Part shown: piece after piece, positions 1-64,000 of the stretch | Position numbering within the stretch: the first letter of the stretch is position 1 | Layout: every line of letters starts with the position of its first letter | NCBI GenBank assembly: GCA_040756435.1 | Contig: JBFLZD010000010.1 | Coordinates: 1 to 64,000, forward strand | Length of the DNA: 64,000 nucleotides | Direction: 5' to 3' | DNA from: Spirochaetota bacterium | Lineage (GTDB): Bacteria; Spirochaetota; UBA4802; UB4802 | Notes under the pieces: model-generated | What the model was told of the DNA's origin: nothing | Databases searched by the model: none | What the model saw: only the letters and a program-made list of their open reading frames with translations | Made by a program: the position numbers and the translations under genes

Positions 1-98
1 ATAAAGATTTTAGTGCAACTTGCGTAGATAGCACATCAAAAATATAGTATAATAATGTGGCGATAATTATAGAATATGGGACTTATGATAGAAACACC

Positions 99-578
99 TT
101 ATTTTAGTAGTTCCGGTGGTGGTCCCCAATAGAATTTTAGGCAATGGATGCCGTTTTCACGGTGAAAATCAAAGGTATATGACCTGTTTTCATAATAACT
201 GGGCAAGTTTTCAGGATAGTTATCGGTATTTATTTCTTTTAATCGCTCTTTGAAATACAAAAAAAATTCTTCCAGCACATTATCCACACAAAATGCAATA
301 ATATTGGCAAGCGACATCTTCCATAACTTCTTCACATCTAAGAAAAACTCATATTCCGATTGATATAACACTAAATGTACCCTTTTCCACGGATTGTCTG
401 TACAGCGCTTGCGATAGGCTATGCGTTTAAATGCCACATACTTTTTTTTCTCATTCTTTGCTGCATACATAACCATGTATACAATAAGTGTCCTAAGCGG
501 CACATCTAATTTTTGTGCATCTTCTTGAAGGATGGCTAAATGCTGCAAAGAAATGCAGGTGGTAGTTTCAAAATCCAT
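99..578 (-). CDS. hypothetical protein, weakly DUF1564-like
   Basis: I do not recognise this 159-residue protein with confidence. The reading frame extends upstream to 644, but the ATG at 578 has a strong GGAGGA ribosome site just before it, so I start there. It has no signal peptide. The N-terminal third (ISLQHLAILQEDA) looks helical, followed by a basic stretch rich in Lys/Arg (KNEKKKYVAFKRIAYRKR), then a helical segment (SEYEFFLDVKKLWKMSLANI) and a charged tail. The basic stretch followed by a helix pair recalls the Leptospira DUF1564 family, which is thought to bind DNA, but this is memory of a pattern and not an alignment. It is the only minus-strand gene at this edge, and its promoter would lie in the AT-rich gap before the TetR gene. 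Confidence 0.6.
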   Translation of the reverse strand: MDFETTTCISLQHLAILQEDAQKLDVPLRTLIVYMVMYAAKNEKKKYVAFKRIAYRKRCTDNPWKRVHLVLYQSEYEFFLDVKKLWKMSLANIIAFCVDNVLEEFFLYFKERLKEINTDNYPENLPSYYENRSYTFDFHRENGIHCLKFYWGPPPELLK

Positions 579-789
579 TATTTCCTCCCAATGTATATTT
601 TTATTGTGGCAAAGTATACTACCGATAACTATCAGTGCAAGCATTTTATTAGAGAATATAAGGTTTTTTCAACACATTTCAGTATTCGATAATAGCAAAA
701 TTACAAACCATATTGGACTTTATAATATTAAACAATACAATAATTAATTATATGCCAATGAATAATATTAACTTGACATATTCAGTAAC

Positions 790-1398
790 ATGTTGAAAAA
801 AACATTTATGAAAAATATTAAATCATTCCAGCAGTTAAAAGAATCTGAGAAAGAAAATAGGAAAAAGATTATTGTTGATGCTGCAGAGCGAGTATTTGCA
901 ACAAAGCCTTTCAATCAAGTAACAATGCGAGATATAGCTAAAGAAGCAGGTATTACAGCAGGTGCCATTTATCGCTATTTTCCGGACCAGCAGTCATTGT
1001 TTGTGGAAGCTTTCTTGCGAGGTGCAGAAAAAATAATCAATGACCTTGAACATGTTATTTCTCGCAATAAAAATCCTTTAAAAGATACTATCGCCACATT
1101 CTTGAAATTTTTGATGAAGCATGATCAGTATTTCAAGATGATGACCCATTTTATGCTGGATGCACATTTAAACCAGGATCTTGTTGAAAAGCTTAATGAA
1201 GCAGAACGCAGATTGCTGGATCAGTTTACAAAGTTGTTTGAACGCAGGCAACATGCCAGGCTCCTTGCTCATAGTTTATTTGCTGCAATGAATGGCGTTG
1301 TCATTACATTTCACAATTATCCCGGCAGAAGTCAGAAAGACATACACCAGCATATGAACAGGTTGGGTGATATGCTGTATCAGCTATTTTCTAAGTGA
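790..1398 (+). CDS. TetR/AcrR family transcriptional regulator
   Basis: A 202-residue regulator. Residues about 22-70 form the TetR N-terminal helix-turn-helix (IIVDAAERVFATKPFNQVTMRDIAKEAGITAGAIYRYFPDQQSLF), with the typical G-[AI]-IYRYF signature of the recognition helix. The rest is the variable ligand-binding and dimerisation domain. It converges on the acyl-CoA dehydrogenase gene at 1384-2985, and the two 3' ends overlap by 15 bases. TetR proteins beside acyl-CoA dehydrogenases often sense acyl-CoAs or fatty acids, so control of that neighbour is a reasonable inference. The start is uncertain: ATG at 790 and ATG at 808 both lack a clear Shine-Dalgarno. One ACTATCGC octamer lies inside the gene at 1087-1094. 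Confidence 0.9.
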   Translation: MLKKTFMKNIKSFQQLKESEKENRKKIIVDAAERVFATKPFNQVTMRDIAKEAGITAGAIYRYFPDQQSLFVEAFLRGAEKIINDLEHVISRNKNPLKDTIATFLKFLMKHDQYFKMMTHFMLDAHLNQDLVEKLNEAERRLLDQFTKLFERRQHARLLAHSLFAAMNGVVITFHNYPGRSQKDIHQHMNRLGDMLYQLFSK

Positions 1399-2985
1399 TG
1401 TTAACTCCGTTGCATGTTCTACTTCATGTAATGCACAATTCTGAAATTCATGCAAAAGGTCATGGCATGCATTTTCCCACATAATACAAAGATGCTCGTT
1501 TTCCTGTCCCGGGTAAATAAAATTAATCTGCAAACATTCCTTAAATGATGCAACAATCTCATCAATTGATTTGTTGCTTGCATTATAAAGGATATCGTGA
1601 ATAAAATCATGTACCGGGTACCATGCTGAAGCGCGTTGAATGTCGCGATACATTTGTGTTAAAAGCACATTGCGTGGACCTTCCCATAATTCATTGATCA
1701 TCATATCACGGAAAAGTCGTGGCAGGCTTGAAAAATCTTCCATAACGCCATGGCCTCCAAATACTGAAATCGCTTTTCGCAAGATATCAGTAGCATCCCA
1801 TGAAGCAACTATCTTCTGCAGCATGATAAGGATGCGCACACGGAAACGTTTTTTTTGAATTTCTACATCTTCATCTGTCACAAGGCCACCTTTTAATCCG
1901 CCAGGTAATGACTGAAACATCTCGTAGATTTTAAATGCACCGGCCAGTGTCCGTTGTGCATAGTGATTAATTTCATCAAGCTGTCGTTTGAGCAGTGGGA
2001 ATTGGTTAATGGGGAATCCAAATGCGGTTCTGAACTGTGCATACTGTGTTGCTTCGCGCGCAGCACGTATCATGGCAGCTGCTGCTGATAACCCTACCGT
2101 GAGCCGGGAGTGTGTCAGGACTATACCTACAACATTGGCAATACCTCGTTCTATTGGCCCAGCTTTATAGGCGATAGCTCCATTGAATGTAATCTCTGCT
2201 GTAGGAAGTTCGGCTGTTCCCAACTTCCATTTAAGTCTGTCGATAGTATATCCATTGCGTTTTCCATTTTTTTTATCAATCCAAGACGGCATGACAAAAA
2301 GGCCAACATGCTCAGATTCCCTTGGGCGAGCAGTGATAACAACATAATCTGCGTGTGTTGCAGAACAGAAGAATTTTTTACCGTAAAGAAGCCAGTGGTC
2401 ACCATTATCTACTGCTTCAATATCATTGGCAGCAACATCTGATCCTCCCTGAATTTCGGAGAGGTACTGGGCACCAATTGCAAACTCACCGTCAATCCCT
2501 TCTTTACAATGCTGTAAAATTTTTTCCAGTTCAGTATGGTCATGGTATTTTTCCAGAAGTGCAACCAGTCCTTCGGTACATACTAATGGACAGGCAATAC
2601 CTGCTTCTCCATTTTCATATATAAGTATTAATTTTACCAGACGTTCCCATGGCAGCGTTTTAGATGAAAATAATCCCTGGCCAAATACTTCCCTTTCCAT
2701 TTCTTCAAGTTCTTTTGGGCGTACAATGCGGTCTATCCTGTGATTATGCCCATCGTAATGTTGTATGAAAATTCTGTTGTGTGGTTGTGCTATTGTATCA
2801 GCTATGTCCCGCCATCGGTAAGAAGCTAATGTCGAAAGCTTACGGGCAGCATGGTCAATTTTTTCAAAATCATCTTTTGCAAAATAATGGGTTACCTTTT
2901 GTAAAAATAGATCATCTGCATAATAGTCCACGTTTTGACGCCATTTTAGATATTCATCAAAGGTGTAAGTAGTATTCAGTGCCAT
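1384..2985 (-). CDS. acyl-CoA dehydrogenase, AidB-like long form
   Basis: A 533-residue FAD-dependent acyl-CoA dehydrogenase that would introduce the first double bond in beta-oxidation or a related dehydrogenation. The ATG at 2985 has AGGAGG upstream; the frame continues to 3102 but without a good start. The middle domain shows the flavin-contacting stretch LSEIQGGSDVAANDIEA, and the C-terminal domain shows the four-helix bundle with VFGGHGVMEDFSSLPRLFRD and the catalytic-region motif ELWEGPRNVLL. That WEG-x-x-N form is typical of the AidB/long acyl-CoA dehydrogenase group rather than of short-chain enzymes. The length (about 150 more than the classic 380) fits the same group. The gene lies tail to tail with the TetR gene. 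The exact substrate cannot be read from sequence. Confidence 0.88.
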   Translation of the reverse strand: MALNTTYTFDEYLKWRQNVDYYADDLFLQKVTHYFAKDDFEKIDHAARKLSTLASYRWRDIADTIAQPHNRIFIQHYDGHNHRIDRIVRPKELEEMEREVFGQGLFSSKTLPWERLVKLILIYENGEAGIACPLVCTEGLVALLEKYHDHTELEKILQHCKEGIDGEFAIGAQYLSEIQGGSDVAANDIEAVDNGDHWLLYGKKFFCSATHADYVVITARPRESEHVGLFVMPSWIDKKNGKRNGYTIDRLKWKLGTAELPTAEITFNGAIAYKAGPIERGIANVVGIVLTHSRLTVGLSAAAAMIRAAREATQYAQFRTAFGFPINQFPLLKRQLDEINHYAQRTLAGAFKIYEMFQSLPGGLKGGLVTDEDVEIQKKRFRVRILIMLQKIVASWDATDILRKAISVFGGHGVMEDFSSLPRLFRDMMINELWEGPRNVLLTQMYRDIQRASAWYPVHDFIHDILYNASNKSIDEIVASFKECLQINFIYPGQENEHLCIMWENACHDLLHEFQNCALHEVEHATELTSLRK

Positions 2986-3769
2986 AATGCCTCCTATAAA
3001 AATTAAATTTGTGACCTTTACATAAGAATGACAAATATCGATTCGTTTTTTTTTCAGTATGGTTGGCCATACGGTAAATAAGTATAATAAAAAAATAAAC
3101 AATGTTTACAATAGTAAATATAATTTACTATATTATATTTTGTCAATAATTTCATTAATTATTTCTAAATGTTGAAATTTGAATAAAATATAAAATAGTG
3201 TACACCGGGGGTGTCCCAAAAGACACCTCTTTGCAATGACTTTTGCCTTCCTGTCATTGCGAGGAACGAAGTGACGAAGCAATCTTGCTTTTGAGGGGCA
3301 TTGAGATTGCTTCGCTTCGACAAGCTCAGCACAGGCACTTCGTTCGCAATGACATTGCGCTCACGCCATTGCATGCCCTACCGTTTCTTTTGAGACGGCC
3401 CCTTGTAGACTTTATTCTTTATGAAATTTTTTAAGGAATTATTACTGCAATAATTTCAGTATATATGTATAAAAATTCTTATTTTAATTGTAAACAGTAC
3501 AGGCATGCCACTTTGAATTAGGGTGTGCTTGAGTTAGGCAGATAAAATGTAGAAAGCCTATAAGTTTGCTGTGTTTTGATTTGGCACTTTCATTTATATA
3601 TATTTTTGTTGTATGTTTTACTATATATTTAATATGTAATGGTAACAAAAACGATTGATAATGTAACACTTTGGTACTAAATTGATATTTCATGCCGCAT
3701 GATGAAATTATAGTTTTTAATATAACCGATATTTATTTTTAAGATATGTTTTCAACAGGTGTGTGATAT
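2986..3769. other. intergenic region with promoter-like AT stretch and MITE-A copy
   Basis: A 784-base gene-free stretch between the divergent acyl-CoA dehydrogenase and hypothetical genes. Bases 3100-3190 are very AT-rich and could hold the dehydrogenase promoter. Bases 3207-3402 are a MITE-A repeat listed separately. Bases 3420-3769 are AT-rich; the short open frames there have poor coding character and I reject them. Confidence 0.6.
3207..3402. repeat. MITE-A copy 1 (about 196 bp inverted-repeat element)
   Basis: Ends are imperfect inverted repeats: left GGGGGTGTCCCAAAAGA, right TCTTTTGAGACGGCCCC. The interior holds two palindrome halves reading CATTGCGAGGAACGAAGTGA and its near complement, a word common to dispersed repeats in many bacteria. 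This copy is nearly identical to 50085-50257 and related to 13771-13942. It has one extra internal segment (about 3316-3337, reading CGACAAGCTCAGCACAGG) missing from the 50 kb copy. No coding capacity. Confidence 0.8.
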
Positions 3770-4606
3770 ATGAACGAAAATGTATTAACAAAAATATATG
3801 AATTAATACTACAACGCTTACAGCAACCATTTACAGTAGATAGCGCGGTGCTGCATTTTGTTGAATCAACATTGGGGATTGATCCACAGGAACTTGCTGA
3901 ACATATATCAGATGAAAATGGGATTATTGATCTTGTTATAGTACCTGATATACATTTCAGGAAGATTATTGAACCATATATACCAATGTCTGGTGTAAAC
4001 GGTGAAGATATAGCAACGATAGCAGGCAGCATTGAAAAAGCTATTCATTATATTTCAATTACTATAGAAGGAAAAAGTATCAATTGTAGTAACTCATCGT
4101 ATTGCAGTGCATTTATACATAAACTTTATTTAGATAAGAAAAATATTGCTATTTCCCCACAAGAAGAATTATTCAATAAATATATTGCAGCACGTATTGC
4201 AATACGTTTATTTGCAAAAAATCATGATTTACACATGTTTCAAAAAATTGCAGATGCTCTGGTAGAGGAAAGTGAAGAATTATTAATATATGATTCAATA
4301 AAGTTATTCACAAGCATTGTATATGATGAAACAGACATATACACTGCATTGTCAATATATAAACAGCGTTTACAAAAGCAATTGTGGGATATGTATGAAT
4401 TTAATAGACTTATGGAATCCTATAGTATGGAATTTTTAATGTCAGTGCGGAAAACATTTCCCGTAGTTGATCCTATCAAAGAACAGTATCACATACGACT
4501 TATTGATGCTATATGTATTGCTCTCTTTGGCATGCCTGCAAAAAGTTTTGTTCCGGAAATTGAAATTGATAATGATAACTACCGTGATTTGCTGAATACT
4601 ATTTAG
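3770..4606 (+). CDS. hypothetical protein
   Basis: A 278-residue protein that I do not recognise. It has no signal peptide or membrane segment. The N-terminal 60 residues are helical and acidic (ILQRLQQPFTVDSAVLHFVESTLGIDPQELAEHISDENG), and most of the rest is predicted helix with interspersed Tyr/Asp, including LFAKNHDLHMFQKIADALVEESEELLIYDSI. The length, start to stop without interruption, and ordinary codon use support a real gene. It ends five bases before the convergent P-loop gene at 4612. It follows the MITE-A copy and about 360 bases of AT-rich DNA. No Shine-Dalgarno is strong: AACAGGTGTGTG precedes the ATG. Confidence 0.6.
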   Translation: MNENVLTKIYELILQRLQQPFTVDSAVLHFVESTLGIDPQELAEHISDENGIIDLVIVPDIHFRKIIEPYIPMSGVNGEDIATIAGSIEKAIHYISITIEGKSINCSNSSYCSAFIHKLYLDKKNIAISPQEELFNKYIAARIAIRLFAKNHDLHMFQKIADALVEESEELLIYDSIKLFTSIVYDETDIYTALSIYKQRLQKQLWDMYEFNRLMESYSMEFLMSVRKTFPVVDPIKEQYHIRLIDAICIALFGMPAKSFVPEIEIDNDNYRDLLNTI

Positions 4607-4611
4607 TATTT

Positions 4612-5139
4612 TTACTGGTTTAGAGTAAAATCATTGATAATAAGTACGTCATTAAATCCTTCAAGCTTACTGGGTAATTCTTTTTTGTTATACAATTGCC
4701 TGATGACATATTCCGGTATGGGAAGACTTAACCGTTTGCTTTGCTCAATGCATTTTTCAAGTGGTGTATCCAGAAAGATGGCACCTATAGTTTTTTTATT
4801 TTCCTTTGCAATAGTGATAAACCGTTGTCGGGATTTTTTTGTCATAAATGTGTTGATTATCAATACATTGTGCTTATTTTGAATAAAGTGTTCAGTTATC
4901 TTGCGTTCAACATGTTTAGCCAGCACATCATCTTCTTCAGAAAATTTTTCTGCTGCCCATGGTTCACCAAAATGTGTCATTTCATACATAAGTTTTCTTA
5001 GCTCCAACCGTGATATACGATATAATCCTGAATTTTTAAAATACATGTTTGTAAATTCAGTTTTACCTGATCCATAAAGACCACAAAGAAGAACTATATT
5101 ATACGTTTTAAATTTTTCTATGGCTTCATAGTATTTCAT
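4612..5139 (-). CDS. P-loop NTPase, small-molecule or zeta-type kinase-like
   Basis: A 175-residue protein with a clear Walker A motif GLYGSGKT at about residues 21-28, followed by a segment that reads like a small nucleotide-kinase fold: ISRLELRKLMYEM, then HNVLIINTFMTKKSRQRFITIAKENKKTIGAIFLDTPLEKCIEQ. The strand with FLDTPLEKCIEQSKRR-like spacing corresponds to the LID/base region of AAA_33 and zeta-type kinases. This family phosphorylates small substrates or transfers DNA-end phosphate; the substrate is unknown. No antitoxin gene is adjacent, so I do not call it a toxin. The ATG at 5139 has GGAGGGT eight bases upstream; an upstream TTG at 5157 is less likely. Confidence 0.65.
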   Translation of the reverse strand: MKYYEAIEKFKTYNIVLLCGLYGSGKTEFTNMYFKNSGLYRISRLELRKLMYEMTHFGEPWAAEKFSEEDDVLAKHVERKITEHFIQNKHNVLIINTFMTKKSRQRFITIAKENKKTIGAIFLDTPLEKCIEQSKRLSLPIPEYVIRQLYNKKELPSKLEGFNDVLIINDFTLNQ

Positions 5140-5482
5140 GTGGTTACCCTCCAACAATACGATTTAATTATTGTGTCATTTGTAATAGCCCAACATGTGG
5201 AGATAATAAATTGTATTATCCAGATATTCATTTTGAGTGTACATAGAGCTCATGGAATCCCATGGTGATAAAAGAAATTCATAATCTCAATTTTGTTGGT
5301 ACTCAGAATGACATTATGTATCAAGATTTCTCCTTGCTGCTTTTGTCAAAATGCCAATGGAAAAAATGTGAATAGAATGACACGTTAAAACATGCGCAAA
5401 ACGGCAAAATGATTCAATGCGTTAAAATGGTGCTTCTAGTATAGATTATCGGCAAAAGCTGGTTGTTGTCAATAATTATTAC
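5140..5482. other. intergenic region with degraded repeat words
   Basis: About 340 bases between the P-loop gene start and the dprA 3' end. Around 5310-5340 is a degraded version of the repeat word seen near 49305 (CTCAGAATGACA followed by a purine run). No open frame or RNA gene is apparent. The promoter of the P-loop gene should be here. Confidence 0.4.
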
Positions 5483-6412
5483 CTAGTTACTATCGCCCCA
5501 TTTAATCTTTGCAATGCATGCATCCATGTTAGGAACCAGAACATCGTTTTGTATGCGGCCACGCAATGGAGTTGCCCTGTATTCTTTTATAAGGACAGGA
5601 TTGCCTGAGGCACTTGGGGGATACTGTGCATATTCAACCACAAACAATGGTGTATTGTATTTGTACGCACTTTTTGCAGCTTCAAAACTTCCGGCATTGT
5701 TTCCTGTTTCAATGATGATGAGCGCATCAACCATTGCTGCAATTAGGCTGTTACGTTTATATGAATTGTGCAGGGCATATTCTTCCTGAGGATTGAATGG
5801 CGATATAAAAAGCCACTGGGACATAGTAACGATATCTTTCAATACATCAGGTATTGAAAGTACATTTATTCCCATAGGTAGGACTGCAATGGTGTTACCG
5901 CCCGCTTCTACAGCGCCACGATGTGCCATGGTTTGCGGGCCTTTTGCCAAGCCACTTACCACAGTGACGGAATGCTGAGCGGCAATAGCTGCGGCATGAT
6001 ACGCTATGTGATACCCACGCTCACTGGCATTGTGGTCGGATAATATTGCAACTTTTCTTGTTTTAATGATATCCATATTGGCCAAGTAATACAACACAGG
6101 GGGTGGATAATCAACATTCTTCAGAATTTTTTCTGGATAGCGTGTGTCAAAAAAAAGGACTGGCTCAATGTTCCTATCAATTAAATCTTCATATTCACTT
6201 TCAATTTTTTCGATAGTTACTGCGATCTTTGCAATAAGCTGACTCAACTCTAATGATAAGCCTGTTTCATGAGCTATTGCCTTTGGTTCTAACTCAAAAA
6301 TATCATACAGTGATAGATTGAGATGAGAAAGTGCTGTATGAATTGTCTTCAGAGAAGCAATCCCTGCACCTTCAATGCGTGATAGGGCAATCCATAATTT
6401 TGTATCGTTCAT
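5483..6412 (-). CDS. dprA: DNA-processing protein DprA/Smf
   Basis: A 309-residue DprA-type protein, which binds incoming single-stranded DNA during natural transformation and loads RecA. The Rossmann-like core is visible: TVVSGLAKGPQTMAHRGAVEAGGNTIAVLPMGI (residues about 150-183), RNSLIAAMVDALIIIETGNNAGSFEAAKSA and the late GNPVLIKEYRATPL. Compared with the usual VVSGLARGID-AHRGAL and FPxRNRIIAGLS motifs it is diverged (SYKRNSLIAAMVD). An N-terminal helix-hairpin-helix-like region (LSRIEGAGIASLKTIHTAL) is present, as is usual. ATG at 6412 is chosen because the DprA fold begins there; the frame extends to 6460. Its last codons carry an ACTATCGC octamer (5489-5496), which matters if that octamer is an uptake signal. 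Confidence 0.85.
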   Translation of the reverse strand: MNDTKLWIALSRIEGAGIASLKTIHTALSHLNLSLYDIFELEPKAIAHETGLSLELSQLIAKIAVTIEKIESEYEDLIDRNIEPVLFFDTRYPEKILKNVDYPPPVLYYLANMDIIKTRKVAILSDHNASERGYHIAYHAAAIAAQHSVTVVSGLAKGPQTMAHRGAVEAGGNTIAVLPMGINVLSIPDVLKDIVTMSQWLFISPFNPQEEYALHNSYKRNSLIAAMVDALIIIETGNNAGSFEAAKSAYKYNTPLFVVEYAQYPPSASGNPVLIKEYRATPLRGRIQNDVLVPNMDACIAKIKWGDSN

Positions 6413-6669
6413 AATGTAGTATAGTATTATACAATATTCAGAGCGATTGTTATTGTACAAGGTATTTAATCAACTAAATTTTATGTGAAGATCCTATGGA
6501 GCAAAAAATATTATATCTGGTTATTGTTTGGACAGGTTGTACGCAACATTGTACTTTTGGGAGATGTTTACTAAATTTTTTATACATTTTTGTTTTATAA
6601 AAATTCTTGAAATTTTTATGTAGCAAAATAATAAATTTGTAATTTAGTGGAAACAGATGGAGGAATAAT

Positions 6670-9600
6670 TTGAAAAGAGTTCTTTTCCTATTGATTATAT
6701 TAAGCGTTTTTAATTCTTTTGTCTTGGCAAAAGATAAACCTGAAATGTTTGTTCAATTAGGACACTCTCACTGGGTGACTTCAGTAGCGTTTAGCCCTGA
6801 TGGAAGATATGTAATTTCAGGTAGTGAAGACAATACCATTAAACTGTGGGATGCAAAAACTGGGATTGAAATAAGAACATTTACTGGGCACTCAGATTAT
6901 GTAACTTCAGTAGTATTTAGTCCTGATGGAAGATATGTTCTATCTGGAAGCCGTGATAATACAGCTAAACTATGGGAAGTTGAAACGGGAAAGTGTATTA
7001 ATACTTTTTCGGGTCACTGGTTTTGGGTTGAAGCAGTAGCATATAGCCCTGATTGTAAATATATCCTTACAGCAAGTAGAGACAATACACTCAAGCTATT
7101 TGAAGTGAACACAGGAAAAGAAATTTATACATTAAAAGGGAATTCAGAGGCCATTGTATCAGTTGTATTCAGTCATGATGGAAAATATATTGCGGGGGGT
7201 GGTGAAAACAAAGCTATAACAGTATGGGATGTTCAGTCTGGTAAAAAAGTTGCTATTCTAAAAGGTCACATAGGATTGGTAACGTCAGTGGCATTCAGTC
7301 CTGATGATAAATATATTGTTTCAGGAAGTGATGATAAAACAATAAAACTATGGGACATGCAAACATACAAGAATATATATACATTCGGAGGTCATCAAGG
7401 GGGTGTGACTTCGGTAGCATTTAGCCCTGATGGAAAATACATACTTTCAGGAAGTGAAGATAAAACAATAAAGCTCTGGGAGATAGCAACCGGAAATGAA
7501 ATCTATACTATGGTAGGTCACCTTTACTGGGTAACGTCAGTAGCGTTTAGTCCTGATGGCAAGTATGCCATTTCGGGGAGCAAAGATAATACAATTAAAT
7601 TATGGGATATTGAAATAAGAAATGAAATTTTAACGTTTAAAGGTTACGCAAGTGTAATTACATCACTGGCGTATGAACCTGGGAAAAATTATTTAGCTGT
7701 TGGGGGCGAAGATAAATCTATTAAATTATGGGATTTAAAAACAGGGAAAAAATTTAAAACGTTAAAAGGTCATTCAGATTATATTACATCAGTAGCCTTT
7801 AGTCCAGATGGTAAATATGTCATTACGGGAAGTGAAGATAAAACATTGAAAATATGGGAGATAGTAACTGGCAAAGAAATATTCACATTAAGCGGACATC
7901 AAGGAGTGATAACCTCTGTAGCATTTAGTCCTGATGGTAAGTATGCAGTATCAGGAAGCGAGGATAAAACTATAAAACTTTGGGATGTATTAGCAGGAAA
8001 AGAAATAAATACATTTACCGGGCATAAAGATTATGTTTCTTCAGTAGCATTTAGTCCTGATGGTAAATATATAGTATCAGGTAGCTGGGATAAAACTTTA
8101 ATTTTATGGGAAAGGGATTCTTCAAACATAGTTCATATTTTTTCCGGCCATGAGTTTTGGGTAGAATCAGTAGCATTCAGTCCCGATGGAAGATACATAA
8201 TTTCTGGTGGCAAAGACAATACCATTAAGTTATGGGATAGCATTAGTGGAAAATTAATAGTAACATTTAAAGGCCACACAGGAGATGTTACCAGTGTATC
8301 ATTTAGTAAGGATGGTAAATTATTGCTTTCTGGAAGCAAGGATACAACGTTACGTCTCTGGGATATAGATACTGGCAAAGAAATCCAAACGTTTAAGGGG
8401 CACCTGAGTTCAATACAATCTGTTTCTTTTGATGCAACAGGCAGATATGTTTTTTCGGGCAGTTGGGATGGGACTGTACGACAGTGGGATGTTAGTTCTG
8501 GAAAAGAGATAGCTCAATTCATAAGCTTTAATGATGATGAATGGATTATTATAACACCAGAAGGGTATTACACTGCTTCAATCACAGGCGATAAATATTT
8601 AGACGTTCGTATTGGGAATACTGTATATAGTATAGAAAATTATAGAGAATCCTTTTACAGGCCTGATCTGGTTAAACTGGCAATTATAGGCAATTCCCTA
8701 AAAGAACATAAATCAATTGCTGAAGTAAAAAAACCACCTGTAGTAGAAATTGTTAATACATCCAAAAAGGTTGATGTTGATGAGATCCAGATCACTTTAA
8801 AACTTATCGATATGGGAGGTGGTATTGGTGATATTAGAATTTATCTCAATGATACATCCGTGGTTCTGGATAATGGAAGAGGAATTCAAATCACGGAACA
8901 AATAAATGATAAAGAAATGTATAGAAAATATTCTATTAAAATTCTCACTGGTCAAAACATTATCAGAGCAATAGCATTTGATAAAGATGGTACTGTTGCA
9001 AGTAATCCTGCTATTTATAAAGTAATTTCAACATATAAACCCAATGTTCGGCCATCACTATTTGCAATAGTTATTGGCATCAATGAATACAAGAATCCAA
9101 AATTAGAATTAAAATATGCTGTAGCTGATGCAAAACTTTTTGCTCAAGCATTAAAAGATAGTTCCCAGCCACTATTTGATAATGTTTCTGTAAAACTTTT
9201 AACTAAAAAAGAAGAAACGACTAAAGAAAATATTATTTCAGCTCTTAAAGAATTGAAGAATTTAAATCCAGAAGATGTGTTTGTATTTTATGTAGCCAGT
9301 CATGGCATAGTAGATGATGGAGAATATTTTTTGGTAACATCCAATGTTGGTTCATTAAGTACTGCTAAAGTAAAAGAGGATGCAATAAGCCAGGTTGCAT
9401 TAAAAGAGTTGATTGCTAACGTGCCTTCAACAAAAAAATTGATAGTTATAGATACCTGTAATGCAGCCAAATTAAGTGAAGCGTTACAGGTAGCCTTTCT
9501 TACACGTGGGATGAGTGAAGAAACAGCTATGAAGATACTTTCAAGAGCAGTTGGGTCAACAATATTATCAGCTTCTACCTCAAAGCAGGAGGCGTTGGAA

Positions 9601-9813
9601 GGATATCAGGGACATGGTCTTTTTACCTATGTGCTTGTGGAAGGTTTAAAAGGAAAAGCTGATTATGATAACGATGGTTTTATCAAAACTCTAGAACTAG
9701 CAAACTATATTGATGATCAGGTTCCAATATTGGCTGAGAAAATTTTCAAAAGATCCCAATACCCAACTGCTACACCACATGGGCAGGCATTCCCTATTGG
9801 AAAAGTAAAATAA
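6670..9813 (+). CDS. exported WD40-repeat protein with C-terminal caspase-like (C14) protease domain
   Basis: A 1047-residue protein starting at TTG with GGAGGAAT just upstream. Residues 1-20 form a signal peptide (KRVLFLLIILSVFNSFVLA). Fourteen WD40 repeats of about 42 residues follow to about residue 618, which fits two seven-bladed propellers. Repeats 4 and 8 are the most diverged. A linker with a beta segment (EWIIITPEGYYTASITGD) leads to a caspase-like domain from about residue 794 (RPSLFAIVIGINEYKNPKLE). The catalytic His is His878 in YVASHG and the catalytic Cys is Cys930 in VIDTCNAAK; both are present. Bacterial members are metacaspase-like proteases that usually cut after Arg/Lys. 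The signal peptide places it in the periplasm or outside. The next gene encodes a CsgG/DUF4384 protein, a domain often linked to caspase-like proteases. Confidence 0.93.
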   Translation: MKRVLFLLIILSVFNSFVLAKDKPEMFVQLGHSHWVTSVAFSPDGRYVISGSEDNTIKLWDAKTGIEIRTFTGHSDYVTSVVFSPDGRYVLSGSRDNTAKLWEVETGKCINTFSGHWFWVEAVAYSPDCKYILTASRDNTLKLFEVNTGKEIYTLKGNSEAIVSVVFSHDGKYIAGGGENKAITVWDVQSGKKVAILKGHIGLVTSVAFSPDDKYIVSGSDDKTIKLWDMQTYKNIYTFGGHQGGVTSVAFSPDGKYILSGSEDKTIKLWEIATGNEIYTMVGHLYWVTSVAFSPDGKYAISGSKDNTIKLWDIEIRNEILTFKGYASVITSLAYEPGKNYLAVGGEDKSIKLWDLKTGKKFKTLKGHSDYITSVAFSPDGKYVITGSEDKTLKIWEIVTGKEIFTLSGHQGVITSVAFSPDGKYAVSGSEDKTIKLWDVLAGKEINTFTGHKDYVSSVAFSPDGKYIVSGSWDKTLILWERDSSNIVHIFSGHEFWVESVAFSPDGRYIISGGKDNTIKLWDSISGKLIVTFKGHTGDVTSVSFSKDGKLLLSGSKDTTLRLWDIDTGKEIQTFKGHLSSIQSVSFDATGRYVFSGSWDGTVRQWDVSSGKEIAQFISFNDDEWIIITPEGYYTASITGDKYLDVRIGNTVYSIENYRESFYRPDLVKLAIIGNSLKEHKSIAEVKKPPVVEIVNTSKKVDVDEIQITLKLIDMGGGIGDIRIYLNDTSVVLDNGRGIQITEQINDKEMYRKYSIKILTGQNIIRAIAFDKDGTVASNPAIYKVISTYKPNVRPSLFAIVIGINEYKNPKLELKYAVADAKLFAQALKDSSQPLFDNVSVKLLTKKEETTKENIISALKELKNLNPEDVFVFYVASHGIVDDGEYFLVTSNVGSLSTAKVKEDAISQVALKELIANVPSTKKLIVIDTCNAAKLSEALQVAFLTRGMSEETAMKILSRAVGSTILSASTSKQEALEGYQGHGLFTYVLVEGLKGKADYDNDGFIKTLELANYIDDQVPILAEKIFKRSQYPTATPHGQAFPIGKVK

Positions 9814-9896
9814 ATTAAAATTGTTTTTTTATTGCAATTTAAACTTGAATTTGCTTTTTTTATTAAAGGTAATTGTTAATGGAGGTTACAGTAATT

Positions 9897-10835
9897 ATGA
9901 AAAAAATAGTATTGTATGGAGCAATTATCATATCATCACTTGTAACATTGGATGCTTATTCACAGGAATATATTGTTACAGGTATTATGCCGTTTACAGC
10001 CACAAACAAAAGTCACTCTGAAGTGGTTGTATCACAATTAACTAAAGTTTTACAGCAGTATCCGTTTATTCAATTAGTCGAGCGTTCACAGATGCAAAGT
10101 ATTGTGAATGAAATCCAGCTTTCTATGACAGGGCTGGTACATGAACAAACTGCTCTTCAGCAAGGAAAGATTTTAGGAATAAAGGTTATGATTTTTGGAG
10201 CTATCGATAAAAATAATATAAGCGCCCGTGCTGTGCATACTGAAACAGGCAGGATAATTGCTGCGTCAAGCAATGCTTTTGGGATGGTAGAACAGATTGG
10301 CAGCCAATTGGCTCTAGGTATTGAAAGTTTTTTGGCACGGGAAAATTTAAAGAAAATGCGTAACGATAGCCCCGATATTCACGTTGATTTTTGGGTTGAA
10401 ACAAAAGATGGTAAAAAACTAAGTCCTGGCCAGGGTTTAAAAATTGGAAATTCGGTTAAGTTTAAATTCAAAGCTAACAAATCAGGCTATGTAACAATTG
10501 TGGATATACAACCTACCGGGGAAGTAGTTATTCTTTTCCCTAACCAGTTTAAGCAGGATAATAAGATTTCTGCAAACACTGTATATTCAATTCCTGCAGA
10601 TGATGATGGATTTGAGTTAACGGTAACAGAACCTGCTGGAGAGGATACAATAACATTGTTCTTTACGGAGAAAAAGGTTGAATGGCTGGATATGAAGAAA
10701 CTGCAGGGTGAAGGTTTTAAAACTGTCAACACTGAGGAACGGTTAGCAGTAACCCGTGGTTTTGCAGTAACGGCTACTGGGCTCAACAACAAACAATGGG
10801 AAAGTGTTATATTGAATATAAATGTTACCAAATAA
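9897..10835 (+). CDS. exported CsgG-like / DUF4384 protein
   Basis: A 312-residue exported protein. The ATG at 9897 has GGAGG eleven bases upstream and begins a signal peptide (KKIVLYGAIIISSLVTLDAYS). The N-terminal half resembles CsgG/FlgO-type envelope domains: EYIVTGIMPFTATNKS, VLQQYPFIQLVERSQMQSIVNE, and GKILGIKVMIFGAI. The C-terminal half (about 165-280) matches DUF4384: VDFWVETKDGKKLSPGQGLKIG, a GYVTIVDIQPTGEVVILFPNQ strand pair and FTEKKVEW. DUF4384 is often fused to or next to caspase-like proteases. Here it is the next gene, 83 bases downstream, so a shared transcript and a partnership at the envelope are likely. A MITE-B element begins directly after the stop codon. Confidence 0.82.
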   Translation: MKKIVLYGAIIISSLVTLDAYSQEYIVTGIMPFTATNKSHSEVVVSQLTKVLQQYPFIQLVERSQMQSIVNEIQLSMTGLVHEQTALQQGKILGIKVMIFGAIDKNNISARAVHTETGRIIAASSNAFGMVEQIGSQLALGIESFLARENLKKMRNDSPDIHVDFWVETKDGKKLSPGQGLKIGNSVKFKFKANKSGYVTIVDIQPTGEVVILFPNQFKQDNKISANTVYSIPADDDGFELTVTEPAGEDTITLFFTEKKVEWLDMKKLQGEGFKTVNTEERLAVTRGFAVTATGLNNKQWESVILNINVTK

Positions 10836-10947
10836 GGGAGCTTCTAAAACTAGTTTTTTGGATGTTCCCTTGTGTGCACAATATAAGGAAGATAAAACTG
10901 CTTTTTAGTATATGAATAATTTAGGAAGAAGTTAGTTTTAGAAGCGC
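10836..10947. repeat. MITE-B copy 1 (inverted orientation), directly after a stop codon
   Basis: An imperfect inverted repeat of about 112 bases with ends GGGAGCTTCTAAAAC and GTTTTAGAAGC. The interior words GGATGTTCCCTTGTG and GATAAAACTGCTTTTTA match, in reverse, those of the copies at 17859-17973 and 26783-26899. It starts at the base after the TAA of the DUF4384 gene and could fold into a long hairpin, so it may act as a transcription terminator or mRNA 3' stabiliser. Confidence 0.75.
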
Positions 10948-10970
10948 ACGTAATTTTTCTGGAGGCACAA

Positions 10971-11237
10971 ATGAAAAGAATATTGATATTTGTTGTTATG
11001 TGTATGGTTTGCTGTATGGTAACTGGCATAGTTATTGCAGGTGATACCAGTGTGTATGATGATGCAAAGGCAATTGAGCGCGATTCAAAAAATGCCCAAA
11101 AAGAAGCAGAAAAGGGCAACTACGAAGGTTCAAGAGAAGAGGCGGGAAAAGGGTTTGATACACCAACAAGCCCATCAAATAATAACAGTGAGTATGATAT
11201 TCCGATGCCGGGAGATCCGCAGATTGATAATGAATAG
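10971..11237 (+). CDS. small exported protein, unknown function
   Basis: An 88-residue protein with GGAGGCACAA before its ATG. The first 23 residues form a hydrophobic signal peptide with two Cys (RILIFVVMCMVCCMVTGIVIA) that ends in an A-G cleavage site. The mature part is only about 65 residues, highly charged and probably helical then disordered (DDAKAIERDSKNAQKEAEKG, then PTSPSNNNSEYDIPMPGDP). No known domain. The stop codon overlaps the start of the next gene by eight bases, a sign of coupled translation. It lies downstream of the caspase/DUF4384 pair and could be part of that module, with MITE-B between. Confidence 0.7.
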   Translation: MKRILIFVVMCMVCCMVTGIVIAGDTSVYDDAKAIERDSKNAQKEAEKGNYEGSREEAGKGFDTPTSPSNNNSEYDIPMPGDPQIDNE

Positions 11238-11808
11238 AAATATTTTTATATTGGCAGGGTTGTCTTTACTGGTTATTATAGTGTTATATGCTGACGATTT
11301 CCTTACTATAAAATCCGGCTGCATACAGGCAACAATAAATGCTATTACCTGGGAGTTAGAAAATTATCAAAATAAACATACGGTAGCGGAAGAAAAAGGT
11401 GATATGGTAAGTGCCCAAAAAATGGCAAAAAGAATTTTACAGTGTCAAGAGGAACTCAAACGTATAAAAGCCATAACTCCTGATAAATATATATTACTGG
11501 ATACAGAAAGCCAAAATGGGAACCAATTGCTTTTTGAAAAGGATAAAATTTTTGGAATGCTCATGCCACCGCTAGTGAAGCATGTAACAATTACTTTAAA
11601 AGAAAAGTGTGAAGAAAAGAAACTCCTTTATATTGATGGCATCACGCGCTCTGGGCCCTTTTATCATGTGGCAGGTATTGTTGATAATTATGAGAATCTT
11701 AAAGTGGGCAAAAGGTATAGGTTGACTATTTATCTGGTGTATAAAAAAGAATATTTTGGATTTATACCCAATTATTATGTGTATATATCACACTATGAAG
11801 CGATGTAA
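11230..11808 (+). CDS. hypothetical membrane-anchored or exported protein
   Basis: A 192-residue protein. I start at the ATG at 11230, inside the end of the previous gene, because it opens a signal or anchor sequence (RNIFILAGLSLLVIIVLYADD). Upstream codons in the same frame only shadow the previous gene. Residues about 30-75 are predicted to be helical and coiled-coil prone (WELENYQNKHTVAEEKGDMVSAQKMAKRILQCQEELKRI). The last 100 residues look like a beta-rich domain (VKHVTITLKEKCEEKKLLYIDGITRS). I know no family for it. It ends five bases before the next gene, so it is probably co-transcribed with both neighbours. Confidence 0.68.
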   Translation: MNRNIFILAGLSLLVIIVLYADDFLTIKSGCIQATINAITWELENYQNKHTVAEEKGDMVSAQKMAKRILQCQEELKRIKAITPDKYILLDTESQNGNQLLFEKDKIFGMLMPPLVKHVTITLKEKCEEKKLLYIDGITRSGPFYHVAGIVDNYENLKVGKRYRLTIYLVYKKEYFGFIPNYYVYISHYEAM

Positions 11809-11813
11809 TAATT

Positions 11814-12278
11814 ATGTATACGTTAGTTACTGTTGATTGGCTTGGTACTAAATTTGAAGTGTATAATGATAGTCAAATTATTGGTACAATAGTAAATAAA
11901 GTTCCCTGGCTTAAATATAGAAGCATTATTACCGTCAATGATACAAAATACATTGCATATCGTGAAAGTTTAATGGGAAAATGGTTATTTTCATCCAATG
12001 AGAATAATGCAGTAATAGCAACTGCAATAAAACCAAGTTTTTTCACGGATAAGTTTATAATACAATATAATTCACAGGAACTATCTCTTTCATCGCCTCA
12101 ATTAAGCATTAAGAATTATTTCATCATTGAAAGAAACAATATAGAGATAGGAATGATTAAAAGGCCAGGGCTTGTAACAAACAAATGGGTGTGTACCATA
12201 AGTGACGATATTCCGGCAGAGATAATACACTTTATGTTTTATCTATCACGAATTGTTATTAGCAGTAGATCTTCATAA
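11814..12278 (+). CDS. LURP-one/YxjI-like (tubby/scramblase fold) protein, tentative
   Basis: A 154-residue protein without signal peptide. It consists of short beta strands separated by turns, with the spacing of the LOR/YxjI family: a strand with FEVYNDSQIIGTIVNK, then NNAVIATAIKPSFFTDKFIIQY, then YFIIERNNIEIGMIKRPGLVTNKW, and a C-terminal hydrophobic helix (IIHFMFYLSRIVI). That family shares the tubby/phospholipid-scramblase fold, with a beta barrel around a central helix. The match is from remembered motif spacing only. It follows the two exported proteins closely and ends the plus-strand run that starts with the caspase-like gene. A structure prediction would settle the fold. Confidence 0.5.
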   Translation: MYTLVTVDWLGTKFEVYNDSQIIGTIVNKVPWLKYRSIITVNDTKYIAYRESLMGKWLFSSNENNAVIATAIKPSFFTDKFIIQYNSQELSLSSPQLSIKNYFIIERNNIEIGMIKRPGLVTNKWVCTISDDIPAEIIHFMFYLSRIVISSRSS

Positions 12279-12402
12279 AAGGTTAATGATAGCAAGCCAG
12301 ATAATTTTACAGTTACTATCGCATAGAATATGGTATTGACATTATACATTGATAGTATACCATTTGTTTATAGCTATTACATAATACTGAACAGGGGTTT
12401 CT

Positions 12403-13188
12403 ATGACACAAAAAATAACCATTGAAAAGAAAGGACACATATTGCTGATTGGGCTCAACCGCCCTGAAAAGCGCAATGCGTTTGATGTCGATATGTACTG
12501 GGACCTGGCAAAAGCATATGGCACGCTGGATGCTGATGATGATCTTCGTTGTGGCGTGCTCTTTGCGCATGGTGAACATTTTACTGGTGGACTTGACCTG
12601 GTACAGTGGGTTGAGCCGTTTTCAAAGGGTGAGTATCCCACACTGCCGGCTGACAGCAAGGATCCTTTTGGCATTGATGAGGATAATAGAGTATCAAAGC
12701 CAATTGTGGCGGCAGTGCAGGGTATATGCTTCACAGTGGGATGGGAGCTTATGCTTGCAACGGATGTGCGTGTTGCTGCTACTAACTTGCGTTTAGCGCA
12801 AATTGAGGTGAAGCGGGGTATTTATCCTGTTGGTGGTGCAACCGTAAGGCTTTTTGAGGAGATAGGCTGGGGCAATGCCATGCGGTATTTACTCACTGGT
12901 GATGAGATGAATGCACAGGAAGCCTACCGCCTTGGGCTGGTACAGGAGCTGGTTGAGCCAGGTAAACAGTTAGATCGTGCAATTGAAATTGCTGAAGTTA
13001 TAGCCAAACAGGCACCACTAGGGGTCAGAGCCATCTTGCGTTCAGCACGGCTTTCGCGTGTGGAAGGGGCTAAAGCAGCACTGGCGCGGTTACTTCCCGA
13101 CCTTTTGCCCATCATGAAAAGTGAGGATGCTCAGGAAGGGGTCAGAGCCTTCATTGAGCGACGTGAAGCTAATTTCAAAGGCAGATGA
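12403..13188 (+). CDS. enoyl-CoA hydratase/isomerase (crotonase) family protein
   Basis: A 261-residue crotonase-fold enzyme acting on acyl-CoA thioesters. The N-terminal NRPEKRNAFDVDMYWDL segment and the oxyanion-hole loops (HGEHFTGGLDL and AAVQGICFTVGWELMLATD) are present. Both general acid/base glutamates of hydratases have counterparts: Glu in GWELML and Glu in AQIEVKRGIYPVGG. ATG is preceded by AGGGGT. It probably supports fatty-acid oxidation together with the two acyl-CoA dehydrogenases in the window. Two exact copies of the word GGGGTCAGAGC (13021 and 13138) lie in frame in the C-terminal part, both encoding Gly-Val-Arg-Ala; this may reflect insertion of a mobile word or convergent codon choice. 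Confidence 0.9.
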   Translation: MTQKITIEKKGHILLIGLNRPEKRNAFDVDMYWDLAKAYGTLDADDDLRCGVLFAHGEHFTGGLDLVQWVEPFSKGEYPTLPADSKDPFGIDEDNRVSKPIVAAVQGICFTVGWELMLATDVRVAATNLRLAQIEVKRGIYPVGGATVRLFEEIGWGNAMRYLLTGDEMNAQEAYRLGLVQELVEPGKQLDRAIEIAEVIAKQAPLGVRAILRSARLSRVEGAKAALARLLPDLLPIMKSEDAQEGVRAFIERREANFKGR

Positions 13189-13227
13189 TGTAAAAAATAT
13201 TTTACGGGAAAAGTTGTGTAAAAGTTA

Positions 13228-13737
13228 TTAAATAATGTGGTAGGTGGGCAATGCGGGTTGCCCCATTAATGCTTTAGCTATATAATATGCTATTGTGATA
13301 GTATATCCTAATTTAAAGCCCGTACTTATTAAAAAACCAACAAATGTCATACAGGCTGCTTTCAGGGCAATCCTTGCATCATTTTGAGCTATAAGCTCGC
13401 CTATAAATGCGCCAATAAAAGGGCCAATAACAATACCAATGAATGGTAATAGAATACTGCCCACAATAAGCCCAATCATTGATCCCAGTACACCTTTTTT
13501 TGAGCCACCAAAGCGGTTAACAATCCATGATGGCAAAATGTAATCCAGCACAGTCAATATTGCGGCGATAGCTCCTGCAACAAGTAAAAAGGTGAAACTA
13601 AAAGAAGCAAAACCACTGAAATTAAGAAGAATAAGTGCAAAGAAGCTCAGTGGTGGTCCGGGAAGTATTGGAAATACCGAACCCAAAATACCACCAATGG
13701 CACACAGTATTGCTACTATTAAAAGTACTAATTCCAT
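13228..13737 (-). CDS. DUF456 family integral membrane protein
   Basis: A 169-residue membrane protein made almost wholly of hydrophobic helices: about residues 1-25, 30-65, 75-115 and 125-160. The glycine-rich stretches GGILGSVFPILPGPPLSFFALILL and GSMIGLIVGSILLPFIGIVIGPFIGAFIGEL are the signature of DUF456 (YqgC-like) proteins, whose function is unknown. It is a single-gene unit on the minus strand, convergent with the crotonase gene (40 bases between stops) and followed upstream by a MITE-A copy. Length is typical of the family. Confidence 0.85.
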   Translation of the reverse strand: MELVLLIVAILCAIGGILGSVFPILPGPPLSFFALILLNFSGFASFSFTFLLVAGAIAAILTVLDYILPSWIVNRFGGSKKGVLGSMIGLIVGSILLPFIGIVIGPFIGAFIGELIAQNDARIALKAACMTFVGFLISTGFKLGYTITIAYYIAKALMGQPALPTYHII

Positions 13738-13770
13738 TATATCATGTAATCAAATAAAAATTTGTGAACA

Positions 13771-13942
13771 GGGGACGTCTCAAAAGAAACCGTGAAGCAC
13801 GCAATGACCACAGTGTACGTCACTGCAAGCACAGCGTAGCAGTCTCAATACCACGAAAGATGGGATTGCTTCGTCACTTCGTTCCTCGCAATGACAGGAA
13901 GGTAAAAGTCATTGCAAAGATGTTCCTTTGAGACACTCCCTG
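13771..13942. repeat. MITE-A copy 2 (diverged)
   Basis: About 172 bases bounded by GGGGACGTCTCAAAAGAAA and CTTTGAGACACTCCCTG. The interior has the CTTCGTTCCTCGCAATGACA word in the opposite orientation from 3207-3402, so the element is inverted. It is the most diverged of the long copies. It lies between the divergent start of the DUF456 gene and the 3' end of the FlaA-like gene. Confidence 0.75.
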
Positions 13943-13954
13943 TATCCTTATTTT

Positions 13955-14629
13955 TTACCACTCGTCACTTTGCCTATCTACATATTTTTCTCGGACTATG
14001 GCTGTAATATCGTCAATATAAAAGTAATTCCAGGCAGGTAGACGTTCTAAAGTGCTTGGATTATAAAGTATCTTCACAATTTCTATGTTTCTTTTCTGTG
14101 CTAAATATTTATCTTCCTGTGCTATTTCATCGGTAATGGGAACTGACAATTTACGCCATCCTAAAAAGTTTAACTTCCCCAGTACCAGACGTTTGATATT
14201 ACCATTTGCATCCTTAACTAAAATTGAAAGCTCACCTGAGAAATTTTTTCCATATACCCACATGTTTATGTATTTGCAGTATTTATCAATAATCAACGGT
14301 TTTGCGGGTATAATTGTTAATACCGAACCGCTTTTTGCAAATACCTTTACACCTAAATACCGTTTTGAGTTTTGTACAGGGGCAGGATAATCGGTCCGCA
14401 TTGCTACTCCTGCCTTTTCGTCTTTTACCACCCGTAAACTAATATTTTTATCGGTATAATCTGTTGTTTCAAAATCTTCTATAATAATTTCTTTATATAC
14501 CTGGTCACTCAGCTGTTTTTCCTGTTCTAAAACTTTCTGTGCTTCTTTTGCTTTTTCATCCTGTGCATATAAAATGCCAATTGAACAGCATAACAGCAGT
14601 GCCATGCAACCATATATGATTTTCTTCAT
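13955..14629 (-). CDS. flaA: flagellar filament outer layer protein FlaA-like
   Basis: A 224-residue exported protein with a signal peptide (KKIIYGCMALLLCCSIGILYA). The mature part follows the spirochaetal FlaA pattern: EIIIEDFETTDYTDKNISLRVV, then KRYLGVKVFAKSGSVLTIIPAKPLII for the first sheet, INMWVYGKNFSGELSILVKDANGNIKRLVLGKLNFLGWRKLSVPI, and a closing NYFYIDDITAIVREKY. FlaA forms the sheath of periplasmic flagella in spirochaetes, so this gene is the main phylogenetic clue in the window. No other flagellar gene is nearby. It could be one of several FlaA paralogues or a FlaA-fold protein with another role, so the symbol is tentative. Confidence 0.68.
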   Translation of the reverse strand: MKKIIYGCMALLLCCSIGILYAQDEKAKEAQKVLEQEKQLSDQVYKEIIIEDFETTDYTDKNISLRVVKDEKAGVAMRTDYPAPVQNSKRYLGVKVFAKSGSVLTIIPAKPLIIDKYCKYINMWVYGKNFSGELSILVKDANGNIKRLVLGKLNFLGWRKLSVPITDEIAQEDKYLAQKRNIEIVKILYNPSTLERLPAWNYFYIDDITAIVREKYVDRQSDEW

Positions 14630-14734
14630 ACTCCTAATGACCTCCTTGATGATTTTTACTTATTTTGCTTCATTATAAAGATTTATCAATGTAATGTCAA
14701 CTTAAAATATTTTACTATTTCATTAAACACAGTT

Positions 14735-15853
14735 CTAATCAATTCTTATTTCAGCATACACACCAAAGTGGTCCGATACATGTATGCCATCGTAAATAGT
14801 ATCACAGCAAACTTTTGAATTAATTATTTTATCAGGTGATATTGATGTATTAACAATAACATAATCTATACGCTTTGGCTCAAGTTCATGTATTTTGCTT
14901 ACGTGTGTATATAATGATTCAAATATTTTATTGGTATCTATTGTGTAATATTTTTGTATATTAAGATTTTTCAATGGATTCCATGTGTACGCGTCGGCAA
15001 TTTTGTGTTGGACAAAAGTATCCTGGAATCCCTGTTGTAAAAAATATTGCATTTCAGGCATGTCAACTGTTGCGTTAAAATCACCCATAACGATGAGTGG
15101 TGCATGTTCAGGGACTATTGCTTTGCAATATTCTGCCATAAGCTTTGATTCATTTTTGCGCCACGTATTATCTGCTTCAAGCTTTTTGATAGCATCCTGG
15201 TATTCAGCATCAGTATAACCAAATTTTTGCTGTAATTCTTTCAGCAACATCCTGGTGTGTGGTGTATCCATAGGTGAAGCGTGCCAGTGGGTTACAGCAA
15301 CATACACTGGTTTAGCATTAACTATCACTCTGCCAATCAGTACCTGTGTAGCATCTTCAGTATGGAATGAAAAATAATTGGTAATAATTCCTCCACCCGA
15401 AAGTTGTTTGTGTCCAACCTCTTGTAGATGCAATCCTTTACGGGCAAGGATTGCATCACCTTCTTTTAAGTTTACAGGAATGCCGTATCTTCCAATCTTA
15501 AGGCCTGCTACTCCAACATGGTAAATGTAGTCGTAATTAATGTCTTTTGCAAGCTTCTCAACATAATAGGGTAGAAAGTTGGCTTCATTAATAGCTATTA
15601 TATCAGGATTGTATTTTGCTATTTCTTTTAAAAGTGCCTGATATCGTTTTTCACGTATTTCTGGACTTTCATATTCACCCATTTTAAATGTGCCAATATA
15701 ATCAAGCCCGGACCATACATTAATGGTCATGCATTTTAAGGTATTAGTTTTTAAGCTTTCCAGTGTATTTTGTTTTTTACATGAAATAACAGTAATCATA
15801 GCAGCCACCAGTATGATTAAAAAAAAGTAACCGGGAATATTTTTTAAATACAT
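14735..15853 (-). CDS. exported endonuclease/exonuclease/phosphatase family protein
   Basis: A 372-residue member of the EEP superfamily, which includes exported DNases, phosphodiesterases and sphingomyelinases. The ATG at 15853 has GGAGGTTGCT upstream; the frame continues to 15913 without a better start. The N-terminus is a membrane or lipoprotein signal (PGYFFLIILVAAMITVISC), with Cys following VIS, an acceptable loose lipobox. Catalytic landmarks are visible: TINVWSG, DIIAINEANFLPYY (metal-binding Glu), PLIVMGDFNATVDM (Asp and Asn) and the closing HVSDHFGVYAEI (Asp-His pair). The substrate is not determined by these motifs. It is a monocistronic minus-strand gene. Confidence 0.85.
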   Translation of the reverse strand: MYLKNIPGYFFLIILVAAMITVISCKKQNTLESLKTNTLKCMTINVWSGLDYIGTFKMGEYESPEIREKRYQALLKEIAKYNPDIIAINEANFLPYYVEKLAKDINYDYIYHVGVAGLKIGRYGIPVNLKEGDAILARKGLHLQEVGHKQLSGGGIITNYFSFHTEDATQVLIGRVIVNAKPVYVAVTHWHASPMDTPHTRMLLKELQQKFGYTDAEYQDAIKKLEADNTWRKNESKLMAEYCKAIVPEHAPLIVMGDFNATVDMPEMQYFLQQGFQDTFVQHKIADAYTWNPLKNLNIQKYYTIDTNKIFESLYTHVSKIHELEPKRIDYVIVNTSISPDKIINSKVCCDTIYDGIHVSDHFGVYAEIRID

Positions 15854-16144
15854 AGCAACCTCCATTATGTAGTCCCATAGAAAAAGGGATTTTTTAATCC
15901 TGTCTTTGAACATGGGATTCTTTGCATTTGACTCAGAATAATAATAACTATCGCATTTTATTTTTAATAATGAATAATGATGATTTCTTTATTATAGTTG
16001 TGTCAATTACATTTTGCAATTGATTCCTGGTAACTATCGCCCAGAATACTGTAACAAAATAATTGATTGAATTTCAAAAAGCGATAGTTTACGTAAATAG
16101 ACTAATTTAAGTTGACTTATGTATAATGACACTATACATGTTTT
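15854..16144. promoter_or_regulatory. divergent promoter region carrying three ACTATCGC octamers
   Basis: The gap between the divergent EEP gene and the barrel-like gene. It holds ACTATCGC at 15947-15954 and 16033-16040 and the reverse form GCGATAGT at 16081-16088: three exact copies within 142 bases, the densest cluster in the window. A TATAAT hexamer is at 16122-16127, but no well-spaced TTGACA partner. Function of the octamers is unknown. Confidence 0.55.
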
Positions 16145-17851
16145 ATGAATTGGTTAACTTCAAATATTGAGAAGGAATGGCTGTTGGCTGAAAACTGTTA
16201 TACAATGAAATGGGTATCATTACATAGATTATACATGCACTATAGCGGATTACGAAGAATACTACATCTGATATCGGTTGGCTTTTTTGTTGTTTTTTCT
16301 ATGAGCACGTGCGCTTTAGCAGGTAATGATTTTGACTGGTTCTGGTTTGTGTATGAAAAGGGTGAGTATTATAACAGTACATATACAGTTTACCGGCCAG
16401 TATACCTGAAAAACATCTACTATGATTCTTCATTCACTGCTTCGTTAATGCCAGTACTATACTGGAAATATACCACACAACGCCAGCATACTGCTAAAGG
16501 TGTGTTTGGCTTCTATGAATCTGTTGATTACTGGGGGCCACATCATTACGAAAATGATACTGGTATTTTCCCATTTCTTTTGTATGGCACTTCAACAGAT
16601 GAAAAAGATAGATATGTGCATGTGTGGCCATTTGGTGGAACCATTAAAGGCAAGCTTGCAACTGATTCAATCACAACATATTTTTTCCCGGGTGTAGCAT
16701 TGTTCTTCCTGTATCCAACAACATCATATTATGGTATGGCTGTGTATTTAGTTGCTTCACTGGTACCTGTCTATGTTCATTATACCAGTAAAGATTATGA
16801 TGCGCATGGAATTTTGTGGCCACTTATTCAGTGGGGTAAAAGCCCTGTGCGTGATGATTTACGCATCATGCCAATATATGCCCACAGTAAAAAGAAAGGA
16901 TTTTATGATACGTATTCATACGGGCTTTTATATAATGTGCGCAAGGAATATATTGGCAATGACATCATGCATACTGTTTTCTTTGTCCCTTTGTATGCAC
17001 GGCGCTGGCTTGAATCAGGCAAGGCCCAGAGCTCTTCTTTACTGTGGCCTTTCTTTTCATGGGGTTACAATGATAAACATGGAAATCTTGAAATAAATTT
17101 TCCATGGCCATTTGTTCAGATACGTGATTGTGATGATCCATTTATTTATAAGCGTATATATTTTCCATTCTATGGGAAATATATTGAAAAAAATAAAACC
17201 ACTTTTTTTATTACACCTTTTTACTTTGTACTTGAAAAACAAGCAACCGGGTATGAATCTCAGTATTCCATATATGGAATTCTTTTCTGGTATTTTAAGA
17301 GGGATTACAACAATGAGCACCAGCGGTATGGGAAGCACTGGCGTTTTTATAAATTGTGGCCATTGTTTCATTATGAGTTCAATGATAGGGGCGATAGTTC
17401 CTTTGCATTTCTTTCCATAATTCCTTTCAGGGATGAAGAGGGCTATGAACGCCTGTACCAGCCGTTTTTCAGTATTATTGAGTATTCCAAGCAGTCAAAT
17501 GGGGATAGACGCTTTGGGCTGTTATTACGAACGTATTTTCAGCGATGGAATAATAATTATTTTGCAATGAAGATTCCATTCATTATATCATATAGCGAAA
17601 GAAGTAATGTACTAAATCATTTATCATTATTGTTATCTTTTTTCAGCTATACCAACGATGATGCTGTACAGGAATTGTGTATTGGTTGGATACCAGTATA
17701 TAAAAACGTTAAGGATAAAAAAGCCTATAAAGCCAGAATTAAAAAGTTGGCTTCAGTGCGGAATGCAGAAGGTGGTATAATAGTACAGGATTTAAGCTTT
17801 TTGTGTGTAAGTACATTGCCAGGCGCAACGGTTTATTCATTACGATTTTAA
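16145..17851 (+). CDS. predicted outer-membrane beta-barrel protein with repeated Trp-Pro-Phe motifs
   Basis: A 568-residue protein that I cannot name. A hydrophobic signal-like segment (ILHLISVGFFVVFSMSTCALA) sits at about residues 40-60, so the real start may be ATG at 16205 or 16235 instead of 16145. The mature part is extremely aromatic and carries a recurring short motif, [LVP]WP[FL] or FPF, about every 40-60 residues: HVWPFGG, ILWPLIQWG, LLWPFFSWG, FPWPFVQI, FPFYGKY, KLWPLFHYE, YQPFFSI. Tyr/Trp girdles between charged turns suggest beta strands of a barrel. Such proteins occur in other Gram-negative lineages without known function. No near neighbour hints at a role. Confidence 0.7.
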   Translation: MNWLTSNIEKEWLLAENCYTMKWVSLHRLYMHYSGLRRILHLISVGFFVVFSMSTCALAGNDFDWFWFVYEKGEYYNSTYTVYRPVYLKNIYYDSSFTASLMPVLYWKYTTQRQHTAKGVFGFYESVDYWGPHHYENDTGIFPFLLYGTSTDEKDRYVHVWPFGGTIKGKLATDSITTYFFPGVALFFLYPTTSYYGMAVYLVASLVPVYVHYTSKDYDAHGILWPLIQWGKSPVRDDLRIMPIYAHSKKKGFYDTYSYGLLYNVRKEYIGNDIMHTVFFVPLYARRWLESGKAQSSSLLWPFFSWGYNDKHGNLEINFPWPFVQIRDCDDPFIYKRIYFPFYGKYIEKNKTTFFITPFYFVLEKQATGYESQYSIYGILFWYFKRDYNNEHQRYGKHWRFYKLWPLFHYEFNDRGDSSFAFLSIIPFRDEEGYERLYQPFFSIIEYSKQSNGDRRFGLLLRTYFQRWNNNYFAMKIPFIISYSERSNVLNHLSLLLSFFSYTNDDAVQELCIGWIPVYKNVKDKKAYKARIKKLASVRNAEGGIIVQDLSFLCVSTLPGATVYSLRF

Positions 17852-17858
17852 TATTTAT

Positions 17859-17973
17859 GGGGACCTTTAAAAACTGCTTTCTTTGGAAATTATTCTTAAA
17901 ATAGAAAGCGGTTTTGTCCTATATGTTGTGCCCACAAGGGAACATCCAAAAAACAGTTTTTAGAAGTTCCCTT
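17859..17973. repeat. MITE-B copy 2, seven bases after a stop codon
   Basis: About 115 bases with ends GGGGACCTTTAAAAAC and GTTTTTAGAAGTTCCC. The interior carries GAAAGCGGTTTTGTCC and a GTGCCCACAAGGGAACATCC stretch. It follows the barrel-like gene by seven bases and precedes the mla operon, so it may act as a terminator between them. Confidence 0.75.
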
Positions 17974-18045
17974 ATTATTTGAATTGTTATGTAAAATTTT
18001 TAAAAGGGATAGTTTATATACCTAAAGCTTTTTTAAGGCTGGAAT

Positions 18046-18846
18046 ATGGTAGAAAAAATTAAACATACTGTCATTAATTTTATAAGCGATATCGGTACAA
18101 ATACACTGAATATTATTGCAATGATGGGATATTGTATGCTGCTCTTTTTAGAAGTTGTATATTATTCTAAAGCAGCGTTTGAAAAGCGCCGTGAAATTTT
18201 AAAACAGATGTATTATGCAGGGGTTAAAACGTTTATTGTAGTATCAATAGTTGCACTTTTTACAGGGATGATACTTGCTCTTCAAACAGGGCTTGAATTA
18301 AAGCCGTATCAGCAGCAGGCTCTGGTTGGTAATATTATTATAGCAACGCTAACACGGGAGATGGCACCATTTGTCACAGCAATTATTTTAATTGCTGCAG
18401 TTGGTTCAACCATGGCTGCTGAAATTGGTACCATGACAGTTTCAGAAGAGATAGATGCACTTGAGATGATGGCAATAAGTCCTGTTAAGTTTTTAGTCAT
18501 GCCACGAGTTATAGCTCTTGCCATTATGTTGCCTATTGCTACAATTTATACTAATCTGCTGGGCAGTATTGGGGGTGGTATTGTTGCATACTTTCAGCTG
18601 GATGTAAGCTTTGATGTATATTATACACATGTCCTTGATTCATTGCATTTCAAGGCTACCTATGTTGGGCTTTTGAAAGCTTTTGTTTTTGGTATGATGG
18701 TTTCTACCATCAGCTGTGCTAATGGTTTGCGAGCAACAAACGGAGCGTTAGGTGTGGGGAAAGCAACACGCAATTCTGTTGTGTCATCATTTTTGATGGT
18801 ACTCATTGTGGGATACTATATTACAGCTCTTTTTTATGGAAAATAA
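18046..18846 (+). CDS. mlaE: MlaE-type lipid transport permease
   Basis: A 266-residue inner-membrane permease of the MlaE/YrbE family. It moves phospholipids (Mla system) or other lipids between the membranes. Five hydrophobic segments are visible, and the family signature is strong: ALFTGMILALQTGLELKP, TREMAPFVTAIILIAAVGSTMAAEIGTM, EIDALEMMAISPVKFLVMPRVIALAIMLP. The closing VGKATRNSVVSSFLMVLIVGYYITALF is typical. It is the first gene of an mlaE-mlaF-mlaD operon with gaps of 29 and 23 bases. MlaB and MlaC are not encoded here, which is common in diverged Mla-like systems. Confidence 0.92.
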   Translation: MVEKIKHTVINFISDIGTNTLNIIAMMGYCMLLFLEVVYYSKAAFEKRREILKQMYYAGVKTFIVVSIVALFTGMILALQTGLELKPYQQQALVGNIIIATLTREMAPFVTAIILIAAVGSTMAAEIGTMTVSEEIDALEMMAISPVKFLVMPRVIALAIMLPIATIYTNLLGSIGGGIVAYFQLDVSFDVYYTHVLDSLHFKATYVGLLKAFVFGMMVSTISCANGLRATNGALGVGKATRNSVVSSFLMVLIVGYYITALFYGK

Positions 18847-18875
18847 AATTCTATAGTCATCAAAATGTGTAAATT

Positions 18876-19622
18876 ATGATTGAATTCAGAAATGTTACCA
18901 AAACACTCAGTGGAATAAAGGTTCTCAATAACTTGAGTTTCAAAATTGAAAAAGGTGAAACGTTTGTTATCATTGGGCGTTCAGGTACAGGTAAAACAGT
19001 AACATTAAAGCATATTGCAGGATTGCTTGAACCCGATAACGGACAGATTTTAGTTGATGGTGAACAAATGAACAGTATCAGCAAAAGCCAGAGAGATAGA
19101 TTACGGGAAAAAATTGGATTTGTATTCCAATCAGGGGCATTAATTAACTGGATGACCGTTGAGGAAAATATAGCCCTTCCCCTGTTAGAGCATAAATTGT
19201 ATCCACCAGATGAAATAAAACGAATTGTAGAAGAAAAGATGGATTTATTACAACTCACATCAGCCCGGGATAAGATGCCAGCTGAAATAAGTGGTGGAAT
19301 GAAAAAACGTGCAAGTTTGGCACGGGTTTTGGTACGTAATCCCCAAATTATTTTATATGATGAGCCAACGTCAGGGCTTGATCCAGTGATGTCCAGTTTA
19401 ATTAATACTATTATAAATCAATTAAAAAAAGATTATACAATAACACAGGTTGTTGTAACTCACGATATGGATAGTGCTTATGCGGTTGGTGATAGGATTG
19501 CAATGCTGTATGATGGAAAAATTATACAATGTGATGAACCTGATGGAATACGGAATACTGATAACCCAATTGTACGGCAGTTTATTTCAGGTTCATTAGA
19601 AGGACCAATTGATGTGTTATAA
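18876..19622 (+). CDS. mlaF: MlaF-type ABC transporter ATPase
   Basis: A 248-residue ATPase that powers the lipid transporter with MlaE. Walker A is IGRSGTGKTVTLKHIAGL (about residues 34-51), the Q-loop is GFVFQSGALINWMTVEEN, the signature is ISGGMKKRASLARVL, and Walker B is IILYDEPTSGLDP, followed by the H-loop VVVTHDMDSAY. The FQSGAL form of the Q-loop and SGGM signature are characteristic of MlaF/Ttg2A ATPases. Order and close spacing with mlaE and mlaD support a single transcript. Confidence 0.93.
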   Translation: MIEFRNVTKTLSGIKVLNNLSFKIEKGETFVIIGRSGTGKTVTLKHIAGLLEPDNGQILVDGEQMNSISKSQRDRLREKIGFVFQSGALINWMTVEENIALPLLEHKLYPPDEIKRIVEEKMDLLQLTSARDKMPAEISGGMKKRASLARVLVRNPQIILYDEPTSGLDPVMSSLINTIINQLKKDYTITQVVVTHDMDSAYAVGDRIAMLYDGKIIQCDEPDGIRNTDNPIVRQFISGSLEGPIDVL

Positions 19623-19645
19623 TTATTATACTATTGGAGGGTGAT

Positions 19646-20299
19646 ATGAAACAGGAGATAGCGGTAGGGATAATAGTTATTATAGCTCTTACGGTGTTGG
19701 GCTATTTTACTATAATAATGAGTGGAGAAATCTTTGAAACACATACATATTACCCAATGACAGTTGTGTTTAAGGATGTTGAAGGTTTGTCGGCAGATGA
19801 TAAAGTGCGGGTTAATGGGGTGCTGTCGGGATATGTTGATACAGTAGAATTAATTGATAATAATGTTGTTGTAAAATTACGGTTATATAATCATTTTACG
19901 CTGTATGAAAATTATGAAATTATGGTACGAAATGAAACAGCTCTGGCTGGGAAGTATGTAAGTATTAATCCAGGAACACCTATGGACGAAAATGGCAAAC
20001 AGTATGCAGTTATTACCACCAGGGACAATCTTGTGGGAACTGCAGTTACCGACCCTTTTACACTGCTTTCGCGTCTCATTGCTGATAATAGGGGAAATGT
20101 TAATGCCACTGTTAAGAATTTGCGTGATATAACTGATAAAATTAATTCGGGAAAAGGCACACTGGGCAAGATAATTAACGAAGATACTGTTCATGGACAG
20201 GCAACTGATTTGATCAAGCAATTGCAGGATACTATTGAAGATACCCGTGAACAGGCACCAATAACAAGCTTCCTGCGTGCTGCGTTAACAGCGTTTTAA
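19646..20299 (+). CDS. mlaD: MlaD-type MCE-domain substrate-binding protein
   Basis: A 217-residue periplasmic lipid-binding protein anchored by an N-terminal helix (EIAVGIIVIIALTVLGYFTIIM). The ATG at 19646 has GGAGGGTGAT directly before it. The MCE domain spans about residues 35-120: YYPMTVVFKDVEGLSADDKVRVNGVLSGYVDTVEL, then YENYEIMVRNETALAGKYVSINPGTP. The C-terminal helical part (GNVNATVKNLRDITDKINSGKGTLGKIIN) is the usual hexamer-forming region. It ends the mla operon; a 167-base gap precedes carB. Confidence 0.9.
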   Translation: MKQEIAVGIIVIIALTVLGYFTIIMSGEIFETHTYYPMTVVFKDVEGLSADDKVRVNGVLSGYVDTVELIDNNVVVKLRLYNHFTLYENYEIMVRNETALAGKYVSINPGTPMDENGKQYAVITTRDNLVGTAVTDPFTLLSRLIADNRGNVNATVKNLRDITDKINSGKGTLGKIINEDTVHGQATDLIKQLQDTIEDTREQAPITSFLRAALTAF

Positions 20300-20466
20300 C
20301 AATATATGTTACAATCACGTTAAATTTTTCACAACGATAAAAAAAAATATTGGAATTTTACTTGCACCAAACTCATTGTTCTGAAGTTTTAATGGTTATT
20401 TTAATAAATTTTGATAAATTTTGATATAACGTATTTCAACACCACCTCACAGAAAGGAATGTTTAC

Positions 20467-23400
20467 ATGCCCAGGCGCACTGATATTAAAAAAATTTTGA
20501 TAGTTGGTTCAGGACCAATTGTTATAGGGCAGGCGTGTGAATTTGATTATTCTGGTTCACAGGCCTGTAAAGCGTTACGGGAAGAAGGTTATGAGATAGT
20601 TCTGGTTAATTCCAACCCTGCAACGATAATGACCGACCCTGATATGGCTGATAAAACCTATATTGAGCCAATAACTCATGATATTGTAGCACACATTATT
20701 GAAAAGGAAAGACCTGATGCATTATTGCCTACCGTTGGAGGGCAGACTGCACTGAATATTGCTGTCCAGCTTCATGAAAGCGGGATATTACAAAAATTTG
20801 GTGTTGAACTGATAGGTGCAAAGATTGATGCCATAAAAAAAGCCGAGGACCGGGACCTCTTTAAAAAGGCAATGCTTGATATTGGGCTTCGGGTGCCAAA
20901 TTCGGCACTGGCATCTTCAATTGATGAAGCTTTGAAGGTACTGGAAACCATTCCACTGCCCATTATTATCAGACCCGCCTTTACATTAGGTGGTACAGGT
21001 GGCAATATTGTGTATAATCAGGAAGACTTTGTTGAGCTTGTGCGTAAGGGATTGGATGAATCGCCAATAAGCCAGGTGTTGCTGGAAGAATCCGTCATTG
21101 GTTGGAAAGAGTTTGAGTTAGAGGTAATGCGTGACCTCAAAGATAATGTAGTTATTATATGTTCCATTGAAAACTTTGATCCAATGGGAGTTCACACCGG
21201 CGATTCCATAACTATTGCCCCCCAGCAAACCCTAACCGATAAGGAATATCAAAATTTGAGGGATATGGCTATCAAGATAATACGTGAGATTGGTGTGGAA
21301 ACAGGCGGTTCCAATATTCAGTTTGCAGTAAATCCCAAAGATGGCAGGGTAATGGTTATTGAGATGAATCCCCGCGTCAGCCGAAGTTCTGCATTGGCTT
21401 CAAAAGCAACGGGCTTCCCCATTGCAAAGATTGCTGCAAAATTAGCTGTTGGGCTTACCCTTGATGAAATTGCAAATGATATTACCCGTGAAACACCTGC
21501 ATGCTTTGAACCTACCATTGATTATGTTGTTACCAAGATTCCACGCTGGGCATTTGAAAAGTTTGAAGGTGCTGACACAACGCTTGGCACACAGATGAAA
21601 TCAGTTGGTGAGGCAATGGCAATTGGGCGTACTTTCAAAGAATCATTTCAAAAAGCGCTGCGTTCGCTGGAAATTGACCGATATGGGTTTGGTTCGGATG
21701 GCAATTTGAAACTTGATGCACTTGTTGATGCAATTCCTGAGCGGCAAAGAAATGACATTATTGAACAGAATTTGCGCATTCCACGAGAACAAAGAGTGTT
21801 TTATATCAAGAAAGCTTTAGAGTTACAGTGGAGTGTTGAAAAAATCCATGAATTAACGTCAATAGATCCATGGTTTTTAAATCAATTAAAAGAGCTTGTG
21901 GAAGCAGAACGTGAATTTGTTGCACAGGCTAAACAGGGTTTGCAAAAAGATAATATTCTCAAAATGAAACAATTGGGTTACTCCGACAGGCAGCTTGCGT
22001 TTTTACTTCATAAAGATGAATTGAAAGCATTATACGATAAAGGCCTTGATGTGCAGAAAGACTATTCAAAGCGGTTGAATGAACTGGAAGACAGTATCAG
22101 GAAATTTAGATTTGAGCATGCGATAGTTCCTGGGTACAGGCTGGTTGACACCTGTGGAGGTGAATTTGAAGCATACACCCCGTATTACTACTCTTCGTAT
22201 GATGATGAGGATGAAGCAAAGCATACAACAAAACGCAAGGTCATGATATTAGGTGGTGGCCCAAACCGTATTGGGCAGGGTATTGAGTTTGATTACTGTT
22301 GCTGTCATGCATCATTTGCATTACGAGAAGCAGGTGTGGAATCCATTATGGTAAACTCAAATCCTGAGACTGTCTCAACCGATTATGATACTTCAGACAG
22401 GTTGTACTTTGAGCCATTGACATTGGAAGATATACTGCATATCTATAACAATGAAAAACCTGATGGCGTTATAGTACAGTTTGGCGGGCAAACCCCTTTG
22501 CGGCTTGCACGCCGACTTGAAGCAAATAGCGTTAAAATTTTAGGTACATCTCCTGATTCCATAGACAGGGCTGAAGACAGACAGCGTTTTGCCCAGGTTG
22601 TAAATAAGCTTAAGCTTAATCAACCGGAAAATGGCATAGCATTCACTCGTGAAGAGGCAATTGAGCAGGCAACACGGATAGGGTATCCAGTACTTGTGCG
22701 TCCATCGTATGTACTGGGCGGAAGGGCAATGTCCATCATTTATGATGAAAAAAGCCTATTAGAGTATATAGTGTCTGCTGTGGAACTATCGCCTGAACAT
22801 CCTATCCTTATTGATAAATTTTTAGAAGATGCTTTAGAGATAGATGTTGATGCGCTGTGTGATGGTACGGATGTATATATTGGTGGCATTATGGAGCATA
22901 TTGAACTGGCAGGGATACATTCAGGTGATTCTGCATGCAGTTTACCACCCGTAAGCGTTCAACCTGCCATGATGCAAACAATTATTGAAACAACGACTGC
23001 ACTGGCAAAGGAACTCAATGTTATTGGACTGATCAATATTCAGTTTGCTATAAAAAATGGCATTTTATATGTTCTGGAGGTTAATCCCCGTGCGTCCCGT
23101 ACAGTGCCATTTGTGTCCAAAGCAACGGGCGTGCCGCTTGCAAAGATAGCGGTGTGGCTTATGCTTGGTAAGAAGCTAAGGGATTTTGGATTAATTCACA
23201 TGAAAAAGATTCCCTATGTTAATGTAAAAGAAGCAGTATTGCCTTTCAACAAATTCCCTGGTGTTGATACGTTGTTATCTCCCGAAATGAGGTCAACTGG
23301 TGAGGTGATGGGCATTGCTGCACATTTTGGCGAAGCATTTTATAAAGCAGAATTGGGAGCAGGTGACAGGTTGCCCCTATCGGGTAGCATTTTTTTAAGT

Positions 23401-23787
23401 ATTAACCAGCGGTCAAAGGAGGAACTGCTGGAAGAAATGCGGCAGCTGCATAAAGAAGGCTTTAAGCTTATTGCCACAGAAGGTACCGCGGCGTTTCTCA
23501 ATGAGCATGGTATTCCCTGTGAAAGAGTGTTCAAGGTCAGTGAAGGACGCCCCAATGTTGTTGATATAATAAAAAATAAGCAGGTTGACCTTATTATCAA
23601 TACCCCAACAGGAAAGCGGCCAAAAGAGGATGCCTACACCATACGCCAGGCTGCAGTGCGTTACCGGGTACCTATTATCACTACGCTGGCTGCTGCTAAA
23701 GCTGCTGTACAGGGTATTATTTCTATGAAAAAAGCTGGACAATTTACCGTAAAACCTGTACAGGAGTATCATCTGGAGGTGCAGTAG
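20467..23787 (+). CDS. carB: carbamoyl-phosphate synthase large subunit
   Basis: A 1106-residue full-length CarB, which makes carbamoyl phosphate from bicarbonate, ammonia and two ATP for pyrimidines and arginine. Both ATP-grasp halves are present: the N-terminal [25 protein letters not shown] and the second-half [24 protein letters not shown]. The segments [33 protein letters not shown] and [28 protein letters not shown] are the matching catalytic ends. The C-terminal MGS-like allosteric domain starts near residue 965. It overlaps the pyrR start by one base. The small subunit gene carA is not in this window. Two ACTATCGC octamers lie inside (22120, 22795). Confidence 0.97.
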
Positions 23788-24326
23788 TGTGTGAAGAAAA
23801 AGTATTGATGAATGCAAAACAAATTGAAGCAGCAATTAATACAATCAGCAAAGGTATTGTCAAAGAATTTGGTGATATATCAAATGTGGCGCTAGTTGGC
23901 ATACAAACCCGTGGGGTGGAGATAGCCAGACGGATAAAGAAACATCTGGAAACAAGTAGCGGTAAAGAAATAAAAATGGGTACTCTTGATATTACATTTT
24001 ATCGTGATGATTTAGCAACACGGGGAGTGCTTCCGGCAATAAAAGAAACAACAATAACATTCAATATTACCAAAAAGATTATCATTCTTGTAGATGATGT
24101 GCTTTTTACCGGAAGAACAATCAAAGCTGCACTGGAAACATTGATGTCATTTGGCAGACCTCAAATAATACGACTGGCTGTCCTTGTTGACCGTGGTAAC
24201 CGTGAACTTCCTATTCAGCCGGATTATTGTGGCTTGAAGGTGCAGACAAAAGTTAGTGATAAGGTAAAAGTTCGACTTAAAGAAACAGATGATATTGAAG
24301 ATACTGTGTTATACTGCACCGAATAA
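23787..24326 (+). CDS. pyrR: bifunctional PyrR regulator / uracil phosphoribosyltransferase
   Basis: A 179-residue PRTase-fold protein. Its GTG start overlaps the carB stop codon (TAGTG), and GGAGGTGCAGTA lies just upstream inside carB, so the two are translationally coupled. The PRPP-binding motif ILVDDVLFTGRTIKAAL (about residues 97-113) is intact, as are GTLDITFYRDDLAT and VLVDRGNRELPIQPDYCGL, all diagnostic for PyrR. In Bacillus, PyrR binds pyr mRNA leaders with UMP to cause attenuation and has weak uracil phosphoribosyltransferase activity. I find no obvious PyrR-binding hairpin or terminator in the 167 bases upstream of carB. Confidence 0.93.
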   Translation: MCEEKVLMNAKQIEAAINTISKGIVKEFGDISNVALVGIQTRGVEIARRIKKHLETSSGKEIKMGTLDITFYRDDLATRGVLPAIKETTITFNITKKIIILVDDVLFTGRTIKAALETLMSFGRPQIIRLAVLVDRGNRELPIQPDYCGLKVQTKVSDKVKVRLKETDDIEDTVLYCTE

Positions 24327-24340
24327 ATCAAAGAAAAATT

Positions 24341-25213
24341 ATGAAACCCACCTTCCATTGTATTCCATGCCATGTGAACCATAGTTATCGTATTGTATCA
24401 AAACTAAATCTTAATGGAGATAGTTCATTACGTTTAATGCAGGAACTTACGCGCGTTAGCATGGATGGTTTTCCAACTCCTCCTGATTGCGCATATAAAT
24501 TATATAAAACAATTTCGCACGTTACGGGGGTACAGGATCCCTTTAGTGATGAAAAAAAACAAAGCAATGCCTTGATGCTTGATTTGTTACCACAGTTGCG
24601 TGCGTTGTGTTCAGGCAAACAATCAATTCAACAGGCTTTGCGGATAGCTGTTGCTGCAAATAGTATTGATTATGGCATTGGAGATCAGGATTGTGGTACT
24701 TTTTCGGTGCAGTTTAAAAATTTAGTGGATGATATAGAAGTTCCAGATGATTTTTACAATGAATTTATTAAAGCAATGTCACACTCACAAAAGATTCTTT
24801 ATATAGCTGATAATGCAGGTGAGATAGTAGCTGATATGCTACTAATACAACAACTTCCAGTGCAAAAGATTACCTGTGTTGTTCGTGGAAATCCTGTGAT
24901 AAACGATGCAACAATGGAGGATGTGCACTCTGTTGGACTTGATACAATTGTTCCAGTAATTACAACAGGCGATAGTACTCCAGGAATAAACCTTCATAGA
25001 AGCAGTAAAGAATTTTTACATGAACTATCGCAGGCGGATATGGTAATCCTTAAGGGGCAGGGAAATTTTGAAACCATGATAGATGCAAATCTTAAAGGGT
25101 TTGTAAAAAAAGACACAAAACTTTTTTTTATTTTTAAAGTGAAATGCTTGCCGGTTGCGGAATTTTTACAAAAAAATATAGGTGATAGTGCGTTTATACT
25201 ACGGGAAGTATAA
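24341..25213 (+). CDS. DUF89 / ARMT1-like metal-dependent phosphatase
   Basis: A 290-residue member of the DUF89 damage-control phosphatase family, AF1104-like. These enzymes use a divalent metal to remove phosphate from sugar phosphates or damaged metabolites. The N-terminus has a CIPCHVNHSYR cysteine pair typical of the prokaryotic branch. The metal site is visible in ILYIADNAGEIVADMLLI (Asp and Asn), CVVRGNPVINDATMEDV, and ADMVILKGQGNFETM, followed by FIFKVKCLPVAEFL. It follows pyrR by 14 bases and may share its transcript. Two octamers (24969, 25024) lie close together inside it. Confidence 0.87.
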   Translation: MKPTFHCIPCHVNHSYRIVSKLNLNGDSSLRLMQELTRVSMDGFPTPPDCAYKLYKTISHVTGVQDPFSDEKKQSNALMLDLLPQLRALCSGKQSIQQALRIAVAANSIDYGIGDQDCGTFSVQFKNLVDDIEVPDDFYNEFIKAMSHSQKILYIADNAGEIVADMLLIQQLPVQKITCVVRGNPVINDATMEDVHSVGLDTIVPVITTGDSTPGINLHRSSKEFLHELSQADMVILKGQGNFETMIDANLKGFVKKDTKLFFIFKVKCLPVAEFLQKNIGDSAFILREV

Positions 25214-25372
25214 AGCGTCCATATGACCATATCCATTGATTCTTATGAAATTCTTTTAACTTAATTGAGAAAGATTAAGACATTAAAAAATATGTGGCTT
25301 TATAAAAGTCAAGTGCCACAGAAGGGAGTGAAGATTTTTTTGAGGGTCAGAGCCCTGAAGGAACAATAAAAA

Positions 25373-25408
25373 AGGCCGCCCCAAATTTTGTTTTGAGACG
25401 GCCCCTTT
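25373..25408. terminator. bidirectional terminator-like hairpin related to MITE-A ends
   Basis: The arms GGCCGCCCCAAA and TTTTGAGACGGCC flank a short loop, with an A run before and a T run after, so the structure could stop transcription from both sides. It lies between the convergent DUF89 and OFA transporter genes. The right arm GAGACGGCCCC is identical to the right end of MITE-A, so this may be an element reduced to its ends. The word AGGGTCAGAGC, one base from the GGGGTCAGAGC repeat, sits just upstream at 25344. Confidence 0.6.
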
Positions 25409-25432
25409 ATATAAACCTTGTAGCTAAAATGT

Positions 25433-26680
25433 TTATGCAGCTTTTTTCACAGGAGGCTTGAGCAGAGCCATTACTATCATAAGACCAATAACACCCAGTA
25501 CAAGTGTTGGCCAGAAAGCAACCTGATATGAGCCAAATACATCTTTTGCCTGCCCGGATATGATGCCACCTATGATTGCACCAAGGCCGTATGCAAAAAA
25601 TACTACACCATAATTACGTGCATAATTCTTCAAACCGTAGAAAGCAAGTGTAGTAGTTGGTGCTATTGCAAGCCATCCACCCAATATAAGCCAGAATCCA
25701 CAGAAAGCTACTACGTAAAGGATAACATCCCCTTCTTTTGCCAGTAACATCATAATAGATACTGCAATAATTATTAACAGGTTAAGAATTGCTGCACCTT
25801 TTGGAGTAATCTTATCAGTGAGCCAGCCAAAAAGTGGCCGACCTAATGCGTTAAAAATTGCAAAAATCCCAACCAGGGTTGTTGCAGTTTCGCCATCAAT
25901 TTTGATTATTTCACTGCCTACTGGTTTGGAAATACCAATAGCCATCAAACCAGCCAGACAGCCAATGATATATGCTAAAAATAAGCCCCAGAAGGTAGAT
26001 GTTTTTACCATTTCAGAGGAATCAAAATCAACTGCACTTGCTGCTGCAGCAGAAGGTGTCCATCCAGCAGGTTTCCAGCCGGATTCAGGATTTCTAAACG
26101 GAAGTGCAAGTAGTACAATAAGAATTGCAAATGCAATACCAAAATAAAGGAATGTCGTTGAAAGGCCAACTGAAGGTATCAGAGCGCCTGCTAATTTAGC
26201 AGTGATTAACGCTGAGCCGCCAAAACCAGCCAGTACCAGACCTGTGGCAAGCCCTTTTTTGTCAGGGAACCACTGGCCAACAATGTTTATGGGACATCCA
26301 TAAACAATCCCAACACCGCTACCTGCAATGATACCATATGTTAGTATTAAAAGGTTAATGCTTTTTGCTTCTGCAGCAAAGTATGAAAGCGCCCATCCTA
26401 ACCCAACAACAAGGCCGCCAAAAATGGATAACTTTTTGGCCCCCAGTTTAGCCATTATTCTACCTGAGAAAAACATGAGGATTGAAAAAAATGCCAGGAA
26501 AAACATAAATGGCAAATTACCCTGAGTTGCAGTGATACCAAAGCTTTCCGTGATTGGTTTTAAAAATACGCTGTACGAATACACACTGCCCAGGCACAGG
26601 CATATTATCAAGCCTGTAATAACATACACCCATCTACCAGCTTCTGGCGACAGGCCAAAAAGTTTGTTGTGATGTGTCAT
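25433..26680 (-). CDS. OFA (oxalate/formate antiporter) family MFS transporter
   Basis: A 415-residue inner-membrane transporter with about 12 hydrophobic helices. The N-terminal RWVYVITGLIICLCLGSVYSYSVFLKPI and YGIIAGSGVGIVYGCPINIVGQWFPDKKGLATGLVLAGFG segments are diagnostic of the OFA/MFS carboxylate-carrier group. Members exchange oxalate, formate, pyruvate or other small organic acids; the substrate here is undetermined. The ATG has GGAGGATC upstream. The gene is alone on the minus strand, bounded by the hairpin at 25373 and a 227-base gap with a MITE-B copy. Confidence 0.9.
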   Translation of the reverse strand: MTHHNKLFGLSPEAGRWVYVITGLIICLCLGSVYSYSVFLKPITESFGITATQGNLPFMFFLAFFSILMFFSGRIMAKLGAKKLSIFGGLVVGLGWALSYFAAEAKSINLLILTYGIIAGSGVGIVYGCPINIVGQWFPDKKGLATGLVLAGFGGSALITAKLAGALIPSVGLSTTFLYFGIAFAILIVLLALPFRNPESGWKPAGWTPSAAAASAVDFDSSEMVKTSTFWGLFLAYIIGCLAGLMAIGISKPVGSEIIKIDGETATTLVGIFAIFNALGRPLFGWLTDKITPKGAAILNLLIIIAVSIMMLLAKEGDVILYVVAFCGFWLILGGWLAIAPTTTLAFYGLKNYARNYGVVFFAYGLGAIIGGIISGQAKDVFGSYQVAFWPTLVLGVIGLMIVMALLKPPVKKAA

Positions 26681-26782
26681 ATAACCCGATCCTCCTGTAA
26701 ATTTTTAGTTACCTATAGGTTTTATATAAAAAACTATGCAAAGCAAATGTATATTCCTTATATTAGTCAAGAATATTTTTTT

Positions 26783-26899
26783 GGGCACCTCTAAAAACTA
26801 CTTTCTTCCTAAAGTTTTATATAATCGAAAGCAGTTTTATCCTAATATATTGTGCTCACAATGAAACATCCGACAAAACCAGTTTTTAGAAGTTCCCTT
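26783..26899. repeat. MITE-B copy 3, just after the DUF4015 stop codon
   Basis: About 117 bases with ends GGGCACCTCTAAAAAC and GTTTTTAGAAGTTCCC. The middle words GAAAGCAGTTTTATCC and GAAACATCCGACAAAACC are shared with the copy at 17859-17973. It begins nine bases from the stop codon of the minus-strand DUF4015 gene, again at a gene 3' end. Confidence 0.75.
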
Positions 26900-26907
26900 T
26901 ATTTGTG

Positions 26908-27909
26908 TTAAATTGCTTCTTTTTTGTTATTATCCGCTTTTGATATACTCTGCGTTTTGAAGTTGGAGTAAAATTGTCTGGTAACCGCACATGGCTCATC
27001 GTACTGCTGTGAGGCATTCCACCATATAAAACCTTTCACGCCAGCATCATGTACCGCCTGTATTTGTTTTGCCATGTATTCCTGGAATGATAAGCCTGAC
27101 ATGGCAACACGTATTTTAAACGCCTGTATGTACATAACAATCTGGGCATTCTTTGTACGTTCTTTTGCTCTTTTCCCGGTTATAAATACCGTGTAATACG
27201 GATCGGCCATTAATTTTTTACTCCATGTATAGTGGGAGGGATATGCCATGGGGCAGATGACATCAACCACCTGATCAAGCCCTTCCATGCGCTGGCCAAT
27301 AGTATCATTGGTATTGAGAGGTATACGGCCAAATATGTCGCAAGCAACTTTTACATTGTATGGTTGCAATTCTGTTTTTGCTCGTGCTAAGAATCCTTCA
27401 ATAGTTTTAAAACGCTGTTCCAGAGGGACATGTTTCAGTATACCATAATCATTAAAACGTATATAATCAAACTGTATTTCCCTGAAGCCACTTTCACAGG
27501 CTTTTTTTGCAAGTTCTAACCTTCCTTTGATGAGTTCCTCAGGGACAGGATATACTTTTAATCCATCGGGGAACATTACCACACGGGCAATTGGATAAAT
27601 ACCTTGCGAAATTACGTAATCAACATTTTCCTTGGGAATTAAAAACTTATTATTGGATTCATTGTGTACATCAATTACTACTGCATTGAATCCTGCATCT
27701 TTTGCTTTTGTAATAAAATTTTTAAGTAGATTAATATCACGTCCCGATTGTGAGTTTAAGTAAATCCCTTTATAAAACTCAGGTGCAGGCATTGGCTGTT
27801 TGACTTCTTCAACAGTAACCTGCGTATCAGTTTTTCCAAACATCTCAAAGCCAATAAGAATAGCTACTATGGTGATAATACATATAAGCAGTACGGCAAT
27901 CTTTTTCAT
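26908..27909 (-). CDS. putative glycoside hydrolase, DUF4015 family
   Basis: A 333-residue protein with an N-terminal membrane anchor or signal (KKIAVLLICIITIVAILIGFEMF). The rest is a TIM-barrel like DUF4015 (glycoside hydrolase-like): PEFYKGIYLNSQSGRDINLLKNFITKAKDAGFNAVVIDVHNESN, YPIARVVMFPD, and the conserved CESGFREIQFDYIRFNDYG with probable acid/base residues. Later ACDIFGRIPL, DVICPMAYPSHYTW and GVKGFIWWNASQQYDE close the barrel. Its natural substrate is unknown. It acts outside the cytoplasm by virtue of the anchor. MITE-B 3 follows the stop codon. Confidence 0.83.
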   Translation of the reverse strand: MKKIAVLLICIITIVAILIGFEMFGKTDTQVTVEEVKQPMPAPEFYKGIYLNSQSGRDINLLKNFITKAKDAGFNAVVIDVHNESNNKFLIPKENVDYVISQGIYPIARVVMFPDGLKVYPVPEELIKGRLELAKKACESGFREIQFDYIRFNDYGILKHVPLEQRFKTIEGFLARAKTELQPYNVKVACDIFGRIPLNTNDTIGQRMEGLDQVVDVICPMAYPSHYTWSKKLMADPYYTVFITGKRAKERTKNAQIVMYIQAFKIRVAMSGLSFQEYMAKQIQAVHDAGVKGFIWWNASQQYDEPCAVTRQFYSNFKTQSISKADNNKKEAI

Positions 27910-28094
27910 AGTGGTTCCTTTCTGTTAGTTATGATTGTGGTATATGGTTATACTATTGCTAAATTTGTCGACTAAAATATATATTCGTTATATCAAAAAA
28001 CAGTGCTAAAATTTTTATTTACTTATAATGTATGGTTGTTATGTAATACAATGTGTACTACTATATTCTGGCGATAGTTCATGTGTAAACTGCT

Positions 28095-28529
28095 ATGCGA
28101 TTATGGTCATTACATCCAAAATATTTAGACCCTCAGGGAATCGTTGCTGTATGGCGGGAAGGGTTGCTTGCAAAGAAGGTACTTGAAGGCAATACTAAAG
28201 GGTACAGGCATCATCCGCAATTGATACGGTTTGCCAATTACACCCAACCACTGCAAGCTATACAGGCTTATCTTTTCTGGATCTATGATGATGCAAAAAG
28301 GCGAGGCTATCAGTTTTCTGCTGAAAAGATTGACACAAAACCACTGATGGCGTTAATCCCGGTTACTATCGGGCAACTACACTATGAATTTGAACATTTG
28401 CTAAAAAAGGTGTATATTCGCAACAGAGCCTGGTATCAGGAACTATCGCACAAAAAAAAGAATATACAATGTAATCCTGTGTTTTACTATATTGAAGGTG
28501 ATAGCGAGCCATGGGAGAAGAAGCAATAA
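28095..28529 (+). CDS. pyrimidine dimer DNA glycosylase (endonuclease V type)
   Basis: A 144-residue protein. The N-terminal MRLWSLHPKYLDPQGIVAVWREGLLAKKVLEGNTKGYRHHPQLIRFAN is the recognised start of the bacterial pyrimidine-dimer glycosylase family. Later YLFWIYDDAKRRGYQFSAEKID and FEHLLKKVYIRNRAWYQEL also match. By family it removes UV-induced pyrimidine dimers and nicks the abasic site. It overlaps the downstream MFS gene by 19 bases. GCGATAGT lies at 28071-28078, 16 bases before the ATG, and another octamer (28442) is in the coding region. The start has no good Shine-Dalgarno. Confidence 0.78.
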   Translation: MRLWSLHPKYLDPQGIVAVWREGLLAKKVLEGNTKGYRHHPQLIRFANYTQPLQAIQAYLFWIYDDAKRRGYQFSAEKIDTKPLMALIPVTIGQLHYEFEHLLKKVYIRNRAWYQELSHKKKNIQCNPVFYYIEGDSEPWEKKQ

Positions 28530-29770
28530 AATCAAAGATCATATCAGATAATCCATTCAGAGCACTGAGGGTGTATAATTTCAGGCTTTTTTTTATGGGC
28601 CAGTTTATTTCACTCATTGGGACCTGGATTCAGCAACTTGCTTCAAGCTGGCTTATGTACCGCTTAACTGCTTCATCCATGTGGTTGGGGTTACTTGCAT
28701 TTTCTGCACAGCTTCCCATTTTTTTATTTACGCCCATTACCGGTGTGGTGGCTGACCGTTATAATCGGCATCGTATATTAATGATTACGCAAATCCTTTT
28801 ATGTATGCAATCCCTGGTTTTAGGATTACTGGTGGTACTGGGGTATATTACACCAGTGTGGCTATTGGTGCTTAATATCATGCAGGGGTGTTTTAATGCT
28901 TTTGATATGCCGGTGCGACAGTCATTTGTATTTGACATGGTTGCCGAGAAGGAACTTTTAAGCAATGCCATTGCCTTAAATTCAGTTGTATTTAACAGTA
29001 CCCGCCTTATTGGGCCGCCACTTGCTGGTTTCTTAGTGGCGCAGTTTGGCGAAGGTATGTGCTTTTTAATAAATACTGCAACATTTTCTGGAATTATTAT
29101 TGCACTGCTTTTTATGAAAAATGTTACTTATACTTCTATATCTCGTGCAGGTAATTTCAAGGAAAATATCATTGAAGGCTTTCAATATGTAAAAAACCAT
29201 TACCCAATCCGTACGGTGTTATTGCTTCTGGCTTTGATCAGTTTACTGGGAATGCCGTATATGGTGCTTATGCCGGTTGTTGCAGTAGAAATTTTGCATG
29301 GTGATTCCCACACTCTGGGTTTTCTTTTAGGTGCGGCGGGGTTAGGTGCGCTTATTGGTGCGCTTTTTATAGCATCACGAAGCCATACTACACGGTTTGA
29401 AAATACTATTGCTGCTGGTTCACTTTTACTTGGATGCGGGCTTACACTGTTTTCATTTTCACGGAATTTATATATTTCACTGGTTCTCATGTTTATTATT
29501 GGTATTAGTTTAATTGTTCAGATGGCATCATCAAATACGTTTATTCAGTCAATGGTGGAAGATTCAATGCGTGGCAGGGTCATGAGCCTGTATACCATGT
29601 CATTCATGGGTATGGCTACCATTGGCAATCTATTTGCAGGACTAATAGCACACCGTATTGGTGTTCCCCTTACGCTGCTTTTAAGCGGTGTGGGATGTAC
29701 TATTGTTGCATTATTGTTTTATAAGAATTTGCATATATTGAAAAAAAATATTATGAATCTTGTTCGATAG
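28511..29770 (+). CDS. MFS exporter, MFS_3/EntS-like
   Basis: A 419-residue 12-helix transporter of the MFS_3 branch, which includes siderophore and drug exporters. The signature start NPFRALRVYNFRLFFMGQFISLIGTWIQQLASSWLMYRLT, the PITGVVADRYNRHRILMITQ loop, and NAFDMPVRQSFVFDMVAEKELLSNAIALNSVVFNSTRLIGPPLAG are all typical. The ATG at 28511 lies inside the previous gene, so the two are coupled. Substrate is unknown. Spacing to the next gene is 128 bases, so the yqeY operon likely has its own promoter. Confidence 0.9.
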   Translation: MGEEAIKSKIISDNPFRALRVYNFRLFFMGQFISLIGTWIQQLASSWLMYRLTASSMWLGLLAFSAQLPIFLFTPITGVVADRYNRHRILMITQILLCMQSLVLGLLVVLGYITPVWLLVLNIMQGCFNAFDMPVRQSFVFDMVAEKELLSNAIALNSVVFNSTRLIGPPLAGFLVAQFGEGMCFLINTATFSGIIIALLFMKNVTYTSISRAGNFKENIIEGFQYVKNHYPIRTVLLLLALISLLGMPYMVLMPVVAVEILHGDSHTLGFLLGAAGLGALIGALFIASRSHTTRFENTIAAGSLLLGCGLTLFSFSRNLYISLVLMFIIGISLIVQMASSNTFIQSMVEDSMRGRVMSLYTMSFMGMATIGNLFAGLIAHRIGVPLTLLLSGVGCTIVALLFYKNLHILKKNIMNLVR

Positions 29771-29898
29771 TTACTGTATAGGTGAAATTGTTTTTAAAAC
29801 TTTTGTTGACATACAAACATTATCATTTTATATGTGTAAAGCTCTCCATTTTAGCTTTATACTTCCGTCATAAAATCCTTGTATTATGGGGTATGTGT

Positions 29899-30348
29899 AT
29901 GACTATTCTTACCACAATTGAATCCGACCTTAAAGATGCAATAAAAAACAAAAATGAACTGTTAGCAAGCACTCTGCGTATGCTAAAGTCTGACATAATG
30001 TATGAAAAAACAAAGGGCACTGAAGAATTAACCAATGAAAAAATAATTGAGGTGTTAACACGCAGTGCCAAACGACGCAAAGAAGCCATAACTGAATATA
30101 AAAAAGCAGGTAGAAATGATTTAGCTTCAAAGGAAAAACAGGAACTGGAGATCATCATGAAATACCTGCCGCAGCAGATGAGCGAAGCTGAAATTGCTGC
30201 TCATATTGATACGGTTATTGTTTCTATGGGAACTGTTACTAAAAAAGATATGGGCAAGGTCATGGGGCAGGTTATGAAAGACCTGAAAGGCAAAGCAGAC
30301 GGACAGATTGTTAAGCAGATTGTACAGAATAAACTTGAAAATCTGTAA
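29899..30348 (+). CDS. GatB/YqeY domain protein
   Basis: A 149-residue protein, the usual YqeY size. I choose ATG at 29899, since upstream codons to 29782 encode a low-complexity aromatic stretch that the family lacks. The family segments are clear: TTIESDLKDAIKNKNELLASTLRMLKSDI, EAITEYKKAGRNDLASKEKQELEIIMKYLPQQMSEAEI and GQVMKDLKGKADGQIVKQIVQNKL. The domain resembles the tRNA-binding tail of GatB, but the stand-alone protein has no settled function. It lies directly upstream of dnaG and rpoD, the common order in many bacteria. Confidence 0.9.
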   Translation: MTILTTIESDLKDAIKNKNELLASTLRMLKSDIMYEKTKGTEELTNEKIIEVLTRSAKRRKEAITEYKKAGRNDLASKEKQELEIIMKYLPQQMSEAEIAAHIDTVIVSMGTVTKKDMGKVMGQVMKDLKGKADGQIVKQIVQNKLENL

Positions 30349-30371
30349 ATTTTTATATATATTATTATCAA

Positions 30372-32144
30372 ATGGCTATCCCCCAAGATACGATTGAACA
30401 TATACGGCAGAAAGCTGCTATAGAAGATATAATCAAACGCTATGTTCCCACCCTTACCAAAAAGGGTAAGAACTATGTTGGATTATGTCCATTTCATAAA
30501 GAAAAGACTCCTTCGTTTACGGTATCACCCGATAAACAGATGTTCTATTGTTTTGGATGTCATGAAGGCGGTAATGTCTTTACGTTTATAGCAAAGGTTG
30601 AGCATGTTGATTTTGTTGAAAGTGTAAAGATTGTAGGGGAACTTGTTGGCATACCAGTTCGTGATGATGTAAAATATAAAGATGATGAATACAGCAGGCT
30701 TTTAAAAATCAATGCTCTTCTTTGCCAGAACTATCGCAAAGCATTACACCAACCGGCAAACAGACATGCGCTTGATTATCTTTTGAACCGTGGAGTAACC
30801 ATGCAGAGCATTGATGAATTTGAGCTGGGCTATGCTCCTGACGGGTGGCATTATGCTACTGATAGTATAAAAAATATGAATATTTCACTTGATGTGGCAG
30901 TAAAAACGGGCAATATTAATAAAGTAGAAAAAAATGGCACCACTCATTACTATGACAGATTCAGAAACAGGGTTATATTCCCTATTTTTGACCAAAAAAA
31001 TGAAATTATAGGATTTGGTGGTAGAATAATTGCTCAGGGTGAACCCAAATACCTAAATTCTCCGGAATCACCTGTTTTTCAAAAGCGGAATATCCTTTAC
31101 GGACTGAATAAATCACGGCAACACATAGCTGAACTTGGCAGGGCAATAGTTGTTGAAGGTTACCTGGATGTCATTGGCGTGTATCAGGCGGGTATTCAAA
31201 ACGTGGTTGCTCCTTTAGGTACCGCGTTAACACTGGAACAATTGCAGCTTTTGTCACGTTTATGTCATGAGGTAATCATTGTATTTGATGCTGACTCTGC
31301 CGGGATTAAGGCTTCGCTCAGGTCACTTGAAGTTGCTCAGAGTTTAAATATTGATATTCGTATTGCACAATTGCCACAGCTTGACCCGTTTGATTTTGTA
31401 GCAAAGTTTGGCGTTAGGGAGTTTATGGCAATTATTGACAGAGCATTACAACCCGTTGATTTTAGAATTGAGCGTGTCATTGCGGAAAATAAGGGCAAAC
31501 AGGTTGATGTATTAAAGCAACTTTTTGCAGTATTGAGGGATATAACTTCTGAAGTAGAGCGGCAGTATTACTTTAAAAAGCTGGCCACCATGTTTCAAGT
31601 TCCAGAGCAGGCTATACGCACTGATTATGAGCGTTTTGCAAAAGGGCAAAAAACAAATGGGAGGGCGATAGTAACCAATAATACGCCTTTAGATTTTTAT
31701 GATAAAAGCCAGCGTGAATTGGTACTTTTACTGTGCAATTACCCTGAACTGGTTGAACATGCAGTTGTGGATTGCTCTCTGTCACAGTTTACCGATACAG
31801 TAGCAAAAAATATCTACCAGGCAATAATTGACCTGTATGAAAAGAATGAACCTGTTTCACTGGATAAAATGTTTGATTTTTTCCCTGAAGGCCAGGAAGC
31901 ACAATTACTTACTCAGGGTTTTTCAAAGCAGTTTGCATTTGAGGATCCTAAGGTTGCCTATTCAGAAATAATATTAAATATGCGGCTGTATACTATCGAC
32001 AAAAAAATTAATGAATTTGCAGAAAAAATTAAGAAGAACGAACAGGATAATATACAATATTATATGACCGAATTAGAGGTATTGCGCCGGGAAAGAGAAA
32101 AATTGGCTTCATATATCTATAACAAAGGCAGTGCAAAGATTTAA
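30372..32144 (+). CDS. dnaG: DNA primase
   Basis: A 590-residue primase that makes RNA primers at the replication fork. The N-terminal CHC2 zinc finger is intact (CPFHKEKTPSFTVSPDK to FYCFGCHEGG, residues about 38-66). The TOPRIM core follows: IVVEGYLDVIGVYQAGIQNVVAPLGTALT with catalytic Glu, and EVIIVFDADSAGIKASLRSLE with the Asp pair. The C-terminal helical region is the DnaB-binding part. The gap to yqeY is 23 bases, and rpoD follows by 39, giving the classic macromolecular synthesis operon without rpsU. Two octamers lie inside (30730, 31665). Confidence 0.97.
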   Translation: MAIPQDTIEHIRQKAAIEDIIKRYVPTLTKKGKNYVGLCPFHKEKTPSFTVSPDKQMFYCFGCHEGGNVFTFIAKVEHVDFVESVKIVGELVGIPVRDDVKYKDDEYSRLLKINALLCQNYRKALHQPANRHALDYLLNRGVTMQSIDEFELGYAPDGWHYATDSIKNMNISLDVAVKTGNINKVEKNGTTHYYDRFRNRVIFPIFDQKNEIIGFGGRIIAQGEPKYLNSPESPVFQKRNILYGLNKSRQHIAELGRAIVVEGYLDVIGVYQAGIQNVVAPLGTALTLEQLQLLSRLCHEVIIVFDADSAGIKASLRSLEVAQSLNIDIRIAQLPQLDPFDFVAKFGVREFMAIIDRALQPVDFRIERVIAENKGKQVDVLKQLFAVLRDITSEVERQYYFKKLATMFQVPEQAIRTDYERFAKGQKTNGRAIVTNNTPLDFYDKSQRELVLLLCNYPELVEHAVVDCSLSQFTDTVAKNIYQAIIDLYEKNEPVSLDKMFDFFPEGQEAQLLTQGFSKQFAFEDPKVAYSEIILNMRLYTIDKKINEFAEKIKKNEQDNIQYYMTELEVLRREREKLASYIYNKGSAKI

Positions 32145-32183
32145 GATCACAGTAAATTTTTAATATAAAGGGTAGAGTTTATT

Positions 32184-33947
32184 ATGGCAAAGGGTGATGT
32201 TCTTTTAGAAAGCATTCCAGAAGTTAAAAAACTTGTAGATTTAGGGAAAACCAATGGTGAGATTACCTATGATGAGCTTAACGATATTTTGCCCGATAAG
32301 ATATTAAATTCTGATAAAATTGATGATATTTTCATTCTTCTCAATCAGTTAGGCATCGATGTTGTTGAAGAGCCTACACGGCGTGCGGAAGCAGTGTTGT
32401 CAAAAAAAGAAAAATCCCATTCAAAAAAAGCAGCAACTCCAACATCAGAAACCGCTGTTTCCGATGATCCAATTCGTTTGTATCTGAAAGAAATTGGGAA
32501 GGTATCACTGCTTTCCGGTGATGAAGAGGTGAAGCTGGCAAAGCGTATAGAAGAAGGCGAAATTCTTATTGAGAATGCTGTGCTGGATTCTACTGTGCTT
32601 CTCAATGAGCTTATCAAGAATCATTCAAAAGTTAAAGGCGGCAAAATTAAACTAACCGATGTGTTGCGGATAAATAAACTCTACTATTTTTCTTCTTTTG
32701 ACATGCATGATTTAGAAAAGCGCTATGAAAATAATATGAGTATTATCATAGCGGAAGATAAAAAAATAATGCAATACCAGAATAAACTACGGAAATTAGC
32801 TGAAGAATCCAAAAAGGCATTGGAATTAAAAGAAAAAATAACTGAATCACGCAAAATTATTAAAGATGCGCTGGTAAACCTTCAGGTACATGAAAACGAA
32901 ATAAATAAAACAGCACAGCGTATTTTGTCAATGGTTACCAGAATAAAGGAAACCCGGCACTTCTTCAAGAGCATTGAAGATCATTTTAACAAATCGGTAA
33001 AAGAGTTAAAACAGTATGGTCGTAAATTGGAAAAGAATGAAGATGTAAAAAAAATATTAAAAGAACTGAAAGTCAAGACCAAAGATGAAATTTTAGAGAT
33101 AGTTAAAGATATCAGAAATAATGAACGCAAAATCCGCCGTATAGAGCAGGAAGCAGGTGCCACCTGTGATGAAATTATGCAGCGGGGCACACAAATTGAG
33201 ATTGGCCACCGCAAGATTTCACTGGCAAAAAAAGAGCTCATAAATGCAAACCTGCGGCTTGTAGTATCCATTGCAAAGAAATATGCCAACCGTGGTATGC
33301 ATTTCTTTGACCTTATACAGGAAGGAAATATTGGCTTAATCAAAGCTGTAGATAAGTTTGAGTACCGCAAGGGGTATAAATTTTCCACCTATGCCACATG
33401 GTGGATACGGCAGGCAATAACAAGGGCAATTTCTGACCAGGCGCGTACCATACGTATTCCTGTCCATATGATTGAACAGATAAACAAAGTAATGCGTGAA
33501 ACACGCCTCTTTCAGCAGGAATTTGGCCGTGAACCAAGCCCGGAAGAATTAGCCGACAGGTTGGGCTGGCCGGTAAGCAAGGTTAAAGGTGTGAAGAATG
33601 TGGCCCGTGAGCCTATATCACTTGAAACACCCATAGGCGAGGAAGAGGATTCCTTGTTGGGTGATTTTATAGAGGATAAAGAAGTGGATTCGCCGGTGAA
33701 TACGGCAGCATACAGGCTGCTTTCTGAGCAGATAAATGCAGTATTAAGCACACTGCCGGCGCGTGAACAGAAGGTTATCCGCATGCGGTTTGGTCTGGAT
33801 GACGGGTATTCCCATACATTAGAAGAGGTTGGGTATGTGTTTAAGGTAACCCGTGAGCGTATCAGGCAGATAGAAGCTAAGGCATTGCGCCGGTTGCGCC
33901 ATCCCACCCGCGCACGAAAATTGAAAGATTATCTTGACTATATGTAA
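32184..33947 (+). CDS. rpoD: RNA polymerase primary sigma factor RpoD
   Basis: A 587-residue housekeeping sigma factor. Region 1.1-like [31 protein letters not shown] is at residues about 30-60. Region 1.2 ([32 protein letters not shown]) is followed by a long charged, helical non-conserved insert. Region 2 ([61 protein letters not shown]) and region 4 ([51 protein letters not shown]) are canonical. It should therefore recognise TTGACA/TATAAT promoters. It ends the yqeY-dnaG-rpoD operon before a strong terminator. Confidence 0.97.
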
Positions 33948-33971
33948 CAATACTTCTATAATAGCAAAAAA

Positions 33972-33998
33972 ATGGGAGAGTGTAACTCCCATTTTTTT
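33972..33998 (+). terminator. intrinsic terminator after rpoD
   Basis: A perfect seven-base stem, ATGGGAG and CTCCCAT, with an AGTGTAA-type loop, followed by eight T residues. It sits 25 bases after the rpoD stop codon. It is also the reason not to start the next gene at 33972, where the frame first opens. Confidence 0.9.
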
Positions 33999-34031
33999 TA
34001 TTTATTATACCATATTAATACCGGGTATACT

Positions 34032-36389
34032 ATGCAACACACCACAAATACTGCCGTAATGAAAGCTGTAACTGTCATTGGTGCAGGTTCATGGGGTACT
34101 GCTGTTGCCAATGTAATAGCCCACAACCATCCTGAAATTATTGTCCAAATTTGGTCCTATGAAAAGGATGTTGCCCGTTCTATAAATTCTCAGCATGTCA
34201 ATACACTGTACCTGCCTGATGTACAACTTGCAAACAACATTGTTGCATATAATGATATTAAAGAGTCAGCCAAAGGAACTGATGCAGTTATCATTGCCAC
34301 TCCTTCAAAAGTTGTCTATGATACCTGTACACGAATCAGGCGTTATCTTGATTCAAATGTCTATGTTGGCTATTTATCTAAAGGATTTTGCAAGATTGGT
34401 TCAGGAATTTATACCATGTCACAGACTATAGAGCTTGCATTACCATTTTTAATGGATAAGGTATGTGCCATATACGGCCCAAGCCATGCTGAGGAGGTGT
34501 GCAGAGAATACCATACAGCATTGCATGTTGCCAGTAAATCAAAGGCTTCAATTAATTTTTTCATGAATCTGCTTCAGAATGAATATCTGGAATGCATACC
34601 ATCAGATGACATCATTGGTGTTGATTGTGGTAGCACCTTGAAAAATCCTGCAGCAATTGCTGCTGGTATTATTAGTAACCTGCCTCAATGCGGGGACAAC
34701 CTTTCAGGAGCATTGATAGCACAGGCTCATACAGAGATGATACAATTAGGGCGCTGTATGGGTGCAAAGGAACACACCATTATGGGTATAGCTGGCCTGG
34801 GTGATCTTGTTGCGACAGCGTTAAGTCAGCATAGCCGTAACAGGCGCTTTGGTAGGGAAATAGCAGAGCAAATAACCCAGAAAGGAACAACGGTTGGTTT
34901 CCTGGAAAAGTTGTTATTACGAGTAAAACCTGAAAATGTGCTGGAAAGAATGAGTAAACGCATGCATTACCTGGTTGAAGGGGCGTATGCAATTGAACCA
35001 ATACTACAACTGGCTGATAAATATAACCTTACCATGCCGGTATACCGTTCATTGTATGATGTGCTTCTGAATAAGCGCGATCCATGGCTTCTCATTGAAA
35101 CTATTAAAAATCCTGCAAAATATGAAATACTGACACGTCGTGCGCGAATAAAGGTTAAGGAACGTAAAAAAGGCATTGAGCGCATGAGTGGACTGATATT
35201 TAAAAATATTGTGGTTGAACGGCTTATGCAGCAATTATGCAGTGAAAATAAAAAACTTCAGGTGATGACCAATAGCAGGGAATACAAAGACGTGCTCCAG
35301 CAACACCTGCACGGGCATAAAGAGTATTCCCATGAACTATCGCTGTATAATGATCTTAATGAATCACACTATGAAAAGCAACTGAAAACAATTATTGAAT
35401 TTTATTATAATAGTATTAGCGATAGATATGTGTATACATTTTCATTGCTGATACTGAAACTGGCAAGGATGTTTTTTTATCTATACGGATTGCTGTACCG
35501 CCGCAGAATCACCGAGTTTTTTGAAGAAAGAATTGGGCTAACTGGAGATATTAAATATCTCAAAAAGATTGTGATGACCGCAAACCCGGTTTATTTTTGT
35601 AATGCTAAGGACCAGGCCGATTCACTGTTTGTGGTTCTGGCACTTATTAAATTTATATCCATTCCCCTGCCGCGATTTTGTGTTGACAACAGACTTATGG
35701 AAAATAAGTTGCTACGGTTTCTTTTCAGGCTTTGTGGCGGATATATTGTACATACAACTCGATGTGCTTCGATTATATACCGGGAAACATTGTTGCAGTA
35801 TATGCTTTCATGTGTTGAACACGGCATACCAGTATTATATTCTAATTCCATGGAAGATGGATCTCAGGATGAGCAGGTAATCCAGGATATGGTCATTGAG
35901 GGCCTGTGCGAATTGTTGCAGAAAACAACAGAAGAAATAGCGGTAATACCAGTTGCAGTTGGCCATAAATTTTATAATCCGGTTACTCATCCAGTTTCAT
36001 TCCTGAAATTATTCAGGAATGTGACAAAAGTGCATATTTCCCGACCAATTACCCTTTCGCATTTTTCTTCCAGCCCCACATTGGCTGAAGATACTAAAAT
36101 GATGTTAACGCTGAAACAGCGGCATGATATACCTATTTATCCTCATTATTTTATTGCGTATGTATTACATTCTGCCGGAGGAAGTGCACATGTTGAAGCC
36201 ATTAAAGCTGAGATTGACAGTATACTGAAACTGCGTAATTTAAAACATATGTATTCTGTTGATGATATACTGCGTGAAGGTATGGAATTCCTTATTTCAA
36301 ATAATTGTATTGCCCATAGTGGGGAAATTGTTGTTGTTTTAGGTGATAAAAAAGAAGCAATTAAATATTTTGCAGGGTATATTGTATAA
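34032..36389 (+). CDS. gpsA: glycerol-3-phosphate dehydrogenase fused to a PlsB-like acyltransferase domain
   Basis: A 785-residue fusion. Residues about 12-345 are an intact GpsA that reduces dihydroxyacetone phosphate to glycerol-3-phosphate: TVIGAGSWGTAVANVIA, CAIYGPSHAEEV, DCGSTLKNPAAIAAGI (catalytic Lys) and GIAGLGDLVATALSQHSRNRRFG. GpsA alone is about 330-350 residues. The remaining 430 residues resemble PlsB-type glycerol-3-phosphate acyltransferases from about 480 on: NPVYFCNAKDQADSLFVVLALIKF, LLRFLFRLCGGYIVHTT, and LYSNSMEDGSQDEQ near residue 600, followed by EEIAVIPVAVGHKFYNPV. The HxxxxD catalytic His is replaced (AKDQAD) and the usual EGxRS-type motif is altered, so the acyltransferase part may be inactive or diverged. 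The ATG at 34032 avoids the terminator. Confidence 0.82.
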   Translation: MQHTTNTAVMKAVTVIGAGSWGTAVANVIAHNHPEIIVQIWSYEKDVARSINSQHVNTLYLPDVQLANNIVAYNDIKESAKGTDAVIIATPSKVVYDTCTRIRRYLDSNVYVGYLSKGFCKIGSGIYTMSQTIELALPFLMDKVCAIYGPSHAEEVCREYHTALHVASKSKASINFFMNLLQNEYLECIPSDDIIGVDCGSTLKNPAAIAAGIISNLPQCGDNLSGALIAQAHTEMIQLGRCMGAKEHTIMGIAGLGDLVATALSQHSRNRRFGREIAEQITQKGTTVGFLEKLLLRVKPENVLERMSKRMHYLVEGAYAIEPILQLADKYNLTMPVYRSLYDVLLNKRDPWLLIETIKNPAKYEILTRRARIKVKERKKGIERMSGLIFKNIVVERLMQQLCSENKKLQVMTNSREYKDVLQQHLHGHKEYSHELSLYNDLNESHYEKQLKTIIEFYYNSISDRYVYTFSLLILKLARMFFYLYGLLYRRRITEFFEERIGLTGDIKYLKKIVMTANPVYFCNAKDQADSLFVVLALIKFISIPLPRFCVDNRLMENKLLRFLFRLCGGYIVHTTRCASIIYRETLLQYMLSCVEHGIPVLYSNSMEDGSQDEQVIQDMVIEGLCELLQKTTEEIAVIPVAVGHKFYNPVTHPVSFLKLFRNVTKVHISRPITLSHFSSSPTLAEDTKMMLTLKQRHDIPIYPHYFIAYVLHSAGGSAHVEAIKAEIDSILKLRNLKHMYSVDDILREGMEFLISNNCIAHSGEIVVVLGDKKEAIKYFAGYIV

Positions 36390-36396
36390 AAGATTA

Positions 36397-36897
36397 TCAG
36401 GTATTCACCAGTTTGTGTAAAATATCACATGCTTCTTCTACTGAATGAGCAGAGTATATACAGCTGCCATTATTTCTATCGTCAATTGGTTCGTTAACAA
36501 TCCGTTGACTCCAGCCGCCCGTAAACACACAGCTTATAATAGGTTTGCCGTAATGCCATGCGTATGCCATCTCAGTTAGTGTTCCTGCTTTTCCCCCAAT
36601 GGAAATGACAACATCTGCTGAAAGCACATTTATGCTGTTTCGGGCAAAACCTATACCAGTTGGGATAACAATATCGCAGTATCGGTTGGCGCCATCAAAC
36701 CTGTCAAAAGGCAATATGCCAACCACAATGCCTCCGTGGTCATGCGCACCCTGTGAAGCTGCCTCCATAACGCCAGTTCTACCACCAGTAATGAGCACCC
36801 ATCCGTTTTTTGCAATAAAGGCTCCTATTGCGTAGGCAATATCATGATGCTCTGTATCATCAGCTGAGCCTATAATGACAATCTGAGTTTTTTTCAT
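36397..36897 (-). CDS. LOG-like (TIGR00725) Rossmann-fold protein
   Basis: A 166-residue protein of the TIGR00725/LOG-related family, which shares the lysine-decarboxylase-like fold of cytokinin-activating phosphoribohydrolases. KKTQIVIIGSADDTEHHD, the GGRTGVMEAASQGAHDHGGIVVGILP loop and VVISIGGKAGTLTEMAYAWHYGKPII match; the last corresponds to the PGGxGTxxE nucleotide-binding motif. A nucleotide-monophosphate hydrolase role is possible but unproven. ATG at 36897 is chosen over 36969 because the fold starts there. GCGATAGT (reverse of 36902-36909) sits four bases before the ATG where a ribosome site would be. Converges with gpsA (7 bases). Confidence 0.8.
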   Translation of the reverse strand: MKKTQIVIIGSADDTEHHDIAYAIGAFIAKNGWVLITGGRTGVMEAASQGAHDHGGIVVGILPFDRFDGANRYCDIVIPTGIGFARNSINVLSADVVISIGGKAGTLTEMAYAWHYGKPIISCVFTGGWSQRIVNEPIDDRNNGSCIYSAHSVEEACDILHKLVNT

Positions 36898-36913
36898 GGT
36901 TACTATCGCCTGA

Positions 36914-37813
36914 CTAATGGAAGTGTAATATATGAATAATTGCGGGTATAATATCCTCTTCTTTTTCAATAACGGTGTGGTAAATCTTTGATGGTATTGA
37001 AATATCCTTATAGTTAAAGGTCAATGGTTTGATATCTGCTTGAGTGTTTGTATGTATACACAGATACAGGTTCATTGAAAGTGCAAAGCTATATTGTCCA
37101 AAATTTTCTATTAATGTATTTTTAATTAATGCTGAAACTTCATTGAGTGAGTGCAGGCCAAAATGGCTTAACGTACTAAATGGTGATATAATATATATTC
37201 CGTATAATGAACAGGGCCCTTTGGTCAGTAATTTTGAGCATACCTGATGGATATATTTTAATGTGGTATTTGGAACATCAAGGGAAATAATATCTGAAAT
37301 GCCCAAAAGACCTGTAAAGACTTTGATGTGTGCAGCATAGTGCAAAAATGTTTCTTTTGAAAAGAATGATGACGAAGAAATAGCAATGAATGCTAGAGAT
37401 AGTTCTTCTGAATGAAAAAGGGATGAGCTGTATAGTGAAAAATTTTGAATAACATTCTGGTTTATGGTGTAATCAAGTACATAGCGTGGTGGGGATGAGA
37501 AAAAAGAATTATTACATAGTGATAAAAGCGGCTGCACAAAAACATCAGGGCCATGGTACAGCGAAATGGTAGTCTGTTCATTCTTTGCAGTATATGCAAC
37601 AATTGCTGAGAATAGGGAAAAATTTTCAGCATTATGAGTAGCTAAAACATTGAGGATATAATTTTCATACTGGGGTTGGGATTTTATTTCAAGAGCCTTT
37701 TCTTTATAGGTATGGTATTTATGCAGCGCTTCATCAAATGATATGTCCCCTTCTGAAAATGAAGCAATGGTTTGCTGTATGTCTTTCAAAATAGCTGTAA
37801 AATTGTTTTTCAT
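36914..37813 (-). CDS. hypothetical protein, possibly a degenerate GGDEF-like domain
   Basis: A 299-residue cytoplasmic protein I do not recognise with confidence. The first 45 residues (ILKDIQQTIASFSEGDISFDEALHKYHTYKEKALEIKSQ) are helical and resemble the small helical XseB-type pattern. The C-terminal half has a spacing like a degenerate GGDEF domain: SLYGIYIISPFSTLSHFGLHSLNEVSALIKNTLIENFGQYSFALSMN, but the GG[DE]EF catalytic motif is absent. The start at 37813 is chosen as the first ATG after a perfect inverted repeat. It lies between two minus-strand genes (LOG-like, 16 bases; acyl-CoA dehydrogenase, 49 bases), so the three may be co-transcribed. Confidence 0.55.
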   Translation of the reverse strand: MKNNFTAILKDIQQTIASFSEGDISFDEALHKYHTYKEKALEIKSQPQYENYILNVLATHNAENFSLFSAIVAYTAKNEQTTISLYHGPDVFVQPLLSLCNNSFFSSPPRYVLDYTINQNVIQNFSLYSSSLFHSEELSLAFIAISSSSFFSKETFLHYAAHIKVFTGLLGISDIISLDVPNTTLKYIHQVCSKLLTKGPCSLYGIYIISPFSTLSHFGLHSLNEVSALIKNTLIENFGQYSFALSMNLYLCIHTNTQADIKPLTFNYKDISIPSKIYHTVIEKEEDIIPAIIHILHFH

Positions 37814-37825
37814 ACTTTTTTTTAA

Positions 37826-37853
37826 GTTGGGGCATAAAACAGTATGCCCCAAC
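37826..37853. repeat. perfect 10-bp inverted repeat between acyl-CoA dehydrogenase and next gene
   Basis: GTTGGGGCAT and ATGCCCCAAC with an eight-base loop. On the minus strand it lies 9 bases after the dehydrogenase stop codon and 12 bases before the next ATG. The hairpin is followed by an A run, not a T run, in that direction, so it is not a classic terminator. An mRNA-stabilising or processing hairpin is an alternative. Confidence 0.7.
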
Positions 37854-37862
37854 TAATGTTCA

Positions 37863-39020
37863 TTATTGGTATTCACTTAATACATTTGATGCAATAACAA
37901 GCCGCTGTATTTCAGATGTCCCTTCATATATTTCGGTAATTCTTGAATCACGGTAAAATCTTTCTGCAGGGTAATCTTTAATATACCCATATCCTCCAAA
38001 AATTTGCAATGCTTTATGTGTTGCCCTGTGCGAAGCTTCCGAAGCAAAAAGTTTTGCCATGGCTGCATTTTTTGAATAACGCCTGCGGTCAGGGCCGCTA
38101 CCAATAAGCATTGCAGCCTGATAGGTTAAAAGTCGTGCGGCCTGAATTTCAGTAGCCATGTCAGCAATCATCCATTGAATTGCTTGCTGACGTGCTATGG
38201 GCTGGTTAAACTGCACTCGTTCAAGCGAGTATTTAACAGCAGCATCCATTGCTGCCTGTGCAATGCCCAATGCCTGAGCAGCAATGCCAACTCTACCGCC
38301 ATCCAGAGTATGCATGGCAATTTTAAAACCGTCACCTTTTTTGCCCAAAAGGTTTTCTTCAGGAAGCTCACAGTTTTCAAATACAAGTTCAGTTGTTGAT
38401 GATGCACATATTCCTAATTTATCTTCGGTTTTGCCAACTGAAAATCCCGGAGTTCCTTTTTCCACAATAAACATACTAAGGCCTTTATGGCCAACGCCCT
38501 TCTCGGTAACTGCCATAACAACGGCAACATTGGCAACACCACCGTTGGTTATAAAATTTTTTGTGCCATTGAGTACCCACTTGCCATTCTTAAATTCAGC
38601 AGTAGTTTTGGTCCCTGCTGCATCAGAACCGGCATTGGGTTCGGTGATGCCAAAACAGCCAATCCATTCACCTGAGCATAATTTTGGCAGGTATTTCTTT
38701 TTCTGCTGCTCAGTACCAAAGTAATAAATAGGTGACAGGCACAATGAGTTATGAGCAGATACAATAACTCCTGTTGATGCACACCCGCGGGAAATTTCTT
38801 CAACAGCGATGGCATAGGTAAGGTAATCCATTCCCGATCCGCCATATTCTTCCGGGTAAACAACACCCATCATCCCCATTTCCCCTAATTTTTTAACATG
38901 TTCCCATGGAAATTCATGTGTGCGGTCATAATGTTCAGCTTTTGGTGCAAGTTCGTTTTCTGCAAACTTCCTGCACATATCTTTGACCATCTGTTGTTCT
39001 TCAGATAAATTAAAATCCAT
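37863..39020 (-). CDS. acyl-CoA dehydrogenase, short/medium-chain type
   Basis: A 385-residue acyl-CoA dehydrogenase of classic length. FNLSEEQQMVKDMCRKFAENELAPKAE is the N-terminal helix; IGCFGITEPNAGSDAAGTKTTA and FITNGGVANV form the flavin and substrate site. The C-terminal LQIFGGYGYIKDYPAERFYRDSRITEIYEGTSEIQRLVIA has the catalytic Glu in YEGTSE, typical of short-chain (butyryl) and related dehydrogenases. ATG at 39020 has AAGGAGATCGG upstream. Probably works with the crotonase at 12403 in fatty-acid or butyrate-type metabolism; an electron-transfer flavoprotein gene is not adjacent. Confidence 0.94.
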   Translation of the reverse strand: MDFNLSEEQQMVKDMCRKFAENELAPKAEHYDRTHEFPWEHVKKLGEMGMMGVVYPEEYGGSGMDYLTYAIAVEEISRGCASTGVIVSAHNSLCLSPIYYFGTEQQKKKYLPKLCSGEWIGCFGITEPNAGSDAAGTKTTAEFKNGKWVLNGTKNFITNGGVANVAVVMAVTEKGVGHKGLSMFIVEKGTPGFSVGKTEDKLGICASSTTELVFENCELPEENLLGKKGDGFKIAMHTLDGGRVGIAAQALGIAQAAMDAAVKYSLERVQFNQPIARQQAIQWMIADMATEIQAARLLTYQAAMLIGSGPDRRRYSKNAAMAKLFASEASHRATHKALQIFGGYGYIKDYPAERFYRDSRITEIYEGTSEIQRLVIASNVLSEYQ

Positions 39021-39213
39021 AAGCCGATCTCCTTATACTATCTCTATAAATATTTTCTGTATACTATCGTTTCATATATGGATTTATTTTGTCAAGGCAA
39101 TAACAATTGACAGGTAAAAAGCATGGATTTTTTATGTTGAAAAAAAGGCTGGTACATACTACAAATGGCTATAGTATTTATGCGGCGATAGTAACTGATG
39201 AGGGATGAACAGT

Positions 39214-40275
39214 ATGGTAAAAAAAATATTGATGGCAATAGCCTATAGTATGCTTGTTTCATGCGGTTATTTCAGGGTGACCGATCTTTCAGCGAGCAAG
39301 GTTTGTGCAATTCCGTCAGGAGCAGCATTAGGTGCGGTAAGTATTAACTATAATGAATCAGGCCTTCTTGATATGAGTTTTGGTGTTCTTCTGGCAGATG
39401 ATAAAGTTTACGTTAAGGATAATATCCAGAAGAAAGTGCTTGTATTTGACAGGGATGGAAAATGTTTAATTGCTATTGGTAATATCAGTGCAACGGCAGA
39501 AGGCAAGGATATAAAAAAAACACAGGTTAAATTTGACATAATAGGCACCATGGTTGCCGATTCAGATGAAAACCTGTATGTACAAAATAGGCTTGCGTCT
39601 GTCCAGCGCATTGATGCGGCGGGAACGCCAATTGATATGTCACCTTCTTTTATACTGGTTTTTGACCAGGATGGCAAACTACAATACACAATAGGTCAGA
39701 CGGGAATGCCAACAGTTCCTTTTTACTATATTGAGCATTTGGAGATAGATAAAAAAAACAGGCTTTTTGTTATAGCGCGCACGTATGATATATGGAGCGT
39801 TTACCGCTTTGATAAACGCCAGAGGGATTATTACATGACGTTTACCCGAAATTACTTTGTAGACGCGGTTGATGCCACAACATCATATACCGGCAAGATA
39901 GAAAATATCAGGATATTACATAGTGGCGATAGCTTCTTGCTTTCAGTTGCCTTTTACAATAACACCCGGTTTAAATACAGAAAGTTATACCAGTTTGATA
40001 TTAAAGAATCAAAGCCTGTTGAATTGTTAAAAATATCCGAGCCAAAGAATGAATTATTTACGGTGGTGCAGAATAAATATATCTATATGTGGAATGTTGA
40101 TGAAACCAACGAAGTAAAGTTTATGCTGTATAATTTTGATGGTACAATGATTGGGAATGTACGGTGCAAATTCCCGGGACAGGCATTGTTTTCGGATATA
40201 GATATTACCAATGAGGGTAAATTATATTCCTACCATGCCTACTCAACAGGATTAGAAGTATATGAATGGAAGTGA
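39214..40275 (+). CDS. lipoprotein, predicted NHL/beta-propeller type
   Basis: A 353-residue exported protein. I choose the ATG at 39214, since GATGAGGG lies nine bases before it; the ATG at 39205 touches that ribosome site. The signal peptide ends in a lipobox-like AYSMLVSC. The mature part shows repeated short beta patterns with KVYVKDNIQKKVLVFDRDGKCL, NLYVQNRLASVQRIDAAG, SFILVFDQDGKLQYTIG and LFVIARTYDIWSVYRFDK, consistent with an NHL-like propeller, as in several Leptospira lipoproteins. GCGATAGT lies at 39185-39192. The nnr gene follows by three bases, so they are likely co-transcribed. Confidence 0.75.
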   Translation: MVKKILMAIAYSMLVSCGYFRVTDLSASKVCAIPSGAALGAVSINYNESGLLDMSFGVLLADDKVYVKDNIQKKVLVFDRDGKCLIAIGNISATAEGKDIKKTQVKFDIIGTMVADSDENLYVQNRLASVQRIDAAGTPIDMSPSFILVFDQDGKLQYTIGQTGMPTVPFYYIEHLEIDKKNRLFVIARTYDIWSVYRFDKRQRDYYMTFTRNYFVDAVDATTSYTGKIENIRILHSGDSFLLSVAFYNNTRFKYRKLYQFDIKESKPVELLKISEPKNELFTVVQNKYIYMWNVDETNEVKFMLYNFDGTMIGNVRCKFPGQALFSDIDITNEGKLYSYHAYSTGLEVYEWK

Positions 40276-40278
40276 TAC

Positions 40279-41850
40279 ATGAAGGTAGTCACAGCGCAGC
40301 AAATGCAGGAAATTGACCGTATCACCATACAGCAGTATGGAATCCCCGGTGAAGTGCTGATGGCGCTGGCAGGCAAGTCAGTTGCTGATTATGTATTGCA
40401 TACTGTTAAAGCTAACAGTGTTGCAGTTTTCTGCGGAGTGGGCAATAACGGAGGTGATGGCTTTGTTGCTGCATATCTGCTATCACAGCACTTGCCTGTT
40501 GATGTATTTATACTGGGTAACACCGACAAGCTTACACCTTCATCAAAAATATACTATGATGTATGCCAGCATGCCAAAGTACGGTGTTTTGCAATTTCCT
40601 CTGAATCGCTGCCAACAATACATTGGGAAACCTATGATTGTATCATTGATGCGCTGACCGGTACGGGATTTTCAGGCAAGCCAAAAGGTTTATTAGAGCA
40701 GGTGATTAGTTACATTAATAAAAGCGGAAAAATGGTCATTGCCATAGATATGCCAAGCGGGCTTCCTGCAGATGGTGCAGTTGAATCCGAGCCAATTGTA
40801 CAGGCGCATACTACCATAACCATGGGACTTCCCAAGATTAATTTAGTTACCTATCCTGGCAAGTACTATGCAGGCAATGTCATCGTTGCTGATATTGGAT
40901 TTCCTTCTGCGCTGTGTACATCAGGGGACATTTGTCGGCAGCTTATTGATGAAGAGTTTTTCACCAGTAACTATCGCCCCGCTACTCACTATGATGCTCA
41001 TAAAGGCGCAAATGGCCATCTTTTGTGCATAGGCGGATTTGACGGTATGGAAGGTGCAATCCTGCTATGTGCAAAGGCCGCTTTTGCAGCAGGCATAGGG
41101 TTAGTAACACTCGTAACAACTCAGCAGTCGCGTGCAATTATTGCTGGTAAAATTCCCGAGGCCATCACGCGCGCTTTGAACGCTACAGCCAATGAACCTT
41201 TTGTAAAAGATATGTATAATACTGTTGAGTTTACGAGCATATATAAAGAAATGCTGGCACAACTTGAAAATATAGTACAGCTTTCACGTCCCACTGTGTG
41301 TATTATTGGTCCCGGCCTGGGAAGAAATGCAAGTTCAGCAGCAACAGTTGCAGCTTGCTTGAAAATTGCGCACACAATAAAGTTACCCATAATTATTGAT
41401 GGTGATGGGTTGTATTGTTTAGCACAGCTTCCTGAAGCAAAGCTTCCTTTACACTGTATTATTACGCCACATTTTAAAGAAGCAGAACGGCTCACTGGTA
41501 CTGCTGTCAGTGATTTAAAGAAAAACCGTTTGCTTTCAGCAGAAGGCCTGGCACATAAGATACAATGTATTGTAGTGTTGAAAGGCCCAGCATCCATAGT
41601 AACTAATGGTAGCGCTACCTATATAAACACAACGGGTAATCCTGCGCTTGCAACAGGAGGTTCGGGTGATGTGCTTTCGGGTATTATGGGGTCATTGCTT
41701 GCAAAAGGATATGAGCCTGCGATTGCAGCAGCACTGGGCGTTTACATACACGGCAAAGCTGCTGATGTCTACTACTGCGAAACTGGCAACACCATGATGC
41801 AGGCCAGTGATATTGTAGAGTATATACGTAAAGCGGTGAAACAAACTTAA
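40279..41850 (+). CDS. nnr: bifunctional NAD(P)H-hydrate epimerase / dehydratase
   Basis: A 523-residue enzyme that repairs NAD(P)H hydrates. The N-terminal epimerase (NnrE, about 1-215) shows MKVVTAQQMQEIDRITIQQYGIPGEVLM, VFCGVGNNGGDGFVAA and AIDMPSGLPADG. The C-terminal ADP/ATP-dependent dehydratase (NnrD, about 225-523) has GANGHLLCIGGFDGMEGAILLCAKAAFAAGIGLVT, PIIIDGDGLYC, and the closing GNPALATGGSGDVLSGIMGSLLAKG with the catalytic Asp. Fusion of the two is common in bacteria. Coupled to the lipoprotein gene upstream; convergent with the exporter operon, whose last gene overlaps by 4 bases. Confidence 0.95.
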   Translation: MKVVTAQQMQEIDRITIQQYGIPGEVLMALAGKSVADYVLHTVKANSVAVFCGVGNNGGDGFVAAYLLSQHLPVDVFILGNTDKLTPSSKIYYDVCQHAKVRCFAISSESLPTIHWETYDCIIDALTGTGFSGKPKGLLEQVISYINKSGKMVIAIDMPSGLPADGAVESEPIVQAHTTITMGLPKINLVTYPGKYYAGNVIVADIGFPSALCTSGDICRQLIDEEFFTSNYRPATHYDAHKGANGHLLCIGGFDGMEGAILLCAKAAFAAGIGLVTLVTTQQSRAIIAGKIPEAITRALNATANEPFVKDMYNTVEFTSIYKEMLAQLENIVQLSRPTVCIIGPGLGRNASSAATVAACLKIAHTIKLPIIIDGDGLYCLAQLPEAKLPLHCIITPHFKEAERLTGTAVSDLKKNRLLSAEGLAHKIQCIVVLKGPASIVTNGSATYINTTGNPALATGGSGDVLSGIMGSLLAKGYEPAIAAALGVYIHGKAADVYYCETGNTMMQASDIVEYIRKAVKQT

Positions 41851-42761
41851 CCTTTAGCACTCATCACAAAAACGTCTTCTAATGTTGGGAGTATTGGTTC
41901 AATGGTAACAGTATGAATGTTGTGTGATTGTAACAGTTTTTTTATGACAGTAAATTGTTTACATTGTTTTTCAAGAACAACATGAAGGTCAGTCCCAAAG
42001 AGAGCTACTTCAATAACAAAATTTTCTTTACTCAGCACATTGTATGCTTCAAGGTAACTATCGGTCACAATTTTTACAATAGTGTAGGGTAGTTTTTCTT
42101 TCAAGCCCTGAGGTGTATCAAGGGCAATAATTCTTCCTGCAATAATAAGTGCAATGCGGTTACAGTGCTCTGCTTCGTCCATATAATGGGTTGTTACAAA
42201 AACTGTTTTACCTTCTTTTGCCAGTGTGTAAATCTCATCCCAGAAGATTCGTCGCATTAAAGGGTCAACACCTGAGGTTGGTTCATCTAGAAATAAAATC
42301 TGCGGATCATGAATCAGAGCCGAGCCTAATGCAAGGCGTTGCTTAATGCCAAGGGGCAGGTTTTTCACCAGGCTGTACCTGTGGTCTTTGATATTTACCA
42401 GTTCATAAATGAAGTTCATACGTTGCTTTAAAACATTTGTGCTAAGACCATATACTGTGCCATAAAATTCTAAATTTTCCTCAATAGTAAGATCCTCATA
42501 CAGGGAAAATTTTTGCGACATATAGCCAATAATTTTTTTTATGTCCCACTGCTGACTGACGATATCAAGTCCTCCTACGCTTCCTGTTCCTTCATCAGGT
42601 TGCAATAATCCACATAGCATTTTTATGGTGGTGCTTTTACCAGCACCATTGGGTCCAAGCAGTCCAAAAATTTCACCCTTAGCTACAGAAAAGCTTACCC
42701 TATCAACAGCAGTAAAATCCCCAAAACGCTTTGTGATGTTTTCAACTATTACTGTTTCCAT
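41847..42761 (-). CDS. ABC transporter ATPase (second ATPase of the exporter)
   Basis: A 304-residue drug-exporter type ATPase. METVIVENITKRFGDFTAVDRVSF starts the domain; Walker A is LLGPNGAGKSTTIKMLCGL, the signature LPLGIKQRLALGSALIHDPQILFLDEPTSGVDP includes an unusual LPLGI in place of LSGGM, and the H-loop is VFVTTHYMDEAEH. ATG at 42761 has AAAGGAC upstream. The stop codon overlaps the end of nnr by four bases. It is the last gene of the exporter operon and pairs with permease genes just upstream, making a two-ATPase, two-permease system like the YbhF halves of E. coli YbhFSR. Confidence 0.9.
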   Translation of the reverse strand: METVIVENITKRFGDFTAVDRVSFSVAKGEIFGLLGPNGAGKSTTIKMLCGLLQPDEGTGSVGGLDIVSQQWDIKKIIGYMSQKFSLYEDLTIEENLEFYGTVYGLSTNVLKQRMNFIYELVNIKDHRYSLVKNLPLGIKQRLALGSALIHDPQILFLDEPTSGVDPLMRRIFWDEIYTLAKEGKTVFVTTHYMDEAEHCNRIALIIAGRIIALDTPQGLKEKLPYTIVKIVTDSYLEAYNVLSKENFVIEVALFGTDLHVVLEKQCKQFTVIKKLLQSHNIHTVTIEPILPTLEDVFVMSAKG

Positions 42762-42765
42762 ATTA

Positions 42766-43914
42766 CTATGTCCTTTTGCCAAATTGCCAAACGCTTATCC
42801 TGAGTATTCCTATTCCCATAATTAAAAGGATGAGCATGTTTTGCCACAGATAGGTAAACCCTGTGCCTTTTAAAAATACACTGCGGACAATCTCAACAAA
42901 ATAGCGCATGGGGTTTACATACGTTATAAGCTGAAAGATGAGTGGCATGGAGTATATGGGGAATATAACGCCCGAAAGCAATATTGCCGGCACAAAGAAC
43001 ATAAATGATGACAGCATGGCCTGTTGCTGTGTTGATGACACGGTTGATATGAAAAGTCCAATGGCTAATGTAGAAATAATGTAAATTGCACCACATAGCA
43101 AAAGAAAGATGAAACTACCCCTGAAAGGAATGCCAAACCAGAAAATGGCAATGGCGGTTATGATGAAAATGTCAACAAACGCAATAATGGCAAAGGGTAC
43201 TAATTTGCCAATGATGTATTCATTGGGCTTCAGTGGTGATACCTTAATCTGTTCCATGGTGCCAGCTTCCCGTTCTTTAACAATGGACATTGCCGTCAGC
43301 ATGATGGTAATAAGGGAGATAAGCATCGCAATCACTCCGGGAAGATAAAAATTAATGCTTTTTAAATCCTGATTAAACCAGTACCGTGGAATAAGTTCAA
43401 TGGTACCTGATGAAATGCCAGATTTTAGCCGTTGCATCACTTTTATGGTAATGGTGCTGATAAAGCGTTCCTGCACATACGAAAGTGTTAATGCATTAAT
43501 GTATGATTGAATCACAGAAGCCCTGCTAGAATCAGTGCCATCTAATATCACCTGCAATGAAACAGGTTTGCCAATCTTTAAATTCTTGCCAAAATTATTG
43601 GGGATCTCTAAATAAAAATCAATGTCACCTTTTTCAATCAAACGCAATGATTGCTCTGGCGAATCTACATATGCATACATTTGAAAGTAGGGGGAAGCAA
43701 CAAACTGCTGAAGAAACTGCCTGCTCAATGATGTGCGGTCTCTGTCAAAAACTGCAAACGAGACATTAGTGACATCAGTATTAACCGCATAGCCAAACAC
43801 CAGTGACATAAGAATAGGTGGCACAATCATAATTGCCCTCAGTTTAGGGTCGCGCATGACAAGAGCAAATTCTTTTTTTATCATTATCCTGATATTGTTT
43901 AGCGATAGTTTCAT
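42766..43914 (-). CDS. ABC-2 type permease (YhhJ/YbhR-like)
   Basis: A 382-residue permease. An N-terminal helix (IMIVPPILMSLVFGYAV) is followed by a large extracytoplasmic domain (VSFAVFDRDRTSLSRQFLQQF to FYLEIPNNFGKN) and five more helices; REAGTMEQIKVSPLKPNEYIIGKLVPF is the typical ABC-2 cytoplasmic loop. The final LLSGVIFPIYSMPLIFQLITYVNPMRYFVEIVRS motif is family-specific. The reverse complement of its first codons carries GCGATAGT (43902-43909). It is similar in plan to its neighbour, with the gene start five bases after the neighbour's stop. Confidence 0.92.
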   Translation of the reverse strand: MKLSLNNIRIMIKKEFALVMRDPKLRAIMIVPPILMSLVFGYAVNTDVTNVSFAVFDRDRTSLSRQFLQQFVASPYFQMYAYVDSPEQSLRLIEKGDIDFYLEIPNNFGKNLKIGKPVSLQVILDGTDSSRASVIQSYINALTLSYVQERFISTITIKVMQRLKSGISSGTIELIPRYWFNQDLKSINFYLPGVIAMLISLITIMLTAMSIVKEREAGTMEQIKVSPLKPNEYIIGKLVPFAIIAFVDIFIITAIAIFWFGIPFRGSFIFLLLCGAIYIISTLAIGLFISTVSSTQQQAMLSSFMFFVPAILLSGVIFPIYSMPLIFQLITYVNPMRYFVEIVRSVFLKGTGFTYLWQNMLILLIMGIGILRISVWQFGKRT

Positions 43915-43919
43915 GGTAA

Positions 43920-45059
43920 CTATCCTGCATACCGTAAATTAATTTTTTTAATGCCAATGATAATCATAATACATGCAAACACTGTCATAAAAATGATCTG
44001 AGTTGTAAGCAGTGATGCGGCTAATCCTTTTAGCGCAATACCTTTTATGAGTGCAATCATATAGCGTGCCGGAATGATGTACGTTATAGCCTGGAGGATA
44101 ATTGGCATATTTTTAATGGGAAATATAAAACCTGATAAAAGAATGGTTGGCAGATACGTTGCTATCATTGCCACCTGAATTGAAAGCACCTGTATGCGCG
44201 TAGCCGAAGAGATAACCAGTCCAAAGGTGCAGGTGCCAATTAAGAATAATATTGAAACAAGTAAAAGTTCGGTAAAACTTCCCCTGACAGGAATATTAAA
44301 TACAAAGTAGCCAACAACGTAGGTAATGACCACATCAAACATGCCTATGAAAATATAGGGAATGAGTTTGCCAGCAATCACTTCCCATGAGCGCACAGGC
44401 GTTGTAATAAGGCTTTCCATGGTACCACGTTCCCATTCACGGCTTATTGCAAGAGAGGTGATGAGTGCGCTGATTATAGCAAGCACTATAACGATGATGC
44501 CTGGCACTACAAAATTTTTACTCTGCAATTCTTCGTTATACCATACACGGCTTTCAATATTTACCGGTATCTGTATTGAGCCAAAGCCTGCACGGTTCAG
44601 GTGTTCCTGCATCCATGCAATATTATACTGTGATACAATAGCATTAAAATATGCTGAAGCGATAGTAGCCGACATGGAATCTGATGCATCTACTATAAGC
44701 TGCAGGTGCACCGATTGCCCGCTTTTTACGTTTTCAGTAAAATTGTACGGGATGATCAGCGCTGCAACTGCTTTACCGCTGTCAATTGCTGAATCGATAT
44801 CATTGTATTTTGTTACATAGCCTTTGCAGGTAAGGTATTCACTGTGCATGAAGATTTCGGAAAATTGTCGTGATGTAGGTGTTTTATCCTGATCATAGAT
44901 AATAAATGCAACGTTTTTCACATCCATATTCAGCGCGTAACCAAATATGAGCACTAAAAACGCAGGCGTAATGAGTGCAAGGATAAGACTGCGGATATCC
45001 CTGTAGATGTGGATCCATTCCTTTTGAGCTATCGCCATAATTCGTATAATTATTTTCAT
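43920..45059 (-). CDS. ABC-2 type permease (YbhS-like)
   Basis: A 379-residue permease with the same layout as the next gene downstream, so the two are probably an ancient duplication. IRSLILALITPAFLVLIFGYALNMDVKNVAFIIYDQDKTPTSRQF, WERGTMESLITTPVRSWEVIAGKLIPY and TILLSGFIFPIKNMPIILQAITYIIPARYMIALIKG are the family landmarks. Both permeases together would make the heterodimeric inner-membrane channel of a tripartite exporter. It begins one base after the ATPase stop upstream. An octamer (44659) is inside. Confidence 0.92.
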   Translation of the reverse strand: MKIIIRIMAIAQKEWIHIYRDIRSLILALITPAFLVLIFGYALNMDVKNVAFIIYDQDKTPTSRQFSEIFMHSEYLTCKGYVTKYNDIDSAIDSGKAVAALIIPYNFTENVKSGQSVHLQLIVDASDSMSATIASAYFNAIVSQYNIAWMQEHLNRAGFGSIQIPVNIESRVWYNEELQSKNFVVPGIIVIVLAIISALITSLAISREWERGTMESLITTPVRSWEVIAGKLIPYIFIGMFDVVITYVVGYFVFNIPVRGSFTELLLVSILFLIGTCTFGLVISSATRIQVLSIQVAMIATYLPTILLSGFIFPIKNMPIILQAITYIIPARYMIALIKGIALKGLAASLLTTQIIFMTVFACIMIIIGIKKINLRYAG

Positions 45060-45060
45060 A

Positions 45061-45975
45061 TTATTGTGCCTTTGCTATTGCTTCCACAAATGTATCTTCA
45101 AGTGAAGGAATAACTTCACGTATAGAAATAACACTAATACGGTGTTTAACACACAACAAGCTGATTTCCTTTTTTGCCCTGTGAACATTGTCCACAAACA
45201 CGCGCACCGCATTACCACTGCGCACTGCATGGCAATAGTGCGGGTGTTGCCGTAACATCTTTTCGGTTCCAACAGGATTTTTACTTTGAATTTCAATCAG
45301 AGGTTTACCAATCATTGACTTAACAGTGGCAGGTGTGTCCACAGTAAAAAAAGATCCATTGTACATCAGTGCAACCCTATTGCAGCGTTCAGCTTCATCT
45401 AAGTATGCAGTGCTCACCATAATGGTAACACCTTCCACACACAGGTCGTACAAGATGCGCCAGAATTCTCGACGTGAAACAGGGTCAACGCCGTTAGTGG
45501 GTTCATCAAGCAGAAGCACAAGCGGCCGGTGCACAAGGCAGCACGCAAGCCCTAACTTCTGTTTCATGCCACCAGAAAGTTTACCAGCAAGCCTGTCCTT
45601 AAACGGTTCTAAGTTGCTGAAGCGCCACAGTACCGGCAACATTTTTTGAATTTCTTTCTGGCGCATACCAAAGATCTTCCCAAAAAATGTGATGTTTTCA
45701 AGCACTGTTAAATCTTCGTATAGCCCAAAGCGCTGCGGCATGTAGCCAATGTGTTCTTTAACATAGTAGATATCATCGTCATAGGGCCTGCCGTCAAAAT
45801 ACAGGTTGCCACTATCAGGCTGTAATATCCCGGCAACCAACCTGAGCAAGGTGCTTTTACCTGCACCATCAGGACCAACAATGCCAATGATCTCGCCCTT
45901 GCGCAGGGTAAGGTTTATATTGTTTACTGCTTTTATACCACCAAAAGATTTTGTGACATTCCTTACATCTATCAT
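45061..45975 (-). CDS. ABC transporter ATPase (first ATPase of the exporter)
   Basis: A 304-residue ATPase. MIDVRNVTKSFGGIKAVNNINLTL starts the domain; Walker A is VGPDGAGKSTLLRLVAGIL, the signature is KLSGGMKQKLGLACCLVHRP, Walker B is LVLLLDEPTNGVDP, with VSTAYLDEAERC instead of a standard H-loop (Ala-Tyr where Thr-His is usual). The same alteration is known in one half of YbhF-like ATPases, which suggests that one of the two ATP sites is degenerate. ATG overlaps the stop codon of hlyD (ATGA), with AGGTGAAC upstream. Confidence 0.9.
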   Translation of the reverse strand: MIDVRNVTKSFGGIKAVNNINLTLRKGEIIGIVGPDGAGKSTLLRLVAGILQPDSGNLYFDGRPYDDDIYYVKEHIGYMPQRFGLYEDLTVLENITFFGKIFGMRQKEIQKMLPVLWRFSNLEPFKDRLAGKLSGGMKQKLGLACCLVHRPLVLLLDEPTNGVDPVSRREFWRILYDLCVEGVTIMVSTAYLDEAERCNRVALMYNGSFFTVDTPATVKSMIGKPLIEIQSKNPVGTEKMLRQHPHYCHAVRSGNAVRVFVDNVHRAKKEISLLCVKHRISVISIREVIPSLEDTFVEAIAKAQ

Positions 45976-46772
45976 TGTTCACCTGTCAGTATTACTGCAT
46001 CTGCGGGCATCCCCGGCTTTAATTCTTTTCCGGAGTTGTCTATGGCAATCTTCACTGCAAAGACTAACTTCACGCGTTCCTCTTTTGTTTGAATAGTTTT
46101 TGGGGTAAATTCAGCCTTTTGGGCAATTGCAACAACCTTGCCGGTAAAAGTTTTATCCGGGTAACTATCGACAAAAACATGAGCCTTTTGTCCGTGTTTA
46201 ACCAGTCCAATATGCTTTTCGTTAACGAAGATTTTAATCCATGCTTTGGTAAGGTCAGCAAGCGTCATGATTGATGTGCCGGGAAAGGCAAGCTCACCCA
46301 CTTCTAAGTTTCGTGAAAGCACCACACCGCTGATTGGAGCATATAACACTGCTTGCTCAATGGTTGCCATAACATAATCGTAATTGCCCTTTGCAACGTT
46401 GTATGCTGCCACTGCGTTGTCAAACTCACGCTGCGATATGGAGCCGGTAGTAAAAAGTTCACGTGCTCGTTTCAGATTTTTTTCAGCGTTGTTCAGGTTT
46501 GCAAGTGCAGACAGTTTCTGTGCCGACAGTTCGTCATAGGCTAATTTTACAATTAAATCACCCTGCTTTACTTCTTCACCTTCGTCAAAGGGCAGGGAAA
46601 CAATCCTACCAGCAATTTTAGATGCAACCTCAATCTCAGTGACTTCAATGACACCGGAGCCTTCAATATGCTTGCCGTTTGTGCCCATATAGCGCACAAG
46701 CTCAAAATACAGTGTTACACCAACTACAACAATAAGTACAACAATAACAGGAATTATACGCTTATTTTTCAT
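45972..46772 (-). CDS. HlyD-family periplasmic adaptor (YbhG-like)
   Basis: A 266-residue membrane-fusion protein connecting inner-membrane exporter to TolC. An N-terminal anchor (RIIPVIVVLIVVVGVTLYFELV) is followed by the lipoyl half-motif GVIEVTEIEVASKIAGRIVSLPFDEGEEVKQGDLIVKL, a short coiled coil (ANLNNAEKNLKRARELFTTGSISQREFDNAVAAYNVAKGNYD), and the second half APISGVVLSRNLEVGELAFPGTSIMTLADL. ATG at 46772 has GGAGGTGCAC upstream and overlaps the end of tolC by 11 bases. Confidence 0.92.
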   Translation of the reverse strand: MKNKRIIPVIVVLIVVVGVTLYFELVRYMGTNGKHIEGSGVIEVTEIEVASKIAGRIVSLPFDEGEEVKQGDLIVKLAYDELSAQKLSALANLNNAEKNLKRARELFTTGSISQREFDNAVAAYNVAKGNYDYVMATIEQAVLYAPISGVVLSRNLEVGELAFPGTSIMTLADLTKAWIKIFVNEKHIGLVKHGQKAHVFVDSYPDKTFTGKVVAIAQKAEFTPKTIQTKEERVKLVFAVKIAIDNSGKELKPGMPADAVILTGEQ

Positions 46773-48153
46773 TGTGCACCTCCGCAAAGATAAGATCAGT
46801 ACAATCAAAACCAGTGTCCTTTTTTAGCTGCGCAACAGCACACCAAAAATCATTTATTGCTTTAATATATCCCATGCGCGCTGAAGTAAGCTGAAGTTCG
46901 GCATTAAGCAGATCGGCGTTTTTTATAACACCCGCTCTATAGCTTTCTTTTGCCACGCGCAACCCTTCTGTAGCAGTTTCAATGTTTTTACGTTGCGATA
47001 GCATACTCTGATAGGCAGTCATAAGCCTGCCATAATCAGCACGCACAGCAATGGCAATTGCCTGTTTAAGTTGTTGAAGCTGCTGGTCAATTTCTTTCAA
47101 CTTTTCTTTTTGTTCACGTTCCACTCCCTGAACGGAATCAACAGGAGCAAGAGCCCCCCAGCGGTAGGTTGCAGCAACACGCACCTGCCAGGTAGTCTGC
47201 CATTCTCTTGTTCCAGTAATGGCCGACAAATCCATACTTTGCCCAAAAGGTAACTGTATCTGCGGTGCATCCGGCAAAAGGTAGCTTTTGCCATAGTAGC
47301 CTGTTACACTGAATGTTGGCCACAGGTACACTGATTGTGCAGCATCAACACTATCGCCAATAATATCTTTGCTAAGAGTAAGCTGTAGTACTTCTGGCCT
47401 GTGAATAAGAGCCTTTTCAACCAGCGTATTAACAATATCGTATGAGTTTGGCTGTTTTATAGAACTATCAAACCCTTCAAAGATAACGGTATATGTGCCG
47501 CTTTTAGCACCCAGGTAATAGTTAAAAAGGTCAAGTGCAGTTGAAAAGTTATTACGCGCCTCAATGAGCAAAGGTTCCTGACTTTGCAACTGCACCTGGG
47601 CTTGGAGGAGTTCAAATTTAGGGATTGTGCCAGTGTTAAACATCCGGTTGACATCGGCTACATTAGCCTGTAATACGGCAATAGAGTTTTCTCTCAGTCT
47701 GATTATTTCGTTAGCAGTAATTACATCAAAATAGCTTTTGATGACATTGTATTCAATGTTTGATTTTACTTTTTTAACTTCTTCCTTTGCAAGTTTGTAA
47801 TTGTTGTAGCTTTGCGATAGTGAATTATAAAAATTGCCAGGATTTATACCAAAGCGCACCTGCACAAATTTTAAATCATACTGACCGTCAGAGAGGCTCA
47901 TAAAGCCATTTTCAGCATACTGTCGCAGGGCGCTTGCTTCAGATTCTAATGCTGGATACAACATTCCCCATGCTTGCGCTATTTTTTCGTCAGCCTGTTT
48001 TAACCGGTGTTGTGCCATGATATATTCCGGGCTGTTTTTTAACGCTATGTCAATTGCATCATTGAGTGAAAGTGGCTGCTGTGCATGTGTGTATGAAAAT
48101 AAAAGCAAAAACAATATGGGCGATAGTACCTGTATAATACATTTTGCTTTCAT
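46762..48153 (-). CDS. TolC-family outer membrane efflux protein
   Basis: A 463-residue outer-membrane channel. The signal peptide (KAKCIIQVLSPILFLLLFSYTHA) is followed by the family start QPLSLNDAIDIALKNSPEYIMAQHRLKQADEKIAQAWGMLYPAL and the second repeat KALIHRPEVLQLTLSKDIIGDSVDAAQSVYLWPTFSVTGYYG. Long helical stretches with Gln/Ala/Leu are visible in both halves. It is the second gene of the operon; its ATG overlaps the TetR stop (ATGA) and has GGAGGATAT before it. Three octamers lie in it (47350, 47814, 48120). Confidence 0.92.
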   Translation of the reverse strand: MKAKCIIQVLSPILFLLLFSYTHAQQPLSLNDAIDIALKNSPEYIMAQHRLKQADEKIAQAWGMLYPALESEASALRQYAENGFMSLSDGQYDLKFVQVRFGINPGNFYNSLSQSYNNYKLAKEEVKKVKSNIEYNVIKSYFDVITANEIIRLRENSIAVLQANVADVNRMFNTGTIPKFELLQAQVQLQSQEPLLIEARNNFSTALDLFNYYLGAKSGTYTVIFEGFDSSIKQPNSYDIVNTLVEKALIHRPEVLQLTLSKDIIGDSVDAAQSVYLWPTFSVTGYYGKSYLLPDAPQIQLPFGQSMDLSAITGTREWQTTWQVRVAATYRWGALAPVDSVQGVEREQKEKLKEIDQQLQQLKQAIAIAVRADYGRLMTAYQSMLSQRKNIETATEGLRVAKESYRAGVIKNADLLNAELQLTSARMGYIKAINDFWCAVAQLKKDTGFDCTDLIFAEVHNEK

Positions 48154-48758
48154 ATATCCTCCTTGATGATACCGTGTGACATCAATTGCAAAAGATTGGC
48201 AATATATTCGTTTACATGATTGTCACTAAAATAAAGAGTATGCAGAGAGGTGCCCTGTAGAATCTGTCGCATAAGATTATAAAAGATAACAGCACCAGCA
48301 ACTGAAATCATGGTATATTGTGGATGAAGCTTGGGATTGATACTTTTACCTTTCCCTGCCTCAAATATATTGCCAATAAGTTGAGTTACAGGCTCAATAA
48401 TGGTTGGAGCTATAATATTTTTTATAAATTTTCCACCACTTGAAAGCTCACGCATAATAATAATAAAATAACGCTTGTCTAAGTTGCTTATATGGTTTGC
48501 ATACGCTTCAATAATGATAAGCAGGTTACCAGTTTCCTGTGCTTTTGCTATATTAGCAGTTATGGTAGTAACAATAGTTTGTGCAAGTTCCTGTAATATG
48601 TGTGCATACAGTGCTTCTTTACCAGAGAAATGATAATAAATCATTGCCTTGTTTACTCTGGCTCTTTTAGCTATGCGGTCAATGCGCGCGCCATCCAGTC
48701 CATACCGGGAAAATTCATCAATTGCCGCATTCAGTATTTTGTCTTTTGTTGGTATCAT
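48150..48758 (-). CDS. TetR/AcrR family regulator of the exporter operon
   Basis: A 202-residue regulator with AGGATAAGC before the ATG at 48758; the longer frame to 48794 would start inside the operator and is less likely. The helix-turn-helix is KDKILNAAIDEFSRYGLDGARIDRIAKRARVNKAMIYYHFSGKEALYAHIL, and the C-terminal domain (KRYFIIIMRELSSGGKFIKNI) matches the CerR/YbiH-like group that often controls YbhFSR-type exporters. It is the first gene of the seven-gene operon, so it probably represses itself and all exporter genes from the palindrome at 48771-48792. Confidence 0.93.
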   Translation of the reverse strand: MIPTKDKILNAAIDEFSRYGLDGARIDRIAKRARVNKAMIYYHFSGKEALYAHILQELAQTIVTTITANIAKAQETGNLLIIIEAYANHISNLDKRYFIIIMRELSSGGKFIKNIIAPTIIEPVTQLIGNIFEAGKGKSINPKLHPQYTMISVAGAVIFYNLMRQILQGTSLHTLYFSDNHVNEYIANLLQLMSHGIIKEDI

Positions 48759-48770
48759 GCTTATCCTGTA

Positions 48771-48792
48771 GTTAACTAACCGTTTAGTTAAC
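48771..48792. promoter_or_regulatory. palindromic TetR operator upstream of the exporter operon
   Basis: A 22-base near-perfect palindrome with arms GTTAACTAA and TTAGTTAAC, with mismatches only at the centre. It lies 13 bases upstream of the TetR start codon, where it would overlap the promoter or ribosome-binding area. Size, position and symmetry fit a TetR dimer site. Confidence 0.85.
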
Positions 48793-49000
48793 AAAGTAGC
48801 ATTTGCATCTAAAAAGTCAAGATTTTTTTAGATCCGTGAAATATAATCTGCACTAAAATGATTAAACCCTTTTGCTGCTCTGACCCCTTACAATAATATC
48901 ACCCCTTCGGGGTTAGTGTGATGATGTTATAAAAATAATATGCTCTGACCCCACTAAGGATCTTACGTATCATTCTATCCATTAAGGATCTGCCCCAAAT

Positions 49001-49935
49001 CCCACTATCTCTCTAATGACTCAGCGCACTCTGCGTGATGCATCAGTTTGTCTCACGCAGAGACCGCAGAGATGGGGAGAGTGTTGGCTCTGACCCCTTA
49101 CAATAGTATCACCCCTTCGGGGTTTTGTAGTCAATAACAGCATATCATCCTTAACGTGATTCAGGATCTTATTGGTGAGGATAAAGATTCCGGGTCAAGC
49201 CCGGAATGACGTATTACTCTGTCATTTCGAAGGAACGAAGTGACTGAGAAATCTTAAAGTGGGAGGCATAGATTTCTCACTGCGCTCGAAATGACATAAA
49301 GGATTGCTCAGAATGACAAAAAGAGATGACCGGAATGACGTATTGGCAACAAGTCATCCTAAACCTTGACTTGAATTTATTTCAGGATTGATTCAGGATC
49401 TACCTATAAAGCTCTGACTCCAAAATCCCACTATCTCTCCAATAACTCAGCATACTCTGCGTGATGCATCAGTTTGTATCACACAGAGACCACAGAGATG
49501 GGGAGGGTGTTGGCTCTGACCCTTACAATAGTATCACCCCTTCGGGGTTTTGTAGTCAATAACAGCATGTCATCCTGAACTTGATTCAGGATCTTATTGG
49601 TGATGATAAAGATTCCGGGTCAAGCCCGGAATGACGTATTACTCTGTCATTTCGAAGGAACGAAGTGACTGAGAAATCTTAAAGTGGGAGTCAAAGATTT
49701 CTCACTGCGCTCGAAATGACATAAAGGATTGCTCAGAATGACAAAAAGAGATGACCGGAATGACGTATAGGCAACATGTCATCCTAAACCTTGTCTTGAA
49801 TTTATTTCAGGATTGATTCAGGATCTACTTATAAAGCTCTGCCACCCAAATCCCACTATCTCTCCAATAACTCAGCATACTCTGCGTGATGCATCAGTTT
49901 GTATCACACAGAGACCACAGAGATGGGGAGGCTCT
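49001..49935. repeat. tandem repeat of about 425 bp, 2.2 copies
   Basis: Copy 1 runs 49001-49426, copy 2 49427-49851, and a partial copy 49852-49935. All begin with CCCACTATCTCTC and contain, in order, ACTCTGCGTGATGCATCAG, a GCTCTGACCC word, CACCCCTTCGGGGTTTTG, a REP-like AAGATTCCGGGTCAAGCC palindrome, and GAAGGAACGAAGTGACTGA with its inverted match. Copies 1 and 2 differ at few positions, so the duplication is recent. No coding capacity. Confidence 0.85.
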
Positions 49936-49941
49936 GACCCC

Positions 49942-50084
49942 ACCACATACACTTACAGCAGCATAAAAGCATATTTACAGGAAGATGCTGATGTAGGAGT
50001 GCCCATAGATTACCATGACTATTTTAAAGAGTTGGGGAAAACATTTGCCGAAAGGGTAAAAAGATTTATGTACTATGACGAGAT
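49942..50084 (+). pseudogene. decayed REP-associated (Y1) transposase-like C-terminal fragment, tentative
   Basis: A 47-codon open stretch, in frame with the adjacent repeat, whose product contains TYSSIKAYLQEDADVGVPID followed by KELGKTFAERVKRFMYYDEM. The order 'YSS..AYL', then a short acidic linker, then an Arg/Lys helix with FMY, matches the C-terminal part of REP-associated tyrosine transposases as I remember them. The catalytic HUH and Tyr part is absent, and a MITE-A element cuts in at 50085. A GCTCTGACCCC word sits directly before it (49931). Alternative: chance open frame. Confidence 0.4.
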
Positions 50085-50257
50085 GGGGGTGTCCCAAAAG
50101 ACACCTCTTTGCAATGACTTTTGCCTTGCTGTCATTGCGAGGAACGAAGTGACGAAGCAATCTTGCTTTTGAGGGGCATTGAGATTGCTTCACTTCGTTC
50201 GCAATGACATTGCGCTCATGCCATTACATGCCATACCGTTTCTTTTGAGACGGCCCC
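50085..50257. repeat. MITE-A copy 3
   Basis: About 173 bases, nearly identical to 3207-3402 except for the missing internal segment. Ends are GGGGGTGTCCCAAAAGA and TCTTTTGAGACGGCCCC. It interrupts the transposase-like remnant. The near identity of two copies 47 kb apart suggests recent mobility or gene conversion. Confidence 0.82.
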
Positions 50258-50409
50258 TCTATAGCAGGATGGGTGTAGAAGGGGGTCAGAGCATAGGAGC
50301 TTCAGCAGTAACTATCGCTTAAAAAAATGGACCCAATCATCTGGTGAAAAAAATGTTGCATAAAATAGGCTGATTATAGTACTATAACGGAAATAAAAGG
50401 AAACGTGCT

Positions 50410-51339
50410 ATGGATAAAAACAGGCGAATACTCATTGCAATACTGGTTATTCTTGTCTTTGCGGTAGTGCTTGCTATCATTCAAATCAGCATTACCATGC
50501 AACGGCAGGCAACGTTAGGAGCGCGTATCACGCTTGCAGAAGGTCCCGGGGTTGGCGTGGTGCGTGTGTATGGTCGTATTGAATCCACAGGCGATATGCT
50601 TTCACAGGCAAATGCTGATTATGTAATTAAGCGTTTAGATGAATTGGCACAGGACAGTCGCATAAAAGCGATAGTTGTGCGGATTAACTCACCGGGTGGG
50701 ACTGTTGCTGCAACACAGGAGATTTATAACAAGATACTATCGCTCAAGAAAAAAAATATACCGATTGTTGCATCAATGGGTGATTTAGCAGCATCAGGTG
50801 GTTATTATATTGCTTCAGCGTGCAATGCTATAGTTGCCAATTACGGCACTATTACCGGCTCCATTGGTGTTATTGCCATAGCTCCTAATCTCCGTGGGCT
50901 TTTTGAAAAATTGGGCATACGTATGAATGTCATCAAAAGTGGCAAATATAAAGATATACTTGCCTCATACAGAGAGCTTTCCCAGGAAGAGTTACAGCTT
51001 ATACAGCAGATCATTGATACAAGCTACCAGAAGTTTGTGCACGATGTTGCAGTTGGCCGAAACATGGCAGTAAGCGATATCATGCCGTATGCTGATGGCA
51101 GAGTGTTTACCGGCAGCCAGGCTTTAGAATTTAAGCTGGTTGATGAAGTGGGAACCTTTGAAGATGCAGTAAACAAGGCACGACAGCTTGCAAAATTGCC
51201 TGAAGATAGTGCAGTGTATGAAGATACCGCAAGCCCTTTTGAAAGGATACTTGCTACCATGTCTTCATTGGTAAAACCAAAGCTTGAACAATATATAAAC
51301 TCAAATTATTCTTTAGTAGAGTACAGCTACCTGCCATGA
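50410..51339 (+). CDS. sppA: signal peptide peptidase SppA, short (36 kDa) type
   Basis: A 309-residue membrane-anchored serine protease that degrades signal peptides left in the membrane. The anchor is RRILIAILVILVFAVVLAIIQI. The crotonase-like protease core has IKAIVVRINSPGGTVAATQEIYNKI, the catalytic Ser in SMGDLAASGGYYIASA, and the general-base Lys in VIKSGKYKDILASYRELSQEE. DGRVFTGSQALEFKLVDEVG is the usual closing segment. Single-domain form as in many Gram-positive and spirochaetal species. It overlaps the Yip1 gene by four bases. Two octamers lie close together (50668 and 50736). Confidence 0.93.
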   Translation: MDKNRRILIAILVILVFAVVLAIIQISITMQRQATLGARITLAEGPGVGVVRVYGRIESTGDMLSQANADYVIKRLDELAQDSRIKAIVVRINSPGGTVAATQEIYNKILSLKKKNIPIVASMGDLAASGGYYIASACNAIVANYGTITGSIGVIAIAPNLRGLFEKLGIRMNVIKSGKYKDILASYRELSQEELQLIQQIIDTSYQKFVHDVAVGRNMAVSDIMPYADGRVFTGSQALEFKLVDEVGTFEDAVNKARQLAKLPEDSAVYEDTASPFERILATMSSLVKPKLEQYINSNYSLVEYSYLP

Positions 51340-51923
51340 ATATAGTACAGTTCATTGATTATTTTTACAATGCCATAGTTGATCCTGAAAAGCTATCGCA
51401 GATTATTGCAGTAGAGGAAAGAAAACATTTTGCCATAAGTGCAATAGTTGTAGCAATTGTGGTTTTTATGGATGTAGTGGCGCAGTCGCTTTTAACCGTG
51501 CAGTCCGCCTTTTTTTATTATAAGCTGACGTATGGCTTTGTGGCGCTTTTCCTCATTAACATTGTTTGTATTGTACTATATGCGGGCTTGCTTACCATAA
51601 CATTACAGATTGCTGGTTATCAGGCATCAGGTGGATTTATAATTAATGCGCTGGCACTTGCACAGGTGCCACGGATATTTATTGTGCCGATTGTTCTGAT
51701 ATTCCATTCGTTATATTTTGCACCGGTGTTTTTTTATAGTTTAGGTTCACTTGCACTGATACTGTGGTCAATCATTATTGTCATGCGGTGTGTTTCGCAG
51801 CGGTATTCACTGGAAGCTATCAAGGCAATAGGTTACTTAGCTGCACCGGTTATTGTTGCAGGAATTATGGGCTTTTTAATCTTTGTTGCTGGTATTATGG
51901 TAATAATTGGGCTTTTATCGTAG
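51336..51923 (+). CDS. Yip1-family membrane protein
   Basis: A 195-residue protein with about five hydrophobic helices, starting in an ATGA overlap with sppA. It has the Yip1 (PF04893) plan: short cytoplasmic N-terminus NIVQFIDYFYNAIVDPEKLSQIIAVEERKHFA, then hydrophobic helices with GYQASGGFIINALALAQVPRIFIVPIVLIFHSLYF in the middle. The function of bacterial members is unknown. It converges on rpmB with three bases between stops. Confidence 0.75.
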   Translation: MNIVQFIDYFYNAIVDPEKLSQIIAVEERKHFAISAIVVAIVVFMDVVAQSLLTVQSAFFYYKLTYGFVALFLINIVCIVLYAGLLTITLQIAGYQASGGFIINALALAQVPRIFIVPIVLIFHSLYFAPVFFYSLGSLALILWSIIIVMRCVSQRYSLEAIKAIGYLAAPVIVAGIMGFLIFVAGIMVIIGLLS

Positions 51924-51926
51924 TTG

Positions 51927-52115
51927 TTATATAGCTTTACGCACAGCGCCTGAACGGATGCACCGTGTGCATACATTCTTGCGTACTACTTTGTTGCCTT
52001 CAACGACACGAATTTTCTGAACATTAGGATGCCACACTTTTTGAGTCTTTTTATTGGAATGGCTTACATTGTGCCCAAATAAAACAGCCTTCCCGCATAC
52101 TTCACATTTAGCCAT
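51927..52115 (-). CDS. rpmB: 50S ribosomal protein L28
   Basis: A 62-residue L28 with GGAGATAACA before the ATG. MAKCEVCGKAVLFGHNVSHSNKKTQKVWHPNVQKIRV is the full family signature, and four cysteines (C-x-x-C near the start and C-x-x-C near the end) mark the zinc-binding form. Monocistronic, minus strand; its promoter lies in the gap to its right. Confidence 0.97.
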   Translation of the reverse strand: MAKCEVCGKAVLFGHNVSHSNKKTQKVWHPNVQKIRVVEGNKVVRKNVCTRCIRSGAVRKAI

Positions 52116-52790
52116 TGTTATCTCCTGTTCCTGTATTAATGATTATATGATAGCATTCAGCAATATTAAATAGTACGTATTTGTAACCGATAGTTGCCTA
52201 TATAATAGCTAAAAAATGCTAATTTGTCAATTTTTTATTAACACACTGCTGTATCAATAAATACGATTATGAATAAAAATTAGTATAGTATACACCCACG
52301 TCTTCGTTGGTGGTACTGCTATACGTTTTTTAATCTTGAACTATTTTACAATAATTACAGATAGTGCCCTGAAAAATGATAGACAATAATTTTTGTGACT
52401 TGTAAAAATTGCAACAATTTTCTAAAAAATATTTCAATATTTATTGGAGATGTGGCACAATTATTCATTATGTACGTTTGCAAACATTTTAAATAAATAT
52501 TATGCAAAGTAGCTACAATTTTGACTTGCTTAATTACCCAATTAAGGTGGAAAGAACTGTGAAAGTTGTGTAACACATGGCGTTTACAATACTCAATTTG
52601 GTGTTTAAAGGAATGCTCTGGTGCCAAAATTGATGCTAAAGTAGCCAGTAGTAAAATTTTATATTGTAGGTTTAGGTAAAAGTATATATATTTATTCTGG
52701 AGTAAACCATTATTGATGTAAGCACTATTGGGTTTCTATAGCTAATAGGAATACGCATATTAACGAGTATGCATTCCATAATAATGAAAG
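52116..52790. other. intergenic region with hairpins, between rpmB and REP-like array
   Basis: Without a convincing gene. An imperfect inverted repeat (CACCCACG with TTGGTGGT) near 52291-52315 precedes a T run at 52327-52332. A hairpin with GGAATACGCAT and ATGCATTCC lies at 52748-52777. A minus-strand frame at 52355-52627 is listed separately as a possible remnant. Confidence 0.5.
52355..52627 (-). pseudogene. possible remnant reading frame, transposase-like at best
   Basis: A 90-codon frame opening with TTG at 52627. Product is rich in His/Lys/Asn with NFHSSFHLNWVIKQVKIVATLHNIYLKCLQTYIMNN, a helical pattern seen at ends of some transposases. It has no good start or ribosome site, and I cannot name a family. 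It may be the 3' end of a degraded gene or a chance frame in AT-rich DNA. Confidence 0.25.
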
Positions 52791-53340
52791 GTCATCCTGA
52801 ACGTGATTCAGGATCTAAATGAAGGAGAGATTCCGAATCAAGTACGGAATGACATGATGAGTGTAGATTCCGGATTAAGTACGGAATAACATGATGAGTG
52901 TAGATTGCGGATTGGGTCCAGAATGACAGTTAACAAAAAGTCATCTTGAACGTGATTCAAGGTCTAAATGAACAAGAGATTCCGAATCAGGTCCGGAATG
53001 ACATGATGAGTGTAGATTGCGGATTGGGTCGGGAATGACAGTTAACAAAAAGTCATCGTGAACTTGATTCAAGGTCTAAATGAATGAGAGATTCCGGATC
53101 AGGTCCGGAATGACATGATGAGTGTAGATTCCGGATTAAGTACGGAATAACATGATGAGTGTAGATTCCGAATCAAGTTCGAAATGACATGATGAGTGTA
53201 GATTGCGGATTGGGTCGGGAATGACAGTTAACAAAAGGTCATCCTGAACGTGATTCAGGATCTAAATGAAAGAGAGATTCCGAATCAAGTTCGGAATGAC
53301 ATGATAAGTGTAGATTCCGAATCAAGTTCGGAATGACATT
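52791..53340. repeat. array of REP-like palindromes
   Basis: About 550 bases made of two alternating words: GTCATCCTGAACGTGATTCA-type and GATTCCGAATCAAGTTCGGA-type palindromes, joined by ATGACATGATGAGTGTA and ACAGTTAACAAAA linkers. Each palindrome could fold as a hairpin. Units differ by several substitutions, with a higher-order repeat of about 170 bases. Spacing is irregular and the linkers repeat, so it is not a CRISPR array. Confidence 0.85.
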
Positions 53341-53373
53341 AGTGTAATCCTATTTTGAAGGGGAGCAACCGTT

Positions 53374-53580
53374 ATGAAGATTACTGAAGACATGAAACTT
53401 AAAGACGTAATATCCCATCATGTTCAGGTAGCTAAAGTTTTTAAAAAATATAACCTGGATTGTATTGGATGCAAGGGGGCGGATGAGGATACTATACGGA
53501 TTGTGGCAACTAATTATGGACTTGATGTGCAGCAGTTTGTAAAGGAACTTAATGAAGCCATAAAAGAGGCTAAGAATTAG
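53374..53580 (+). CDS. DUF1858 domain protein (hybrid-cluster-associated disulfide type)
   Basis: A 68-residue protein with GAAGGGGAGC before its ATG. MKITEDMKLKDVISHHVQVAKVFKKYNLDCIGCKGADEDTI is the DUF1858 fold, with the CxxC pair (CIGC) at about 30-33 that may serve as a redox disulfide or metal site. Members are often linked to iron-sulfur or nitric-oxide-related genes; none is near here. It precedes rsmD by three bases and follows the REP-like array, so the array may lie in its 5' region. Confidence 0.88.
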   Translation: MKITEDMKLKDVISHHVQVAKVFKKYNLDCIGCKGADEDTIRIVATNYGLDVQQFVKELNEAIKEAKN

Positions 53581-53583
53581 TTT

Positions 53584-54174
53584 ATGGCATTACAGCACAC
53601 CATGCGAGTTATTGGTGGTAGTTTTAAGGGGCGCATTATCCCCTTTGAAAAAAAGTTAAAAGGAGCCGAAGCCACCAGCCAGCGTTTAAAAAAGGCGTTA
53701 TTTTCAATACTGGGTGAAGATTTAACGGGCAAAAATTTTCTGGATTTGTATTCCGGTACCGGCCAGATTGGTTTGGAAGCATTAAGCAGGGGTGCTTCAC
53801 TGGTTGTGTTTAATGATTGCGATAGAAACCGCTATCAGTTTGTTAAGGATATTGTTCACATGTGGGAATTATCCGGAAGGTCACTGCATTACAACATTGA
53901 TGCAACCAGATGTCTCTTGCTATGTAGTGAACGAGGTGTTGTGTTTGATGTTGTGTTTTGTGATCCTCCGTTTGAAAAAATAGCTGGTATCCCTGCAATG
54001 TATAGCAAAATATTGCAGGCTATTTCTGATAGTAGTAGTATACATGAATATTCGGTTATCCTTGTGCAGCATTATCATACAAACATTATGCCTGAGAGGA
54101 TTGGAAGGTTAATAAAAAAAGATACGCGAAAATATGGTACAAATTCATTAAGTATCTATAACGTAGTACTATAG
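53584..54174 (+). CDS. rsmD: 16S rRNA (guanine966-N2)-methyltransferase RsmD
   Basis: A 196-residue methyltransferase that modifies G966 of 16S rRNA. MRVIGGSFKGRIIPFEK is the family start, KNFLDLYSGTGQIGLEALSRGASLVVFND the SAM-binding motif, and VVFCDPPFEK the catalytic DPPF motif. It is coupled to the DUF1858 gene and directly followed, after one base, by rnpB. The same transcript could thus run from the DUF1858 gene into rnpB. Confidence 0.93.
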   Translation: MALQHTMRVIGGSFKGRIIPFEKKLKGAEATSQRLKKALFSILGEDLTGKNFLDLYSGTGQIGLEALSRGASLVVFNDCDRNRYQFVKDIVHMWELSGRSLHYNIDATRCLLLCSERGVVFDVVFCDPPFEKIAGIPAMYSKILQAISDSSSIHEYSVILVQHYHTNIMPERIGRLIKKDTRKYGTNSLSIYNVVL

Positions 54175-54175
54175 T

Positions 54176-54545
54176 AAGAGGGGTACAGATGGCATACGCA
54201 CGCTGTATAAACACACTGCAATGTGTTTGGACAGTGTTGTGAGGAAAGTCCGGACACCGCAGGGCAGGATGCCGGGTAACACCCGGGCGCCGCAAGGTGA
54301 TGGAAAGTGCAACAGAAAACATACCGCCCCATATAGGGTAAGGGTGAAAAGGCGAGGTAAGAGCTCACCGCATCTGCAGTAATGCAGGTGGCAATGCAAA
54401 CCCCATCCGGTGCAAGGCCAAATAGGCAACCGCTACTAAAGTGGCCCGCTTGAGGTTGCGGGTAGGCCGCGTGGACATGCATGGCAACATGCATGCAAGA
54501 TTGATGGCTGTCAAAACAGAATCCGGCTTATGGACCCCTCTTTAT
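54176..54545 (+). ncRNA. rnpB: RNase P RNA, bacterial type A
   Basis: About 370 bases. Conserved landmarks: GAGGAAAGTCCGG near the 5' end (CR-I), ACAGAAA, GGGTGAAAAGGCGAGGTAAG with GAGCTCACCGC, GCAAGGCCAAATAGG, and the 3' AGATTGATGGCTGTC and ACAGAATCCGGCTTA. The termini pair (AAGAGGGGT with ACCCCTCTT) to form P1. It begins one base after the rsmD stop codon. Its P1 3' strand overlaps the stop codon of the convergent O-methyltransferase gene, and a T run follows that may end transcription. This RNA cuts the 5' leaders from pre-tRNAs with RnpA. Confidence 0.95.
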
Positions 54546-55501
54546 TTTTTTGCAATTACCAGTTGCCATGCCCTGTCTGAAAGCTGATAGACGCGGGGTG
54601 TTTTGAAGCCAGCATTAGCAAGCCAATCAAAATATTCTTCTCGTGAATAGATATTCCCTTTTTTGCTCTGTGTTAGCATGTGCAGGGCAAGGGTAGCACC
54701 CAAATAGCTTTCATTCCGCAAATTGTCAAAAATGGCAATAATACCATTGTCGTTAAGTATATCATGGCACATAGTAATGATTTTTTGATTGTCTTCAGGC
54801 GATTGCCCATGGCACAGATTGCCAAGGAAAGCAATATCCACATTACATTTGGGTAATGCCACTGTTGCATCTCCTGTTACTATTTCTATATTCGGGATGA
54901 TTTGTAATTCATCCTGCGTTACTGCTAGCGATTGAGGAAGGTCAAACACAATTGTTTGTATCCCTCGTTTTGCAAATTCTTTAGCTATGGTACCTGGTGC
55001 ACCACCAATATCAATACACATTGTGGGGTCAGAGCATTGAACAATACACAGATCTACTATCTCGGGTGCCAATTTCTTTTTCCATGGCGAATCCATACCT
55101 TTGATAAAATCATACATTGATAATTCTTTAAAACTTGTTTCATCGGGACTGCCGGTGCGCAAAACATGCGGTAGGGTTTTCCACGGGTTTATTAAATACA
55201 ATAAAAATTGTAAAAAGTTGCCCTCGTATTCATCGCTATTCTCATCAACAAGATGACTCACACAATATTCTGTTGGGATGTATGTATTATTGTTTTTTAT
55301 AAGGTAGCCTAATTCAACAAGTGCTTCCAGCAGTATCCAGGTTGCTCGTTTATCAAATTGCATTCGCAAAGCAAGTCCATCTGCAGTATCGGGCTTGCTA
55401 TGAAGCTCTTTGAACACGCCAAGGCGGTGTGCCTGTCCCACAAAGATGGCTTCTTCGAAATAATGCTGTAAAGTTCGTACGGGTGTTGGGGTCAGAGCCA
55501 T
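54542..55501 (-). CDS. SAM-dependent O-methyltransferase, dimerisation-domain (family 2) type
   Basis: A 319-residue enzyme similar to acetylserotonin/hydroxyneurosporene O-methyltransferases. The N-terminal helical winged part (HYFEEAIFVGQAHRLGVFKELHSKPDTADGLALRM) is a dimerisation domain; the SAM site is MCIDIGGAPGTIAKEFAKRGIQTIVFDLPQSLAV and the loop VDIAFLGNLCHGQSPEDNQ carries a candidate catalytic His. Substrate unknown. Two GCTCTGACCCC words lie in it: at the N-terminus (encoding Ala-Leu-Thr-Pro) and at 55025 (Cys-Ser-Asp-Pro), so this word appears to have entered the coding sequence. Tail overlaps rnpB by four bases. Confidence 0.85.
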   Translation of the reverse strand: MALTPTPVRTLQHYFEEAIFVGQAHRLGVFKELHSKPDTADGLALRMQFDKRATWILLEALVELGYLIKNNNTYIPTEYCVSHLVDENSDEYEGNFLQFLLYLINPWKTLPHVLRTGSPDETSFKELSMYDFIKGMDSPWKKKLAPEIVDLCIVQCSDPTMCIDIGGAPGTIAKEFAKRGIQTIVFDLPQSLAVTQDELQIIPNIEIVTGDATVALPKCNVDIAFLGNLCHGQSPEDNQKIITMCHDILNDNGIIAIFDNLRNESYLGATLALHMLTQSKKGNIYSREEYFDWLANAGFKTPRVYQLSDRAWQLVIAKK

Positions 55502-55554
55502 ATATACCTTTCCTTTTAAAGTATGGATTTTTTACAATGAACTATCGCCCATAA

Positions 55555-56265
55555 TTATTGTAATGGTTTTTGTGCATACAGTATGATACTTTTTGGGAAA
55601 AAGTTGTCAAAGAAACGTTCAACCTTTTGCATAAACGGCGAGAACAGTACACGCGTCAAAAAGTTGCGATAGTGTCTGGTGAAAAACTGGTTTTCTAAAT
55701 GAAGGCCCACCACGCAGCGGATAAGCCAGTAGATAGTATGGAATGAATGGCGAAAGTCAATGGCATAAATTTTAAGACCGTTTTGTTCCATGATATGTGC
55801 CAGTGCTCGAGGGACATATTTGCGAATGTGCCCACCAGGCGAGGTGAAGTATTCATACGTCATTGTGTCATATATAAGCTCGGAAATATAGGTGGGGACA
55901 GTTATGGCAATAAGCCCCCCAGGTTTTAATACGCGGGAAAGTTCACTACAGGCTTTGTTGTCATCAGGAACATGTTCCATAACCTCGGAACATATGATGC
56001 GGTCAAAGGTGTTATCCCTAAAAGGGAGGTTAAGGGCATCGCCCACAAGTACCTGAAAACGGGCCCCCGGCTTTGACTGGCCACTGTCGCGCATGTGGAC
56101 TAACGTAAACCGGGTGCGGCGAACACAATCCATATCCATATCCATGGAAAAGACGTTTGCTCCGCGTGCCACAAATTCAAATGAATGCCGCCCCAAACCA
56201 CAACCAGCATCAAGTGCAGCGTCACCATCCTGCACAGCCAAAAGATCAAAGTCAACGGTGAGCAT
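55555..56265 (-). CDS. class I SAM-dependent methyltransferase (type 11)
   Basis: A 236-residue methyltransferase. The SAM motif is AALDAGCGLGRHSFEFVARGANVFSMDMD, followed by VGDALNLPFRDNTFDRIICSEVMEHVPDDNKACSELSRVLKPGGLIAITVPTYISELIYD, a common pattern of type 11 enzymes. The ATG at 56265 has AGGAGGCAATTG upstream; the longer frame to 56307 lies inside the glycosyltransferase. It overlaps that gene by 14 bases, so the two are coupled. It is the last gene of the 60.2-55.6 kb operon and probably methylates a sugar or lipid made by its neighbours. One octamer (55666) lies inside. Confidence 0.88.
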   Translation of the reverse strand: MLTVDFDLLAVQDGDAALDAGCGLGRHSFEFVARGANVFSMDMDMDCVRRTRFTLVHMRDSGQSKPGARFQVLVGDALNLPFRDNTFDRIICSEVMEHVPDDNKACSELSRVLKPGGLIAITVPTYISELIYDTMTYEYFTSPGGHIRKYVPRALAHIMEQNGLKIYAIDFRHSFHTIYWLIRCVVGLHLENQFFTRHYRNFLTRVLFSPFMQKVERFFDNFFPKSIILYAQKPLQ

Positions 56266-57484
56266 CAATTGCCTCCTGGTATACGGTAACCATCTGTTTG
56301 GCTGCATTTTCCCAGGTGAAGGTTTTTAAAACGCGCTCTCTAGCTGCTTTACCTATGCGCTCACGCATCAATGGATTTTCAATAAGATAGTCTATGGCCT
56401 GGGCCAGTGCGTATGGGTCGCGGGGTGGTACCAGTATTCCTGTTTTCATGTGCTCTCCTACAACCTCAGGCAGAGCGCCGCCGGTAGCTGCAATAACGGG
56501 AAGCTCGCAAGCCATGGCTTCAGCTGCCGGGAAGCCAAATCCTTCATACAATGAAGGACACAGCGCTATCTGAGTTTGAGCATATAACTGTACAAGTTTA
56601 TCCAGTGGAATTTTTCCGGTGAATGTGATGCGGTCATTGAGGTTGAACTTATCAATCCATTTGGGTACATAATTGCGGTTGGGAGCACCACCATCTACAA
56701 TGGTTAAATGAGCTTTATGCCTGGTAAGGGTCAGGGCTTTCAGCATGTAGATGACACCTTTTTTACGGTCTTCTACATTGCCTACAAAAATTAAGCTGTT
56801 AGGCCGCTTATGCGTTTTTATGGGATAAAAGATGGAGCTATCCATCCCATTGTACACTACACGCTGCTTTTCAATTGGCACGCCAAATGCATTATAAATT
56901 TCTTTGGCCGAATCATGTGATACAGTAATAATAAGATCCATTTTATTGGCCACATATTTCTGCATCACAAGCGGATAGTACAGAATACGCTTGGTTTTTA
57001 AAAAAAAGCTTGATGGATATTCAAACCATGTGGAGCGGTCAATAGTTAACGGATGATGAATGGTTGATACAAATGGTATGCCAAATTGCTTAATGAGCAA
57101 AAATCCATATCCCAAGCATTGGTTATCATGGATGATATCAAATGAATGAGTTTTTAAAAGCTCACGCAACTTACAGTATGCCCGTATAGAAAAGGATTCA
57201 ATTTCAGGAAAGATGCCAAACTTTGATGCCATAAATTCATAGAAATTTAAAGGCTCTAATGTGGCAAATGGTCTGTCAGGTTTTACAAAATCCTTCACAT
57301 TAAAATAATTATGGTTATCAATATAGTGATAGGTAACACCTTCTATGGGGAAAGGATAGGGTGGTCCCACAATGGCATGTACCTCATGACCCAATTTTGC
57401 CAGTTCGCGTGCCACATACATTAAATAAATTCCCTGCCCGCCACAATATGGATTTCCTCTATAGCTTAGTAGACATATCTTCAT
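56252..57484 (-). CDS. glycosyltransferase family 4 (copy b)
   Basis: A 410-residue GT-B fold enzyme that transfers a sugar from a nucleotide donor. The start KICLLSYRGNPYCGGQGIYLMYVARELAKLGHEVHAIVGPPYP and the C-terminal PSLYEGFGFPAAEAMACELPVIAATGGALPEVVGEHMKTGILVPPRDP (donor-binding E-x7-E) are GT4 hallmarks. It is closely similar to its upstream neighbour (57481-58719) over its whole length, so the pair arose by duplication. Overlaps that gene by four bases. Acceptor unknown; a lipid or surface sugar is likely from the operon. Confidence 0.92.
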   Translation of the reverse strand: MKICLLSYRGNPYCGGQGIYLMYVARELAKLGHEVHAIVGPPYPFPIEGVTYHYIDNHNYFNVKDFVKPDRPFATLEPLNFYEFMASKFGIFPEIESFSIRAYCKLRELLKTHSFDIIHDNQCLGYGFLLIKQFGIPFVSTIHHPLTIDRSTWFEYPSSFFLKTKRILYYPLVMQKYVANKMDLIITVSHDSAKEIYNAFGVPIEKQRVVYNGMDSSIFYPIKTHKRPNSLIFVGNVEDRKKGVIYMLKALTLTRHKAHLTIVDGGAPNRNYVPKWIDKFNLNDRITFTGKIPLDKLVQLYAQTQIALCPSLYEGFGFPAAEAMACELPVIAATGGALPEVVGEHMKTGILVPPRDPYALAQAIDYLIENPLMRERIGKAARERVLKTFTWENAAKQMVTVYQEAIDAHR

Positions 57485-58719
57485 AGCTTGCTCCTGTACT
57501 GCTCAATTACATCATGGTACACTGCCAGTGTATTTTTAGCTGCAACAGGCCATGCAAAATTTTCCTCAACACGCTTCCTTCCCTTTTTGCCTAATTCTTC
57601 ACGCAGTGCTTGATTGTGTAATAGTTTCAATATGCCATCTTTTAATGCAACAGGGTCTTTTGGTGGTACAATTATGCCACAGTCGCCCACAACCTCGGGC
57701 AATGATCCGGCGCTGGTTACAACTACCGGTGTATTGCATGCCATAGCCTCGGCTGCTGGAAGCCCAAACCCTTCATAAAGTGATGCCATGACTAACATTG
57801 TGCAGGTACTGTAAAGATGTACCAGTGTACCTAAATCAACCTTGCCGGTAAATGTTACCCTGTTTTCAAGATGACGTTCCTGTATCCATCCCCATGCGGT
57901 GAGCCTTTTTGGTGGCCCGTCATCAACAATAATAAGCTTTACATCTTCAGGAAGCATTGTCATGGCATCAAAAAGGTAGCGCAAGCCCTTTTTATGGTCT
58001 TCAGTATTGCCCACAAAAAGGATGGTGTTATCTTTACGCTTTTCACCGGTATTGCGGAAAACTTCAACATCCATGCCATTATATACCACTGAAACTTTTT
58101 CAGGTGGCAATTTAAATGCTTCATGCAATGCATTGATGCCTTCTTTTGAAGAGGTAATAACCCTGTCAAGACGGTTAATTACTATCCGCTGCATAGTTAA
58201 TGGGTAAAACAGTATGGTGCACACCATCTCCCACATGGTGTTATCAACAAGGAAATCAGCTTCACGATCTTTAGTGAGCGGGTGATGTACGGTAGTAACT
58301 ATGGGTATACCATACCCTTTCATGGGCAACAGCCCCCAGCCTAAGCACTGCACATCATGGATAATATCATACTGTTTTTCTTTCAAAAGCTTTCGCAGCA
58401 GAAAAAACGCCTTCATGCTGAATGTTTCCATTTCTGGAAAAATATGAAAGCGTGTTAATACATAATCCGTAAAATGCCATGGCTTATAAAGTTTGATAAG
58501 CTTTTCATAGGGGAAATGTTTTGTTTTTATTGCCCACATATTAAGATTTTCAAGCTTATAAACGGTAGCCCATTCATCCATAGGGTCAGGGTATGGGGGA
58601 CCAACAATAACATCAATCTCAACACCTAATTGTGATAGTTCTCTGGTGAGATTGTATAAATAAATGCCCTGTCCACCACAGAACGGGTTTCCACGGTAAC
58701 ACAAAAATAGTGCACGCAT
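57481..58719 (-). CDS. glycosyltransferase family 4 (copy a)
   Basis: A 412-residue GT4 enzyme. RALFLCYRGNPFCGGQGIYLYNLTRELSQLGVEIDVIVGPPYPDPM is nearly the same start as copy b, and ASLYEGFGLPAAEAMACNTPVVVTSAGSLPEVVGDCGIIVPPKDP is the donor site. The middle KEKQYDIIHDVQCLGWGLLPMKGYGIPIVTTVHHPLT is shared with copy b too. It precedes copy b in the operon with an ATGA overlap and follows the small membrane protein by six bases. Two related enzymes in a row suggest consecutive addition of two sugars. Confidence 0.92.
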   Translation of the reverse strand: MRALFLCYRGNPFCGGQGIYLYNLTRELSQLGVEIDVIVGPPYPDPMDEWATVYKLENLNMWAIKTKHFPYEKLIKLYKPWHFTDYVLTRFHIFPEMETFSMKAFFLLRKLLKEKQYDIIHDVQCLGWGLLPMKGYGIPIVTTVHHPLTKDREADFLVDNTMWEMVCTILFYPLTMQRIVINRLDRVITSSKEGINALHEAFKLPPEKVSVVYNGMDVEVFRNTGEKRKDNTILFVGNTEDHKKGLRYLFDAMTMLPEDVKLIIVDDGPPKRLTAWGWIQERHLENRVTFTGKVDLGTLVHLYSTCTMLVMASLYEGFGLPAAEAMACNTPVVVTSAGSLPEVVGDCGIIVPPKDPVALKDGILKLLHNQALREELGKKGRKRVEENFAWPVAAKNTLAVYHDVIEQYRSKL

Positions 58720-58725
58720 ACGTGG

Positions 58726-59187
58726 CTATTTATCTTTCTTCAGAGTAGAACGTGTTGTGATTATTGCAATGCCAACCCAGAAAACCATACCCAGAATAAC
58801 CAGTGTTATGCATGCAGCTGGAATAGCAATAGCTAAATAGTAATGATGCAATAAACCGTATACAAACCACGCTGCAAGTGCAGCGGTTACCAGACAAAGC
58901 AAGAATGCCTTGAATTTTGAATTATCCTTCTTTTCAACTATTTCTGGCATAGGAGGAGCCACCTTTATCGTTAAAATTGTATATCCAACCCAAAAACCGG
59001 TTGCTAAAATAAAAAGGGTAACAATAGCAATTGGTGTAACCACTGCCCAGTATGCACCAGTATCAATGGAAGAAAAATGTAACGATGAATACATGTCAAA
59101 ATGTATGAATGCATAATATACAAATGCAATTCCCAGCAGCGCTGAAACAATAACTGCTACATATCCGTATATTTTTGCTCGTGGCAT
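58726..59187 (-). CDS. small four-helix membrane protein with internal duplication
   Basis: A 153-residue protein with four membrane helices arranged as two pairs. The second helix of each pair is alike: YWAVVTPIAIVTLFILATGFWVGYTILTI and YYLAIAIPAACITLVILGMVFWVGIAIITT, both with the FWVG motif, so the protein arose by internal duplication. The linker (KVAPPMPEIVEKKDNSKFK) is charged and cytoplasmic. I do not know a family. It is six bases from the first glycosyltransferase and may act as a membrane partner. Confidence 0.75.
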   Translation of the reverse strand: MPRAKIYGYVAVIVSALLGIAFVYYAFIHFDMYSSLHFSSIDTGAYWAVVTPIAIVTLFILATGFWVGYTILTIKVAPPMPEIVEKKDNSKFKAFLLCLVTAALAAWFVYGLLHHYYLAIAIPAACITLVILGMVFWVGIAIITTRSTLKKDK

Positions 59188-59218
59188 AATAAAACCTCTT
59201 TTGTTTACAGTATACCGT

Positions 59219-60172
59219 TTAAAAGCTTAATACAATCTTTATTGCATTGTCAGCTCTGTTCGTTGCCATTTCAAAACCCTTTTGAATGTCTTCAAAAGGA
59301 AGGTCGTGTGTCAAAATTGGAGTAACGTCTATAGCTCCTTTAACAATCATATCCAGCGCGTAGGGATAGTCCATGGAAAGATCAGGGCCCACCGAAGCTA
59401 TCATGCGAAGTTCTTTTCTAAAAAATGTATTAAAGTGCAGCCGTGGCGATTCTTCCAGGCAAATACCAAAAAAAGCAACCTGCCCATTATGTTTTGCTAT
59501 CTCAAAGCATGTATTAATAACTGCCACATTTTGCCCATATGCGTCAATAACAATATCAGCCAATGAACCACCAGTAATTGTTTTAATTGATTCAATTAAA
59601 TCTTCCTTTTCAGGATTAATGGTGTGAGTGGCTCCCATGCGCTTTGAAACACTTAAACGATAATCCAGAATGTCAACAGCTATTACACTGCGCGCGCCAA
59701 AGTTTTTCATCAGTCCAGTAAATAATAATCCCACTGGTCCCTGTCCCATTATTACAACATGTTTGTTATACGGTTTGTCCAGCCTGAAAGCGCAATGTGC
59801 AACCGCACCTAAAAGCTGTGTCATTAAAAGCTCATTTAAGGGCAATGTATTGGGTATTTGCTGAATACGTGATGGCGGTGTAACATGATATTCTTTATAG
59901 CCATCAAGAAAGGGAGGGTAATACATTACCAGTGTGCCTTCTTGAATGTTTTTAACTTTAGATGCTTCAACAACACCTAAACATTCATGTCCTGGATAAC
60001 CGGGTGGCAATGGATAGGATTCTTTTGGAAAATCATTTGCAAAGTAAGGAAAATCTGAACCACAGATAGCAGCTTTTAAAAGTTTAACCCTGACATGAGC
60101 ATCAGGGCAATCAGGAATTGGCTCTTCATCAACGGAAAACTTCCGAGGAGCAACTATTCGTGCAGCGCGCAT
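59219..60172 (-). CDS. zinc-type alcohol dehydrogenase-like protein (MDR)
   Basis: A 317-residue medium-chain dehydrogenase. Catalytic zinc ligands are plausible: KAAICGSDFPYFAND (Cys) and YPGHECLGVV (His and Glu). The structural zinc loop with four Cys is missing. The NAD(P)-binding motif is VIMGQGPVGLLFTGL, followed by GARSVIAVD, which suggests NAD. Substrate is unknown; sorbitol- or threonine-type polyols are typical for the group. ATG at 60172 is chosen over TTG at 60178. First gene of the operon with the membrane protein (31-base gap), glycosyltransferases and methyltransferase, so it may make a sugar or polyol precursor. Confidence 0.85.
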   Translation of the reverse strand: MRAARIVAPRKFSVDEEPIPDCPDAHVRVKLLKAAICGSDFPYFANDFPKESYPLPPGYPGHECLGVVEASKVKNIQEGTLVMYYPPFLDGYKEYHVTPPSRIQQIPNTLPLNELLMTQLLGAVAHCAFRLDKPYNKHVVIMGQGPVGLLFTGLMKNFGARSVIAVDILDYRLSVSKRMGATHTINPEKEDLIESIKTITGGSLADIVIDAYGQNVAVINTCFEIAKHNGQVAFFGICLEESPRLHFNTFFRKELRMIASVGPDLSMDYPYALDMIVKGAIDVTPILTHDLPFEDIQKGFEMATNRADNAIKIVLSF

Positions 60173-60584
60173 GGTCAAAATTTCCTGTTAATAGAGTAAA
60201 TTAATATATACAAATAATCAAGAACTACACAGTGTTATAGAGTGGGGTTATTGTCAACTTATTTATTTGACATTTTATTATGTATATGCAAAGTTAAAAC
60301 AAGATGTCATAATGCCTTGGTGTATATTGAGGTGAGCAGATTATCATGATTCATAATTACAATCATAGCAATAAAGTGCATTTTTCAAATTCTTTGTAAA
60401 AAAATAATCTTTGATTTTCATAATAAATGGTTTATATTTATACATGCACAACATTAAAATTTTACATTCTTCTAATAGAACAGAGTACATCTTTTGCTTG
60501 ACAATTATTTGCCAAAAATTAGGATAAATGCCTATATATTTTATATATTTTTACTAAGAGACAACAATAGGGGTTGATTTTGCA
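60173..60584. other. intergenic region between divergent ADH operon and STAS-pth operon
   Basis: About 410 AT-rich bases without a gene. It should carry the divergent promoters. A candidate for the STAS gene is described separately at 60498-60528. No repeat element is visible. Confidence 0.5.
60498..60528 (+). promoter_or_regulatory. candidate sigma-70 promoter for the STAS-pth operon
   Basis: TTGACA at 60498-60503 and GATAAA at 60523-60528, 19 bases apart, 57 bases upstream of the STAS gene ATG. The spacing is wider than the ideal 17, so confidence is modest. Confidence 0.4.
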
Positions 60585-60923
60585 ATGAAAATAACCAGGA
60601 AAAGTATAGATGGCCTTGTTATCTTAAAGGTTGAAGGTTCTCTTGTTACTGAACATATAAAACAGCTTGAAAAAGAAATATATAGTGCACTAGAAAAAAA
60701 GAGTAATATTATTATTGATTTCAGTGAATTATCATTTATATGCAGTGCTGGTTTGAGCCTGCTTATTGCAACCCACAAAAAGGCAGAGCCAAAGAATTTA
60801 AAAATAGTTATTACCGGATGCAGTGAGGACATAATAAAGTTATTTAAATTAACAGAGCTTGATCAGCATTTACAAATTAAAAATACCATAGAAGAAGCCC
60901 GCTTATATATATCTTCACAATGA
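60585..60923 (+). CDS. STAS-domain anti-sigma factor antagonist
   Basis: A 112-residue SpoIIAA-like protein. MKITRKSIDGLVILKVEGSLVTEHIKQLEKEIYSAL and NIIIDFSELSFICSAGLSLLIATHKKAEP show the STAS fold with the phospho-acceptor Ser in CSAGLSLL. By family it competes with an anti-sigma kinase for binding, releasing a sigma factor, when unphosphorylated. No cognate kinase is near. It overlaps pth by four bases (ATGA), so the two are translationally coupled. Confidence 0.92.
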   Translation: MKITRKSIDGLVILKVEGSLVTEHIKQLEKEIYSALEKKSNIIIDFSELSFICSAGLSLLIATHKKAEPKNLKIVITGCSEDIIKLFKLTELDQHLQIKNTIEEARLYISSQ

Positions 60924-61453
60924 AAATAATAGCTTGTTTAGGAAATCCTGGGAAAAAATACGCTGGTAATCGCCATAATGTTGGCATGATTGCTGGTATG
61001 GAAATTGCAAAAAATTATTCTATTGCAATAAATAAAAAAGAGCATGATGCCATTACCGGTACAGGCATTATTGAAGGATGCGATTGTTTGTTTGTACTTC
61101 CTCAAACCTATATGAATAATAGCGGCATGGCAGTACATAAGGTGCTATCATATTATAAAGAAACCCCTGAAAACCTCATTGTGCTGCACGATGAAATAGA
61201 ACTTCAATTTGGGCATGTAAAAATAAAATTTGGTGGGGGCCATAAAGGACATAACGGTATTCGATCTATTCAGCAATACCTGGGAACCCCCAACTTTTAC
61301 CGCATACGAATTGGTGTTGGCAGACCACACGATGATACACCGGTTGCAGATTATGTCCTGTCCGATTTTACCACAGAAGAAAAAAATCATTTACACGAAC
61401 TAACCCATTCGGTACATGCCATCCTGGTAGATTGGCTGCAAGCTTCAAAATAG
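60920..61453 (+). CDS. pth: peptidyl-tRNA hydrolase
   Basis: A 177-residue enzyme that releases peptides from peptidyl-tRNA. CLGNPGKKYAGNRHNVGM has the catalytic His and Asn pair, LPQTYMNNSGMAV and VLHDEIELQFG (usually HDDLDL) follow, and GGGHKGHNGIRSIQQYLG is intact. The GCGATAGT octamer begins right after the stop codon (61454-61461). Confidence 0.96.
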   Translation: MKIIACLGNPGKKYAGNRHNVGMIAGMEIAKNYSIAINKKEHDAITGTGIIEGCDCLFVLPQTYMNNSGMAVHKVLSYYKETPENLIVLHDEIELQFGHVKIKFGGGHKGHNGIRSIQQYLGTPNFYRIRIGVGRPHDDTPVADYVLSDFTTEEKNHLHELTHSVHAILVDWLQASK

Positions 61454-61979
61454 GCGATAGTACATTTAATTGACTTATTGATGGTATATGGTACATTAAT
61501 AGTATTAATTGTATTATTAGTGCAAATTAATGTATTGAATGGGCACTAATTTTATAGGTAATACTGAGCTTGTTCTGAGTTTTTTTTTCAGGATTGATTT
61601 AGTGCAGTCATCCTGAACTTGATTCAGGATCTCAATGGTAAGAATAAGAGATTCCGGGACAAGTCCGTAATGACGGAGGCAACAGTCATCCTGAACCTGA
61701 TTCAGGATCTCAATGGTAAGAATAAGGGATTCCGGATCAAGTCCGGAATGACAGTGGGGAGTAAAGATTCCGGGACAAGTCCGGAATGACGGAGGTAATA
61801 GTCATCCTGAACTTGATTCAGGATCTCAATGGTAAGAATAAGGGATTCCGGATCAAGTCCGGAATGACAGTGGGGAGTAAAGATTCCGGAACAAGTCCGG
61901 AATGACAGTGTGGCGTAAAGATTCCGGGACAAGTCCGGAATGACGATGAGTATATTATATTTCCTATTGGAGGAAATCC
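61454..61979. other. intergenic region with octamer and REP-like array
   Basis: About 526 bases without a gene. The octamer GCGATAGT starts at 61454, next to the pth stop codon. About 60 AT-rich bases around 61490-61550 follow, and then a REP-like array at 61607-61944. The DJ-1-like gene begins 35 bases after the array. Confidence 0.65.
61607..61944. repeat. array of REP-like palindromes
   Basis: Three copies of a GTCATCCTGAACTTGATTCA-type word alternate with about six GATTCCGGGACAAGTCCGGA-type palindromes, joined by a TCTCAATGGTAAGAATAA linker. The repeats translate in one frame to HSGLDPESL- or VIPDLIRNPL-like peptides, a known artefact of this repeat family, so the open frame over it is not a gene. 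Confidence 0.85.
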
Positions 61980-62528
61980 ATGAAGATAATTGTGCCAATA
62001 GCACCCGGATTTGAAGAAATAGAAGCTATCACCATCATTGATGTGCTGCGAAGGGCAAATTTAGATGTACACTCTGCAGCGCTGACTGATACCCTGGTCA
62101 TAGGTTCCCATGGCATTGCAGTGAAGCCTGATACACTATTGCATAAATGCAATCCTGTCGATTATAATTGTATAGTGTTGCCAGGTGGAATGCCGGGCAG
62201 TGAAAATCTAAAACACAATGATGATGTGATTAAATTCATAAAACATATTTATTCAAAAGGCGGATTTGTGGCTGCCGTTTGTGCCGCACCTATTGTGCTT
62301 GGGGCCAGTGAAATATTGTACGGCAAAAAAGCAACATGCTTTCCCGGCTTTGAGCATGAACTTACCGGTGCTACAATAGTTAATGAGCCGGTTGTGGTTG
62401 ATGGTACAATCATCACTGCAAAAGGACCGGGATGTGCAATCCCATTTGCTCTGACCCTGGTTGGTCTGATTGCTGGTAAAGAAATACAGAATACATTGAA
62501 GAATACTATGCAGGTTTACTGGATGTAG
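61980..62528 (+). CDS. DJ-1/PfpI family protein (YajL-like)
   Basis: A 182-residue DJ-1-fold protein. MKIIVPIAPGFEEIEAITIIDVLRRANLDV and the nucleophile elbow FVAAVCAAPIVLGASEIL carry the conserved Cys; FEEIE near the start holds the Glu that lowers its pKa. Members act as glyoxalases, deglycases or redox chaperones; the exact role is debated. GGAGGAAATCC precedes the ATG. The next gene begins three bases after the stop, so they form an operon. Confidence 0.92.
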   Translation: MKIIVPIAPGFEEIEAITIIDVLRRANLDVHSAALTDTLVIGSHGIAVKPDTLLHKCNPVDYNCIVLPGGMPGSENLKHNDDVIKFIKHIYSKGGFVAAVCAAPIVLGASEILYGKKATCFPGFEHELTGATIVNEPVVVDGTIITAKGPGCAIPFALTLVGLIAGKEIQNTLKNTMQVYWM

Positions 62529-62531
62529 GAT

Positions 62532-64000: not shown

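Follow-up and report, generated by a model that had tools for sequence, protein, structure and literature searches.

A predicted exported WD40-caspase and a DUF4384 partner protein are encoded side by side at a recombining locus of Spirochaetota

Introduction

The caspase homologues of prokaryotes are mostly described as proteases of cell death or defence that act in the cytoplasm. In a survey from 2012, a Membrane category nevertheless held 98 of 671 such homologues, and most of these 98 begin with a helix that is a possible signal peptide (PMC3501461). WD40 repeats, which are also present in the caspase described here, are the commonest accessory domain of prokaryotic caspase homologues (PMC3501461, PMC8283722). 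Orthocaspases cut after basic residues and contain two Asp residues in the pocket (PMC6426788), and 23 cyanobacterial orthocaspases carry a DUF4384 domain (PMC8283722).

Here we analyse a stretch of 64,000 nucleotides (the window) from a Spirochaetota MAG, labelled G000, with a genome of 3.6 Mb in 126 contigs. A sequence-only reading of this DNA had proposed that an exported caspase-like protease and the four genes that follow it might form one module. We examined the domains and predicted folds of the five proteins, together with the distribution and history of their genes among related genomes.

Results

Organization of the locus

The five genes are co-directional, separated by short gaps, and lie between two conserved flanking genes (Table 1); 83 bp separate the end of the caspase gene from the CsgG-like/DUF4384 gene. 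A promoter and terminator scan of the locus gave no signal above chance. An imperfect inverted repeat (positions 10830-10955; 30-nt arms, 77% complementary, with 66 nt between them) is located between the CsgG/DUF4384 and the 88-aa genes, and may represent the boundary of two transcription units. About 6 kb downstream, at 18046-20299 and outside the variable interval, there are genes for an MlaE-type permease and an ABC ATPase, followed by a 221-aa ORF; the permease and ATPase genes are kept in a second genome of the genus (G001).

Table 1. Features of the caspase locus and its flanks, in window positions or, for protein regions, in residues
Feature	Position	Strand	Evidence or remarks
dprA-like gene, conserved, bordering the variable interval on the left	5483..6460	-	
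WD40-caspase, predicted exported, 1047 aa	6670..9813	+	Pfam, alignment, hydropathy
Linker in the caspase protein	residues about 619-795		
Peptidase C14 domain	after the linker to the C-terminus		H878, C930; putative acidic pocket D820, D928
CsgG/LpoB-like and DUF4384 protein, 312 aa	9897..10835	+	Pfam, structure model, Foldseek, conservation
Small protein, 88 aa, hydrophobic N-terminus	10971..11237	+	
193-aa protein, hydrophobic N-terminus	11230..11808	+	8-bp overlap with the 88-aa gene
Protein of predicted LURP-one/tubby-like fold, 154 aa, without signal peptide	11814..12278	+	AlphaFold2, Foldseek
Enoyl-CoA hydratase family gene, conserved, bordering the variable interval on the right	12403..13188	+	

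The caspase protein

The caspase ORF has a TTG start, with a GGAGG ribosome-binding site just upstream. Residues 1-20 of its product (MKRVLFLLIILSVFNSFVLA/KD) resemble a signal peptide, with a charged start, a hydrophobic core and a plausible cleavage site, as judged by eye and from hydropathy only. Pfam recognized 14 WD40 stretches between residues 31 and 618 (E 2.5e-187), starting at residues 31, 73 ... 577 with a period of exactly 42 aa, from which we infer two seven-bladed propellers. The mean pairwise DNA identity among the units is 60%, and 13 of the 14 have their best match in the same-numbered unit of the orthologue from a congeneric genome (G003). A recent expansion of the repeats was rejected, because the units are old and in register with those of G003.

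The peptidase C14 family (PF00656) matched the complete protein with 68.8 bits, against a curated cut-off of 21.4, and its C-terminal part alone with 67.3 bits. The His-Cys dyad is intact, is kept in G003 and is aligned in other homologues, whereas after the catalytic Cys the window caspase contains CNAA in place of the C-x-SG of most homologues, so that its proteolytic activity is not certain. Asp residues at 820 and 928 are aligned in seven of seven homologues. These residues, the presumed S1 pocket as in metacaspases, would fit the acidic pocket behind the Arg/Lys preference of orthocaspases. Published orthocaspase models also underlie this assignment (PMC6426788). Between G000 and G003, dN/dS is 0.10 over the full-length caspase and 0.06 in the C14 domain, showing purifying selection that is most stringent in the catalytic domain. 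Searching the PDB by sequence with only the caspase region gave no match.

The genome contains a second exported WD40-caspase, on contig 16 (G000:C16:40803-41591; L002, L045), with relatives in G001, G003 and G004 and with no DUF4384 neighbour.

Turnover of the dprA-hydratase interval within the genus

We compared the interval between the dprA-like and hydratase genes in five genomes of the genus, G000 to G004 (window positions 5483-13188 and loci L032, L033, L034 and L044). The interval of G000 holds the caspase, CsgG/DUF4384, 88-aa, 193-aa and LURP-one-fold genes, and G003 has the same set except that its 193-aa gene is deleted to its ends. Only the last 68 codons of the caspase gene remain in G004, followed by the CsgG/DUF4384 gene, both small genes (that for the 193-aa protein being intact), a zinc-ribbon gene and the LURP-one-fold gene. 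In G001 the position of the caspase gene is taken by a WG-repeat gene, and the CsgG/DUF4384 and zinc-ribbon genes are present as well; G002 has a zinc-ribbon gene, a partial LURP-one-fold gene and unrelated genes. The product of the WG-repeat gene of G001 (L033:1467-2786), which precedes the CsgG/DUF4384 gene, contains nine WG repeats and looks exported.

In a quartet test on site patterns, with 1000 bootstraps, dprA, the hydratase gene and a DUF456 gene grouped G000 with G001 (998-1000 of 1000 bootstraps, and all 1000 for the two flanks), the CsgG/DUF4384 gene grouped G000 with G004 (1000 of 1000), and FlaA was undecided between groupings. The history of the CsgG/DUF4384 gene thus differs from those of both immediate flanks, indicating that the locus has been exchanged. 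Together with the differing gene sets, these discordant quartets indicate that the interval is a recombining site of gene turnover. The patchiness and loss of the caspase locus argue for an accessory rather than an essential role, for example in stress response, competition or defence.

Recurrence of the caspase-DUF4384 pair

In six genomes besides G000, a WD40-caspase gene and a CsgG-like/DUF4384 gene are direct neighbours with the same orientation. One of these genomes, G003, is congeneric with the window; G006, G014 and G018 come from other families of its order, and G055 and G054 each add one more family of the phylum. Counting the window, six Spirochaetota families are represented. Twelve genomes of the phylum contain a close orthologue of the partner, defined by a score above 300 bits. 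It is next to an intact WD40-caspase gene in five of them, window included, next to a caspase remnant in one, and next to a WD40 ORF truncated by the contig end in two (G021, divergent, and G209). The remaining four (G001, G011, G013 and G022) have the partner without an adjacent caspase, which, with its retention in G004 after caspase loss, suggests that the partner also has an independent life.

Exported caspases of other architectures are encoded no more than a few kb from DUF4384 genes in G121, G174, G177, G268, G344, G351, G358 and G371. Altogether, an exported caspase is encoded near DUF4384 at 15 or more of the roughly 110 loci listed, in at least 10 families, as against a rough chance expectation from gene numbers of less than one, related loci being counted separately. 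The locus of G351 (L065:240-15617), from another spirochaete family, comprises six exported caspase genes, a DUF4384 gene and lipoprotein-like genes.

Between the window and G014 or G018, the partner is about 50% identical and the caspase domain only about 24%, and in the caspase tree the paired protein of G018 grouped weakly with unpaired paralogues, not following the partner. The higher conservation of the partner and the discordant caspase tree suggest that one caspase may replace another next to a more constant partner; by these sequence comparisons, the two do not look strictly co-inherited.

It could be argued that the caspase performs house-keeping or stress-related proteolysis within the cell envelope and that the two genes are coincidental co-residents of a turnover hotspot. 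We regard this as rather unlikely: unrelated genes, such as those for the WG-repeat and zinc-ribbon proteins, do occupy the hotspot in sister species, and the partner often occurs without a caspase, but the pair recurs outside the hotspot in other families, and C14 and DUF4384 domains exist as fusions, both in a Rhizobium protein with Trypsin, C14 and DUF4384 in one chain and in cyanobacteria (PMC8283722).

A scan of named genomes with the partner protein returned seven loci, from Spirochaetota MAGs and one "uncultured bacterium" MAG; phyla beyond Spirochaetota were covered through plasmid records. WD40-caspases with export-like N-termini occur in Alphaproteobacteria as well as in several families of spirochaetes. 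Those of three Azospirillum species and Pseudoroseomonas are encoded inside type VI secretion loci (L077, L079, L080 and L081), on plasmids, among genes for TssL, TssM, TagF and TssI or for TssI, TagH and TssK. They adjoin a YMGG glycine-zipper gene, and in Azospirillum a second, divergent caspase gene lies beside the WD40-caspase of the type VI locus.

An antiphage or interbacterial-competition effector, by which an exported caspase would kill the cell or attack competitors or invaders from the periplasm, would agree with a patchy, exchanged and repeatedly lost locus, with a generic PADLOC "caspase" match and with the type VI context of these alphaproteobacterial relatives. Yet PADLOC recognized no known defence system, matching only a generic caspase model and repeats, the window locus has no secretion genes next to it, and neither an immunity gene nor a sensor ATPase gene is evident there, making such a role quite improbable.

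The three downstream genes

No Pfam family matched the 88-aa protein, and none matched the 193-aa protein above cut-off. The 88-aa gene was seen only in the genus of the window (G000, G003 and G004), and neither small gene was found beside the caspase-partner pair in other families.

The 154-aa protein had been read from its sequence as LURP-one/YxjI-like, and structure prediction bears this out. Its AlphaFold2 model (pLDDT 87.1, from a four-sequence alignment) is a 12-stranded barrel with a C-terminal helix, as in the LURP-one/YxjI fold. The top Foldseek match was the Arabidopsis LURP-one protein 1zxu (probability 1.00, TM 0.65), and the human tubby-like domain 2fim also matched (probability 0.99). 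Conversely, the LURP-one Pfam family gave no match at E ≤ 1, and a PDB sequence search with the LURP-like profile returned nothing meaningful. We looked for a signal peptide and found none, suggesting that this protein is probably cytoplasmic, across the inner membrane from the caspase.

These results bear on the proposal that all five genes form an envelope-stress or cell-death module, in which the protease would act together with a sensor of CsgG type, both small exported proteins and a LURP-one protein that handles lipids. The common direction and short gaps, the retention in G003 of four of the five genes plus the ends of the fifth, and the predicted LURP-one fold of the last protein all agree with it. 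However, genes 3 to 5 were not found outside the genus (LURP-like protein P0005 matched in 4 of 59 genomes, all congeneric) and come and go independently: the caspase gene is deleted in G004 and the 193-aa gene in G003, G001 retains only the CsgG-like and zinc-ribbon genes, and G002 only the zinc-ribbon and partial LURP-one-fold genes. The LURP-like protein, moreover, lacks a signal peptide. The five-gene module is therefore not supported, failing the conservation test that the sequence-only reading had itself set, and we consider it very unlikely; we propose instead that genes 3 to 5 are genus-specific passengers or loosely related cargo.

The CsgG-like/DUF4384 partner

Pfam matched both domains previously read in the partner: DUF4384 (PF14326) with 87.5 bits, against a cut-off of 27, and CsgG with 27.3 bits, against 20.8, the latter over profile positions 32-98 of 210 only. 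In the structure model (pLDDT 75), residues 26-153 are predicted to adopt an alpha/beta fold like those of LpoB, PelC, the TolB N-domain and the periplasmic domain of CsgG. This domain of 128 residues is modelled without hairpin insertions or membrane hairpins, and no lipobox Cys occurs within the first 30 residues of the protein, suggesting that the partner is probably a soluble periplasmic protein rather than a pore. A PDB sequence search with the partner profile yielded nothing meaningful. That it forms an outer-membrane pore through which the caspase or the small proteins would reach the surface, as the CsgG match and the presence of CsgG 4uv2 among the Foldseek matches might suggest, is hardly credible, and was rejected on the length of the domain, the missing lipobox and the TolB, PelC and LpoB fold matches, which are at least as good as that to CsgG.

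Discussion

We propose, with moderate confidence, that the core of this locus is a two-gene, exchanged accessory unit consisting of a regulated periplasmic protease and its DUF4384 partner. The two WD40 propellers would recognize or hold some target, periplasmic or on the cell surface, and, once a trigger released or activated it, the caspase domain would cut substrates after Arg or Lys. The DUF4384 protein, presumably through physical interaction, would act as a partner of the protease, be it as anchor, regulator or substrate, and the unit would be exchanged between strains within the dprA-enoyl-CoA hydratase interval. As for the biological outcome, a role in cell death or envelope stress would be a guess.

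A broader idea is that exported WD40-caspases and their DUF4384 partner constitute widespread, undescribed periplasmic executioner or competition modules, horizontally exchanged among diderm bacteria and coupled to type VI secretion in some lineages; we give it little credence. That the partner recurs, in at least 10 families of spirochaetes and as a C14 fusion in other bacteria, provides a testable handle on caspases outside the cytoplasm, and the sister species G004, which has lost the caspase and kept the partner, offers a natural experiment.

The sequence-only reading correctly recognized a protein with a signal-peptide-like N-terminus, 14 WD40 repeats and an intact dyad, features that chance does not explain, but overstated its contrast with the usual cytoplasmic metacaspases, given the 98 Membrane-category homologues. 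The caspase itself is of a known kind, because WD40-caspases and caspase homologues with a likely signal peptide were already present in the 2012 survey (PMC3501461). In the literature searched, with subscription journals mostly outside its scope, we did not find the caspase-CsgG pair or a separate partner gene.

The 154-aa protein has in common with the LURP-one/tubby-like proteins AT5G01750 (1zxu) and TULP1 (2fim) the predicted 12 strands and C-terminal helix, although it is only 9-11% identical to them and has no Pfam match. The partner shares the predicted fold of its residues 26-153 with the LpoB/PelC/TolB N-domain/CsgG superfamily, differing in the absence of a lipobox and of membrane hairpins and in the appended DUF4384 domain. 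Among described caspases, the "caspase family" proteins of Azospirillum and Pseudoroseomonas show, like that of the window, an export-like N-terminus followed by WD40 repeats and a C14 domain, and are related in sequence (E 2e-28 for that of Pseudoroseomonas). They differ in their location inside type VI loci beside a glycine-zipper gene, with no DUF4384 neighbour seen.

The WD40 orthocaspases (PMC3501461, PMC8283722) share with the window protein the His-Cys dyad of C14 and the Asp residues of the putative acidic pocket, whereas the window protein has N-terminal WD40 repeats and a C-terminal caspase domain, lacks NACHT or AAA domains, appears to be exported and is accompanied by a separate DUF4384 gene. 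The DUF4384-containing caspases of Alphaproteobacteria (PMC6426788) and cyanobacteria (PMC8283722) couple the same two domain families. The alphaproteobacterial trypsin-C14-DUF4384 clade, however, has a QC pseudo-dyad (PMC6426788) where the window caspase has HC and, unlike in those DUF4384-containing caspases, the domains are here distributed over two genes, with a CsgG/LpoB-type domain preceding DUF4384 and WD40 propellers preceding the caspase.
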